Shown here one piece after another: positions 1 to 64,000 of a DNA stretch of 64,000 bases. Source of the DNA: Ectocarpus siliculosus (taxonomy: Eukaryota; Sar; Phaeophyceae; Ectocarpales; Ectocarpaceae); contig FN649737.1 of assembly GCA_000310025.1 (NCBI GenBank), positions 1,619,441-1,683,440 on the forward strand, in the 5' to 3' direction. Numbering within the stretch: position 1 is the stretch's first letter; each line of letters opens with the position of its first letter. The position numbers and the translations under genes were made by a program. The notes beneath the pieces were generated by a model that was given only the letters and a program-made list of their open reading frames with translations, did not search any database and was not told where the DNA came from.

Positions 1-150
1 TGTGGCTTCCGCATCACCACGTGCATGTATACCAACAAAACTACGGCCGCAGTCGGGTGATACGCTGTGACCGCACCTGCAACTCTTTCGCTTCACACGC
101 CGTGTCTGCGTCTATCACGGCTGTGTGAATCCCCGGTTGGTGCATCTCAG

Positions 151-1904
151 GCGGCCAAGGAGGCGGCCAGGGACCCTAGTATGGTCGGTGACGGCGTGGC
201 CCGGCTGTACAAGAGCCGGTACGACAGCATCTCCAGCTACCTGCACTACTGCAAGAGGAGGGAAGAGAACCCCATGCACGTGCTCGAGGTGATGTGGCAA
301 CCATATACCAATCCAATGCCTGCTTCCTTTTTAATAATGTTCGCTATCAGTGGTAGTCTGGACCTGAAGCACAGGCAGGAACAAGAATAGCAAAGGGTAC
401 AATTTCGACGAAAGAAAGTGTTTTTTTTGTCGTAGAACAACGCTCGCCCTGCATGGCTAACTTTGTGTCGCCGTCACCTCCGTGATGATTGATTCTGTTA
501 AACAAGGGGGCGGTGAACGACGTGCATCGCTGCAACCGTTTTGTGTCCAATGTGCGTTGGCAGAGCACCGACCATGCCGGGAAGGCAAAGAGTTCACTAC
601 AAGTACACGTCTCCCGGTGGTGTGTCTGGGTCTTGACAGATGGATCGCTTCGCATTGTGGTCGGGATTAGATGAAGCGCCCGGCTTGTTTAGTGCACCAA
701 CTGCTGTCTCCCGCAGAATTCGATGTGAAACAGTAGCGTCCCCGAAGGTCTCGTCACTACCAGTGCCGCCTGACACGGAGAAAGGTGGACGTGGACGACG
801 GACTGCTGTGTTCCGTGCCTTCGACGGCCGCACGCCGCCGTTCGACGCTCCTCCTGATTGCGTTTCACTGCACTGTGTCTCGGTGGTGGTCGCAGACGTA
901 CAACGACATCCCGTGCGAGGTCGACAAGGGAGCCGAGAGCTTCCTCGTGGAGAACGGAGTGGACCGAGCCCTCGCCTTTCACGTCGCTCACCTCTTCGCA
1001 AGGTGATGAATGAACCGGGTGTCTTTCTTCGGTTGTTCCCCGAGGGCAGCTCAGAAAAGACTGTGTGCTCCTTTGCTATCATAGCTGTTGAACGCGCGAT
1101 GCTGCCGCGGTTGCTTGTGCGGTGGCATCGATCGTGGGCACCCCGGCCGTTTGCCTTGTTGGATACCACAGGACTAGAGTCGGCGGCTTTCAGCGCGAGC
1201 GAAAAGACGCGGTTGCTTGTGTGTGGTGGCATCGATCGTGGGAACCGCGGCCGTTTGCGTTGTTTGCTACAGAACCAGACTCTGCCGTCAGCAACACGAC
1301 TTGACCGACTTACTTGTCTGTCGCTTTCGCTCGCAACAACAGCGTGGGGGGGGAGCATCAGATATTACCGTTCAACATAACGGCCGACCCTAAAGGATCT
1401 TGTTCTGGCAGAGCTTTTCGTGGGGCACCAGGTTGTCACGGGGCCCCTATGATATATCGTTTCGCGGCATTGATAAATAGTCAGGCTTGACTGTTGTCCC
1501 CTCCGGCATGGCATGGAGGCTCCTTGCCTGGTACACCGGGGAGATGACGGTCAAGAGTAATGTGAATGAAAAATTGCCATCTTTTTGCGGGGTGTCGTCG
1601 TCGTGGTGTGTGCCGCCGTGCAGGGATCCTCTGGTGATCTTCGACGGCGCGGTGGAGGAGGTGGACGACACGACGGCCACGGAGCACTTCGAGAACATAC
1701 AGTCCACCAACTGGCAGACCGTGCGCTGGAAGCCGCCCCCGCCCAGAGAGAACGAGGACTCCCCAAGAATCGGTTGGAGGTATATTATACATCGGCCTTC
1801 GGGTCATCGGATGAGTGGTGGTTGAGGAGGCTTGCCGTTGTTGTTGCAGTGTTGACTGGGAAAAGAAATACTCCCCAAGAATTCGGCTGGAGGCTTGCTG
1901 CTGC

Positions 1905-1935
<31 letters not shown>

Positions 1936-1999
1936 GCCATCTTGACTTTCTGGACTTGGGATCATCGGATCAGTGATGCCGGGTTGGGAAGGCGTGCCG

Positions 2000-2033
<34 letters not shown>

Positions 2034-2719
2034 GATCTTGAGGCTTGCCGTTGTTGTTGTCACCGTCTTGACTTTGAAAAAATCGTCCCTACCCCCCTGT
2101 CCATCAACTCCGGTGTCATGTCCTCCAAGGCAATGATTCCGTGGCCACGAGGACTTGGGGGCCAAATTGAGGTTGGAAGTACGGGTTTAAAAAAGGAGCC
2201 TGGGAGGGAGTAGTAGTCAGCACACGAAAACGCCCAAATCTCCGTCAGACACGACGGCTGTACCCACCACTGTGAAAAAAACAAAAGTACAACCAACGAT
2301 AAGGGAGGGTGCATGGTGGGGTCTTCCTGAAACACGGCATCCCACAGACGAATGTGTGCTACAACAACGACGTCTTTGGGTTGACGAATCGGGCCGACTC
2401 CGCCAATCAAAAGTCGAACCGCACTTCTTGCGGCCGCGTGCGTGCAGGACGGAGTTCCGGTCCATGGAGATGCAGACCACCGACGCGGAGAACGCGGCGT
2501 TCACGGTGTTCGTGGTGCTGGTGACGAGGGTCATCCTGGCGTTCGACCTCAACCTCTACATCCCTCTGAGCAAGGTGGACGATAACATGAAGAGGGCGCA
2601 CAGCAGGGACGGCGTGCACCAGCACAAGGCGAGGCGTAGCTGATTTGATCACCAGTCGGGGTTTTAGGCCGTGCTGCGTATCAGCGCATACGAGGCGGGT
2701 GGCGTGTAGTAAGCAGTAG

Positions 2720-2757
<38 letters not shown>

Positions 2758-5738
2758 CTCTCTATCGGACTAAATAGGCGTGAGATGTATGGAGGGGGTG
2801 TCGACAGAGGACGTGTTGTATGTCTTTTGACAATCCGCGCCGGATATCAGACCTGTTGGTTTCGAACCTGGCGGTGACGTGTTAACATCTCTTGAGAGAA
2901 CCACCTCTTCGTCTAGACGCGAGGGCCTCGTGACTTCATTGTGTACCTCGTCCGCTGGTTCGGTTCCGACCGACTTTCCCTACAGTTCTGGTGGCGAATG
3001 CACATGGCCCCTCCCGACAACGCTAAAGCGGCGGCGGCGAACCACAGCGGTGCCGGCGAAGAAAACGGCCACGGCAAGGGCGATGATAGCGGCACCGGTG
3101 CACCAATGTCACACCCCTGTGAAGAAAGCCACGGTGGCGACGGTGGCACCTCTTCTGCCGTCGATCAAGAACACAAGGCGTGCGACGTACACGCGCAAGG
3201 TGTGAGATTTCTGAGATTTTCTGTCCGTCCTGGATGGACCGTCAAATTGCTGCTCTGTTCTCCCTCGCACTCACCCTCGTGTCCATTTTTTCTCTTGGCT
3301 TTTTTTTGTTGCGTTTACTCGGGGTGTTGTTGCCCCCTTCTTCCCCTCACTCGTAGTTTTTAACCTTTGGTTCACATTTTGGTTCATCTTTTGGTTCTTA
3401 GGGCACGAGGAGATGACGATTGAGGAGATCATGCTGGGGAAGGGCGACTACTACCCTGGCCTCGTCCCCCTTGTCTACGCCTACCTGGGACACATCGGGT
3501 GTGATGCTGCGACGATGGATACGGTCGATCAGGTGCGGCATCTCCACTTTGTTGAAGAGCTGCAGCTCAGCAGTTGCTGCTTTGACATATATCTCACTCC
3601 TATGTACGGCGTTTCTTTTTGTGTGAGGTTTGTGACGGACTTGCTTGGGAAACCTGTTGCTCCGGGTTCATGAGCAGGAGATGGGAGAGATGGTATCGAT
3701 AGAAATGTTGTTGGACAGCAAGCCGTAGTGTTTCACCACTTGGCTGGCTCCACGCCTCGCCGTGTACCTACAGTACGTGGGTGCGATGTTCGTAGCGCGA
3801 CGGTGTTGTCCTTCCGTCGGCCTACGTGTTTCCGAACACGCCCCAAAGCCTCCTGCCGTTTCAAGCTACAAAACGATCCTCTCTCGACTGCACCCTGCCG
3901 TAACGTCCTAGGTTGTTTGTGCCCGCGCGCCTTAGTTCCCTCCTCTCTCCAGTAACGGTAAGGGACGATTGGCCATCTGGGATCGGTCCTGTGGAAGCAA
4001 TGCTCCGTCCTCTCGAGGACGCGTGGTCAATGGTCAAACCGCTTATGCATGCAAAACATAAGAGTACACCTCCCCCCCCCCCCGTGCCAGTGCCCTTTTT
4101 TCTTTCTTTCTATTTTGACTCCCCTCCCTTTACGCATGCTGCCGCAGTACATGATCCTGATTTGCAAGCGCGCCAGCGGAGAGCTCAAGACGTCCGCGTC
4201 CTGGATCCGCGACTTCGTACACGAGCACCCGGCGTACAAGCAGGACTCGGTCGTGTCAGAGGAGATCGCACACGACCTTGTCATGGAGCTGAGAGCAATT
4301 GGGGAGGTGGGGGCTTACCTTGTCCTTTTGTCTTTTCCCGCGTGGGCCTCTGTTCGTGATTTTGATGGGGAAGACTTGCTTGACCTCAAAGCCCTACAGC
4401 GTTACGGCGTTATTTTCCTGATAGTGATGGAAGACCTGCTTGACGCCAAGCCGTAGCCCTACCGCCTCTCGTCTTCTCTCTGTCTCTAGCCCGATTGTCT
4501 GTAGCCTCACAACATCTCGTCATGAGAAAATGTCCGGGCTGTTTCATTCCAGAAGTTTCATGTTTGACAGCCGTTGACCGCGCATCCCCCTTCGCAGCCC
4601 ACGATTACCCCGGTCACACGTTTGCCACACGTTTGCCACACTGCCGCACAACATCGTTGTAAACCCTGAAAGCAGTGTCCCTGATGGTTGTGTCCCTGAC
4701 CTGCCTCTAAAGGTTGTCTTGCCCGTGGTTGTGCCCCTGCCGGTCGCTCTGTCTATGTTTTGCCGTCTTTCGGTGCAGGGAGAGAAGCACGCACCGTCGC
4801 TGCTTGGCGGTTTGCACATCAGTCCGATCAGACCCAAGCAGGCCTACGACGTGCCGCTTTCCTCCACCAAGGTGTCGGGCTCCTGCCTGGCGTTCCTCGT
4901 CAAGAAGTACACGTGAGTTCAGTCGCTGTGTATCCGCGCTGGGGTTTCGCGCGCTGCCCGCCACGCGATTTCGACCTCGTGCTGGGAAGAGAACGAACGC
5001 TTGAGATAGATTCCCACAAACCGTTGGTGCTGCAGGGTGTGCACGCTTTGTCCCTTCTGAACACTCCGTTCCGCAAGGACCCAAATCGGAGGTGTATGTT
5101 CCCTCTTTAGTCGATACCATGTGAAGGGTTTTACTGCCATGTGAAGGGATTTACTGGCTGGTATTAATAGCGTATACCTTCACGGCCCAACACTGCTGTG
5201 CCGGTCCGTGAGAAGGGAATTCCGCGCGTGGTTTTTTACTGGCCTCTGTGGCGTGTTGCCGCTCAAGCTGTCATGCATTTGTTTACCTCGGGGCGACTTG
5301 TTCATGAAGGGCTTGCTGAATACCTTTACGAGGTGTACTAAATACGTCGTGGCGTGCTCTTCTTGTGAAGTCCTTTAACCCCTTTACAGTTCCCGTCCCC
5401 TTGAGGCTTTCGACCCCTTTGCGATGCCGTCGAACTGCTGTCGCAACAGCATGAGGGACCGGTGGACCGAGCGCGACCGACAGCTCAACGCCACGCTGAC
5501 CGAGAAAACCACCCAGACTCCGCCCTCTACCCCCGAATCGATGCCTCGAGGAGACAGCACTACCAGCTCCTCGAGCGCCGCCTCGCAAGTAGGCCCGCTG
5601 ATATCCTTGTCTGGCTCGGGAGACCCCACCGCCGGGGCCGCCGCGGCCGGCGTCAAAGGCGGCGGCGGCGGCGGCGGCGGCAAGCTCGATTCCCCCGGGC
5701 TGCGAGCGACTCGCGAGACCTCCATGTCGTACTACTGA
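151..5738 (+). CDS. GCLC: Glutamate-cysteine ligase catalytic subunit (C-terminal ~540 residues; 5' part lies before the window)
   Basis: Joins L-glutamate to L-cysteine with ATP, the first and usually rate-limiting step of glutathione synthesis. Exons, each checked for phase: 151-288, 896-1002, 1624-1779, 2448-2628, 2986-3199, 3402-3532, 4148-4306, 4779-4913, 5036-5091 (tentative), 5390-5738 (acceptor could be 5450). Family landmarks appear in the expected order: YKSRYDSI, a HVAHLF block, the signature [11 protein letters not shown] followed by [52 protein letters not shown], and HPAYKQDSV. The KFWWR block spans a GC-AG intron (donor at 2629). The C-terminus runs past the usual animal end into a tail rich in Ser, Thr and Gly with an eight-glycine run, ending in a TGA at 5736-5738. 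Exon 5036-5091 is supported only by splice sites and by making the phases fit. Introns carry GTT and TG microsatellites. The eukaryotic GCS family call is firm. Confidence 0.92.
1108..1265. repeat. Diverged tandem duplication in a GCLC intron
   Basis: Two imperfect copies of a unit of about 100 bp. Copy one starts near 1109 (CGGTTGCTTGTGCGGTGGC) and copy two near 1211; both continue through GCATCGATCGTGGG into GGCCGTTTG. The repeat lies wholly inside the intron 1003-1623, and no function is visible. Confidence 0.6.
1896..2060. repeat. GTT/TTG trinucleotide repeats in a GCLC intron
   Basis: Two runs of GTT units (about 1901-1937 and 1999-2033) and shorter ones near 2049, separated by near-identical spacers containing GGCTTGCCGTTG-like text. 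This suggests local duplication of a microsatellite-bearing unit. All of it lies in the intron 1780-2447; the valine runs in overlapping open frames are artefacts of it. Confidence 0.7.
2719..2754. repeat. TG dinucleotide microsatellite
   Basis: About 16 consecutive TG units inside the GCLC intron 2629-2985, the intron that begins with a GC donor. Confidence 0.85.
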
Positions 5739-8054
5739 GGAATTTTCTTCGGTGGGTGGGTGGGTGAATATCGCTCCGGTTTTTGATCTGTTTACGAACA
5801 AAGCGTCGAGGTATCCTCGCATCCCGTGGTGGATGGTCGAGTTCGTGGACAAAAAAAGTCCCAGCAATCTCATGCCGGTAAGAGTTGGAAAACGCGTGTC
5901 CGTGAGTGTAAATTTCTTGGAGGTTATCTGATGTGAGGGCAAGACTACTGCTGTCGTTGAAGCCCTTCTCGAGATAACGACATGGGTACGTATACCCCCG
6001 CGAGAGGGAACCTTCTGCGTGCCCCCCGGATCGTAGCTGTCTCAGTGGAGAACGTACCCTAGGCACATTCGGCCAGAGCAGCAGAAGAGTTAGATGGCAT
6101 AAAGTCCCCTCAGTTTTCTTATTGTTTGTGGGCGTTGCTTGTGGTGTGGGGCGTGGTTTTCCCGCTGGGGGAGGGGATTCCGCTTCCTCCGTTTTGTGGC
6201 GCGGGGGGGGGGGCGGGCGGTTGGACTTGTTGCATAACAGACGTAAATTTGCGGTGCCGATGGCGAGTAGAATGGTTTGGAGCTGGAAGCACCACAACCA
6301 TGGTGGTTCGCGTTCTCCTAACGAGCGGACAGCCAAACGTCGCACCATAGATGTTTAGTAGGAGTAGTCCACATATGCCGTGTCTCCCCATGTCATGCAT
6401 GCAACACTTGAAGGTCGTTCCGGGGTCACGGCAATACGTTTGGTCGCTAGGGTGCTAAATAGCGTGTTGTTTTGCCCGTGGGAGGGGCAACTGCACGGCC
6501 ATGAGAATAATTTACCTCGCCTCGTTAGCGCGGTAGAGCCTTGTGGCACCCTTGGTATCCTCTGCATCGGTACTTTGCCACCCTTTTGGGTGCAAAATCA
6601 ACCAATCTTGGTGCGAATCCCCTGGGCTACTCGGTTGGAGATGAAAAACGTAATGCCGGCATATGTCCAAAGGAGGTGTCGAATACTCCATGGTCTAGAG
6701 CAGGAGCACCCACGACTTCTATAGGCGGCCCGACGGGGATGACTTGGTGTTTCCGTGTCAACAATTTTTTCCGCGGTCGCTTTATACATGTGCGGAACAG
6801 GAGGTGATTGGTTGAACGGATGAAATCATATTTGTATTTTATTGATGAGGTTCGCGTTGGATTGAGTACCAAGATGTTGGAAATGACATGACAGAGAGTG
6901 ACAAGTTCGCGCAAACGATGTGGCGATGCGCTCTCAGGGGCTACAGGGGGTAACAGGGACGGCTTGCTGCTTAATCTCCTACGTGGTGCTCCTTGCGTGG
7001 TTCGACATGATACATTTTCGGGACATAGGCCTCGAAATACTGGTCGGGATCTTGGAAAATAGTACCAAGGAAATAGTTTATTCAGTTGACGCGGTTGAAA
7101 CGCTGGATACGATCTTGTACGTGGGGGACAGGAAGCCAGATTTTGTTGTTTGTTTTTGCCGGAGTGAACGGGGGCTCGGCCTACAATTGACGTAGGCGCC
7201 GTGGTGGTGTGAGTTGCGGAGCTCTTGTTCATGATGGGGTGGGGTTAGCGGTGACCGTCATCGATATGGCCTCTAGATTGCCTGACGTTTTCTTGCGTAT
7301 GCACGGCTGCCTTCCAGGGCAGCGTTTAAGGACGAGGCAAATCTCAACCATTGAGTGTTGACTTGTCTGGGGAGAGACAATTTGAAAAGGATCAACCGGG
7401 TCGCGGGAGGCGTTGAACGTTTCAATGGCGCTTAGAACTGCTCCTGCGGTGCCCATCATGAAAATGTTGGGTTGTTGGTGGCGTCGGACTGTAGGCCCAA
7501 CAACCTCGTTTCTTTGTGCAAAGTCGTTAGTAGACTAAGTATGGGAGACATGGGTGCTTTTGATAATACATGCTTGAATTGCTGACGGCTTCTAGTGAAG
7601 AGTTCATCTCAAATGCCAGCGATGATGTCGTGATGATGTTACCGCTCGCGAGACTGCTGGTACTCGAGAAGAAAGCGCCCGAGGGAGGGCGGCTGATGCT
7701 GTTGAGCCAGTTTCGCTTTACTTCACAAAATCAAGGCAATACAGTGGTATTCTCGGGTAAATACATGTAGTCTGCTGTGTGGATCCCCGCAGCTCTTGCT
7801 GGGGAAAGAGAAGGAAGGCCTGTGTCGGTGGGGTATTTTGTAGGAAGGACATCGAGAGCGGCGGCGGGTAAACGTAAACATCCACTTTATTTCTATTTTA
7901 TTATTTGTCCATCTAGATGGCTAGTGTAGTGTTGCGTCGATCACAATCAATGAGAGTTCTGTGGAAGTATTTTGAGAAAGGGCATTTGTTTTACTAGTCG
8001 ATATGTGTGGCCGGAAGACTAACAGAAGTTCAACTTGTCCTACACGCGTGAACA
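5739..8054. other. 3' flank of the ligase gene; no gene seen
   Basis: This 2.3 kb follows the GCLC stop. Open frames here (for example 5653-6348 minus and 6920-7195 plus) are short, show no recognisable motif and have no convincing splice-linked partners. Part is presumably the GCLC 3' UTR, which tends to be long in brown algae. No poly(A) signal could be assigned. Confidence 0.5.
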
Positions 8055-8265
8055 CCGTAGGCGACATGACACAAGATACCACACTCCCCGGACCGACTTT
8101 CAAAGCTCGATTACTCCACAGCAGCAACAGCAGCGGTGCCGCCAATGGCGGCGTTGGAACTGCCTCGTCGAGGGCTTTCGGTGAACGTGTCACTTGATTT
8201 TTTACACCCTGTTCATCGAGGAGTGTTGAAAATCGGTCGAGGGTGTGTGTATCCTGTGTCATCGA
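8055..8265. mobile_element. MITE, TA-flanked family, copy 1 (degraded ends)
   Basis: Non-coding element with long terminal inverted repeats of about 50 bp. The left end reads CCGTAGGCGACATGACACAA and then GATACCACACTCCCC; the reverse complement of the right end near 8265 reads CGATGACACAGGATACACAC. The same ends recur at 24487-24685, 57551-57765 and 59880-60102, which defines the family. The TA target duplication is not intact in this copy. Confidence 0.7.
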
Positions 8266-10112
8266 AGGTTACAGCAGTCTATGCATGCGCGCATTACAGT
8301 CTAGATTAAAAAAAAAAAGAGCAAGTCGTTGCTGCGAATCTCGATCCGAGCGAGGTACGACGCGCAGTTGTTCTTCCCCCGTCGAGCTGATAACTCGATG
8401 CATACACGTGTAGGCATCGGACAACAACAAGTGTCGGGGTCGGCCAATTGACACGAAACGTGACGGCTCTCGGCTCGTTGTGTTCTGCGGCTGTGCCGGG
8501 CATTTTCTGTCAATTTTCTTCGTTGTTTGCACCATAAAAAATACATATCGGCAGACTCTTCAGCAGTAGACTAGACTATATCTTCGATGCATGGGAACAT
8601 GCCCGCAGTTTTTTCTCTCTCTCACCACCCCACACACCTTCGATAGATCTTAGCACCTATCTCGCCTCTGGTAGCAAGTACAACGTTGTGCCCGTTCGCT
8701 ACCTAGGTTACGCGTGTACGTATCATATGTCATCGTATGCACTTCCATTCGTCCACCATCTACCCGGTCATCCGTTGCTACTGCTGTCGTACCGTTCATT
8801 TCGGGGTTCGCGGTTATTTCGGTTCCAGATTTGTTTGAAACCGTTACCGTTTACACCCTCAGCGCCACTCAGCAGCAGCAACAACATCGTAGACTTTGGC
8901 TGTGCGTTCTGCGAGGCTCCGTATAGAACTACTGCTGTAGATCATGAGATAACTTAGGCCGGCTGCTGTTGTTTCTCTCGGGCTCTGTCCACGGGAAAGA
9001 GAATAACGATTGTGTCGGTTCGGAGTGTCCCTGTCCTGATCGTCACTTTATTTCACGAATCATTTACGAATCATTTTCTGTTCCTCCTCGGGGTAAGATA
9101 CACGGAACCGGGGCGCTTATTCAACGTCATTGTGTCGCCGCGCACCTGTCACACCCCGTTGCCTTGGTGTACATATTCCCTCTGCCCTCTCTCATCAGTG
9201 ACTCGCCTTCACAAAAGCACACGCCGCGAAAGTTCTGCACTACTCCCTCGTGGCACGAGAGGGGACCATTGAAAGCAACAGGAGGCGTTGCACTGCGCTG
9301 GTGTGCGACGGCTGTAACTCGAGAAGGGGCTGTAAAACTCCGTGCCTAAAATTCCGTGGTATTCCTTCTCCTATCATACCTTACGGAGGTGAGAAACATA
9401 CGCAGCCCGCGCTATGCTACGTTTCGTATGCTGCCATTCCCAAGTGGTTTTAAACCTTTTCGTGGAGTTGGTTTGGTTGGTCGTCTCCGGACGGTGTGTG
9501 TGTCGTGCATCCGTTGCGTTTGCCGGCATATGTTGCGTATTGTTCTGCAACTCTGACGGCTATACCGTTCACTCCAGGAAAGGATAAACGAACTCCAGGA
9601 AAGGATAAACGTTCATCATCCTTATTCTTTCGTGGCCCATGAAGATGAAGCTAGCGTCGCCTGAACGTGTGGAGTACATATGTATACTGTAGTACAGAGG
9701 GTTTCATCGGCCTCTTCGAGCCACGGGTGTCTACCCTGCTGCCCACCGAGTAGACTATGGTTAAGTCTTTCTGTTGCTGACTTGCCTTCTCAACGGCACA
9801 ACAAGATTCCGTCTTCACGGCCTTTCTATGCGTACGTACCGTGTGTGTAGCCTCGCCGTCTCCATGTTTGCATAAGTTTTCAACTGCCCGCATTGCCGCT
9901 AAACATGAAAGTACAAAATGCGAAGTACCAAATACCACACATATATAAATGTGGCGTAAACCCGCGTCACACGCGGGCGGGCGTGCTGCGTAGGAGGATA
10001 TCAAAAGAGCCGTCAGTCGTAAGTAGACTGCTGTAATCTATACACAAACCCCATTGCCTCATCAACCATTTGCGTCAACAGGTAGTCTCTTTTCTGGATA
10101 GTCTATTTTCTA
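8266..10112. other. Intergenic, no gene seen
   Basis: Open frames on both strands are short and motif-free. The stretch holds four copies of the dispersed octamer ACTGCTGT/ACAGCAGT or close variants and a partial 20-bp duplication of AACTCCAGGAAAGGATAAAC around 9570-9610. No RNA gene was recognised. Confidence 0.45.
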
Positions 10113-10478
10113 AAAACCCTGACCGCTCAGGCACGCTAAAGGCGTGCCCCCCGGGCAAACGCAGCGAGGCCCGCCGCAAGCGAAAAATTTTGGGGTCAGG
10201 CAAAATCTAAGGCATTTGCCTGAGAGGGCCGATTCGTTGCCTGAGATGCCTGATTTTTGTCCTGGGCCTTTGCCTAAGAACGAAACCTACTAATTTCAAG
10301 TAACATTTTTTCAAGAATAGAGACGGGTCATACGGGGGTGATCATCGTGGCTCCTCTCCGTGTGTAGTTTAGAGCTGCTGTAGGAGCAATCAGGCAAAAA
10401 ACACCGCCTCAGGCAAACATCTCATAGAAACGCCCTCTCAGGCAACACGTCAAGCATGCCCGATCGGTCAGGGTTTAT
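10113..10478. mobile_element. Small non-autonomous element with terminal inverted repeats
   Basis: The left end reads AAACCCTGACCGCTCAGG (from about 10114) and the right end, reverse-complemented, reads TAAACCCTGACCGATCGGG (to about 10476). The interior of about 330 bp has no ORF and many alternating TTGCCTGAG and CTCAGGCAA words, so much of it could pair with itself. The ends sit in TA-rich flanks, so a TA target duplication is possible but not proven. It differs in sequence from the CCGTA-ended MITE family. Confidence 0.6.
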
Positions 10479-10674
10479 AATACGGTATTTTCTCAAGTAT
10501 TTTCCAAGAACCTCATCGCCAAACCATTCGTTCACAAGAAGACAGTCTCGCCTACAGCCTCAAAACGTCTGCACCCGCCATTTGCGTTTGTCGCCCCGTG
10601 CTTGCGATGCGACCGTCGGATCGCAGGCTCCCATCGTTCTTCACGCTTGGCGGTGAAAAAAAAACACCCAGAAG

Positions 10675-10911
10675 ATGTGGAGTGCTTCCCTAGGGCCGGT
10701 GACGGTCTCCATCGGGACCATCTGCATCGCAGTTGTCGCGATAATGTTCTTCTGCTGTTTGTGCTGCCTCCTCAGCCCGACGTACAGGAATGTGAGGGCA
10801 GGGAAATCCGTTCCTTTTGGCGGGCAGAAGTTTGACCCGACCGCAGAGGGAACCATTTGGCCAAGCAGGCGAGGGCAAAGGGCAAAAATCGACATCCCTT
10901 CTGCTGTATGA
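10675..10911 (+). CDS. Possible small membrane protein or single exon, unrecognised
   Basis: A 78-codon open frame starts ATGTGGAGTGCT and encodes a short N-terminus, one strongly hydrophobic stretch rich in Ile, Val, Phe and Cys (about residues 8-33, with CCLCC) and a basic hydrophilic tail. The composition suits a tail-in membrane peptide. An internal GTGAGG at about 10791 could be a splice donor, in which case this is only one exon. No family is recognised and nothing nearby supports a role. Chance is a real alternative. Confidence 0.25.
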   Translation: MWSASLGPVTVSIGTICIAVVAIMFFCCLCCLLSPTYRNVRAGKSVPFGGQKFDPTAEGTIWPSRRGQRAKIDIPSAV

Positions 10912-13299
10912 CATCTCTAAAAGTCTCTCTTTTTTTAAGGAAACAGCCAGCGTTTGTGCGTGCCGGTCGTGTCGGGTTGGATTTTCTCTCGGGAGAGTTA
11001 CTCCATCTCGTAACGATGTCTGCGTCCGTTGTAGTGGATAGTGCGCGGACGAATCATGTGTTTCTTTTTGTGCGGTGGTCGTGGTGCATGCCGTACTGCT
11101 AAATGCATGCACCCGACAATTGCAGGTCATCCATGTGTACGTGTTGTAGTACTCTAGCTGCTCGGTCCGAGAAGGCATCGATGCAACAAGAAACATCAAC
11201 AAGTTCCATTGTGCACCGCCGCATTCGTGTATGAATACTTGTTCGGTGTTGTCGGTGTTTTGAGATGCCTTCATGCACGTAACCCCCGACTTTTGAAATC
11301 CGGCCAAGTATTGCCGACGTTGATTGGCCAGGGTTCATTCGAACGTTGGGACCAAACAGCAGTTGATCGTGCCTTGGAGAGCGTTGTGATTGAATGCACA
11401 TTTGTTGAATGAAACCGCCGTATTTGTTATGGCAAGTAGAGGTCATTTGGGTGGAGGACTACACACTGCGTTTGGTAACATTCGCGTGCGGCCAGACTGG
11501 GGCATGTGTTGGCTTCACCACCGGGTGTTTAGCCGGTAGATATTGTCGCTGCTTTCGGGTACCCGTTCCCATTTTTGTTGCCTACAGGAGACTAGATGTG
11601 CTCTGGTGGATTCTGTATAAAACGATGGCACGTTATCTCTCGATGGATCTTGCGTAGGGTATATACGTGGCCATCGCTGTAGCGCCAACGGCAATATGCT
11701 TGTTGTCTTGTGTTGGGCGCCTTGTCGCGCGTTCTTTTTGTTTCCGACGCAGGGCAGCTCAGGTGGTTTTCGTTCTTTGAATTGTCCCACTGTTGCGACC
11801 GACGTTTCTTTTACGTGTTCCGTTGACTGTTTGTTTTCTGTGTTTGTGGCTCTATCACTAGCATCGACCGTATGCGTGTGTGCTAGAACCGCCGAGAATG
11901 CGTTCTTGGGGAGGGGGTCAAGTCGTACCATTCCTCGGATGTGGTTGAGACAAAAGCATGGCCTAAGGGGTTGATTGCCTCAGCCCAATCACACCTAAAC
12001 AACTTTTGGTTGCTATGTTGCCCCCCATCGTTTCGGTCTGACTCGAGGACTCCACGGCATCAACCGAGGGCAACATGAGGGGGGGCACAGGCTCTACAAG
12101 CATTAACAAAGCCAACCCCAAATGTGGCCCATCCAAACATATTTTGCACAACCGAGGTTGCCAGCATCGGACGTGCAGTACCGGTAGCATACGGACACCG
12201 ACCGGCGCAGCGATAGGCGGCAGTTCCCACTGTGTTCTCACGCGTTGTTTTGCGGAGGGTATAGGCAGTGCGGAAGTAACTGCAGTTTCCGTTCTCTCGG
12301 AAAGGGCAAAAAATACTTCAGAATCTCCCCTGCCAAGCACGCTTCCCCGACGAACGATTTTCATGTGTTCGCTATCCTCTGTGCAAGCACAGCCTTCGTA
12401 TCCAGTCCCCACGTGCCAGATCGTACCAGCTCCCTTTGATAGGAACGTTTTCAACCATGCCAAAACATACACACTACGTCGACTCTCTCGTATCCTGGAC
12501 TCTATCGCAAGTAACACGTTTATCTTGGGCACGCAAGCGCCATATCGGCCTACACCCCTGGGTGCCTTCTTCACACATACCATCGGCTTGGTAACCTCCG
12601 TGAAACAGGTCTTGCGCTCGTGACGACACAAAGTAGATGATCTGAACCAAGCACCCACAATTATCGGCCTTTTTATCCAAGACATTCTCGAAAAACTGAA
12701 ACCAAACCAATCATTCGGAAGCAATTCCATCCTCTGGCGTGCGTACCACGATTGTAGGAAGACTACAACACGCTTGACATGCCTTGTACGACTATCCATA
12801 TACCGCGGGCATTTTTCGCACGTGAAGACATCGGCACGTGCAAAAGGGTGAGCACGGAGGGCTCAAGTTTGCCCCCCAACGGTTTTGGATGCAGCTCACC
12901 CCGTTCATGCGTCATATACCCCATCATAAAATCGAGCCAGCCCCAACGCGTGCTTCGCTGGGCGAACCCACCAACGACGCGCTCGGCGACTCGGTCCCCG
13001 CTCTGTAGGGACGCGGGGGGTAATGGTCCGAAGGAGCCAGCCGTTGGCCGCACAGCCACTCGTCAGAATAGCGGGCCTGTCAGTCGACATCATGTCGCCC
13101 GGCGTGTCGTTGAACAGTTGGCCAATGCGCGACACTCGCGCTTGCAGACCACGACAACAAGCCTAGCCGTCAGCGCGTCCCTCGAAAGCTGTTCTTTGGC
13201 CGTCGAAACGCCCGCAACAGGCTTGGGGGTACTCGTCACCATTTACCAATGGTTAGATGGTGCTATCGGTGACAGTAAAATGGGTCCTCGTCCCCAGGT
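10912..13299. other. Region downstream of the kinase gene; no recognised gene
   Basis: This includes the presumed 3' UTR of the minus-strand kinase. A 278-codon open frame on the minus strand (11963-12799) is the longest in the window, but it shows no domain, transmembrane pattern or splice context and lies 0.5 kb past the kinase stop. It is more likely read-through of UTR or old mobile DNA than a gene. Confidence 0.4.
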
Positions 13300-16200
13300 T
13301 TAGAGCCGTCGCATCATCTCTGAGAACTCGTCGAAGCTAATCTGCCCATCGTGGTCCATGTCGATGTCTTCAAGCATTGTCCGTGCGCAGTCCTCGGATC
13401 CCAACGCCTGTTGCCGTAGGAATGAGATGTTGACGGTGAGGATGACACATCTGCCGCATGGATATTCATATCGTTGAACATTCCCTTTGACCCAAGAGGG
13501 AATGAAGGCTGACAAATACTCATCGGGGTGGTGGCCATTCTCTCGTTCTGAAGTTGACAGTTTGTAAGCCTGGAGGTCCTTTTGTGGCACAAGTCCTGGC
13601 AAGCCATGTTTTAATAAGTCAAACGCGTGTTGACGCGGTGACACAGTACAGCCGATTTTTCCTCGTGTGCACCACAGGGCTGGTCAACACGGAGACCGCA
13701 CTCTCGACGCGTGAGATGCAAGAGCCTTGGCACTCCAGACGTGCTTCCGCTGTCGGGATACGCTCTCGGCAGGCAGACAACATGAAACAAGCAAACGACA
13801 GAACATCCTCCGCAAGAAGTACACGTTTGAAGGACAGCAACGGCCGAGTCCTAAAAGCACAGAGACAACACCATAGCATACTAGCCACATACCTTCGGGA
13901 AACCTTCGGGGGTACTGGAAACAGGGAGGGGTGGTTTGCCCAAATGATGCGTAAGGATGCTACGGGCCCAGCATGACGAATAGGCCAAACGTGAACCGAA
14001 GGTGGGCAAACAAGTACCCTACCTAGCCCAACATCCTAATGTTTCGTTTCCGACACAGGAATTCTACGAGTGGTGGCAGGAGAGTCAACTTTGATCGTGG
14101 AAGAGTCAACTAGTTGCATCGGTGGCATGGCGCAAGATCGATACGGAGTTTGATATCTCACCTCCATCAGGTCTGATTTGTTGATGCTTCCCGTCCCCTG
14201 CAAATCGAAGTGGTCGAAGGCCTTTCTCAAGTTTTCTCGACGAAGAAAGATTCCCTGGGAGCAGCAGAACAGTACGGTTTGGTTTTGCCTTCGGTTAAAC
14301 CGAGGGTGCGGCTAGCCATCCCAGCCGCGCCTTGCTGCAGGCGTTGTGCGCAGTGACGGGCACGGAAGGTTGATGCGGAACGCTCGTTGTGCACGGCTTC
14401 CCGCAAGAGCGGGGGTGGGAACTCCTTACATTCTAGTACTCCAGGAACGCAACAACCTGGTCTAGATGTAGAATGGCAGTGACGGTAGAAGATGATTGGC
14501 CGGACTGACCCCTCCCTCTCCCGCATGCAAGCGTTGGCCGGAAGCGCGAACTCGCGTAAGGCAGTGCGCAGGGATGGAATGAAGCTAATACCAAGGAAAT
14601 ATCAACATCGGGTCGTTTGTTGTGGGTGGATGTACTTGAGGTTTCCAAGCCCTCGATGCTGCATCTCGTACGAGGTACAGTCCACATCATGAGGACCCGA
14701 CAAGAACAGGTTTCTTTCTCGCCATGTGATTGGGTGTGCTACGTCATTACATGAATCTACCGTTTTGTGGGTTTTCGAGAACACCGGAGCCGCTTGTGAA
14801 GTGTCGATATCCATGTTCTGCGCCCCACTCCCACTATCTACCACAACAACACAATCAATCGCTACCAGCTCCTACCGCCGCTGCTTCTCTCGTTACTACT
14901 CCAACTACGGCGGCGTACCTTTTCCATCGTGGCAGCAAGGAAATTTCGGTAGTCCAATTTCTTGTCCATGGAGTTGAGCAACTCCAGCACCTCTGCCTGC
15001 ATCCCCACCATTCCTTCCGAAGCAATCACCTGTTGATGACATCATCACAGGAGGCGAGGGAAACGGAGAGAGGGGGGGCGGGAAGAACATTTGAAGTAAT
15101 CACAAACAGAAGCAATAAATGTTCCAGAGAACATGACTTCAGCAATTGTGGCGAACTTAGGAGTGCCGCGGCCGATGGGTGGTATCGTTACTCCCGGCCC
15201 CGTCGGAACAGCCAAGAAATGAGCACGCGTCTGTGCGGATTTTCTTCGAAAGTGGTAAATGTTTCGAGAAGCTGAAACGACGGTTACCGTGGAAGTACCT
15301 TCTCAATCTTTCGGGATAGATGCAATTTCTAGCAGATGCTGGATAGGGCTCCGGCAAATTCTCTGTATACAGTAAACTAAACAGCTGCAACAACCATGCG
15401 ACGACGACCACAACAACAATCATAACGACCACAAACAGCAACAGCAGTATGAGGAAGAAACGCAAAAGCAACGACACCGGTTGCGAGGACAACCGCCAGC
15501 ACTGCCACCACACTACCAAACAATCTCAAGAACAACAAGGCCTCCTACTGTGTATGGTCTCAAGAGGAGCGCCAAGTGGAGTCCCTTCACTTGAACCGAT
15601 GAGAGGCACCTTCCTAGAAGTTCTATTATAGTCAAAATCTCTACCGAAGGAAACGCATGTGACAGACAGTCAACGAACCATGTTCGATCGGAGGGGCTCA
15701 CTCAAGCGCGACGTAAGGATGATAGATAATTGAGACAAAAAAAAAAACGTTACAGTAGGAAATAGCATCACCTGCTGGAGCTCGTCCACCGTGATTTCTC
15801 CATCCCCGTTCAAATCCAAAGAGTTGAAAACCTTGCGAAGGTGACCCTCATCCGCGCCCCCAACATCCTGCCGCAGACAAGCAGCAGGCATGCGCAGACG
15901 GTGTTGGTGTGAAAGGTATCTATCGGCCAGTAGTATCCATAGCAGCATCTACGTGCAGATTGTGTTGGTGTGGAGGTGTCTGGCTAGTCCCTAGCACTGC
16001 ATAGCACAGCAGCAGCACACCTTCGACGAAAACATGAGTAGTAGTGGACGAATACGAATGTGGCCAAAGCAGAGCCATACACCATCGTTGGCGCAGTGCA
16101 AGACTAGTCGTGGGAGGGTTTCCCACGGGTGGATTGATGGGTGCTCCTACCGATCTTACCTCTGCGATGACGTTGAGGGCGATCTTCTTGAGGGCATTGG

Positions 16201-19200
16201 CGCCGGCAAACCTTCGCAGCCGATGGTTCAATCGTAATGCGCTATCCCGCAACGTTTGAGCCGCCGCATCGCCGCTCATTACCTGAAGAAAAGCAAAGAA
16301 ACACCTTACGCTTGACATGAAAAGAGAGTACTCGCCCCAAAAAACTCGAAATAAACGAATCGCTGCCCTAGGAAGACCCAACCCAAAAGCCATGAAACCA
16401 TGGTCGGGCAAGAGAGGCAGATTCCATAGCTTCAACTGGAAGCTCGAAGCTGAGATAACAATAGATAACAATGGTACCTATGAGAGGCGATGATGGTTAA
16501 ATACTCCTTCAATTTTCAAAAACCGTCATACACGTCATCCTGCCCAGACCAAGCACGAGAGGCAATGCACTAGACACAGAACACGGCGCCTGCAGAGCTG
16601 CCTCGTCACCGTATTCGCGCGGCAAAACAGATTCGCGCCGCACGCCTCCTCTGGTCACCTTTTCGAACCACGGGTGGACGAGCGCCTGACTTGCGGTCAG
16701 ACGTGCCGTGGGGTCCTTGACGAGCAGCTTCCTGATGAGGTCCCTGAAAGGACACGCACGGTACGGTTGATCGGTCACACAAGCGCGGGGAACGCTGTCC
16801 GTGGTTTCGACATCCACCAGCACACTTAGTATCTGGCTACTGCTGCAGCAAACGTGTAAGAATGTTCGTCACAGGATCCTTTCGTCGGAGACCTCGTCTG
16901 ATACTTCGTCCAAGACTGAGATTTCGTCGGAGATTTCGTCGGAGATCTCGTCGGAGATTGTTCGTTGGCGATCTCATCGGAGACTTGGTAGAAATCGTCC
17001 GAGAATCGCCGGAGGATGAGATTTCGTCGGAGACTGCGTCGGACACTTCGTCGGACACCTTTTCGGGTCGCCACGTCCATTTTCGAGAGAGATCCGGTAC
17101 GTCGGACGTTGCTCATTGTCTTGTGCTCTTCCCGCCCCCGGGCTAAGGCCCTATTCGCAGCTTTGCGGTGCCACAGATGAGACCAGCACCATTTCCGCGA
17201 CAACGCATGCCTTCGAAGCAGCACACGAAGGTTGCGTCTAAATCCTCGAATCCGACTCTCGGTTCATGATATGTTGAGTTCCTCCTAACGCTAGAAAAGG
17301 CGGAAATCCGACGGACGACTTTTGGTTCTACTTCTGCACCCTCATCGTCGCACGGTAGGACAGAAGTCCCCTTCTCACTTGGCGTCGTCGGACACGCTAT
17401 CCCACTCGGGGCTGAGGAAGCGGTAGTCGACACGCTGCACGGCTTTGAAGATCTCGGCGTCGTTGGCGCCATGGAAGGGTGGGTAACCGCACAGGAGGAT
17501 GAACATGATCACCCCGATGGACCACAGGTCGCAGGCCTTGTCGTACTTCTTGGACAGAACTACGGTGCCAAAAACAAAACAAAAATAGGCAAAATATTAA
17601 CATTGCACAAGGTCATGGTAGTGGTGGGGCTTCGCGACCCACCGCTGCAAGCTGCATGGGTGCACTCGCCGCCCCAGCCACACGCGGGAAGCATGCAAGA
17701 CAAAGGGAAGCCAAGAGCGCTACATGCATCCGAGCAAAAAGTGGGTGACACACCAAACGGGTGGTACATACCCGTGTCAAAAGCTGGGTCAAACAACTTG
17801 ATGGTCCGCAGAGACCAGCGTGCGGCACACGCGTACTGGCAAATACATAGAAGCAAAACTCGGGGCGGGGTGGGCACGGTCGGACTCTGCTTCCGACCAC
17901 GGCGTAAAAAAGGTAAGCTAAAAGGGCATATTGTGGGCTGGTACCATTGTGTGCGTACAGTCACAGGCTTGTTTCTGCCACAGCTACAACGCCAAGGGAG
18001 ACGAACATGTAAAAAATTACTTGCCACAGCTACAATGTCAAAGGAGACAAACGTGAAACACTACTCGATAGTTGCAACCGCCGTCCGATTGTTTGTGAGG
18101 CAGATGACCGTCCAGACACCCAATGGAAAAGATAGATGAAACGTTTTTCGCGGGGCTGGGGGGCTAGATCAGGATCATATTGGCGTCACGGGCTTATGCA
18201 CGCGTGCGCACATCCGGATATATTCATGCGTTGGTGCTCTGGATATTTCGGACCGTTGGAATCTATGTCACCTCTGCTAGGTAGTTGTGCGACTTATGGT
18301 GCTGAAAGAAAGTCGACCACCATGAGACGGCAACAACAGGGAAAAGCGCGGCTACTAGCTGGCAGGTTGAAGAACAGGCACAGCAGCTTCGAAAGCATAC
18401 GTGCGTTCGCTGTGTACAGTGTGATGTGGGCAGTACTGCGTGGGACGCGTTCGAACTTAGCCTAGGGCACGAGCTTCGAGCTTTGCTTCGGGAATTCTGA
18501 CTAGCCGACCTTCGGGCGCAATGTAGTACGGCGTCCCAACCCTGGTTGTCATCGCCTCGGACCCGTCCTCAAACCTGGACAGACCGAAGTCGATAATCTT
18601 CAGATCGGCCTATTCAGTACAGCACGATGCGGTTCCACAAGCACGGTTTGGGTGGTTAAAGGCATGTTCGGTGCAGCTGGTTGGATCGAGCATCTATGCC
18701 CGTTCGAGAGGATTGGTGTGTGCCATTGAAATGTGCGTAGTTATCCAACACACGCATGACATTTCATGCAGCAGTAGTGACGCGATGATACTGTAAACAA
18801 TGGCACAGAGTTACGGTGCCTGAGGCACGGTCACTTGAAATTCGTCGCAACCGCCAAGTAGCCACAGCAGTGTCGACAAAACGGTGTGTCTCGGTCGGTC
18901 TAATGCGGTGCACCAAGCGCACCGACCTAGCGTGAGGTCGTCTCGAGGACGTCAAGGCTCCCGCAGTGACAGAGCGATCACTCACACCCTGGTTGTGTAG
19001 CCGGTAGCTGGGGGGGGGGGGGGGGACTCCTAATCGTGGATGCCGTAATCGTTAGAACATTGACCTCCCATCCCTACAAAACCGAGACGGAGCACGCCGG
19101 GTTCTCACCGGACCAGGCTCTCACATCACCAAGCGCGAAGCGCCGTGAGGTATTCGGCGAGTCGCACGAAGGGTGCGCTGCATCCTGCTAACGGTGTTCG

Positions 19201-22200
19201 GCATCTTGTGCTTACTTCCTTGCGTACGAATGACAGCTGCGTATGACATAATTTATTTTCTGGTGCTTTCACTTCCGGAGACAGTTGTAAGCACTGCTGT
19301 GTAACTGCCTCGAGGGTGTTTGACCATTTTAACACAACGTGGTGCGATCATCCCCCTTGCGCGGAGTGAGGCTTCTCAACCCCGCACAACATGATCTACT
19401 CGACCACCATTATGGTCACCGTAAAAAAAAAAACAGAGGTAAAAAAAAAACGGTAACCTGGTTGCCGAGTTCACGAAGTGAATTGGCTTATTTTACAACG
19501 TCGTTGCCAAGCGACGAAAACCCAATCCCGATGGCAAACACCGGGGGGGTGGGGGGGTTTGTTTTACAACGTCGTTGCCAAGCGACGAAAACCCAACCTC
19601 GATGGCAAAACACACGGGGGGGGCGGCTTGTTTTACAACGTCGCTGCCAAGCGACGAAAACCCAACCCCGATGGCAAACACCGGGGGCGGGGGAGCTGGG
19701 GGGGGGGGAAATCGGGTTAAGCTCAAATTTCGATCGTGTCCTGTCCAAGGAATTCCACTTGTACTGTACGTGCGGTAATCAACAGTGACATCGGTGTGAA
19801 AACACCTGTAGAAATTTGAAGAGGGAAGCGAAAACGTAGTGCAAGCCATCCAGGGAAGAACACTCTTTGGCTTGCTATGGATCCCTTTACCCCCCCCGGT
19901 AAGGGATTGCTTTGTAACGTATCATTTTGACAGAGGCAAAACGGTGTCACACTTGGTCACTGAGTAAATTTAGAAAGAAAACACATGCGAACCTGGTCGT
20001 CCTTCGTCTTGAACAGGAAGTTCTCTGGCTTGAGATCTCGATGGCATATGTTGTGCTCGTTGTGGCAATACTCGATCGCCCTGTGGCGCCACCCAAAACG
20101 CACGGTAGCACGCAACAAGCGCCATCGGGCGTCTTCTTTCAGGTACCAACGCTCGACCAATGAAGCAATGAAAGTGCAGTGCAAATGAAGCAATGCTCAT
20201 GAGCTTCCACAGGTACTCTCTCTCAAGCACAATGGCTTGTGGGCAACACACCCTACCTAACCCGGCAAGCACAACGGGAGGGGCTCTCTGTGAGATTAGG
20301 TGTTTTCGCCTTAGAATAATATCCGAATGGGGAGAATTAGTGTATAAATAATGGACATCGCCCAGAAGGCCGTGTCAGAAATAGATAGACATAGGTAGCG
20401 CTATAACAGACGAAGAGAGTACCTCAAGGCGATGCCTAGGGGATCAACTCCCGGTCGGGAACACCATATTGTAGGAAACAAGGCGGTTAACGGTATTTAT
20501 TCCCTCTACTGTACTGCATCTGCCCAAAATCTCTCGTTCATACCCAATGATCTTGATAACGATGTTGGCAGCATCCCGTTCGCTGTAGTGGCCCTCCTGC
20601 GACTCCGTCTTCAGAATTATCCGATCGAACAGTTCCCCCCCCGTGCACAGTTCAGTCACCTGGGAAATAACGACCATCACACGAGAGTTCCTCAATCGAG
20701 CCGCCCTTGGCTTTTCAGGAGCACGAGTTGATCATGAATTGGCAGCCTGCTCGATACTTGAGCAAGGTAACTCGCGCGCTGTCGTATGAAGCTTTAGCTA
20801 GACCCAGCCTACGGAGTAGAAAGAAAGCCCCACCATCTGTACACGGCTATATACCAGCCAGCGTGAAACACGCGTGATGAACGGTTGTCGCCAGTTATGA
20901 AAAAGGCAATTTGTTCTGAACCATACTCTTGCTTGATTACTCGTGAGATTCGAGCCCGGTATTACGTTATGTCTCTGAAAGCTAAATGTTGCTACCTCTC
21001 GACACTCCTCGCGCCGTTCTCGTAGCCACAAGTACTTCAAACTTTCCGGCATGGAAATGCACGTTTGTTCTTGTTCCCCATTGTCTCCAACGAGTAAAGT
21101 TGCATCGGTGTGCTACTCTGCACCATCAAAGGGTGCGGCTGCAAACATTTTCGCCGTTCAGCCTACAGTCCAGTCCCCTTTTTTTTTTCTCACTAGATGC
21201 AAATTGACGTCGTCTTCGTAGACATCCTCGAGCCGAATCAAAGTAGGGTGGTCCACCGCCCGGAGGATTTCGATCTCTCTCTTCAGCAGAACCAATCGAG
21301 GCACCTGCGCGTGAAGGCGAATCGGAATTGTTATTTCACCGCGCTTCGTAGCGTCGAAGCGCTGTGGCTATGCGTGGTACAGCACAGTTGGTTTGCTATA
21401 CTGCCGCGCAGCGTTTGAGATATGATCTGGCTACGATGCTACATACGTGTCCATCTCGACTTCGAGGCTCACAAGTGAGTTGGTGCGTGTTGCAGCGGCG
21501 GAAGGGAGGAGGACACCAAGGGGTAACAAAGGGCTTACTTTGTTTCTTCGAACACACGTTCGGTCGGTGTAAACCATCGACCGTGCTGACTGCCGAGGAA
21601 TAGACTACATATGTGTTACTGCAACGTCAGCAACCCCCTCGGTAGTCATGATGCTGCGGCACGGCATCTCACCTGCCGAAAGGGATACCAATCTATTCGG
21701 CAGGCGACTTGGCACTGGAACCACGTTCAAGTGTTTCCGTCAGCGTTGGGTGTGACCGTGTGCTCGAGGAATTATGGAATGATGGACGAGGCCTACATAC
21801 TGCTGGTAGGAGATCTCTCCCCTACTGCTGCTGAAGGTCGGGTTCAACGCGAGCGGATACGCTCATCCTAGAGTGCGCTTTGTCAATGACTCGCGCCAGA
21901 ATACTATTTTACGACAGAGAAGCACCAACCCTGCGTATATCCCACCTTGCTCTTCTTGATGGTTTTAATGGCGAACTCTTCTCCAGTAGCTGTTGATCAC
22001 CGTAGCGAAACAAGCAAAAGGAAGACAAATGATCTCATACCGGGGGGTGCAGAGGGGACAAGAATGGGTTTCGCCGTAGCTGTGATTTCCGCGACGTTGC
22101 CGTTGTCATGCATGCACTGCCCACAACCGCCCGTTGTCCGAAGCCGAAACAGTGCCTCTTACAACGGACATGTGCATCGCAATGATGCTTGCCACGCAGC

Positions 22201-23713
22201 TGGTCTCCTTAACGGATCAAACAATGAAACACGACTCATCAGCATCTACCCTCGACGGTTAATCGCGGAACTAGACCATCCGACTAGTCAACGTTGACTC
22301 AGTGGTCTAATGGTTAAAGCGTTCTTACACAAGGTTCCACGCACGGGTTCGAATCCCAATCGGTCCACTTACACAAGAATCACCATTTGATTACCAAACA
22401 GCGGCGTCTGGCGAGGGGTCCGTCCCCGGAGATCTCTACGCTCAATCCCAGTGATTAAGCTTCTAACAGCCTCAAGCCCATGTGATCCGGCCGGGTGCTA
22501 ACGAGCTCAGCGCATATCTTTTAATCGCGGAACTAGACCATCCGGCTAGTCAGCCGCTGACTAGTCGGATGGTCTAGTTCAGCGANNNNNNNNNNNNNNN
22601 NNNNNNNNNNNNNNNNNNNNNNNNNNNNNNNNNNNNNNNNNNNNNNNNNNNNNNNNNNNNNNNNNNNNNNNNNNNNNNNNNNNNNTTGCTAGTTCCGCGA
22701 TTAACGGTAACTATACGAGGAACCTGCTTCAGGTTGTCGGCCAGAAATCGGCGATTCGTGCTTCGAACTTTCTTCAACCCAGTGTTGTTCATATGATCTT
22801 CGAGTTACAACTGTGGCAGAGGCAAGCTCCAGCACAAGTCCTGCATACAGCAGACTCTTCTTGGCTACAAAACCAGCACGACTACGTGTCATGTACTTCT
22901 TCAACTTGATTGTAGTATTTGGCATGGTCTGTTGGGTGCTGTTATCGGCAGCCTCCCACAATAGAGCTTCGATCCTTCTCTTCGCTAGTCTCTCGCTGTA
23001 CCTCGGCTAGTACAGGTTCGTACGACTCCATAGTGCCCGCTCCCAATCTCCTTGTCTCCGATCACGTATTTGCTGTTGACGTCCATAAGCTCCTTCGACG
23101 GGTATGAAAATATACGCCGATTGACGAGACGATCATTTACTTGCGATTCCACGGAGTTGCAGTTGGAGAAGCCCGACACTCTGATGTAAGATTTGTTGTT
23201 TGACCATGCGTACAACGCAACCCCTGGCGTCCATCATTTTCGCAGAGCTTGTGTTGTATACAGTCAGATACCTCTTGGCGACAACAGGTGGCGTCTGTAA
23301 GTTGATTTCGTACCTTGATAACGCCATTTCGAAACCCGGAGAGCACGCGCGTAGGCATCCCGAAGAAGTGATACCGCAAGATGAAAATAATACTCAGGGT
23401 GCACCGATTTCTACAACAACTGCTGACTCCTCACTCCTGCCTTCCCTTGGTCTCGCTGGCAGCAAATGCGGTTGCTGGATCGAGCTCTCGACGAAAACAG
23501 GCCTTTGGTGCCGTGTTAACTTGGGCAAGCCAACACGCGGCAAAAGCGAGGTGGTACGCCAAGTGCCTCTGATGACATAGTAGGGGTCAGTTGGTCTGAT
23601 CGTTGCCAACAGACGCTCTAAATCTGAAACGTGACGTAACTCGGAATTCGTGCAAGCTGTGTCAGGTACTTTTTTAGCCGGGGGTGGTCTCTTACCTCGG
23701 TGGCCATCATCAT
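13300..23713 (-). CDS. Calcium-dependent protein kinase (CDPK), 14 exons, ~454 aa
   Basis: Ser/Thr kinase fused to a calmodulin-like calcium sensor. Exons in transcription order: 23713-23696, 23092-23002, 21989-21946, 21304-21194, 20659-20544, 20080-19993, 18609-18510, 17559-17379, 16743-16659, 16282-16160, 15867-15772, 15029-14919, 14254-14162, 13407-13300; all phases agree. Residues: glycine loop GSGHYGVV (~22-29), ATP lysine K45 in FAIK, C-helix Glu in LLKREIEIL, hinge [12 protein letters not shown], catalytic HRDLKPEN with D142, DFG at 163-165, APE ending at 189, and HPWF closing the kinase lobe (~274). Residues 279-319 match the CDPK autoinhibitory junction ([11 protein letters not shown]). 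EF1 (337-348) and EF4 (435-446) have canonical loops; EF3 (405-416) is degenerate, and EF2 (~366-381) has lost about four loop residues. The first exon encodes MMMATE, so no N-myristoylation glycine and almost no variable domain. The start is the least certain part; ATG at 23086 is the alternative. Confidence 0.92.
16881..17062. repeat. Minisatellite of TTCGTCGGAGA-like units in a kinase intron
   Basis: About ten imperfect 10-12 bp units built on TTCGTCGGAGA and TCGTCGGACAC in the CDPK intron 16744-17378. Arg/Ser-rich open frames over it are repeat artefacts. Confidence 0.75.
19491..19705. repeat. Three tandem ~70-bp units in a kinase intron
   Basis: Three copies start at 19491, 19562 and 19631, each beginning TTTTACAACGTCG, continuing through GCCAAGCGACGAAAACCCAA and GATGGCAAA, and ending in a G-rich run. 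They lie in the CDPK intron 18610-19992. Units are contiguous rather than separated by unique spacers. Confidence 0.85.
22293..22368 (+). other. tRNA-like sequence with Pol III A and B boxes (probably a pseudogene or SINE head)
   Basis: A perfect B-box GGTTCGAATCC sits at about 22347-22357, with an A-box-like TGACTCAGTGG and TAATGGTTAAAGC upstream at normal tRNA spacing. The acceptor, D and T stems do not pair properly, so this is not called as a working tRNA and no anticodon is assigned. It sits inside the foldback element. Confidence 0.5.
22586..22685. other. Assembly gap (100 N)
   Basis: Exactly 100 unknown bases, the usual placeholder for a gap of unknown size. It abuts a 25-bp-arm palindrome and a repeated element end, so collapsed repeat sequence is the likely cause. 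It lies in an intron, so the kinase coding model is unaffected. Confidence 0.99.
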
Positions 23714-25989
23714 GGTGGAGAGGCATCCGTCGGGAGGAAGTGGAAACTTGCTTTCGAGCGGATAATCACTGCGAGCGAGCGAGAGATGATGAAGGAAGAG
23801 AGCGGAGAGGCGGTAGGATCTCCCAATATTCGAAGATTGCCCCGAATGGTAACATATTACACACGGAACCGGAGCGAGGTGTAAGCGCTGGCTGGGTGGA
23901 ATCGCTGCATTGCCGAGTAGTGCTACACACGTGCGATGATCACTGTGTGGAGCCAAGCATCCAGTTGGCAAGCATTCCTTGTATCGAGCCTCATCCTTCC
24001 CTCGACACCATTCGTCAACCATGCCCACCAACTTCCCAGCAGGAGTAGCAGCAGGAGCTGTGCGATGAACAGACGTCGCCCGTCGCCCACAACGGCAATA
24101 CCTCGCCCGTTGCCATCCCTTGCTACTGCTGATGCCGACGTAAATGCAGCCGGGCAGCAGTCGGCGGTGGATGAGCTTTGGTGGGAGGAGGGGGGTGCGG
24201 TGCAGTCGCTGGAGATCGCTTGCAGGTTGGTGTCGTATGTTCAAGAGTGGTAAAATGTTGAACAATCGACTGCTATGTTCTAGGATCGATGCATGTTCGG
24301 TGCAGGTCGCGGATGTCTTCACAATGTGTGTGGCGCTACAGCAGTAGACTATATCCTGTAGGCGGGAATATATTTTTCAAGAGCTTGTGGCGTGCAACAA
24401 GGGGGGGGGGGCTACCTTATCCATACCACCCTGGATTCAACGCACTGCTGTATGGATGAGCAGTGTAGGTGCGGGCAACGCGCATACCGTGGGCGACATA
24501 AGATACCACACCCCCTTCTTCTGACTTTCGAAGCCTGAGTGGCGGTTCCGAAAAAAGCCGCGTAGGAATCGTCTCGTCGAGAGCTTCCGAAAACGTATCG
24601 TTTGAGTTGTACATCCCTCTTCGTCGTGGAGTAATGGAGCTGTGAAAATCGATGTAGGGGGTGTGGCATTTTATGCGGCCTACGATACAAGATCATATGT
24701 GTGGAGCTGGTCACCGGGCTATGACACGTGGTACAAGGTTCCCTTGCGGGAGGTAGGTGATTTGCCTCCCGGGGGCGACGCAAGAGGACATGGCCAATCA
24801 GTGCCATCGCGGTGGCATGGTTGGTCGTCATAACGTTCGGTAGTGCCGGCTTGCGTGCAACATGCATATGTAGTAAAAATTTGCCTGGAATTTGCATCAT
24901 ATGTGCGGGGTATTTTGTTTTCTCCCGCCGTGACTTCCCTTGTGCGCGAGTGAATGGTTTTGGCTAGCGGTTTGCTGCAGGTCCTACTGCTGTGATTCGC
25001 TGCGTTTGGTCACTTTCTCTTTTTGTGTGATCGTGTTTCCCATGGTCTGTGAGACTTTTTCACGCATACACCAACAACAACGGATCAAAGAGACGCTCAA
25101 CGTGCCCCAGAACAGCAGTCAGATAGATGTAGACTGCTACCGTACCAAACTTCTCTATTTGACTTTCTCGATTTTTCTGAATTGAAATGTACAAATTTTC
25201 CCCTGCCAGAGTTGTGCAAGAGGACTTCTGTGCCGTGTGGTGTGTTCCCATGAGCATCAAGAGTCTCGATCCCCGCCGTTGGTACGCATGCGCCAGTTGC
25301 CGTGTGGTGATTGTGTGCACAACAATCACATCAGCAGGTGTGTGGGCGTGTGGGCGCGTGGCGCGTGGCGCATGGCACGGGGTAAAAGAAAAGTTCTGTT
25401 TTCAGTTTTTGTGCCGTTCGATGAGGCTTTTATGGTTCGGATTCCCAACCCCTGAAAAAAGAGCCAGTCCCAGCGACTTTAGGCGGCCCTAACGCGCACC
25501 ACCGGTGTCTCGCAAGCCCCACACGTAACGGGTAATGTACCGACGGGTCCTCTGCGTGCCATGCAGAAGAAAGTGCGAGAAAAAACGCCGTCCCAGCGGA
25601 GAAAAACGACTGCGAAGAGTAAAAAAGTGGAAATCCTACATGTGCATACTCTGGTGATGTTATACAATTCGGCATGCGTACTCTTCCACCACGGTTTGAG
25701 AAGTATGCCATCCCCTGCATCGCGCCGTCTTGTACGGGTGTGTACGACTCTCGAGAGCAGGACTATACGTGTCGCTGTTGAAGGCTGTAAAGTGGGGGCT
25801 GTCTGTGTGCCGGTAAGTGCCCAGAGATTTGACGGCACAGCTGCATACCGGACACCGCCGGCACTACTCAAAGAAATGAAGCACCGGCACTAGTGAGCCG
25901 GCACCCCACACTGACCTCCATTCTGCGGAACCGCCGATCCCTTCTGAAGCAAGTTGCGCATGCACCGACGGTGGCACCTTTGCTGACAG
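23714..25989. promoter_or_regulatory. Divergent intergenic region between the kinase and methyltransferase genes
   Basis: The kinase reads left and the PrmA-like gene reads right, so both promoters and the unresolved 5' exon(s) of the methyltransferase should lie here. One candidate first exon is 25705-25812 (ATGCCATCCCCTGC through the donor GTAAGTGC), encoding a basic, Ser/Arg-rich start like a transit peptide. Its end phase does not match the acceptor at 25990, so it is not joined. A MITE occupies 24487-24685. No TATA box or other element could be assigned. Confidence 0.45.
24487..24685. mobile_element. MITE, TA-flanked family, copy 2
   Basis: TA precedes CCGTGGGCGACATAAGATAC on the left, and TA follows the right end, whose reverse complement begins TCGTAGGCCGCATAAAATGC and continues CACACCCCCT. 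Terminal inverted repeats extend about 55 bp, the whole is about 200 bp, and there is no coding content. The TA duplication fits Tc1/mariner (Stowaway-like) or another TA-inserting DNA transposon as the source of transposase. Confidence 0.75.
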
Positions 25990-28900
25990 GGATGCGAAGG
26001 GGAGCGAGCTTGATCCGTGGTTTCTGAGCGAGCTCCTGATGGACGTGGGTGCGATGTCGGTGTCTGTTGACGATGCGGACCTGGGCACGGGGGCCGAAGT
26101 CCCGCTATTGCACGAGCACACCAACTCGAAGGTGAATGGCGTCCACCACATGCCACGCCCTTTTTCCTCGTCCGCAGGATGTGTCGCTGCAAAGGGAGGC
26201 ACCAACAACAGACCGTGTATAGTACCACGTGTCATGAACAATAAACATCGCGCAAGGGGCGATGTCGGAACTTTTTTTAGATTGGGTCGTGAACTTGTGC
26301 TCCTCTTCGTCTCACTGCTGTACACTGTTAAATATCAGCTTGTTTCGTCACGAGGACAACAGGTAGGCTACAGCAGTAGCAGTTTTCTAAAGTAGAGTTG
26401 TTGTTCCCCAAATTAATGGGTTCTTGGTGTGAATCAGTTTGGTACACACAGCGGCACATGTCCACGATCAACCGACCCACCCACAAGGCACTGTACAGTA
26501 TACTACGTGATGTGGGGTACAGGTGCGGAGAATACATACCATGTGCATACCACTGGTGAACTGGTTAGAACTGGTTCTACTGCCGTTTCACGTCTCGCCT
26601 TGACCGACCGGCTGGCGCGCACTTTTCGCCAGCACCAGTGTGTACGTGTTATTTTGCGCCGTGCCTGCGTCTGCGTGCAATCATAGACAACCGTGTGCTC
26701 GTCGTTAACTACCAGGCATTCGACCCGAGCGTCCCCTTACCGTCAGTCTCCGGGAGGAAAGACATGTGGGGGGGCAGCAGTCGGGTCGTGGCGCTCTTCC
26801 CGAGAGAATGGGACTTAGCCGGAGTCGTGGCTACTGTCGAAGAGGTGAGCCAGGAGTGACTTGTGCCGAAACGAACAACGCTGCGATTGGCCCATACTCT
26901 CACGTTCGTCTCTCACAAAACAAGGAGACGGGAAAAGGGGATGTGGCAACTGGTACATGTGATGGGGAAGCGACACTTTCAAGCAGTTGCATGTGAGATC
27001 CGCCGCTCTCCGTAACCCGTTCGATCCCCACTGTTCCCGAGAGTCGTCGTGATCATCACCGCTTTGGCGTGCATTGGGCGTGCCTTCTTGATCCATCGTC
27101 GTCTACGTGGGACGCTACGCCTGCACACGGTCTACATCGGTTGCTGAACGATTGTCTCGTTTGCATACTGTACTGCAAAGGTGCTGGAGCTGGCCTCTCC
27201 GCTGTCTTTCAAAGTGGATGATGTCGTGGACAAGGATTGGGTTAAGACCGTTCAGGTGAGTGGCCTTGTTGCTTCTCTCTCCCTCTCCCTCCCTCCTTCC
27301 CTCCCTCCCTCCCTCCCTCTCTCTGTTTCCTATCCTTTTGTCTGTCTGTCGTTCTGCCCCTGGCTGCCCGTGAGACTTGTGCTGTTGATACCAGCTTGAC
27401 ACCGTACGCCTTGTGCGAAGTCATTTTTTTAAGACCATCCTGAATCGAACGCGAGTTCCTCACTTAGTTGAGCAGTGACTTTCCTCTCCGGAATACCTCT
27501 GTAGGGTTTCTGTTTTGCCGGGTCCCACCTACCGGTAGTAGGTTAACCGATCATGTGCATACCCGGCTGGGAGTCAACAGAGTCAGAGATATGCGGTAGT
27601 CAAGCCCTTCATCATCTTAACTTGTTTTTACGATGTATGTCGCGGCATGATGTTGCCAAAAAAAGTGGTCTTCGAGAAAAGTACCGGGGCGGGCCTCGGC
27701 ATAGCTGTGGGCTGTAGAAAGAGGGCTTACGCTTGCGTTTGAATTGTTCTTGCCGTGTAGTCCCGACAACCAGCCGTTGCTTGCACGTGCCGTTTCACGT
27801 GCCGTTTCACGTGCCGTTTCATGTACCGTTTCATGTGACGTTTCGCATGCCGCTTATGTCGTCGCAGGAAGGCTGGGACCCCATCGAGGTCGGACGGTTA
27901 CGCATTCGATTTCCGTGGCATACCCCTCTTCCCCCCTCCGAGCTCAAACCTGGCCAGGTGTGTTTGTGATTCACTTGCCCGTGTTGAAGAGTTGAACCTC
28001 ACCATTGCTTGTTCCTGTCGCAGTTTGCGATGTCATGCGGAATGGACGTTCTGTTTCCGTGCATAGCAAAAGGAAACCCTTAGACCGGTACCGAGGGCGG
28101 CGTGCGTAGAAATGCACAGGGACCTGTACGCCCGCAGTGGCGGGCAATTCGATTGAAATCGTTTGGCAGAAACAGCAGCACTGTGTGCTCCCCAGTCAGT
28201 ATGCGCTACAACGGTCAGTCATAGCCTCTACCACGTTTCTACTGCTGTGCGTCGTGCTGGAGTTGTTCTGCGATAGGGCGGGATTATTATTTTTTGCCGT
28301 TTCGCACTCGCGTCCAGCAACGACTGGTTATTTTGGTGTTGTTTTATTCGCTGGGAACTACTTCAGAGGAACATTTTTCTTTCCCTATTTGTTGTAGTGG
28401 TCAGATCCATCGTATTTTTTATTTTCAACCCTTGTATGACCTAGAAAGAAATCGTCAATTGGTTAACAAAACACGTTTCATAATCCGGTGATGATGGTTT
28501 CAACGATTGTAAGAAAAAATCCACCAATCTTTTTTAACACTATTCGCCCGATCGGTCCTCATACTCTTTTCACGGAAAAAGCGGCTCGAAAATCGTACCT
28601 GGTAGGCCTGAAGAGCGGCGAGGGGGAACCAGCCCAGCCGCACCGGCACATGTGTGCGTCTGTATGCCCGTGGGCTTGGTTCGTGTTTCGCTGCTTTCGC
28701 TGTTTGTGGGTTTTTTCTCTCTTTTGAGTTGACGTGATTCTCTGCGCCCTCGTTTGCTGACAGGTGGAGCTAGAGCTAGAGGGAGGGAGGTCCTTCGGGA
28801 CAGGCGAGCATCCGACAACCTCCATGTGCGTGTATACCGGCGTCTCTGGCACAAGCGATTGCTAAACCATAGCAACAGGACGTGCGTGCAAGAGAAATTC

Positions 28901-31587
28901 AGGAATTTCCTAGAAGATGTGACAAAGGCTCGCCTGGGCTCTGGCGCGCGCGTGGTCATTCCACGCGTGTACCCATCCGAATTCCAGAGGAACTCGGCGT
29001 TTCGAGTGAGAGCTAGCGACATCCCATGCGTGCCTCACTCAAACCCAAGCCGCGACAAAAAGCACAGCTAGACCGCACGTACGTCACACAGCTAGACCGG
29101 AGGCGCAGTCGAGCAAGCTACCAACCATAGCAGACAAACGCTTGCCGCTGCACTACTGTGTTTGTACGAAGGTGTAGCGAGCGAGGAAGCGGACTGCGTC
29201 TGCTGTTGCTGTACGGCTGTATGCTCTCACCATTGTCACCAGGTGCTGCACGTGGCTGGAAGACAACGTTGCCGGGCAGCGGGTGTTGGACTACGGTAGC
29301 GGCAGCGGAATATTGGGCCTGGCGGCGCTCTCCTTTGGCGCCGTAGAGGTTCGATACTAAAGCCTCCGTTCCTCGAACCCGTTCTTTTGGACTTGTGTTG
29401 AATGTGCTTTGGATCCTGGTCGACCACTGTGTTCCGTGCTGCAATGACTTGCACTGAGCTTGGGTTCTCTCCAATCTGCTCCTACCCACCTATTTTCTTC
29501 GTTATTCTCCTGTGGTTCACTGCGTGAGGAGCCGCTGTCGGCAGTCAGGCGGGGCGCTATCACGGCCGCTTTCCTTAGGCAGAGCAACAAGGGACGGTGT
29601 CGGGCGCTGATATTTACAATGTTTGCCCTCGTTGTCGAGCCCTACGGCGCACGCCCCCACTAAAGGACGAATGAATGTGCCTCGACCGTAGTCAGTAAAC
29701 CGTGTGACATCCACGACCCATAACCTTCATCTCCTCCAATTTACCCTCTCCTTCTCGTTTTCCCTGTTTCATGTACGACTGCCCAGGCCGTTGGCGTAGA
29801 GCTCGACCTGAGTGCCATCGCCAGTGCTGCGGTAAATGCTGCCAACAACGGCCTCAAAATGGACACGTACTATCCCCAAGAGGTGAGAACCGTTAGCGTT
29901 TAAATATGTAGTGGTTGGGCATGATTGCCGCCCTTCTTGAAGGCGGTCAAGCTTGCCGCGCTCTTGCAAGCGGTTTGTTCTCACGGAGTGGTACAAATAC
30001 AATACTCTCTGTTTTGTAGTAGCCGATCTTGGCCTTCGCGCAAAGTGACACGTACGCAAGGTGTCTCCCCGGGCGCTCAAGCCAATCTCACACGCGCATG
30101 GAGATGGGGTGCCATAAAAGTAGCGCTCTCCGGCCGTGCTGTGTGCGAACGGTTTACGGGGAAGACGTGGCACCCATTTCGAAGCCCAAGTCTTGCCGGG
30201 TGGGATATGTCGGTCGTTGAACGATCACGGCGATGCTCGTGATCGAGTAGTGTTGACTTGCAAGTGGTCGGCCAAGCTCTGCTGGCTGAAGCTTTGAGAT
30301 GGAGGATTCGCCACCGAGCTGTGTCTACCGTATCTTGTCTTCCTTGCGGGGACCGTGTGCATGACGACCACACTTCTCCCTGAGCATTCACATCTCGAAG
30401 ACAGACAGTATTGCTTGCCACCACTCATCAGATCACCAGCGCGCCGGACGCGGGGTGCATTTCTACGTGCATCGTTGACTGAGCCTGCTTGATGATGATG
30501 ACTCCGTCCTCCTGCTCCGCATGGGTAGGTCGGTACCGGTGATGGATTGGACCTTGTCCTGACGAAGCTTGCCGTGTCGGAGAAAGCGACGGAAGAGCCA
30601 TCCGAAGGTAAGAGTACAAAGACGCGTGACCCCTATGGTGGTTGAGTCGGCAGTAGCGTACAGACTATACCTTTGCAGGACATGTGAGTTTCGTCCACGG
30701 CACGTGGAAGTTTTTTCGTTGCAGTTGGGCGTCTGGAGGCGCTCTCGGAACGAAACGGTCTACGTATCTGGCCATGCACGACTTTGTCATCCTTTTGGTG
30801 GCAATCCCCCGCGTTTGTTCGATTTGTCGGAAATCGCTTTGTGCCTAACTGCTATTCTATGTTTCTTCGTCTCAACCGTATGTCTGGATTGTAGACGCGA
30901 TGGAGCCACCGTCGGTGGCGGACGGGTTCCCAATTTCTACCGAAGAGCTTGGAGCGTTTGACGTCACGGTCGCCAACATCCTTGCAGGCCCCATCATCAG
31001 ACTCCAGCCCGTGTTTGCGTATTTGACGCGTCCAGGTTAGCATGTGATGCTTGCGAAATACGTCGAATTTTATGGACGTTCTGGAGAGATCCCACCCACA
31101 CCGCAGTACGGATGGGTTGCCCGGGCGCGTCGTTTGATGACGGCGACGATGCGATTCCTGCGGGGGAAGTCAAAGAATGTTTTTGCTACTGTGGTTGGGC
31201 GCTGCTGCTGACCTCACTCACTGCTGTACCCTCTGAATACTGCGAGCATGTTTCTCACTCAAACGAGCCGATCGCCTTTCGAAGGTTGCCGTATCTTTGC
31301 CCAACGCTTGCGAGAGCAACCGCCTGCCCCACTATGTAAACCCGTGTGTAGCGTCCCTTCGTTTGAGTGCCACTACTGAAGGAATACATGTCACTCGACT
31401 CGTGCTCCTACTGGGGCGTCTGGTGTTGTGGCGATCTTTGGGGGCAGGTGGCAAGCTGGCGCTCTCGGGGGTTCTACAAGAGCAGGCAGGTGCGGTGCTC
31501 TCAGCCTACGCGGAAAGCTTCGACTTGGAAGTGACGGAGAGCATGGGGGGGTGGGTGCTTCTCTCCGGTGTGCGACGCGGAGCCTAG
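25990..31587 (+). CDS. PrmA-type ribosomal protein L11 methyltransferase (5' exon unresolved)
   Basis: SAM-dependent methyltransferase; in bacteria PrmA trimethylates ribosomal protein L11, and animal ETFB-lysine methyltransferase belongs to the same family. Exons: 25990-26131, 26716-26844, 27181-27255, 27868-27957, 28764-28831, 29243-29348, 29787-29882, 30529-30607, 30895-31035, 31448-31587; phases match at every junction and give 354 residues. Landmarks: N-terminal LSELLMDVGAMSVSV, VDKDWVKTVQ, FGTGEHPTT, SAM motif VLDYGSGSG (~182-190), acidic strand end VGVELD, VANILAGP, the C-terminal GGKLALSGVL, then the TAG at 31585-31587. The first beta strand and any transit peptide must lie in an upstream exon. 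Acceptor 30529 is the least certain. In an alga the target is plausibly plastid or mitochondrial L11, but location cannot be shown without the N-terminus. Confidence 0.88.
27285..27325. repeat. TCCC/CTCC microsatellite in the methyltransferase intron
   Basis: Run of CCCT and CCTC units in the intron 27256-27867, just after the donor. It produces spurious Ser/Pro/Leu open frames. Confidence 0.8.
27784..27853. repeat. 12-bp tandem repeat next to a splice acceptor
   Basis: About six units of CACGTGCCGTTT, drifting to CATGTACCGTTT and CATGTGACGTTT, ending 14 bases before the exon that begins at 27868. It occupies the place where a polypyrimidine tract and branch point should be. Each unit contains CACGTG or a close variant. 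Confidence 0.8.
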
Positions 31588-31713
31588 TGTATGAAAAGGC
31601 GTATTTTTTGCTAGACAAGAGTGTGTTGGAAGGGTAGAAGGTACAGGAAGAGGTTGAGCGAGGCGTTCCCACTTAAACTACTGGTTCGTTGGTAAGGGGG
31701 CGGGGAATCGGGG

Positions 31714-32251
31714 TTATCGGATTTGCAAGCGTAACCCAGAAAACTGTACCTTATCAAGTGAGTTGGGGTCATTCGTTGTGATCGCCCCGCTGAACAGCTT
31801 TTGCAGGAAGGTGTTTACATTGTCCATGCGGAACGCGGGGTTCGGTGTTCTGTTGCATGCGTAGGTGCTCCCAAACCCCGCTTGTCGATCGGCGACAGAC
31901 ACAGCAGTGTTATTGCGGGAGAACAGTATGTTCACCTGCGGCTTTTCGGCTCCGTAAGCGGGAAAAGGTCAAAGCGCCTCCCGTGGTTACCACGCCGCCT
32001 CGTAGAGGACAAGGCAATATTGAGAAGAAAATGGGAGATTCGTGTTAACCAGGTGAGCAAGTGGTGGCGGCGTGGACTTGAGCCCGATAGACCTTTCGTT
32101 GACAGGGGGTCATGAATTCACGGTCTCGTCCAAACGGGTTGTCGGTGAGGCTCCGCTTCTTGCCGTCCGGGCGATATCCGCTGAGCATGCTTGCTTGCTG
32201 CTGTTGTCCTTGCTTCTGGTGCGTGTAGATCGGGTCCAAGGACTTCGGCAA
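31714..32251 (-). CDS. Unrecognised minus-strand gene, last exons (partial)
   Basis: Two stretches look coding on the minus strand. 32251 downward (acceptor TTAG at 32252-32255) encodes a Gln-rich piece followed by YRPDGKKRSLTDNPFGRDRE. 31849-31714 (acceptor CAACAG) encodes NPAFRMDNVNTFLQKLF, then an acidic DPNSLDK, ending in a TAA. The donor of the first is unclear; GTTTGG at about 32126 would fit the phase. The stop lies 126 bp from the convergent methyltransferase stop. No family recognised; it may be the 3' part of the gene at 33285-35654. Confidence 0.35.
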
Positions 32252-33284
32252 CTAATAAGTTACGTGAGGTGCAGCATGATTTGACTGTACACATGCAATG
32301 CTAGCGGAATCTTGGCGATGGATGTTCGGGAATGGCTTGCACCATCGCGACAGTGTCTCGGAACCTTTGGGATGGGTGCGTCAACAAAGTGTGCGTGCAA
32401 TGGAACAACTCAGCCGAGGACTATGATATTTCATTGACGCACGATTGGCGGCGCCCTACGCACCTTATGACTGTCACCTCTCCCACAGAAAACTTTTATG
32501 TCCGATCATCAAACTGTGTCAGCTGTTAGGATAAAGCATGCCAAGACCATATGCTATACACACCCTACACTGGAGACAAAAACTAAATGATGGAAACACC
32601 TCTCACGCTGTTGCAACGCTCGCGTCTATTTGAACTCGGACCGTGTCGTTCGTATGGAGCTGCCACTATTCACGACCATCCAGGATGAGTCAATATACCA
32701 ATCTTTTTCGACAGCTGTGCATCCACCTATTTTACAGTGTCACATCTTCCTCCTGTCAATGATAACCCACGAACGGACATGCACAAGACCGTAGACTTAA
32801 CACACGGAGGCTTTTCGACACGGAGGCTTTTCGCTCGAAGTGGATCACGGCCAAAGGATCTGTGCCGTGAACATTTGACGAAAAGATTGCCCTCGCCACA
32901 AGGAAAAATCGGGTTTCGGGCGCGCCCTTCAGACGGTGCTAGATATTCAATGACACACAAGCGCATCATGCATATGTACAAGTTTGATTGCTCATGTCTC
33001 GGGTCAATAATGGAGTGACTCTTTGGCAACCTTCCAGAACCTACTCTACAGTAGTAGAAACAAATCGCTTTTCCAGAAACTAAACCCTAATGACCAGGCC
33101 CACATCAACCAAACTGATTGTAGCTGGAACCATCCTGATTGACTACTCGGCAAACCACCTGATCACGTTGTGTGATGCTCGAACAATACACCCCATTCAT
33201 TCCACATGATTTCGATTTGTAGAGCATCGTTTTTTCATTCACGACCGACAGTATACCATCTGTCCGCTTCATTCATATGCAGCG

Positions 33285-35654
33285 TCACTCTCCCCTCATC
33301 TCATGGTTGGAGTCACCCGGGGTATGGGGGGACGGTTCAGGGGATGCCGGCGCGTTGGGCGGCTTGACGTCGATGCCCTCCTCGGAAGGGTTGTTGTTCA
33401 GCGCCACTTGGATGAGGGTGCAGACATGGAGAAGCTTGAAGAATATGACGGATGAACATGTATCACCCAAGAAAACACGCATATGGTAGCATAAGCAATG
33501 GACGTGAGGGAGGCGAGGGTGGCTATTGGCTGGGGGGTGGCGGGTGATGTTCGACATTCAGTGTTGGACCCGCCGAGAGCATTGTCACGCGGAAATGGAA
33601 GTGCTCTCGTACGCTGTGAAAACCCTGTTGACAGCAAAACGTCTGAAAACGGCTGTGTGTTAGACACTGTTTATTCGCGCTGTTCACGGCACTGGAGTAT
33701 CATATTTGTACCGTCGTAGAAGACGATTAGGTTTCGCCCTTCCCCGCTGCAGCCTGGATTGGTCCACAAGCAGCACCAGGCCTGACCGTCAATCGACGCG
33801 GTTCTTGATAGATTCGACCTTGCTGATATAGTCCCTTACACTGGCTGGTCCATGAGAGAGGTGGCCAGACTATCAGTAACGTTCCGCCTGAACTTTTTGT
33901 TGATACCAGAACGAAACCAAGGTTCAAAGCTCTCGGGTCTACAATGATCTGCGGTCTTAAGCTCGATCCTCGGTGCTTGCTCTTATTGATGCCACAAAAT
34001 TGCTCCCATACTGTATGTGCCAAAGCAGCCTTGGTGTGAACAGCTTCGATCGATGTTAGAGTCGAGAAGTGGACGTGCGTGCCTACCTCGATGACGCTTT
34101 CAGATACAAGCTGGGCCTTGCTTGGCTTGCTGTCTCGCTGCCTGTCACCGGTACCTTCGTGCCAAGTGCCATGGCCACCAGCGCCCCAGGTGTAGCCCCG
34201 TCTGGTTGTGGATATGGTTATTGGCAAGAGCAAAGTGCCCAAGAGGTACGGGCATGAAGAAGTACAGCACTCTTCATAGTGCCAAGTTGTCCCGGTGGAA
34301 GACAAAATAAGCGGCGAGGCTGATGCTCACAATCGGATGGATCATGGGAGTGTTGCGCCTTGGACTAAGATTTCACATGGACGGGTATATCTATTAGAAA
34401 TACACCGACCTGCCCAATTTCACCGGTATTCCGATTTGGCAAGTAGCGGAACAATAAATAGTTGATGGCAGCGGCGTTCCCTCTTGGTTAGTGTTGTCTA
34501 GGAGTGAGCGATAGCGAGCAAAGGAGAGAGCAAGGAAGAAACAATGAAGGAATCAGACTGAAACGGAGCAGCTAACCTGCTCACAGTGGTCGGATCCGCT
34601 CCGTACTGCACACGATCATCACAGGAAAAGTTGTTCACAACACGTCAACGCGACGGGGGAAGGCTCTTCTTCGCGTAAGGCACACGTCGAAAACGAGCCC
34701 TCCCTCCCCTCCCTTCCTCGCTCTCCCTCTTTCTCCCTCGTTTTCTTACCCTCCTACTCACCTACTCACAACCTACCCAAGCCCCCAAGGTTTGGTGTTT
34801 TGGAACAACACGTATTTTCTCTCACGTACGTACGTGTGATCGGAGTCGTCACTACCCTCGGTTTCAAGCCTTCGACGGGCACGCTTGGGCGCCAGGTTGC
34901 CCGACGAGTCCCTTTCAGACAAAAGAAGGCGAGGAAGGGATAGGGTGGGGGAAGAATTCTGTTCACGGTGATCATGACAAACCCTACACCAACAACGCCG
35001 TTCGTAGTTAGTTGTGGATGTGAACGTGAACAAGTGCATGCAGCAAAACCGCAAGAATCTGGACGTTCGGGACTATCTTCCTAGAGTGCCCCGTGCGGAG
35101 GAACATAAAGGCTGACTGAACCACCAGTTTTGTGTGTGTGTCATTTCATATATACTGGAAGCCCGCCTTTACTTCCTGCATGGACTATCTATGAGTTTCG
35201 GACGCACAGGAACAGAAAGGTCACAAGGGGGGGGGGGGGCGAACAACGGAGTTCTTTTTCTGTTGTTTGTTTTGCGACACCGTCTGCGATGCTTACCCAC
35301 ATCTTTGTCGCAAGAACGGTGAGACTGCAACTGCTCTCGCTCACCGAAAACCATTTTTAATCGCCCCGGTGTGCGAGAACTTATTTGGGTATGCACCTTT
35401 CTGGGGTGACTTCACTGCCATGCGCATGCCCATTCATCCCCGCGGAGCTGTCCATGCTACCAACCAGAGTGTCGGAACTTCGAAGGCGCTGTAGATTGGA
35501 GTGCAAACGTGTACATGTCAGTGAGGGCTGCCCGCCAGACAGATTGATACGTGGACTATGAAATAAATGCTTGAGCAATGACTAGACTACAGTACGACAG
35601 TAGGAGCACCTACCCTGCGGTGCCGAACACCCGCGACATGTAGTCCGTCCTCTT
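33285..35654 (-). CDS. Unrecognised minus-strand gene, three phase-linked exons (C-terminal part)
   Basis: Three exons share compatible phases: 35654-35614 (KRTDYMSRVFGTA plus two bases), 34911-34826 (contains a basic cluster KRARRR like a nuclear localisation signal, then ETEGSDDSDH) and 33406-33285 (NNNPSEEG followed by a Pro-rich tail and a TGA). Acceptors have pyrimidine tracts, and the donors are GTAGGT and GTGAGA. The product end looks disordered and charged, as in many nuclear proteins. Upstream exons were not found. A donor GTGACT inside the last exon (~33312) would allow splicing on toward 32251, so the two minus-strand models could be one gene. Confidence 0.45.
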
Positions 35655-36922
35655 CTGCGCACGACGGTATGATGCCCACACGACGACACGATGATACACG
35701 CTGTTTGGACGCACTTACACACCATCGTGTGTACATGTTTTGGAAAGCACAATTCCAAACAACTCCCCAAATGGGCGACGCTGTTGATCGATATTCGTAC
35801 AAACGACACGATGAACACAGAGCTAGCCAAGAGGCTCCACAGCATGCATCAATACTGCTGTCACGCATTGTTGACATTAGAACAATCACCTGCGGCTTGG
35901 TTTTAACTACTTGTTTCGTCGGTCTTCGCTCTCCTGCAGCAAGTTCTCCGCCGATGAGAGAACAGCTCGAGCCCGTTCGCGCGTCGGAAACAACAGCCCT
36001 GCTGAATTGTACAGCAGTCGTCTATGGTATGAAATTCAAAATCTGAGATGCGAGCACAGCAATCCTTGATAGGAGCCGAATACCGAGACCAGTTGAGGAT
36101 ATGGGGTCGTTGCAAATGTACGCACGCTCTTCCCCGTGCTCGCTCGCGTTCTTCTTTGGCTGCCACTGCTGACGATCTGGCGGCTATCCCTCAGGCCTCT
36201 GTCCTCTGTCTGCCGTGCGCTTGTGCTCCTTGATCCGTCTTGCTGGTGTCTAGTGTCCTATTCCGATTGGTGGAGTGCCAAGGTTCTCGAGGGAACGGGT
36301 TCTACTTTTAGTCTGCACCCCCCCCCGGCAATGAGCTATCTTCCCGACACGTCGCCCCCCTACCGCGTGTGCCCGGCTCCACACCACACAACAACAAGTG
36401 CAAGACACGGTACCACACAACAGGCACCACGCCATGGATGAGGTAGTACGGCTCAAATCTAGATTTGTGTCGTCCAGGCCTGGCGAGGATTCATCTACTG
36501 CACCCACGGTGGGTACTTGAATAGACTGCTGTTCCGTGTCGTCAAAGATACAGATACGGGTTGCTGCCGAGGGTAGACAATCAGAGAAAAGATTCAACGC
36601 CCCATTATAGAACCAGCTGCTTGGGATGCACGCCTCCGTCCAGGTATGACTGATGCTAATCATCTTGGTGGGCAGGCTTTGTCGTGAGTCTCCTCTGGTT
36701 CATGTAGTAACCCTTGACAGCAGACGAACTCTTTCCTCAACGGTCGTGCGGAGGAACCTTCCGCGAAGGGAAAAAAAAAAAAAAATGGTGGGTATGATAT
36801 TACCCTCTCCACCCATTGAAGCAACCTTACCTCGTAGCGCAACGGTTCCAACGGCATTTCCCATGTAGTGCTCAGTCGCGCAACTCTCATTTTTATTGCT
36901 GCTGACACATCTCTCTGCACAG
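35655..36922. promoter_or_regulatory. Divergent intergenic region; DZIP1-like first exon not found
   Basis: Between a minus-strand gene and the plus-strand DZIP1-like gene. It should hold promoters and the initiating exon of the latter, whose first recognised exon starts at a clean acceptor (CTCTGCACAG) at 36922. No start codon could be placed with confidence. Two octamers (near 35850 and 36012) and a third near 36519 lie here. Confidence 0.4.
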
Positions 36923-39900
36923 GGGCCCGATGCTTCCGCTGCGAGACTTGTTGAGGGAATCCTCAGGCGCAAATCCTTTTACTTTCAGCAGAGAACCGGC
37001 AAACTGGACATGCGCGCAATCGGCCGGGTGGACATAGCAAGCGTGGTCAAAGACGTGGACGTTGATACACTGCAGGTCAGGTGGTATAAAATTTTACCCT
37101 CGCGAAGATATTCAGCCCCATTAAATCACGTCGAGGTTGGCAGCACCGAACGAACCAGATCGATCAACACGCCTCGACGGCTCGCACAAGCACATGCCTT
37201 GCACACACAGCCTCGCATCCTGTGCGAAACTCCTATTTTGTTGAGACTCAGGCCCATGCCATGTGACCGGTTCCGCAGCTCTGAGGGCAGGTTGATGATC
37301 GAAGGACAGTAAACTACGTGGTGGTTTCGCCGTGCGAGCTTCTCCGAACATCGGCATCGATGCTACTGTAGAGTACGTGTAGACAAACTGGTCCTGCTAA
37401 GCGCCTTGAACAAGGTCTTCCCAGCAGTAGTGGTGAGAACTACATATTATGGACTGCGTTCAAAGAAAGTGACAGAGGGGGGGGTGATTTCGCACGTCAA
37501 CTATGTCGATGTATGTGGGATTTAGGAAAACACGTGCGTTGTTCATTGGGCAACATGATGAAAAATGCGAACGGAAGAGGCAGTTAGTTAGTTGTTCAAG
37601 CACGAAGTAGCACGAGCTCCGATCATGGAGGTGTATCCGGGACTGCAGTGTAGCACAGAAAAAAATTGTGCACGAAGTGGAAGGATTCGTGCCGGCGATA
37701 TCGGTACTGCGGAACGGCGTTAGCTGCGAGTGAGTGCAGCGTGCACCGCTTTGATGCGTCGCAATCACAAATAGCACGTCTTTGAAATTTGAATTGCCAC
37801 GTGCCGGACGACACAAATGCACCATGTACCACAGAAAGTACGTCGATAGCCTGCGATGTGCACAGCTTGCCACCAATGTTGCCTTGCGGCATGACAGCTC
37901 GAGTGTATGCCAGAAGTGGGAAGCTCTGTCTCTGATGATGATCGTCCTGACTTTGTTGACAAGGATGGTTTGTTTCTTCTCTGGTACCGACGTATCTATA
38001 GTGCGTCGGATGATGACGTCAGGCTGTCCGAAGATGGCAATCATCACCCGCCTTTGTCATGCCGCAAGGCAACATGGTCCCGCCTATATTACGTCCCCAG
38101 AACTGAAAATGAGCCACAAGATACCCAGCATGAAACACAATACAACACACACATCTCCCAACAACAATTTAGTAGTCTGCACCTTGAAACGAAAATTACC
38201 ATCATCGTGGCGTTACAATGAACGCCTAACGCCACGATGATGATGGTGATTTTCGTGTAGAGGGAGGTGTGCATGTTTGTGGCGAAATATACAGAATACT
38301 ATTTGTTGTTGGGTTTGGGTTTTGTTTTGGGCACGTGTTTTTAATTTTCAGTTTTGCGGACGCTTCATGGGCGGAACCATGTTGCCTTGCGCAAAAGCTG
38401 TGTAGATCACGGGCTCGTACATGGTGCATTAGTGTCATCCAACACGTGACAATTCAAGTTTTGTTGATTGACAAACTCAACCGCTACCCAGCAGTTACAA
38501 CGAGAATGTGCACATGCGCTCTACTTGTTTGATACCGTACTTTCCATGCGCAAAAAGGCAGAAACGATGCCAAACAGGCGTGCGTCTCATGCGAGAGAGG
38601 ATTAACAAATGACATGTGTTGGCTTGTTTTGTTTTTTGTTTTGGATGTTTTTTTAGGTTTTCAATTTTCGGCACGCAATATGTACAATGGCGTGATTGGA
38701 GTACACGCGGCATTTACATCCGTCAGAGGGTGATGGTTTGAAAAACACATAATACTCTAGACTTCGCGAGCATTCTAGCGAGCTTGGGCAGTAGGAAAAA
38801 ATAGTTTTGCTGCGTTGGCGACGTGTGCGATGACTCGTGGTTAGGATTAGCACGTGCTACATACCACTACCAACACTAACCTTCGTTCCAGCCATAGGTA
38901 TTGAAGGAATCAGAATTAGAACGAGCTCGGCATATCTGCTTGATCAGCCAATCACAGCGGATTTGCACAGCTCTACCAGTAACCCTACAAGTGTCGGTTG
39001 GTACTTGGATATACGCGAGGATCTTTGCAATGTTTTGAAAACGCATCCAGTACATCGTTCCGCCGACTGTAAGTCCCAACCATAGATCTGTTCTGGGATG
39101 CTGTTGCACTTCCCCACCACCGGACACCTTCAAGAGCGACACAGCCTTGAAGAAGATGAACCACCACGGTTCTAGCCATGAAGCCACTTCATCTTCATGC
39201 TGGGCGCATGCTTGGGGTAGTCCCAGTGGTAGATTTGCCCAGGAATCTGGTTGCGCGTCTCTTCCACGACCGGGTACCTGCAGTCGAGGAGACTTGCAAC
39301 AAGATACCGGGTAAAATCTAGGGTTGGGCCCCTCCAAGCATCCGCCCAGTGGGGGTGAGAGGCTCTATGGCTTGAAACCCGGTGGTCCATGTTCTGCAAG
39401 ACCTTGTCGCTCTTGAAGGCGTCCGCTCCGGTATCGTTGCGCTGTTGTTCTCTTGCTGCTGCGTGTGCTGCTGCGGCTCGTCTGCTTGAGCCGTACGTGG
39501 CTTACTCCCCCAGCTTCTCCACCTTCCCAGACCTCTACGACCGAACAAGACCCCGTACCACCCGCAGGCAACGAGAGTCCCAGTGCGGCAACAACATCAG
39601 CTAGATAATCTATTGGTCCTGATATGTAGTTAACCGCATTCCGTGCCACCTTTGGATTGCAAACCTCGACACAAGGCACGAGCTTGGGTTTCAACGGAAG
39701 ACGTTAACGCACGTTTCGAGGGTTCGTGTACGCATGTGCGCGTGCCCTTGTCTCTAAAGGTCGGCGACACAAGTCTACTTACTCATAGCCGTCGGGCGTA
39801 CGAGGTATGTTGATTCGGTATGTCACTCGGTATGCACTTCGCCATTGGCAATGTCGGCGAAGGGTGCAGCTGCAGTTATCCCTTTGACCCCCGTTATACG

Positions 39901-42900
39901 TTGACCTAATGCGGAACAACAGGCCCATTTGGAGAATATCACTTTCGCAAGCGTTTCGGAGGATGACCTGCGGCTATACTCCGATCAGTGCTTCCTCAAC
40001 CTCTTCCGGCTCAGCCAGCTGCTGCTCGAATATTTGCTCAGTGTCCAGGACACACTCGCCACGAGTCTTGAGGTAAACGGCCAGTCCTAGCTGTAAACGG
40101 CCCGTCCTACCTACGCTGCTCGGATGGTTGTTCCTATTGTCGCGACAGGCCCAAAAAGGCTTGCCGGGGTAACGACCAACACGGGATAGTTGAAGCAACG
40201 TTAGCATTCGTTCCTGTCGTAATCAATTGTCGGCACCGCTCCATAGCACGCCCTCCACCTAATGCCGTGCCGCGGGCTTATGATTCCATGTCGGGAGACG
40301 AAGTAGGAGGGACTTGACCCCTTCGGCACCCAGCCCCGGCACCAACAGCATCCCTTGTCATAGCCCTCCGACGCAGGAACTCTTCAAGGCTTTTGAACGC
40401 TCACAACGGTCGTGCAACCCGCAATACCGGAACAGGCTCTAGCGCTAAAGCACAGCTCTGTCCGAAGGTCCTTGGATAGGGGTAGGGCGGAGCTTCACGC
40501 CGCATCAGAAGAGGTGCAGTGCAACTCTATGACCAACGTTTTAGTTTAATGTTTCTGTGTCAGCTACGCGGGCCGACTTCATTCGCTGTGCCTCGAAAAG
40601 CACTCAAGCGTAACAATGTGTGGAATTTCTATTTCTATGCCTTAATTGGTCGAACGGAACTAGCAAGCTGGCTGGTTCTGACCGATTGCCCTTGAAGAGC
40701 AATATAGGTTACTGTTTCGACTCATCCGGCAGGGGCCAACCAGAGTTGTGCTCCTGACGCTATCCGACACAGCGAAACAAAAAACATCTTTTGTGTCCTA
40801 ACTTCTGTGAGCACGTGAACCGAAACTTTCTTCGTGAGTACCTTTGAGCGTGTGGGCCCCCTTCTCTCTCTGTGGTTGTGTCCGGACAGGACCGTGCTCT
40901 CAAGCGAGAAATTCGCCAGAAGCGGGCCACCATCGCCCGGTGAGCTCTATTGTGTTTCACACCTGGTTCTACGCAACGAAGCTGCACCAATTGTACCAAG
41001 GAATGTTTGTATGGAGGCCTTACTCAAACCCACTCGACGAGAATTCCGGAGGCGGTTGATCAAGTGAAAGCATTACGAGTCAGTCGGCTCAGTAGCCGGT
41101 TTCCTCCCCGCATCGAACAGAGTGCCAAAGCGATATTCGCGTCTACGGACAAAGCCGTGCGAAAAGAGGACGCGGGTGTAGAGCATTGAGAAGCTGACTG
41201 CGATATGGGCGTATTCCACTGCTGAATGCTGTTGACGGTGAACGATGCTGGTGTTCAGGTATGAGCAACTCCTTGCCTTACCCGCACCGCCATCCGGCCG
41301 AGACGTCCCGGGAGGCAACGGCGGAGGCTTGCACTCGTGCCTCACATGCGGGAAGATGTTCACCACTGCCGAGTTCTTACAGCAACACATCGCCAGGAAG
41401 CATGCTCGGCACGCCGGTAGCTCTGCAGACACGAAAGTCGATCAAGAGGAGAAAACGGCGTATCCAACGCAGCTGAGGCTGTTCGTGCAGGTATGACGCC
41501 GTGGCATAACACGATACGTATTTTGCTAGAAAACCACCGCTAAGGAGCGGTATCTTGAGTGAAAAATGAAACATATGTTCCATGGTTGCTCTGTTTCCTT
41601 CGCAGACATCACCTCGAAATACATTGGCAGACGTTGGCCCACCGGCGGGATGTCGTAGCCGCTAGCATCCAAAGGAAGAGCTGCATTGTTTGGTGGAAAA
41701 ACTCAACGGGGAATGTAGAGCGTTCAACTGAGTGAATGTCTCGAACTACACGTACGTACACTGAGCGCGATAGAAAGCTGGGCAAAACCTCAATGTTTAT
41801 ATGACGCCATCACTATCGAATCCGCCACTGAGATATTGGTCATTTCCAAGGTTACACAATGATACGTTACCACAGTCGACCTTTCCACGCCGATGCGCTC
41901 CAGACTAGTGCCGGCCAGTGCCTGGACATGATGGTTCAAGGGGGAGCGACGGTTGCGCAGCTGAAGGGGTACATCAACTCCGCGGCGGGTTGCGCAGCTG
42001 CTGGTCCATCAAAACGCCTCCTGTATAGGTACAGAAAGGCCCTAAATGCTGGGAGTGCTTGTACAGCGTTGAACCTGGATAGCCCTTGTCAAGAGGAGGG
42101 GGCATGGCAAGCGAAGCGGGGAATGGCGAACCACGTTTTGACTTGTCGGCCAAGAAAAACAAAAGCTACCTATGTGCAAACACGATTGTCATGCGACGAG
42201 AGCATGCACGGCTCCTCCAAGAATCCTCAACCAGTTGCATACATGCCGTTACCATGTCGTTCACGCGTGTGTTTGATAATGTTAGAGGCGTGCATCTTCG
42301 TGACGACCAGACTCTGAGAGAGTGCAGCATCCCACCAGAGAGCCAGCTGGTACTTATCGACACGGAGGTAAGAGAGAACGCCCTGTCCGACCTACTTAAA
42401 TAAAATAGGAACACATTGGGTGACAAGGCCGCAGAGAGACTATATAGGCTTGATTCCAACGCCACAAAAAACGAGAGGATTCAATGTAGAAAATGCAGCC
42501 GGAAAATAGCAGCCGGAAAATGCAGCCGGAAAACCACGAATTTGTGATTGCTAGTTTTCATCGAAGGCGGCCTCGTCTCGCCTGCCATCAGTATCAGTAT
42601 CAAACGATGCCGAGGAGGAAAATACGTCAATGTCGCCATGTTGCGACACTTCCCGTGTGTCGCAGCACAACCCCACCATAAAATCGTGCTAACCCATCAC
42701 GACTCCCTAACAACCGAGAGATGCTTTTATCTCTACCACGAGGGGTTCCACCAAAAATGTCGGCGTTCGGGAGCGTCATCACATTCCCCCGTTGCCACTA
42801 TGGTAGCATGCAAAGCGTCGATGTGCCATTTTTTCGTTGGTGTTCGTAAACTGAGGACTCCGTCACCTTATGTTTATGTTGCTGTGTTTCATGAAGTCCA

Positions 42901-45900
42901 CAGTAGAGGCAGAGAACAAAAGAACGGCAGGAGAAGAGGACAACGGAAAAGCTGCCGCCGTTGCTGCTCAAGAATCAGCCGCAGCGAAGCAAATGGCGAC
43001 CCTCGTGGACCTCATGCGACAGCAAATGGAGTGGAACATGAGGAGTGAGAGCGGCAGGCGGGAGAAGGATCTAGGGTCGGCCGAAGCCCTAGAGACGAGA
43101 ATGAGAGGGATAGAGGTATTATTACGTTCTCCCGTAAGAGTATGCTGTCCCGCTACCATCCTGCTTTGATTTCTGCATCCAACGTGGCTGGGACGACTCC
43201 TCCGCGCTGTTTCTTTGACGTGCTAGAAGTGACAACTGGCCTATGGTTGCCCCGCTCAGTTGTCAGGCTCAACCTTTGGTAGGGGTGAGGTTAGAGGAAA
43301 AGATCACCCGTCCTTCCGAGTTAGGAGGAGCTTGGTCAGAGAGCAGACTCACTTTGTTGTTCAGAAGCAAAGTGTGTAGCTGAAGTCAAGCCCCCACTTC
43401 AGACTGCCTCGAAGCGCTAGGTAGTGTGTCCTCTACTTTTCACCGTTCGTTGTCGTTTTCTTCATTCCGTTGTTGCTGTCTTTCTGGGCGATGCTTGTTT
43501 TAAACCGTTCCCTCGACTTTTTTTCCCATTCCGCCAGGTGTCATTCCTCTCCTTTCAATGGTGTACAAGCATTCCGCCTATCCCTCCGTATTCACCCTTT
43601 TGTTCGTAACTAGGGATGTCCTTCTCCGTCCTTCTAGCATGCGTCAACTCTCTCTGTTCACTTTGTGCGTTCGTTTCGTTCTAGGCGTCGCTACCTCGGC
43701 GGCTGGAGGAGTTCATGGAAGAGAGCGTCGGCGACCTCAAGGCCTCAGTACGCCAGGTGCCGTAAACCCACAGCAAACACAGCGGTGACCTTTGGAATAT
43801 TCGACTGCCGTCCCTGGCCAAATATGTGCGTGTTGTGCAGCATGTGCGGATGACATCGTGTCTTGAAGGCGAAGCCCACGACAGCTTGCGATATCATTTG
43901 ACCTGGAAATATGTTCTGGGAGGTATGCAGCATTATCGAGGCTTAGGTTTGGCTAGGCAAGAGAAGTGTCCGCCTCGGAAACAGCCCTCCTCAGTTCTCA
44001 GACGATGAGTTGGGCACGAGTAGCGTGGTCCAAACGATGTTGCCGCGCCAAGACTGTAATCGCGTTTCAGGTAAGCCACGACGAAGGCACTTTCACTCGT
44101 TGCTCGCTCGGTCGTTCCACCCGACAACGCGGCACTCTTCCCAAAGGCTCTAGACGGTATGGAGGAACTGCATGCGAAACGGTCGAATGCTGGGGCGATT
44201 CAAGATGATGAGGACGAGACGAGGAGAAAGGAGCAACAGGTGAGGTGGGGCCACGCACATCTTTCAATGGTTGCGCTGGAATGACCGGTACATATTCGAG
44301 GCGCGCCCTGGAAAATAGTGTTGGGGTATGACGTGTGGCGGCGGATCGTACCCGATAGTAGTGACGAGGCAACTAAGCGAACAACACATGATGTTGCATA
44401 CCTATTCTACCGTGGCGCTTAAAAACAGTCGTGGCTTCGGCAGAGCAAAGGGGAAGCCCACGCCGAAGAAGCTGCAGTGTCGGCTATCCATACAATATCA
44501 CCACCCTGTTATGCCCATTCGATGTGAAAAACAACCCTCCGCACTATTGATTAACATTCAGACCCAGCCTGAAACAAATGATCACTTCGGTAAGGAACAG
44601 AGACTCAATTGGTACCGAAAAACGAATGTCGGGGGTTAGAAATGCAGATCAGCGGAGGATCTTGTACTTCATTCTAAATGGTAGTATCGAAGACGGCGAT
44701 GGAATATGACCCTGAGCCTCGACCCGAACTTGATTGACGTTTATTTATTGCGGGTCCGTTCCCATAGGAGAAGTTGCGTCTGGCCTCGCTGTCGGCGGAT
44801 ATGGAACGCGTTTCCAAAGAGAATTCAGCCTTACTGCAGGAGTTGGCCAAGCTCAAGGCCCCACAAGCAGCGGCAAGCCCTACCAGCGCAAGCACTGTCC
44901 AAACCCCAGCGGCTGTGGTCGTGGTGAAAGAGGAATCATCTCGACCTGAGGTGGGGGGGGTGCGGGTTGTAAACGGGTAGTGGCTTGCGTGGACGACATG
45001 AAGAAGGCTTGAGCCATTGAATTCCGGCTTGCGCAGTCATATTGGTTCTTGGTGCACGATTTGCATGCCTTGGATGTGACAGACCGAGGTTGGAAGCTCT
45101 TGGGTTACTCGACAGTTGTGGGGAAAAGGCTTCTCGGAAGCTTTTCTCGTTCCATCCTGAGTTTTCGCTGAAAAGCACGGAATCTGCCGAAGTGAAATTG
45201 AATGTCACCTGTCTACAGTACTGCTACCACAATAACCATCGTGCGAGCACGTAATCATGCACCATACAACCTTTGCGTGAAAACGGCTCCGGCGTTTGCC
45301 CGCCGTAGGGTCGCCATCCAAGACAAGGCCCTACAGACTGCGTGAGCACAATGTAGTTGGCACGCGAGGCAACCCACTTTTCTGCCGTGTTAGAAAACGA
45401 GTCCCAGCCACACGCATGAATACACTGCGCACTCCTTTTCTTATCCAACGAAATGCCCCTCCACGGTTCTTCATAGGTTTCGAAAGCTGTCTCTGAGGAC
45501 CCTGTGGCACCCCCTCCCAACCCATCGCGCAACACGTCAATTTGGGAGTTGGTGAGTTCTAGCGTGACTATTCGAGGTGATCCACTGCCATGCATCGTTG
45601 TAAGGTCTCATTTACGTGGGGTACCAGTACCACATTGACTGTGGTCACAATCCCCAGCCTGGTACGTCACGTGTTCGGGGCGCTACGAGTGAGTATCTTT
45701 GCCGTGTGGATATCAAAACATGATGCAACGGCGCACGTGGAATGACGTATCCACCTCAAGTTTCAGCCGCGCATCCACTAGACAAGATATCAGTTGGGTC
45801 GGTCTTTCGCCCAGGACTCATGTACTGGCAGGTGCACGTTGTCTGCTTCAGTTTGTCAGGCACATATGTAGGTAAAACGACCCCGGATAAATAACAAAAA

Positions 45901-48900
45901 ACAATGTCAAGGAAACGATGGCAAAAGCCGGACACTTTGTCCTATGTACGACCGCTGCCAGCCATTTACACAATGTGGGGCTGTTCAGGGTTAAAGCGGA
46001 CAATACTTGATTTTTCCTAAAGGGGGATGGCCATGACCGCGTTGTTGGTGGAGTAAGTCTATGATTCCTGCTGCATCTTCTCTCATCTGCGCTGGAACGT
46101 CTTGGGTTCACTCTGTTGGCACCTCGTGTGCCGTCCTTCTTGCGTTGACTCTCACTTCAGACATTCCCGGCGAAAGGCTCGAGACAAGCCGTCGTCGTCC
46201 AAGTGTCGCGGAAATCCACGTGCGAGACTGTGTGCGAGTCTATCGCCGAGAAGTTAGACGTCGCCGACGCAAGGATCGTCTTGCGTGACAAAAGCACAGG
46301 CAAGATTCCGTAAACAATCTTTAGTTCGCCGCGGCAAGAGTGCACAACTCTCGTAAAGGCTTGAGCCAAAAGCACATTTCTCTAGGGGTGTTGGCCTGGG
46401 AACAAGGTTAGACTTGTCGATTTACGGCCGTGAGCACGCAATGGAAACTGCAAGATTGGAAGGGGTCACTACCCTCCGCCATATCGGGTGAAGCACAATG
46501 TAGTAGCACCCCCCGCCGCTGCCCTCAAAACCAGTTCACGCATTTCCATGAGACAATCCACGATTCTGCGATCGATGTCAGGTGCAATGGTCCCTCTAGA
46601 GGCGTTGTCAAACGAACTCCAAGACCTGTACGGCAGGGGTTCTTTAAAGTTGGAGGTGCTGCAAGGGCATGTGCTATCCGACAACGCGGTGAGGGCAAGC
46701 TCAAGGTTAAAAGTTCTTCGTACGATATAGTCTAAGACCTTTAGAACATCCATGTATTCGGAGAAGTCGACACAAGAGATCGCCTAGCCCACTGGACGGG
46801 ACGCTGTTAAATTACAGATAGGTACAGAGGAGAAAGAAACGTTGGTTCTTCGAGTACTAGAAACCAAGTGAACGTCAGGGCTACGAAACACATCACAAGT
46901 TCAACGGTTGGGTCAGACAAGGGAATCTGTGCCAGAGTGCGCGAGATCTCAAAACCATCGTACACACTCTTTCAATATATCCATGTTTTGCGGTTCTACG
47001 ATGCATGATTTGCAGATGGGAGAGCCCTTTCGACTGTCCAGTGCCTCACAACGTGTCTGACTTGCTTATATTACTGTCTCCAATTCTTCGTCTGCTACTT
47101 CCGAATATTGGCCGACATCGGATAGAATACGCGTGCACCTTGACGCTACTTATTGATGTTGCTCGCTGAGTCATACTTGATGATCACGACGATTTTCATT
47201 TTTGTTTCATCAGGTGGACGGACTGGTCGAATTCTACGAGCAGAATGTGCCAATTCAAGCTAAGGTACGCGAGAAAGGCAGTTCATTCAGTGCATCACCC
47301 TCATCGCATTGTATGGTTCACTCTCGTCGCGTCTGTTGGGGCTCCTGAAGTAGACTATATGCGGATTTGAATACTTGGTTGGCGGGGTCACGCCAGGGTC
47401 AACAACAAAGAGTATATACGTGTGTACCTAGCCCACGTCTCCCCGCGTGGGCGTCCCTGAACCCGTGCTGGTCGTTCCTCTTGCTTCTCGAATGAGTTCA
47501 ACGCTCTAGCCACTGTGTACAAACATTCTAAACCTGCCGTGTATCGATATTGACAACTTTCGCAGTTTGGTGCTTGTGTTGGTCCTTTCTTTCCGAGCGC
47601 ATAGGAATTACTCGTGGTATTAACTACTGAGGTGTTCATTGCACATTCGCCTCTGTTGATATCACGAGACTACCGACGGTAACAACATTCGGTATGCAAT
47701 CCTACACGTTTCACAGGAGTCTTCGGTGGTGGGACAGTCTATGGCCGAGATCGATTTGGCTGCCAAACGGCACGTCAAAGTCGGCCAGAAGGGGAAGGGG
47801 GGCGACGGAGCTTTACTGGGACAATGGGGAGATCATGGCGAAGACGGCAATGACCACGCCGAAAAGCAGGTGGGCACAGGAAACATGGGGAAACTACGTT
47901 GCCACATGTTGCTCAACATCGTGCCAAGTATTGGCCAAGGCGCAGGCTAGGTTCAACAGGGGTGGTGGCTATCATGGTGATGGTGGGGATGAGGCTTCTG
48001 TCCGCCGAGAAGGGCGTTCTCAGTCCCAAACCGATTGGACACCGGGGTATGATCCGGAGTGAAAAGCAACCCCCCTCGGGCTGCACTGTACTCTCATGTG
48101 CCGCGATAGGTCTCAGATGGCTTCCTTGAAGGGACACACATACCTTCTTCAAGAATACGAAGCTAGACTTCTCATTAGCACCATGTGACCGAGGCCTTTC
48201 CAGATCGCGTGTAGATCGCGCCCCGCTTGCACACGTAGAAGATCAACAAAAACCCAAGCATGATGTATCCAGCCGTGGACTTGTAGCATCTGGCAAGAAG
48301 TCAACATCATGTGCCGTCGCCGAGTTAGTATCAAACCTTTCTGGTGTTACCTTCTTCGGCCAGGTCGAAAGCATCCGCGCACAGCTCTCGGCAACCCTGA
48401 CCTCCGAACGCTTCCCGGCCAACAACACCGACCTCTCCAAGAGCGTCAGCATCAGCCGCACCGCCCCTGGCCTGGGTCTCACCGCCAGCAGCACCCCCAA
48501 GGGCGGCACCGATGGCCTTGAAGAAGACGATATATTTGGCGATACCGAGGGGGAGGACCACCTGTCACTTGCGGAGCTCGAGAGGACAGTGGAGGAGAGG
48601 AAACGGTTGCGACCACCTGGAATGGAGCGTCAGGTGCCACAATTTACTTCGGTTTTGTTGTAATACTTCGGATGCGCGCCTCGCGGCATGAAGACAAGCT
48701 TAAACTTGTCGGGGTTCGTTGTGCTTCGCTTGAAGGTGCTTTGGCCTGGATGGAAATTGGGTGGGTGCAAATACTTGGACTTGCCCGGGGGAAAAGAACT
48801 ACGTTGACGATGTCGAAAGAACCAGGCGGGCACAGTCTTCTTGCGCCTTGCAGATCTCATTCCGTTGCTTTCATATCGATTCCAATTGTATCCATATATC

Positions 48901-49933
48901 GCAATGCCGTTAGAAGCTGACGTCCACGCCAAACCAAGAGCCATTCCTGCGGGCGTATTCCGATACAAATTCGGCCTGGCCATTGCATGTGGTATTTTGC
49001 CGGCGTCATGCCCGTGCACCAAAGCACGTCAAGGTTGACGAACAAAAAGACTGTGTCCTCACTCAGCAGTGAAGTTGATACAATCCTTTCCTACCCACCT
49101 ACTTCACTTTGCTCTTGCGCGCTATTCATTGTGCCAGATGGAAAGCGTGTCAAAGTCCATGGAAAAACAACTCAACCAACTTCTGGAGAAGGCGGAGGAA
49201 GAGCTGCAGCAGCTAGAGGAAGACAGCCTCGGGTACGGCCCTTTGGAAACGAAGAAAAACTCAATCAAGATCCACCGAGATGCACCCATGCGACCAGTCC
49301 ATAGTCGCGATCTGCATTTGATGGTGGTGACCGCGATGATCGTCTGTGAATCCTTAGACACGTGTTGGTTCTTTAGGCGCGTGGAACCAGTCCATAGTCG
49401 CGATCTGCGCTTGATGGTGGTAACTGCGATGATCGTCTGTGAATCCTTAAATGCTTTCTGGTTCTTTATGCGCGGGTACGAGGTGTAGTGAACCTCCGAA
49501 CAGGCGAGACCTCGTCTTACAGGGCACACGCCCCCTCCCCCGTTTATCCCTTTCGTCTTCCAGGAGTGATACCTACAGCTCCACCGATCCCTCGGAATAC
49601 GCGGCTGTCCCGCCCTTAGCAGACTCCGCCCGAAACGGCAGGAGCTTCCAGGCGGTGGACGCGGAAGATGGCGGCCCATTCGGCAACTCACGCCAACAGC
49701 GGCACAGTCTCGAACCGCGCTCAAAGCGCCCGGGGGAGGGAAGGCTAGAGGACGAAGACATTCCCAAGAGTGACTGGGGCAGGACATTGGACACGACGGT
49801 CTCTATCCCGGAGGGCGCGGAGGAAAGGGCCGACCAGCACGAGGCGAACGCGTCCCGTGAGCACGCCCTCCAACACGGTGGTATTTTTGGCGATAGTGAC
49901 AAAGAGGATGCTGCACCAACGGGGATGGCGTAG
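36923..49933 (+). CDS. DZIP1/Iguana-like ciliary protein with C2H2 finger and inserted ubiquitin-like domain (20 exons, >=862 aa)
   Basis: DZIP1 proteins act at the basal body and transition zone in cilium assembly and, in vertebrates, Hedgehog signalling. Exons: 36923-37075, 39923-40072, 40890-40939, 41259-41490, 41904-42028, 42286-42367, 42909-43115 (start approximate), 43685-43756, 44147-44239, 44768-44950, 45477-45551, 46161-46299, 46600-46688, 47214-47264, 47717-47869, 48364-48633, 49138-49232, 49564-49933; splits complete codons at each junction. Modelled residues (5' exon missing): Dzip1_N 1-101 (FYFQQR, LENITFASVSEDDLRLYSD, FRLSQLLLEYLLS), coiled coil 102-118, C2H2 finger C145/C148/H161/H166, ubiquitin-like domain ~188-264, coiled coils ~265-440 (QMATLVDLMRQQMEW, ENSALLQELAKLK), second possible ubiquitin-fold segment ~476-550, another coiled coil near 710-735 (LLEKAEEELQQLEED), and an acidic Ser-rich tail. 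Intron 46300-46599 appears GC-AG. The list gives 18 exons seen; an initiating exon must exist upstream. Confidence 0.85.
37780..38475. repeat. Large imperfect inverted repeat in the DZIP1-like first intron
   Basis: Text from 37787 (TTTGAATTGCCACGTGCCGG, then ATGCACCATGTAC) and 38060-38215 (GCAAGGCAACATGG, ACTGAAAAT, GAAAATTACCATCATC) reappears in reverse complement between 38475 and 38229. The centre is a tight hairpin around 38195-38254. This is the structure of a foldback or MITE-like insertion. A further diverged direct copy of the TTTTGTTTTGG...TTTTCA segment lies at 38620-38670. Confidence 0.55.
38476..39922. other. Rest of the DZIP1-like intron 37076-39922; no exon seen
   Basis: The flanking exons give a continuous Dzip1_N domain with no missing residues, so no exon is needed here. 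Minus-strand open frames (38876-39337, 39172-39399, 39318-39694) overlap in several frames and contain suggestive but unplaced text such as NQIPGQIYHWDYPKHAP. They may be relics of a mobile element. Confidence 0.4.
49290..49480. repeat. Two tandem ~93-bp units inside the last DZIP1-like intron
   Basis: Copy one starts near 49295 and copy two near 49388; both run CCAGTCCATAGTCGCGATCT, then TTGATGGTGGT, then GATGATCGTCTGTGAATCCT. The period is a multiple of three, and the repeat stays open in the frame of the preceding exon (49138-49232) until a TAG at 49486-49488. Confidence 0.85.
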
Positions 49934-51377
49934 GGGAAAGGAGATGTGGACATGACCGCGCTTGGTGCCTCGGTGGAATCCCGGGGAAGGAGGGAGAGGC
50001 TGATTTTCCGTGTGAATTCGGTGACTGCGGTGGCGGACGCCAGTCTGAAAGGAGATATCCGTTGTTTGGCGTAGGTGCGAAAGATCTGAGCTTGCGGTTG
50101 CCGATCAGCGTCGTTCGTGGCATCCCTGCAATGTCTGCCGGATGTTCCTCGGAGTCCGGTGTCAGGTTCTCGGATAGGTGGTCCTCCGTACATGTCAACC
50201 ATTTCTCAACGCTCTGTTTCAATGCCCAGCCGGTGAGTTCGCCGCAGGTGGTGTGGAATGACTCGTAGTCTTTGACACGTACGAAAGCTATTCATGCCAA
50301 ACCCTGAGCCTAATCCTATTCCTAACCCTAAACCTAACCCTAAACAATAGAAACAGCGGGGAACAGCACAGCCTAGCCCTGACCCTAGTCCTATTCCTAA
50401 CCCTAGACCTGACAATATTAACAGGGGGGAACAGCACGAGGTGTTCGGTTCTACACGATGTCACGCCAAGCGTCTGGCTTGACCTCTCAGCAAGCAACGG
50501 CCTTGGCCGGACGACACCGACACACCAAGCACTGTCGATTGACAAAAATGCTCCCCACAGCAGTAGTTGTAACGATACATCCCTCATTGACCGCAGTATT
50601 GACTGCTTCAGCTACGATGGTCGTCACAAGCTGGCTAGTTGATTGAACGGAGCGCACGAAAAACACTTTCAGCCGGAACAATTCGTCGGAACATCTCCTC
50701 ACGCCTTCGACTTGTTGATTTACCATTCTTCGTGCGTGCACCACCCGCACCTTCAACACCCACACAGAAGATAGCCCTGACCACAATAACCCATCCCTGG
50801 CGTAGCCGTTGATGTGCATTGCCCCCTCTCCCAAAAGATATTGAGCTGCTACCAAAACCGCTGTGGCTTTACGATTCTTTCCAACCCTGAACATCAGCTT
50901 GTGCAACAGCGCTTTCGTCCGCTTGGAGCCAGGCTCCAGTACTGTGCAGCACAGATCCCCCTGACATCTTCACTATCGGACTAAGCCAAAATGTCTGACC
51001 TTCCCACGTATTCGAAGTGGTGGCCATCACGGTCAGCAACCGATAAGAAAATCAGCAACAATAGACGGACGCGGCAGCGCGTGTGAGGTTGTTGTAGTCA
51101 GCACGTATCGTGTCAACCTGCTGGCCAATGAAAAGACGCCAGTTCAACTTGAGCTGTATGGAACCAACCAAATAAGAGAATCCGGGATCCAAGCGGTGGT
51201 TCGGAGCGTGAAACTCAGAGAAGTGCGCAATTGTGGAACGAGGGTCTCGGCACAGGAGGGGGGCAGATCGACGAGGACGCATACCAGATACACATACGAA
51301 GTAGGCGGCATCCCCTCAACAACACACAATGCCACGGCTCAAACTCCCCCACGCCTTCCTTTACTTCCACGCTATAT
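49934..51377. other. Convergent intergenic region, DZIP1-like and ankyrin gene 3' ends
   Basis: Both neighbours end here, so this should be largely 3' UTR. A 139-codon minus frame (50487-50906) has no recognisable motif. A telomere-like array lies at 50301-50437. Confidence 0.45.
50301..50437. repeat. Interstitial telomere-like array within a tandem duplication
   Basis: Two copies of a unit that runs CCTATTCCTAACCCTA, further CCTAA-like words, then a GGGGAACAGCAC tail: about 50301-50368 and 50372-50437. The first holds CCTAACCCTAAACCTAACCC, a mix of CCCTAA and CCCTAAA units. Confidence 0.75.
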
Positions 51378-52914
51378 TTACAAGAATGAAACCACGAGGC
51401 GAAAAATCCCCTCCTCCTGCGCGCGCACGACCCAGTAAACGCATGATCGGAAGGCCTCCTCGTCGACCCCTTGTATCCTCTTACTGCCCTCGTTGTTGCT
51501 ACGATGCCTTCCCCGGCAAGGTTGCTTTTCGTCTCGAGCGCCAACGGCCTTCGCTACTACTGCACCAGCCGCCGCCGTTGATCCACAGATCTCCACCATC
51601 GCCCTTCCTGCTTCCTCGCCCCCCCCGACGAGATCTCCCGACCAGTCCGCTTCCCGCGCCCGCATCATCACGACCCAAGACCGGCGACGCCATGCCCTCT
51701 CCGCGGGAGCCTTGGCCAGCACGATGAGTATCCGTTCGCGCATGGCCGGGTCCCCGCGTAACCTCCCAGCCTCCTCGTCCAGCCCATCTCCCAGCACCTC
51801 AGCGCAGGTGTGGTTATTGTTGTCTCGTGCGGCTTCGTCCGCGCCCCGGTGGAGCAGGGTGGAGACGATCGCGAAGTCCATCATCGAGCAGGCGTGATGC
51901 AACGGCGTTTCCCCGTGGGAGTTGGTCGCCGTAAAGTCAGCCCCGGCCTGCTCCAACCGATGAAAGGGGCCAGGGGTTCCAGGTCAAGAAAAGTATGCAA
52001 TGTGCCATACAACGGTAGGTTGGTTCTTCAGTAGTGTCCATGGAAAGGAACAAACCCGTTTGGCTGTCTGGGGATGGAACAATGTACGTAATCATTCCCA
52101 CGACAAAGTGAGCGAAACGAGACACTCAAACGCAAACACCCGTACCTCCAGTAAGGTCGTGAGAACGCCGTAGGATCCTTGAAAAGCTGCCAAGTGTAAC
52201 GGCCTGTTGAGCGTGCCGGCCTGCACCTCCTCCGTAGACGCTCCCGCTCCCAAGAGACATCGGGCTACTTCCACGTTGTCCACCGCGGCAGCTGGGGTTG
52301 AAGGGTCGCGTGGAAGGGTCGAAGAAAGACAACTTGTGACAAGCGAAATGATGGGCAATGTAGTTAGCCTACGGGTGGGTGTATTGCACAGTCAGGCCCC
52401 AACACATTAAGGTGAATAGGATGCAAGCCACGATGCACACAGAACCACCCTGGGCACAAACGTACCGATGTGCAAACTCGTGACTCCTTCGGTGTCCGGA
52501 AGGTCAACGTCTGCACCCCAGCGCAGAAGCTCCTCGGTGACGGCTCTGTCGCCCAGAGTCGCAGCAGCATGCAACGGCGTCCGCCGCTGCCACCCGCCGC
52601 TCCGGATGTTCACGTCCGCTCCAGCGGCCAGCAGAGCCTTCACGGCTCCCAGCCCACCCCTTCCGCTCGCGCAATGCAAGGGAGTGAACCCTTGGGTGGT
52701 CAGGGCGTCCCTGTTGGCTCCTCCCGCAAGCAACACGTGCACCATGCCTTCCAGTCCTCTCCCGCATGCAATGTGCATGCTAGCGAGACCTTGGAACGTT
52801 GCCTCGAGATCGGCGCCCGCCTGAATAAGGAGATGGACGACCGAAGCGGGAGCCTTGATGGTGGCCCTGTGTATGGGTAGCAGACCACTGTCGTCTCTTT
52901 CGTTTAGCACATAT
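51378..52914 (-). CDS. Ankyrin-repeat protein, seven repeats
   Basis: Scaffold of the ankyrin class, partner unknown. Exons in transcription order: 52914-52466, 52291-52146, 51947-51378; all three junctions keep frame (the split GCT completes LHIAAAVDNVEVA, and LLE joins AGADF). Seven consecutive repeats occupy roughly the first 235 modelled residues, with the repeat cores LLPIHRA, LASMHIA, FTPLHCA, RTPLHAA, VTSLHIA, NRPLHLA and ETPLHHA, each followed by LL..GA(D/N/S). The remaining ~150 residues are Arg/Ala/Gly-rich with no domain seen and end in a stop at 51378-51380. The 5' end is open: the first exon starts with the third base of a codon. A candidate upstream exon at 55040-55118 fits the phase. 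Regulation not visible. Confidence 0.82.
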
Positions 52915-55039
52915 CTGTGAAGGCAGCAAGACCGTCGAGAACGGCGAATTTTGTCAGTCAGAGGCTCCAATCAAACACGGTATGTGCCGGGAATATACTG
53001 CAGCTTGCATCAGATTCACGACCGTGCACCACCGCCCGCCATGGTCCCACAAATTGAGTGAACGTGTTTTTCTTGCGTGTGTGTGATTTGACGTGCCGTT
53101 CAAGCTGCGGACAGGTGCATGCTCAAGCGCGCACCGCAAGACACCGCAAGACACACCCACCAGCTTGCCACGAGCTTCTCGTAAAATGGCACAATGGTGG
53201 GAACATGCCAACTCCGAGCATGTGCGTATATGGGTCACAGGGGTTGTGGCGGATATGCATGCGGTCGGCGACTTGGAAATAGTCTTCAGCATGTTCGTGA
53301 TAGTTGCTGCTGTGTGTGTCGACAGAGTAACGTAGGCAGTTTGAATTGCGGGACTGTCGGCGTTGCAGATCGCTGAGTAGCCACATATTATCAGAACAGC
53401 GAGGAACGTTCAGCAGGAATGTTCTTTGTGGATAGTGCATCAGCCAGAGGATTCATGGTACGTTGTGAAGTACGTTAGCCCCTGTTTAGTCTCTTGTGTT
53501 TCGATGTTATTGTGTTCCGGTATTGTGTTCTGCTTTTGTGCGTTGGTCGAGCGACATGGATGGTCGCCCCACCCTTGCTCACTCCAGTCTGCTACCCTGT
53601 CTCTCGAGCCAAGGTCTCAACAATACAACATATTTTCCCCAGAAGCAACGAAGTTTCCAACACAGCAGCCACAAGACACAAAAAAAACTGCAGGAGATGC
53701 TTGTCACGGGTATAGCTGTTATAGGATTCAGATGTGTAGACGGAACATAGAAGAGAATGGTTCCTTCTAGAAGGCGCGGAGAGATGTAACTCCCCGCGGA
53801 AGGATAAAATAGGGGATAGGGTCCAGTAGCCCCTGCTTGTACTGAGGATCCTGCGCCCCTTGGTGTCATTCCTACCGATACCCAAGGCAACAGCCACTGC
53901 TGCTGCTGTTCTACAAGAGAAATAACAAGTGAGTTCTTCATGGGTCTACCAGACTTCATCACGCGTGCATACCACCACATAGCCGCCTGTAGGGGCTATT
54001 GAAACTCGGAATTCGAACGGGACTTCAGCAGCACCAATCTAGAAGTTCGGAATTCGATGACTGGAATGGTATACTACTTGTAGGTTGTTGTTGTTGTTGT
54101 TGTTGTTGTCTTAACATTAAAAACCGTTCCGTTCTCTCTGCCCGGTACGTTCTTCTGTCCGTACTAGTCAACACTTGACGGGGTCGATTCCCGTGGTCAC
54201 AGGCTAACTTACCCAAAAAAAGGTATACGAAAATAAAATGGATCCGAAGGATGCCTTCGCTGACTTCGCCGTGTAGGGCGAGCCTAATCCATCGCCCTAT
54301 GCAGCGTCACTTGCTGTGAATGTGAATCTTCATGTCTTGATCGTGGACAATGGTTCCGACCAGAAAAATCCCCCTGATGATACGAACCTCGCCTGTGGCA
54401 GTGTACACTCTTGTTGCTGAGAGTTTTGTAGCAGTTCGTTGTCTCTGGTAGATAGAAGCATGCTTCCTGATCCTGCGAAGCACCCACCCACACCGTTCAC
54501 CCCGGAGTCTACACACTGTAGTCTATATAATGCACTCCCACAAGGGTCGGCAAAGTACGGGAGGAATTCTTGCTGAACGGCGGGGACGGAACGGGTACCA
54601 TTGCTGCGCATGCGAATAGCGAATAGCAGCACATGCTTGCTCTCTGCTGACTGCGCACTTATAGCTCGAAGCCCCGTAGGCGTGCCAGGGGATCTCGTGT
54701 GCAGAACTTGCAAGAGCACTACGTGTGTGATGCCCGTTTTTTTTGACACACGAAACCCTCTCGCAAACACTTTTACATGTACATACAGCAATACTCCCCG
54801 TATCGTCATGTGCATACATACCTTCCACCCTGTTTTAACGCACACGCCACACTCGCATTGTCTCCCGTCCCGATCGCTCGTACAAGTCGGTTCAAGCATC
54901 TTCTTCTCCATGCCTGCTGGGCCTCGGGGTTGGGCATTCCTCTACGACACTAGATGTTCGTGTGAACGCGGTGTTGCCTAAACGCGAAATTCTTGCAGTG
55001 GGAGGAGAGGCCCCTGGTGTGTGCACGGCCACGAGCCAC

Positions 55040-55118
55040 GGGTGGGAGATATGCGATCGAATGGAACCTTTCTTCGGGATTTGACCGTTTTCTGCCTGCT
55101 TGGCCTTGATGGCGTCTT
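55040..55118 (-). CDS. Possible upstream exon of the ankyrin gene
   Basis: Good acceptor (TTTCTTGCAG) followed by a frame starting DAIKAKQAENGQIPKKG and a donor GTGGCT after CCCACC. It is 79 bases with two-base overhangs at both ends, and the downstream overhang would complete a Pro codon with the ankyrin exon at 52914. The intron would be 2.1 kb. Support is only phase and composition; a chance match is possible. Confidence 0.3.
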
Positions 55119-57137
55119 CTGCAAGAAAGATGCGTGCGGGGTATGGCGGGTACGCTTTTGCGCATGCATGGTGGTGGAAGTTTATTTTTCCTGAAGTTCC
55201 AATGGAAGGTGACGTTTACAGTTTCAGTTCCGATTTTTTGCGGGTTGAATTTGAAGTTTAAATTTTGGGCTGAGAGAGAGCTTGAGACGCGTGGTAGCTG
55301 TTCGTGGGCAGCCAGTTGGCTGATATTGCTAGTCTAGCAATAGTGCACATAGCTGCCGGAAGACATTTTATATGTCGTACCTCTTCCCATCATAACATAA
55401 AAGATCCTTCTGCATGAACAGCAACGGTCGTCGCTGCGCGCTGAAATGCGGAAACTGGCGGCACAACTACAACTACGGTAGTACGTATGCGGAGCCCCCG
55501 TGGGAGCACGGGGGGGGGGCACACGCAGAGGAGCACCCAACCCAACGGCAAAACAAACATCAACCAAAGGGATGAGTCACGAGTCGAGAGCGAGAACATC
55601 TCTGCAACAGGAAGGCTGGAGTGAAGGAGGAGGTCGTGAACGTGTTCCTGAATTCTTGGGTGCCAAGGTGAATTCCCTTCCCAGCTACCAACACAGCAAT
55701 TTCGGTTGGTGAGATGTCAGATACACGGCCATTCGTTGCTGTTCGTGCCTTTCGTACTTTCCGTTGTATCGTAAGAACAACCACGACTAGATTGTACATT
55801 ATTCGCTTGATGAATGGCATGGCCCTTGCCCTGTCGAAAGGTACAATGCTCTGGCGGACGACTTCTTGCTCTCATATACGTCATATTTTTTTTTTTAGAC
55901 AGGGGCGAAGGTAGCACCGAAGGATAGGCGTCTTTGTGTTTTTTTTTCCGCGCGGGAAATATTAGCTCTTCTTGCACAGAGCGCCGCCTGCGGACAATGT
56001 ATCCACAGCAGCAGCAGCAGACCAGACCTTCAACGCGGATGAGGAGCAGCATATACTGGACCCGTCATACATGTATACTGAAGCCTCCTATGATGAAGTG
56101 CATATCTTTCTTGCATATGCATAGGAGCTGCTGAGTATGCCGCTGCTTGCCCCCCACCCCCTGCCGTCGGCCGCAATCGTATTTTGTTTCTCCGCAAATG
56201 GTACTGCTGTAGCCCCAACTATTTTGTATCTTTTCAATTAAGGAATAATAAAAAAGTACTTTCTGACGCTATGAATCCATTGCTAATCTGTCTCAGACTC
56301 TTTTCTATGATAGAGATGGTTTCGTTGTGTCATATTAAGAAAAAAAAAAACACACACACACACACAGAAAGACTACTCATTCGAGGTATACCCACAGTCG
56401 AACGGGATGTGGTGGAGTCTTTTCAGTGAGTGGAGTCAATATACAATACGAACGTCGCCCCTCGCTGAACTTGTGCACCATCGTCGCTCCTCACGCCAAC
56501 AGTTTTTCTTGTGCAGCAAAAACAACGACAGAAGTTTTTTCTTTCTCGTCTATTGTACGCCTTACGGATATCAAGGGCGTCTGTGTATTTTTGCCTGCCG
56601 TCTTTTCTCAAAACGTCTAGGTTGTAGCAGTGTTGAGGTCGTCGGCACACACACCATCCGCGCCCGAACGTAGCAGGGCCACTTACTTGGCCTCATATTC
56701 GAATGGTAAATGCATCTACGGACGGACACGGTGCCTACGGCGGTCTAGACCGTGTTCAGCCTCTGTGTAGACGCCGACTATCAATGGGCGTCGATCCAGC
56801 CGGGTGAATAGAAAGGTCTTTGCAATCTTAGGCGCTGCTTAACCGCAAAGGAAGTAATACCAATTCTGGTAAATAGGAGAGCGACGTTGCCGAACCCCTC
56901 TTAACTGGCTTCATCTACAATATTGGAAATAGCGCTCAATCATTTTACCAGTGAGCATTTCTGTCGGCCATGCTGCTGTGCTAAGGTCGGTAATCGATCT
57001 ATGCCCTGCGCTCGATTTCTCACGCCTGCACCTCGTGCTACCGTGCCGACAGGCGAACTTCGGCAACACCAGCCCTCTACTCCTCGAGACGGCACGCCGT
57101 GCGCGCGTGGCATCACCGCACACCACTTTCGCGAGGA
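55119..57137. promoter_or_regulatory. Divergent intergenic region before the hydrolase gene
   Basis: Ankyrin gene reads left, hydrolase reads right. A minus-strand frame around 55640-55740 (contains ISPTEIAVLVAGKGIHLG) looks protein-like but could not be linked to any exon. Upstream in-frame codons before 57138 remain open, so the hydrolase may begin further left or have an upstream leader exon. An AC microsatellite lies near 56352-56366. Confidence 0.35.
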
Positions 57138-60100
57138 ATGCCTGCTAGCCCGCTAGGAAACCCGCCGCCGCAGGCGACGAAACGAAGAGGCACTAAGGAC
57201 GACGGGGACAGAGATGTAGGGGTCGACAGGGACGAACAAGAAGCCTTGAGCGAGGGGGAGGCGGTGGCGAGAGGGCTAGCGGAGGAGCGGATGAACCGCA
57301 CGCTGTCGCTGCCGGAGTGCCCGTGCCTGCGCCAGCCGCGGGTCGTCAGCTACGCCGAGGTTGGCGACCCCAAGGGCTTCGTTGCGTTCTTCATCCTGGG
57401 GGTGGACTCTCACCGTTACATGTCGTTCCTGCTGGACAAGCCTGCCAGGGCCAGGGGGGTCCGGCTGCTCTGCCTTGACCGGCCGGGGAGGGGAAGAACG
57501 AGCGACTTCGAGGACGAAAAGTGAGCGCCAAATAACACATGGAGAAAGTACCGTAGGTGACACAAGATAGCACCCCCCCCCCCTGGACAAAGGCTCGGTT
57601 ACTCCACGATGAACATGATGCGTAAATCAATCGGACGGTTTTCGGGAAGTTGTCGACGAGACGACCCCACCGCCGACGTTTTCGACACTGCCACTCTTTC
57701 TGCTGTGTGGAGAATTCGAGCTCTGGAAGTCGGTCCAAGGGATGTGATATCTTACGTCACGTCCGATATCCAGGTACTGTAGGTTGAATCGTGCCAACGC
57801 CTGAAGGAAAGCAGCGGCAAGGCAAGACATCTTGTCTACGGTCCGTGCACAACAATTTGTGCATTCACGTTTTGTGCGATTACTTTTTTTTTTTTAAGAA
57901 TTGGAACGTGAAACAACGATGGTCGTGACCGCCTCGTCGAGATACGTCGATAGCTGCAGAGTTTTTTTTTGTTCTGACGATATGCAACAATTTTGACACA
58001 AATCATACACGGAACCCCCTGAACACGACATACATCCCCTCTGCATTCACGGAACCCCCGACCGTACCCCCGAAGCCCCCCCTCACCCTCTACATTACGG
58101 ACACCACATGCTAGCATTTGTACAGATACCACGCAGACGCATGATCGACAACACCGTTGGACGTTAAAAGGCACAACAGATGAACATTGACGGGTCTATA
58201 CATGTACATAAACCTATACAAACACTCGAGGGCAGTCAATCGTAAGGGAGTGAGTGCTGAAAAAAAGTAGAAGGCCAACATGAAAGAAACGGAAACATGC
58301 ACAAGGCGCCCAACAATCCGGCAAAGCTACCACGAACTTAAAAAACACGCACATCACGACGCAGCGTTCTCGGCCACGTCCATCAAAAATGCGCCGTCGT
58401 GGCCATCCGAGAGTGCATCATCAGCGCCGGGAGATGGAAGATAATGTTGCAATGCCGGCTTCGGCTTCTTCGAAATCGCCCGACCATCGGCTCCGCGGCT
58501 GCGGAACTTCTTCTTCTTAGGCCGTCCCCTAGGCTTCCCCATGGTGCTTGCGTGCGTGTTTCGTGTTTTGGGCCGCAACGTGTGCGTGTTGTGTGTGCGT
58601 GCGTGTTGCCCCATCCAAAAAAAAAACTCCCATGGGGACGGCACAACAAAATGTGGAATATCTCGGAAACCAGATTTTTCCCAACAAAACCCAGCAATAT
58701 AGACCTAGTACTTGAGGAGAGGAATCGATTGCCGCTGTTTATTTTGAAATCGGTCGGTTAGTTATCACCCAAAAAAGAATTCAAACTGATGCTCTACAGT
58801 CGATTTTTGAGCGATATCTCCGTCCATTCACAAAAATTCGAGAAAAAAAAAAAACGACCTTGCATATTGCGAGACGCGTTCAAATCCGTAGAGTTTTTGT
58901 AAATCGGCAAAGAACACACCCCTGGAAAAAGAATTCAAGTTTTCCCGGTTTTGTGCCGATAAAAAGTCAAGAAAAAAAAAAAAACGTCACTCCATGCGCC
59001 TGGAAACAGGGCGTTTGCCGGTACTTTCAGATGTCGGAACACCACCTGTGTGCAGAGAAAAGTTGTCATTTGTGCCGGGAAATTTTTGGATTTTCTGTTG
59101 TGCACGGACTATATGTACCGCGGTCGGTTCGAGTAGCAAGCGCATGGCGATGTTTGCCTGCCTTGTCTTGAAGAAACCTCGAGCCTTAAATGAGGATCCG
59201 GGGACCAAGAGCTCTGTGAAATGACCCCCAGCTGGTTTCTATACGCGTTTCCCTTCATTCGTGTAAGCACACATCGCCTTTTTGTCACTCTTGCGTACAC
59301 CACGTACGTTTCGAGGTGGTTAATGTCGTGGACGGCATCAGGTGTAGCCAAAGTGATCTTTCGTTTTTCCCACCCTTGTGTTCCCTCGAACGTGGCATGC
59401 ATGAGGGTCATCTAGCAATAGGTTTGGCCAAGCGTGTGTCCATTCGCCGACCCGAATTCCCTCGAGCCTAGCATGCATGAGGGTCGTCTAGAAATAGGTG
59501 TAGGGAAGCGTGTGCCCACTGGTCTGCCCTTGTATTCCCTGAAAACCTGGCACGCATGAGGGCCATGAGAAAATCGCGTGGATAACCGCCTACGAAAACC
59601 TGCACGCACGGTCTCACACCCGCAGGGCAAATCGCATCCTCGACTTTCCGGAGGTTTTGAGGCACTTCTGCGTAGAGGCGGGGATCAAGTGCTTCTCGTT
59701 AGTGGGGCAGTCTCTCGGTGCGAGCTACGCGTTGCGCTGTGCACAGGTGTGTGGGCATGCTGCTGGAGTTGCCGAGGCGCTATTTGTTTAGCGGGGGAAG
59801 CTGGTGTTATTGTAGCTGGCGCTGGGCTCCTGCTGCTCCTCCTTTTATGGGCTGATCTCTCTCTCTCTCCTGTGTTGTGTACCGTATGTTGCGTAATATA
59901 CCACACCCCCTGTACCTAATTCCAAGCCTCCGTTGTTCCACGACGAAGACGACGCCGAAATCAAATGATACGTTTTCGGAAAGCTCTCGACGAGACTGTC
60001 CCAAAGCCGCCATTTCCGGCACCTTCGTTCCTTCTGCTGTGGAGCAATCGAGCTTTGAAATTCCGTCCAGGGGGTGTGATATCTTACGTACACCCTACGG

Positions 60101-62675
60101 TATTGAGCTTTGTGTGGGTGCGCAGATTGAGGTCAGGGTTCGCTCTTTGAGCTTGGAGACAGGTCCTGGGCAGCTCTGTCTTGTACTAGTGTGTTGAAAG
60201 AACGTCCATCCGAACAACAGTAGTAGGGAGTAGTTGACGGAGGAAGGTCCTCTGTTTTGACGGGCAGATCTGTCTTTTGCGCGAGTGTGTAGGACCGTGT
60301 CCATCCGAACAATACGGGTTGTCTGGTTTTGTGCGTACTGATGGCGTGCTTGCAAACCGGGTGGTGGGAGACTTCGTTGTTGCTACCCCCACAAGGGACA
60401 AGCAAGATGTGGTCAACCTCCGCCGCGTGCGGCGGAGCGTCAACGATCCGGTCAAGGTTGATGACTGCTGCGGGTTGGGCGCAGAAATTATATTCGAGAC
60501 CTTGCTGCCACCATCTCTCTAGTGCCGAATCTTGTAGGAGCACGTTTGATTTTTGCAGTACTGTAGTAGTGACGCCGACGGTTGGCACGTCATTACTAAG
60601 CTTGGATCCTCAGGTTGAAGCTGAGCTTGGCTCCTCACGTCAGAGCTAGGCTTGGCTCCTCGCGTCCAAACGCTAAACGTGGCTCCTCGCGTCAAAGCTA
60701 TTCTTGGCTCCTCAGCGGCCGAAATGGTTGGTATCTTATCGAGGCGTCGCCATGCCCTCCCATCCTCAACATTTTTACCTCTTTATGTCGCAACGTGACT
60801 GCCGTCGTCTCCAGGAAATGCCTGACAAGGTGGCGACAACCGTCTACCTCATCAGCCCCTGGGTGCCGCTATCCGTCCCTGGATCCAGCCGGGCTCTCGC
60901 CAAGGTGGAAAAGTTGCCAGAGTGAGTCAAGGGCGGTCCAAAGACGCCGGGGTTGTCTTTGTGGGTGGTGATGGTGGTGTTTTTGCCAGGTAGAGGTGGT
61001 ACGGTGATGGTAGTGATGGTGGTGTTCTCGTCAAGCAGCGGCGGTGGTGGTGTTCTTGCCAAGGGGTTGTGGAAGTGATGGTGCGTGTTCTCGCCCAAGT
61101 AGTGGTATTCGTGTTGCTCATGTGCTGCTGCTGTGCGCCGTTCGAAGCAAGAGGGGGGGGGAATGGATGGTCCACCGTTCGAGCCGGAGTGTTGTCAGTC
61201 CGTGTGACGTACGATATGCTGCATGGGGTCGATCAGTGCCATGGGGGGTGTCGTCGTGCATGCAGATACATCTGTAGATGTACGATTTCGCGTCTCGACA
61301 ACCAGAAGCGCGATTCACCTCCTGGTGTTGTCGTCCGCAAGTCCCAAGGGGAGAATGCATGTCGAGGTGTTACCCGAAAGCGCGGAGAGAGTGGCGATAC
61401 CCCGCTGGTTCGAATGCCTCCTAACAAAAGTAGCAAGCCACATCCGACGCATTTTTTTCACGAGACGTTCACGGGTCAAGGTGTGAAATGCCCGTCATTT
61501 TTTTTTTAAGTTTTTACCGCCTCGATCCCCCTGTGTGCTGTCTTCTCTGGGCGATGATGCCACTCGACACCTATGCATACACCACGTGGGAAGCAGGTGG
61601 GTAATCAAGACTGGGATGGCCATGGGTAACGCCATGCCTCGACTGCTGGCGGCTGCGGGAGGCCTTGGCCTGATGGTGAAGGGGTGCAGCGAGGGGGAGA
61701 GCCCGATGGCCGGGTCTCGGACAACGGCCGAGGTGCGGTGCTGGTACACTTGCTGGTGTCACGGGGGGCCCGTGTGTGTACCGGAGGGGGGGGGGTACTC
61801 TCATTTAAACGCATGCCGTAGTCGTGAGGAAATTCGGGGGGCGGGGGTAGGCGTATGTTGTCGATGCCGAACGCGGCATTGTTGCCACTCGTTGGGCAGA
61901 GAAAGGGAGTGTCAGACAGAGGCTTGTAACACCATGCCTCGGCTGCTGGCGGCTGCGGGAGGCCTTGGCCTGATGGGGAAGGGGCTACCGATCGACCTCC
62001 TTCGGCTGCCGTAGCGACGTGTCTACTGGCAGTCTCCCAGGTTCTTGCTACGGTGTCTACCGTTTCTTGGTATAGCCGCAGTGCAACAGGACAAGACAAA
62101 ATATGTTCCAACCAGCGTCAGTTTGAGACACCAATTGGCATATCGCTTCAGAGCACCCTTTTTTCGTTCAGCTCAAGTGGAGGAGGGAGGGGATTATGGC
62201 GCGTGTGTTGGCCACTCGCCACAATATCTTCCCTTTTGCACCACGTGGTCTCTCCCCAAGCGACCCCGCTCTAGCGCTGTGCGCATGTACCTCACCGGTT
62301 CAAAGAACGTCGACGAGTGTCCTTCTTTTTTCGCTGTTGTGTTGCTGTTGAAATCGATCTCTCCACGTCTGATATTTGGTATACTACCTGGCGCCGACGG
62401 ATTTTTGTATACCACTCCGCTGTTGTTGTTGTTGTTGGCCCCGGTTTTGCGAGAATATTTCCTCTCCAACGCCCGCTTGGCTTCTCCCGGGGTTATCGAA
62501 CTTTTTTTTTATTGCGCATATTTAGGTGCTTAAGGCGGTCGGGAGCGCGGGAGAGCAGACCCGCGGGGTGGCGATGGACGCCCTTGCCGCCCTCGAGAAG
62601 ACCCAGCCGCTGGGGTTCGACTACCGAGACGTGTCCATGCCCGTGCACGTCTTCCACGGGAGGGCGGACCACATG
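57138..62675 (+). CDS. Alpha/beta hydrolase fold protein (one internal exon not found; 3' end beyond the window)
   Basis: Hydrolase of the alpha/beta superfamily, substrate unknown. Exons: 57138-57520, 59626-59746, 60815-60921, 62526-62675. The first begins ATGCCTGCTAGC with a charged low-complexity leader, then PRVVSYAEVGDPKG, a strand FFILGVDSHRYMSF and LLCLDRPGRGRT. The second exon carries the nucleophile elbow GQSLGAS with Ser157 of the model; the third carries VYLISPWVPL; the last carries MPVHVFHGRADHM, with the expected acid Asp. The usual HG before the oxyanion turn reads LG. Phases match from exon 1 to 3, but exon 3 ends with two bases and 62526 starts on a codon boundary, so a short exon between 60922 and 62525 is missing from the model. 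The catalytic His exon is not in view. Introns hold two MITE copies. Confidence 0.75.
57551..57765. mobile_element. MITE, TA-flanked family, copy 3 (hydrolase intron 1)
   Basis: TA precedes CCGTAGGTGACACAAGATAG at the left; the right arm contains GATGTGATATCTTACGTCAC, whose complement matches the left end. Inverted arms of about 60 bp each include a shared CTCCAC...GCTC segment. The right terminus is less clear than in copies 2 and 4. Confidence 0.7.
58354..58542 (-). CDS. Small AT-hook protein ORF, antisense in the hydrolase intron
   Basis: A 62-codon frame starts at ATG with a favourable ACC before it and encodes GKPRGRPKKKK, a consensus AT-hook (core GRP flanked by basic residues) that binds the minor groove of AT-rich DNA. 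A basic KKPKP segment and an acidic end (LSDGHDGAFLMDVAEN) follow before a TGA. It is unspliced inside the 2.1-kb intron 57521-59625 and flanked by long A tracts (58844-58855, 58972-58984). Either a small intronic gene or the N-terminal remnant of a transposon-encoded protein; I cannot tell which. Confidence 0.4.
   Translation of the reverse strand: MGKPRGRPKKKKFRSRGADGRAISKKPKPALQHYLPSPGADDALSDGHDGAFLMDVAENAAS
59373..59571. repeat. Tandem repeat, ~80-bp unit, 2.5 copies
   Basis: Units share TTCCCTCGA..., GGCATGCATGAGGGTC and TCTAG(A/C)AATAGGT...AAGCGTGTG. They lie just upstream of the acceptor of the hydrolase exon at 59626. Confidence 0.75.
59880..60102. mobile_element. MITE, TA-flanked family, copy 4 (hydrolase intron 2)
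   Basis: The clearest copy. The left end after TA reads CCGTATGTTGCGTAATATAC then CACACCCCCTG; the reverse complement of the right end before TA reads CCGTAGGGTGTACGTAAGAT then ATCACACCCCCTGG. Inverted repeats of about 60 bp flank a ~100-bp centre, with a TA on both sides. No ORF of its own. Confidence 0.8.
60601..60716. repeat. Short tandem repeat around CTTGGCTCCTC
   Basis: Four to five units of 25-30 bp, each containing GCTTGGCTCCTC or GTGGCTCCTCGCGTC, ending about 100 bases before the hydrolase exon at 60815. Confidence 0.75.
61605..62111 (-). pseudogene. Possible retroelement relic with an internal direct repeat
   Basis: A 168-codon minus frame begins with EHILSCPVALRLYQETVD, which resembles the H-x-x-x-C segment near the C-terminus of non-LTR reverse transcriptases, but the expected preceding Cys pair is absent and a stop lies just upstream. 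It contains two copies of a ~50-bp direct repeat (61630-61680 and 61930-61980) encoding SPSGQGLPQPPA in the same frame. Weak evidence; it lies in the hydrolase intron with the missing exon. Confidence 0.2.
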
Positions 62676-64000
62676 GTGAGGCGGCTGCTGCGGACCACAC
62701 GTCTCGGGTGTGTGTGTGTTTGTTTATTTTATTTTATTGTTGGCATCGACCACGCTAACACCGACCAATGAAGAGACGGGGGGGTGTTTTGTGTGTGTGT
62801 TAAGCCTGCTGCTCCTGTAGGTTTAGGTTGTTTTTTGTCCTTGCACAGGAGAGCGGACCTCGTGGTGAGGCTGGAGACCCCACGTCTCGTGGGGGGGGGG
62901 GGTCACAACTGCTGCTGTAGGTTAGGTTTAGGTTTATGGTTGCAGATTTTGTTTTTTTGTTCTAAATCTAAGACAACGATTCCATCTCCACCGATAGGTA
63001 ATGGCCTACTAGGATAAACTAGCAACGACATCATGGCAATAGCGGAGCACCACCTGCGGTTCTATTATTTTATTTTGGCTCGGTCGTGGTTCGCTGGGTG
63101 GGCTCTTGGAGTCTAAAGAAGCATTCGAAAGGTGACCGCTGTGTGGGCTGTTTTTTGGAGCTTGGACAACGTCACGGTTGCTGGCGGTGGTATTTTTCAA
63201 GCTTATTTTTCTTTCGTCACCCCCCTTGATGACACTGCTGTGCTCTCTTGAGCCCGCTCCGGAGGGAAACCTTGTACGATGTGTCTGGCGGAGGTTTTAG
63301 CTTCCTTCGACTTAAGAGTCGGGCCGGCGTCGGTGCTGTGTGCGGTGGTGTGTGCTCTCAATATACCTCCAAGCACTGCTGTGATGCCCGCCGCCCACGT
63401 CGTGTGTCATTTGGCACGGGAACGGCGTTGTTAGCGGTGTCTTCTCTACAATAGTGCTCGTGCAGCCGTTCTGCTGCTGTACGCCAGGTTCAGCTTGCCC
63501 CCTCCATGTCGTTCGCCCTTTTTCTCATACTTTTTTTTTTTTCTGTCGTACGGGTGTATATTGTTTTGTCACGCTTGAGCGAGATACGCCGTAGTATAGA
63601 CTCGTCGGAATCTTGTATCCGACGGATCTGATGCGGCACGCATGCATGACGCACCTACATGAAAATCGCTGCATTTGCTGATGGCGACAGGTCCGCTACC
63701 TCGACCCCATCTCCTGGGCATGTTTTTTTTTTTTTTCTTGTCTTCACTTCAAAACTGCACTCACAGCCGTTATTGAACAGTCGTGCCGTTTACTCCTAAC
63801 CCGAGGTCACACAGAAGGGTTCCTCCCTCTGAGGCCCCTACCCACCCCTCCTGCGGTGCTTCGCCTTCGCCTGGGCATGGGTGCATGTATGCACATACCA
63901 TGGTATTGCGGTAGCGCGCACACCAGTACTGTTACGCTTGGCCGCGCGTGCTGAGCTAACCTCCTGTAGGAACCGCGCTTCTATTGCCCCCCCCCGCCCT
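62676..64000. other. Hydrolase intron and unresolved 3' exons
   Basis: No exon completing the hydrolase could be placed with confidence. A possible one starts at 63692 after GGCGACAG (frame VRYLDPISWA), and another acceptor TCCTGTAG lies at 63961-63968, close to the window edge. Poly-T, poly-G and GTAGGTTTAGGTT-like repeats fill much of the rest. Confidence 0.35.

Follow-up and report, generated by a model that had tools for sequence, protein, structure and literature searches.

A predicted DZIP1-like protein of the brown alga Ectocarpus siliculosus with a ubiquitin-like domain directly behind its zinc finger

A single gene very probably encodes a DZIP1-like protein that, as predicted from its exons, combines a Dzip-like_N domain, a C2H2 finger, a ubiquitin-like domain (UBL), coiled-coil-like stretches, a possible RA-like domain, and an acidic tail. 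It lies at positions 36923 to 49933 of the window, the whole 64,000-nucleotide stretch of DNA that was analyzed. The order of Dzip-like_N, finger, and UBL is real at the level of the sequence and is undescribed as far as our literature search reaches; we found no description of a DZIP1-UBL fusion in the open-licence literature on DZIP1, ubiquitin-like domains, and brown algae. The complete explanation offered here, which joins this architecture to a location at the flagellar base and to docking by the UBL, has in our judgment an even chance of being right, with the weight resting mostly on the architecture.

The predicted gene model has 18 exons on the plus strand, without a start codon of its own, and the exons join without an internal stop through to a TAG at 49931 to 49933. 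The protein is 868 amino acids long if exon 7 is taken from 42909 and 872 amino acids long if it is taken from 42897. Donors are GT in 16 of 17 cases, the other being the GC donor of exon 12. A scan of 35000 to 36900 for a start exon yielded seven candidates, among them a tentative plus-strand exon at 36626 to 36643 that encodes MHASVQ, with an ATG followed by a CAG/GTATGA donor and phase 0 into exon 1.

Exons 1 (36923 to 37075) and 2 (39923 to 40072) carry the first and second halves of the Dzip-like_N domain, respectively. Both were found by Pfam and by the genome search with PF13815, in which the match to exon 1 lies at C12:1656417-1656518. The end of the domain falls in exon 3 (40890 to 40939), placed by the joined model and Pfam. 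The earlier note had described the N-terminal exons as a strong Dzip1_N match, and this was borne out, since Pfam Dzip-like_N scored 92.9 bits (E, 1.7e-26; cutoff, 27.9) on the 868-amino-acid model, spanning positions 1 to 102 of the 118 in the profile. A Pfam search of the joined protein had been suggested there as a check, and it returned both Dzip-like_N and ubiquitin above their cutoffs. A shorter version of 459 amino acids, to which the tentative start exon was added and in which exon 7 opened at 42897, gave 94.3 bits for Dzip-like_N and 31.6 bits for ubiquitin. Exon 4 (41259 to 41490; joined model and Pfam) encodes the C2H2 finger (CLTCGKMFTTAEFLQQHIARKH) and, at its end, QLRLFVQ, the first strand of the UBL. 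The pattern C-x2-C-x12-H-x4-H is present in the exon 4 translation, and its zf-C2H2 score was 18.9 to 22.0 bits (18.9 in the 868-amino-acid model), below the Pfam cutoff of 25.2.

That a ubiquitin-like domain stands directly behind this finger in one frame, the central proposal of the earlier note, was upheld. PF00240 matched residues 192 to 260 of the 868-amino-acid model with 33.5 bits (E, 3.6e-8; cutoff, 25.4), and the UBL scored alone against the same profile and cutoff reached 36.0 bits. Exon 5 (41904 to 42028) encodes strand 2, the helix, and the start of strand 3, and is identified by the joined model, Pfam, and an exon-pair control; exon 6 (42286 to 42367), with a weak acceptor and a strong GAG/GTAAGA donor, encodes the remainder and ends in LVLIDTE. 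Exons 4, 5, and 6 were all located at the coordinates first reported for them, with AG/GT borders. Codon statistics of exons 5 and 6 were best in the claimed frame, both other frames containing stops; the codon score of exon 5 (0.02 bits per codon) only narrowly exceeds the 95th percentile for open stretches of intron of equal length (-0.05 bits per codon). Exons 4 and 6 enter in phase 2 and therefore show stops when read from their first base. In a PDB sequence search with the UBL, the best 60 of 338 matches were by name ubiquitin, polyubiquitin, fusions, and ubiquitin-derived variants, except for one that was labelled Uba1; the alignments of the best 60 ran from query residue 6 to 11 through residue 80 to 81. 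The lowest E values in that search arise because polyubiquitin chains match many times, each repeat giving only about 18 bits, and the single-domain matches, among those listed, had E values of 5.6e-6 to 1.2e-4.

We compared exons 5 and 6 with chance expectation by scoring 50,646 exon pairs against a profile built from one human ubiquitin sequence. The pairs came from either strand of the window and were required to have AG borders, a GTA or GTG donor, matching phase, and a frame free of stops. Exon lengths were fixed at 90 to 160 and 60 to 110 bases and introns at roughly 80 to 700 bases, so the control is valid for this kind of split only. Exons 5 and 6 with their exact noted borders ranked first among the 50,646 pairs, at 16.7 bits, and rows 2 to 9 of the ranking were border variants of the same two exons. 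The best pair with a first exon starting outside 41801 to 42029 scored 5.8 bits.

The exon that encodes the finger also contributes to the ubiquitin match. Its terminal QLRLFVQ aligns to ubiquitin strand 1, and its tail joined to exons 5 and 6 gave 36.0 to 36.1 bits, with the match beginning at profile position 1. Eight other exon tails joined to the same two exons (8 of 12 eligible tails, those of exons 6, 14, 15, and 16 being left out) gave 33.0 to 34.5 bits, with matches beginning at profile positions 7 to 12, and one of these foreign tails came within 1.6 bits of the zinc-finger exon tail. Exons 5 and 6 alone scored 33.6 bits, so that the zinc-finger exon adds about 2.5 bits, a support that is real but modest. 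The same tail also lifted two related models, Rad60-SLD (18.6 versus at most 15.2 bits) and Ubiquitin_4 (19.9 versus at most 17.0 bits). These scores bear on the idea that exons 5 and 6 are a separate small nested gene, running from an ATG at 41859 to a TAA at 42401 to 42403 if intron 6 is retained. Such an open frame does exist, with 95 amino acids and a ubiquitin score of 32.7 bits, but its product would be without the first strand (profile positions 11 to 67 only), the nested ATG start joined to exons 5 and 6 gave 33.1 bits versus 36.1 bits with the zinc-finger exon tail, and the strong donor at 42367 would be left unused. We consider a nested gene very unlikely.

The earlier note had also held that all junctions keep frame. 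The phases do hold through exons 4, 5, and 6, whereas the junction into exon 7 is less clean. Acceptors were scored with a leave-one-out matrix that rests on 17 sites and is correspondingly crude; by this measure the lowest 2 of the 18 acceptors in the gene were those of exon 6 (-1.1) and of exon 7 at 42909 (-3.4). The donor after exon 6 scored 9.7, the second best of 17. Exon 7 (42897 to 43115), which is charged and helical or coiled-coil-like, has an uncertain acceptor, and the phase-0 AGs in the scanned stretch are all weak: 42897 (-8.4), 42909 (-3.4), 42915 (-1.3), and 42939 (-4.2). Position 42909 is preceded by GAG; a CAG and a TAG lie no more than 5 bases upstream of it, and use of either would disrupt the frame. 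The CAG at 42901 to 42903 was rejected as the exon 7 acceptor, since it would place a TAG at the joint, and a scan of intron 6 for a micro-exon, which would permit a CAG acceptor at 42904, gave none that passed its thresholds. The acceptors of exon 7 are all in frame, and skipping of exons 5 and 6 would need the same ones; they consequently give no verdict between inclusion and skipping. Exons 5 and 6 could be an optional cassette that most transcripts skip, the main product being an ordinary DZIP1-like protein, and their joint length of 207 nucleotides with phase 0 at both ends, together with the weak acceptor of exon 6, is what such a cassette would show. Skipping would, however, leave a useless UBL strand behind in the zinc-finger exon, and exon 6 is followed by a strong donor, so that we regard a mostly skipped cassette as unlikely.

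With exons 5 and 6 read as part of the main product, the UBL runs through LVLIDTE into exon 7 and a C-terminal Gly-Gly is absent, which indicates an integral UBL rather than a conjugated modifier. In the PDB search alignment, Ile44, Gly47, and Val70 of ubiquitin correspond to Leu, Gly, and Ile in the UBL, and Leu8, Lys48, and Lys63 correspond to Ser, Val, and Pro. We take ubiquitin positions 8, 44, 47, and 70 to be the docking face and Lys48 and Lys63 to be chain-building sites. The docking face would then be only partly kept, with 44, 47, and 70 occupied by Leu, Gly, and Ile and with Leu8 lost. The residues at these three positions, the Val and Pro at 48 and 63, and the lack of a Gly-Gly end suggest that docking would be possible and that conjugation, or chain building via those two lysines, would not. 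The UBL might accordingly offer a ubiquitin-fold receptor a surface on which to dock, a proposal that we regard as possible but doubtful. On a plainer reading, the UBL serves as a structural spacer that separates finger and coiled coil and has no partner in the ubiquitin pathway; the change of Leu8 to Ser, the loss of both lysines, and the missing conjugation end all suit a spacer, but part of the docking face survives in the residues at 44, 47, and 70, and we think a mere spacer rather unlikely.

The sequence behind the UBL is coiled-coil-like by a crude heptad count. Exons 8 (43685 to 43756; coiled-coil-like) and 9 (44147 to 44239) were placed by the joined model and codon score. Exon 10 (44768 to 44950), also coiled-coil-like, showed the strongest heptad pattern in the crude count, and exon 11 (45477 to 45551) was placed by the joined model, its codon score being slightly negative. 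Exon 12 (46161 to 46299) and exon 13 (46582 to 46688; joined model) would be the two halves of a possible RA-like domain, a second beta-grasp fold. The Ras-association profile PF00788 gave 17.0 bits with exons 12 and 13 alone and 13.1 bits in the whole model, not reaching its cutoff of 21, and the weak match covers exon 12 only. A PDB sequence search with the two exons returned 4 weak matches, all to acetyl-CoA carboxylase. The remaining exons, 14 (47214 to 47264), 15 (47717 to 47869), 16 (48364 to 48633), 17 (49138 to 49232; coiled-coil-like), and 18 (49564 to 49933; acidic tail and stop TAG), follow from the joined model and codon score. No UBA domain appeared in the Pfam list of the whole 868-amino-acid model.

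A search of the genome (189 Mb, 492 contigs) with PF13815 gave five exon matches at three places: C12, which carries the UBL gene, C26, and C475. The C475 gene (L004), its exons joined by eye, has a Dzip-like_N domain of 82.1 bits and a C2H2 finger of 18.6 bits, below the zf-C2H2 cutoff as in the UBL gene. Past the finger, its exon stays open in one frame for about 100 residues, through charged low-complexity sequence and into coil-like sequence. Unlike the UBL gene, it has no UBL between the finger and the coil-like sequence, and no ubiquitin match was in the Pfam list of its 216 amino acids, finger included, at E values up to 10. The low-complexity frame of L004 likewise gave no ubiquitin match, although this is a poor control. 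At C26, Dzip-like_N scored 51.4 bits, and no finger was seen near it on inspection of the surrounding sequence without a gene model. With these two further genes, the genome has at least three that encode Dzip-like_N, and the UBL protein may be a diverged paralogue among them. A protein search of the genome with the N-terminal 333 amino acids (E up to 0.01) did not turn up the UBL exons a second time, 7 of its 8 matches being on C12 and the eighth being the Dzip_N exon of C26, and a protein search with the C-terminal half of the gene found no second copy of that half. PF00240 matched the genome at 43 places, none of them on C12; because this search misses the gene's own exon-split UBL, it cannot exclude other split UBLs. 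In collections of prokaryote and virus contigs, 30 and 6 pattern matches, respectively, were obtained, and none was confirmed as a relative, an outcome that collections of this kind would lead one to expect. The arrangement might instead be of ancient origin and widespread among the DZIP1 proteins of stramenopiles, already filed in databases under automatic names, and so not lineage-specific. The C475 finger gene, with no UBL ahead of its coil-like sequence, speaks against this but is silent on other species, and we treat an old and widespread arrangement as a serious possibility short of the favored one.

Separately, EsV_1_7_cys matched the genome at least 150 times (150 scored out of 880 candidates), which is in keeping with a brown alga. 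This family is reported to be expanded in brown algae, patchy across eukaryotes, and present in viruses (PMC7457493).

What is known of DZIP1 elsewhere suggests where the UBL protein might act. DZIP1 has been located at the basal body (PMC4091656) and takes part in constructing the gate at the ciliary base (PMC7793253). Drosophila DZIP1 is recruited by the N terminus of CEP290, binds Rab8 through its own N terminus, and functions at the transition zone upstream of both CBY and Rab8 (PMC7793253). DZIP1 is also reported to stabilize Spop (work cited in PMC4091656), which is an E3 adaptor (PMC12159753), so DZIP1 already has a link to ubiquitin. By analogy, a UBL-bearing DZIP1-like protein would probably sit in the alga at the flagellar basal body or transition zone, held there by its N-terminal part as DZIP1 is in animals. 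The earlier note had envisaged a lineage-specific protein that could attract partners from the ubiquitin pathway or of an autophagy-like kind. Possible candidates for docking on the UBL, which is a fixed part of the chain without Gly-Gly, would be the proteasome, p97/Cdc48 cofactors, and UBA proteins; a factor docked in this way would make the flagellar base a site of turnover or remodelling. A DZIP1 form with its own ubiquitin-like domain would represent a domain gain inside a conserved ciliary family and would provide a direct handle on how heterokont algae couple protein turnover to the assembly or shedding of their flagella. In the most specific version, a brown-algal DZIP1 paralogue would link the machinery of protein turnover to the transition zone of the flagellum by means of its fused UBL, perhaps aided by a second beta-grasp domain; this wiring is not known from animal DZIP1, and the version is improbable as it stands.

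Rad23, ubiquilin, and parkin are integral ubiquitin-like domain proteins in which the UBL is N-terminal. The gene described here shares with that type a ubiquitin-family domain without Gly-Gly, but carries it mid-chain in a DZIP1-like protein. With the DZIP1/DZIP1L (Iguana) family it shares Dzip-like_N, one finger of the C2H2 pattern, and coiled-coil-like sequence thereafter. The three zebrafish iguana/DZIP1 isoforms are described as having a single C2H2 finger and no other defined domain (PMC4091656). The UBL gene departs from DZIP1/DZIP1L in placing a UBL directly behind the finger and, further on, a possible RA-like domain.

Exons 12 and 13 of the DZIP1-like gene (46161-46688), which are connected by a GC-AG intron, code for what may be a second beta-grasp domain, KGSRQAVVVQVSRKSTCETVCESIAEKLDV...SLKLEVLQ, whose likeness to Ras-association domains is weak (17.0 bits, below the Pfam cut-off of 21). 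The genome also holds a third Dzip-like_N gene (locus L003, C26:276500-286400; 51.4 bits), with a long open frame of low complexity, and no zinc finger has been seen at this locus so far.

Directly downstream of the DZIP1-like gene lies a short telomere-like tract (50300-50345) of AACCCTAAACCT units with 79% matches. Further downstream, an ankyrin-repeat gene occupies 51378-52970 on the opposite (minus) strand; its frame at 52407-52970 scored 80.8 bits with Ank, and the frame at 51378-51956, on the same strand, was judged ankyrin-like by eye.

In the last intron of the DZIP1-like gene, a 93-base unit occurs twice in tandem (49293-49474; 87% matches). Nested inverted repeats were found at 37785-38461, inside the 2.8-kb intron 1, with arms of 45 nt (87% complementary), 48 nt (83%), and 25 nt (84%), the last flanking a 32-nt centre, and this stretch looks like a palindromic, MITE-like insertion.
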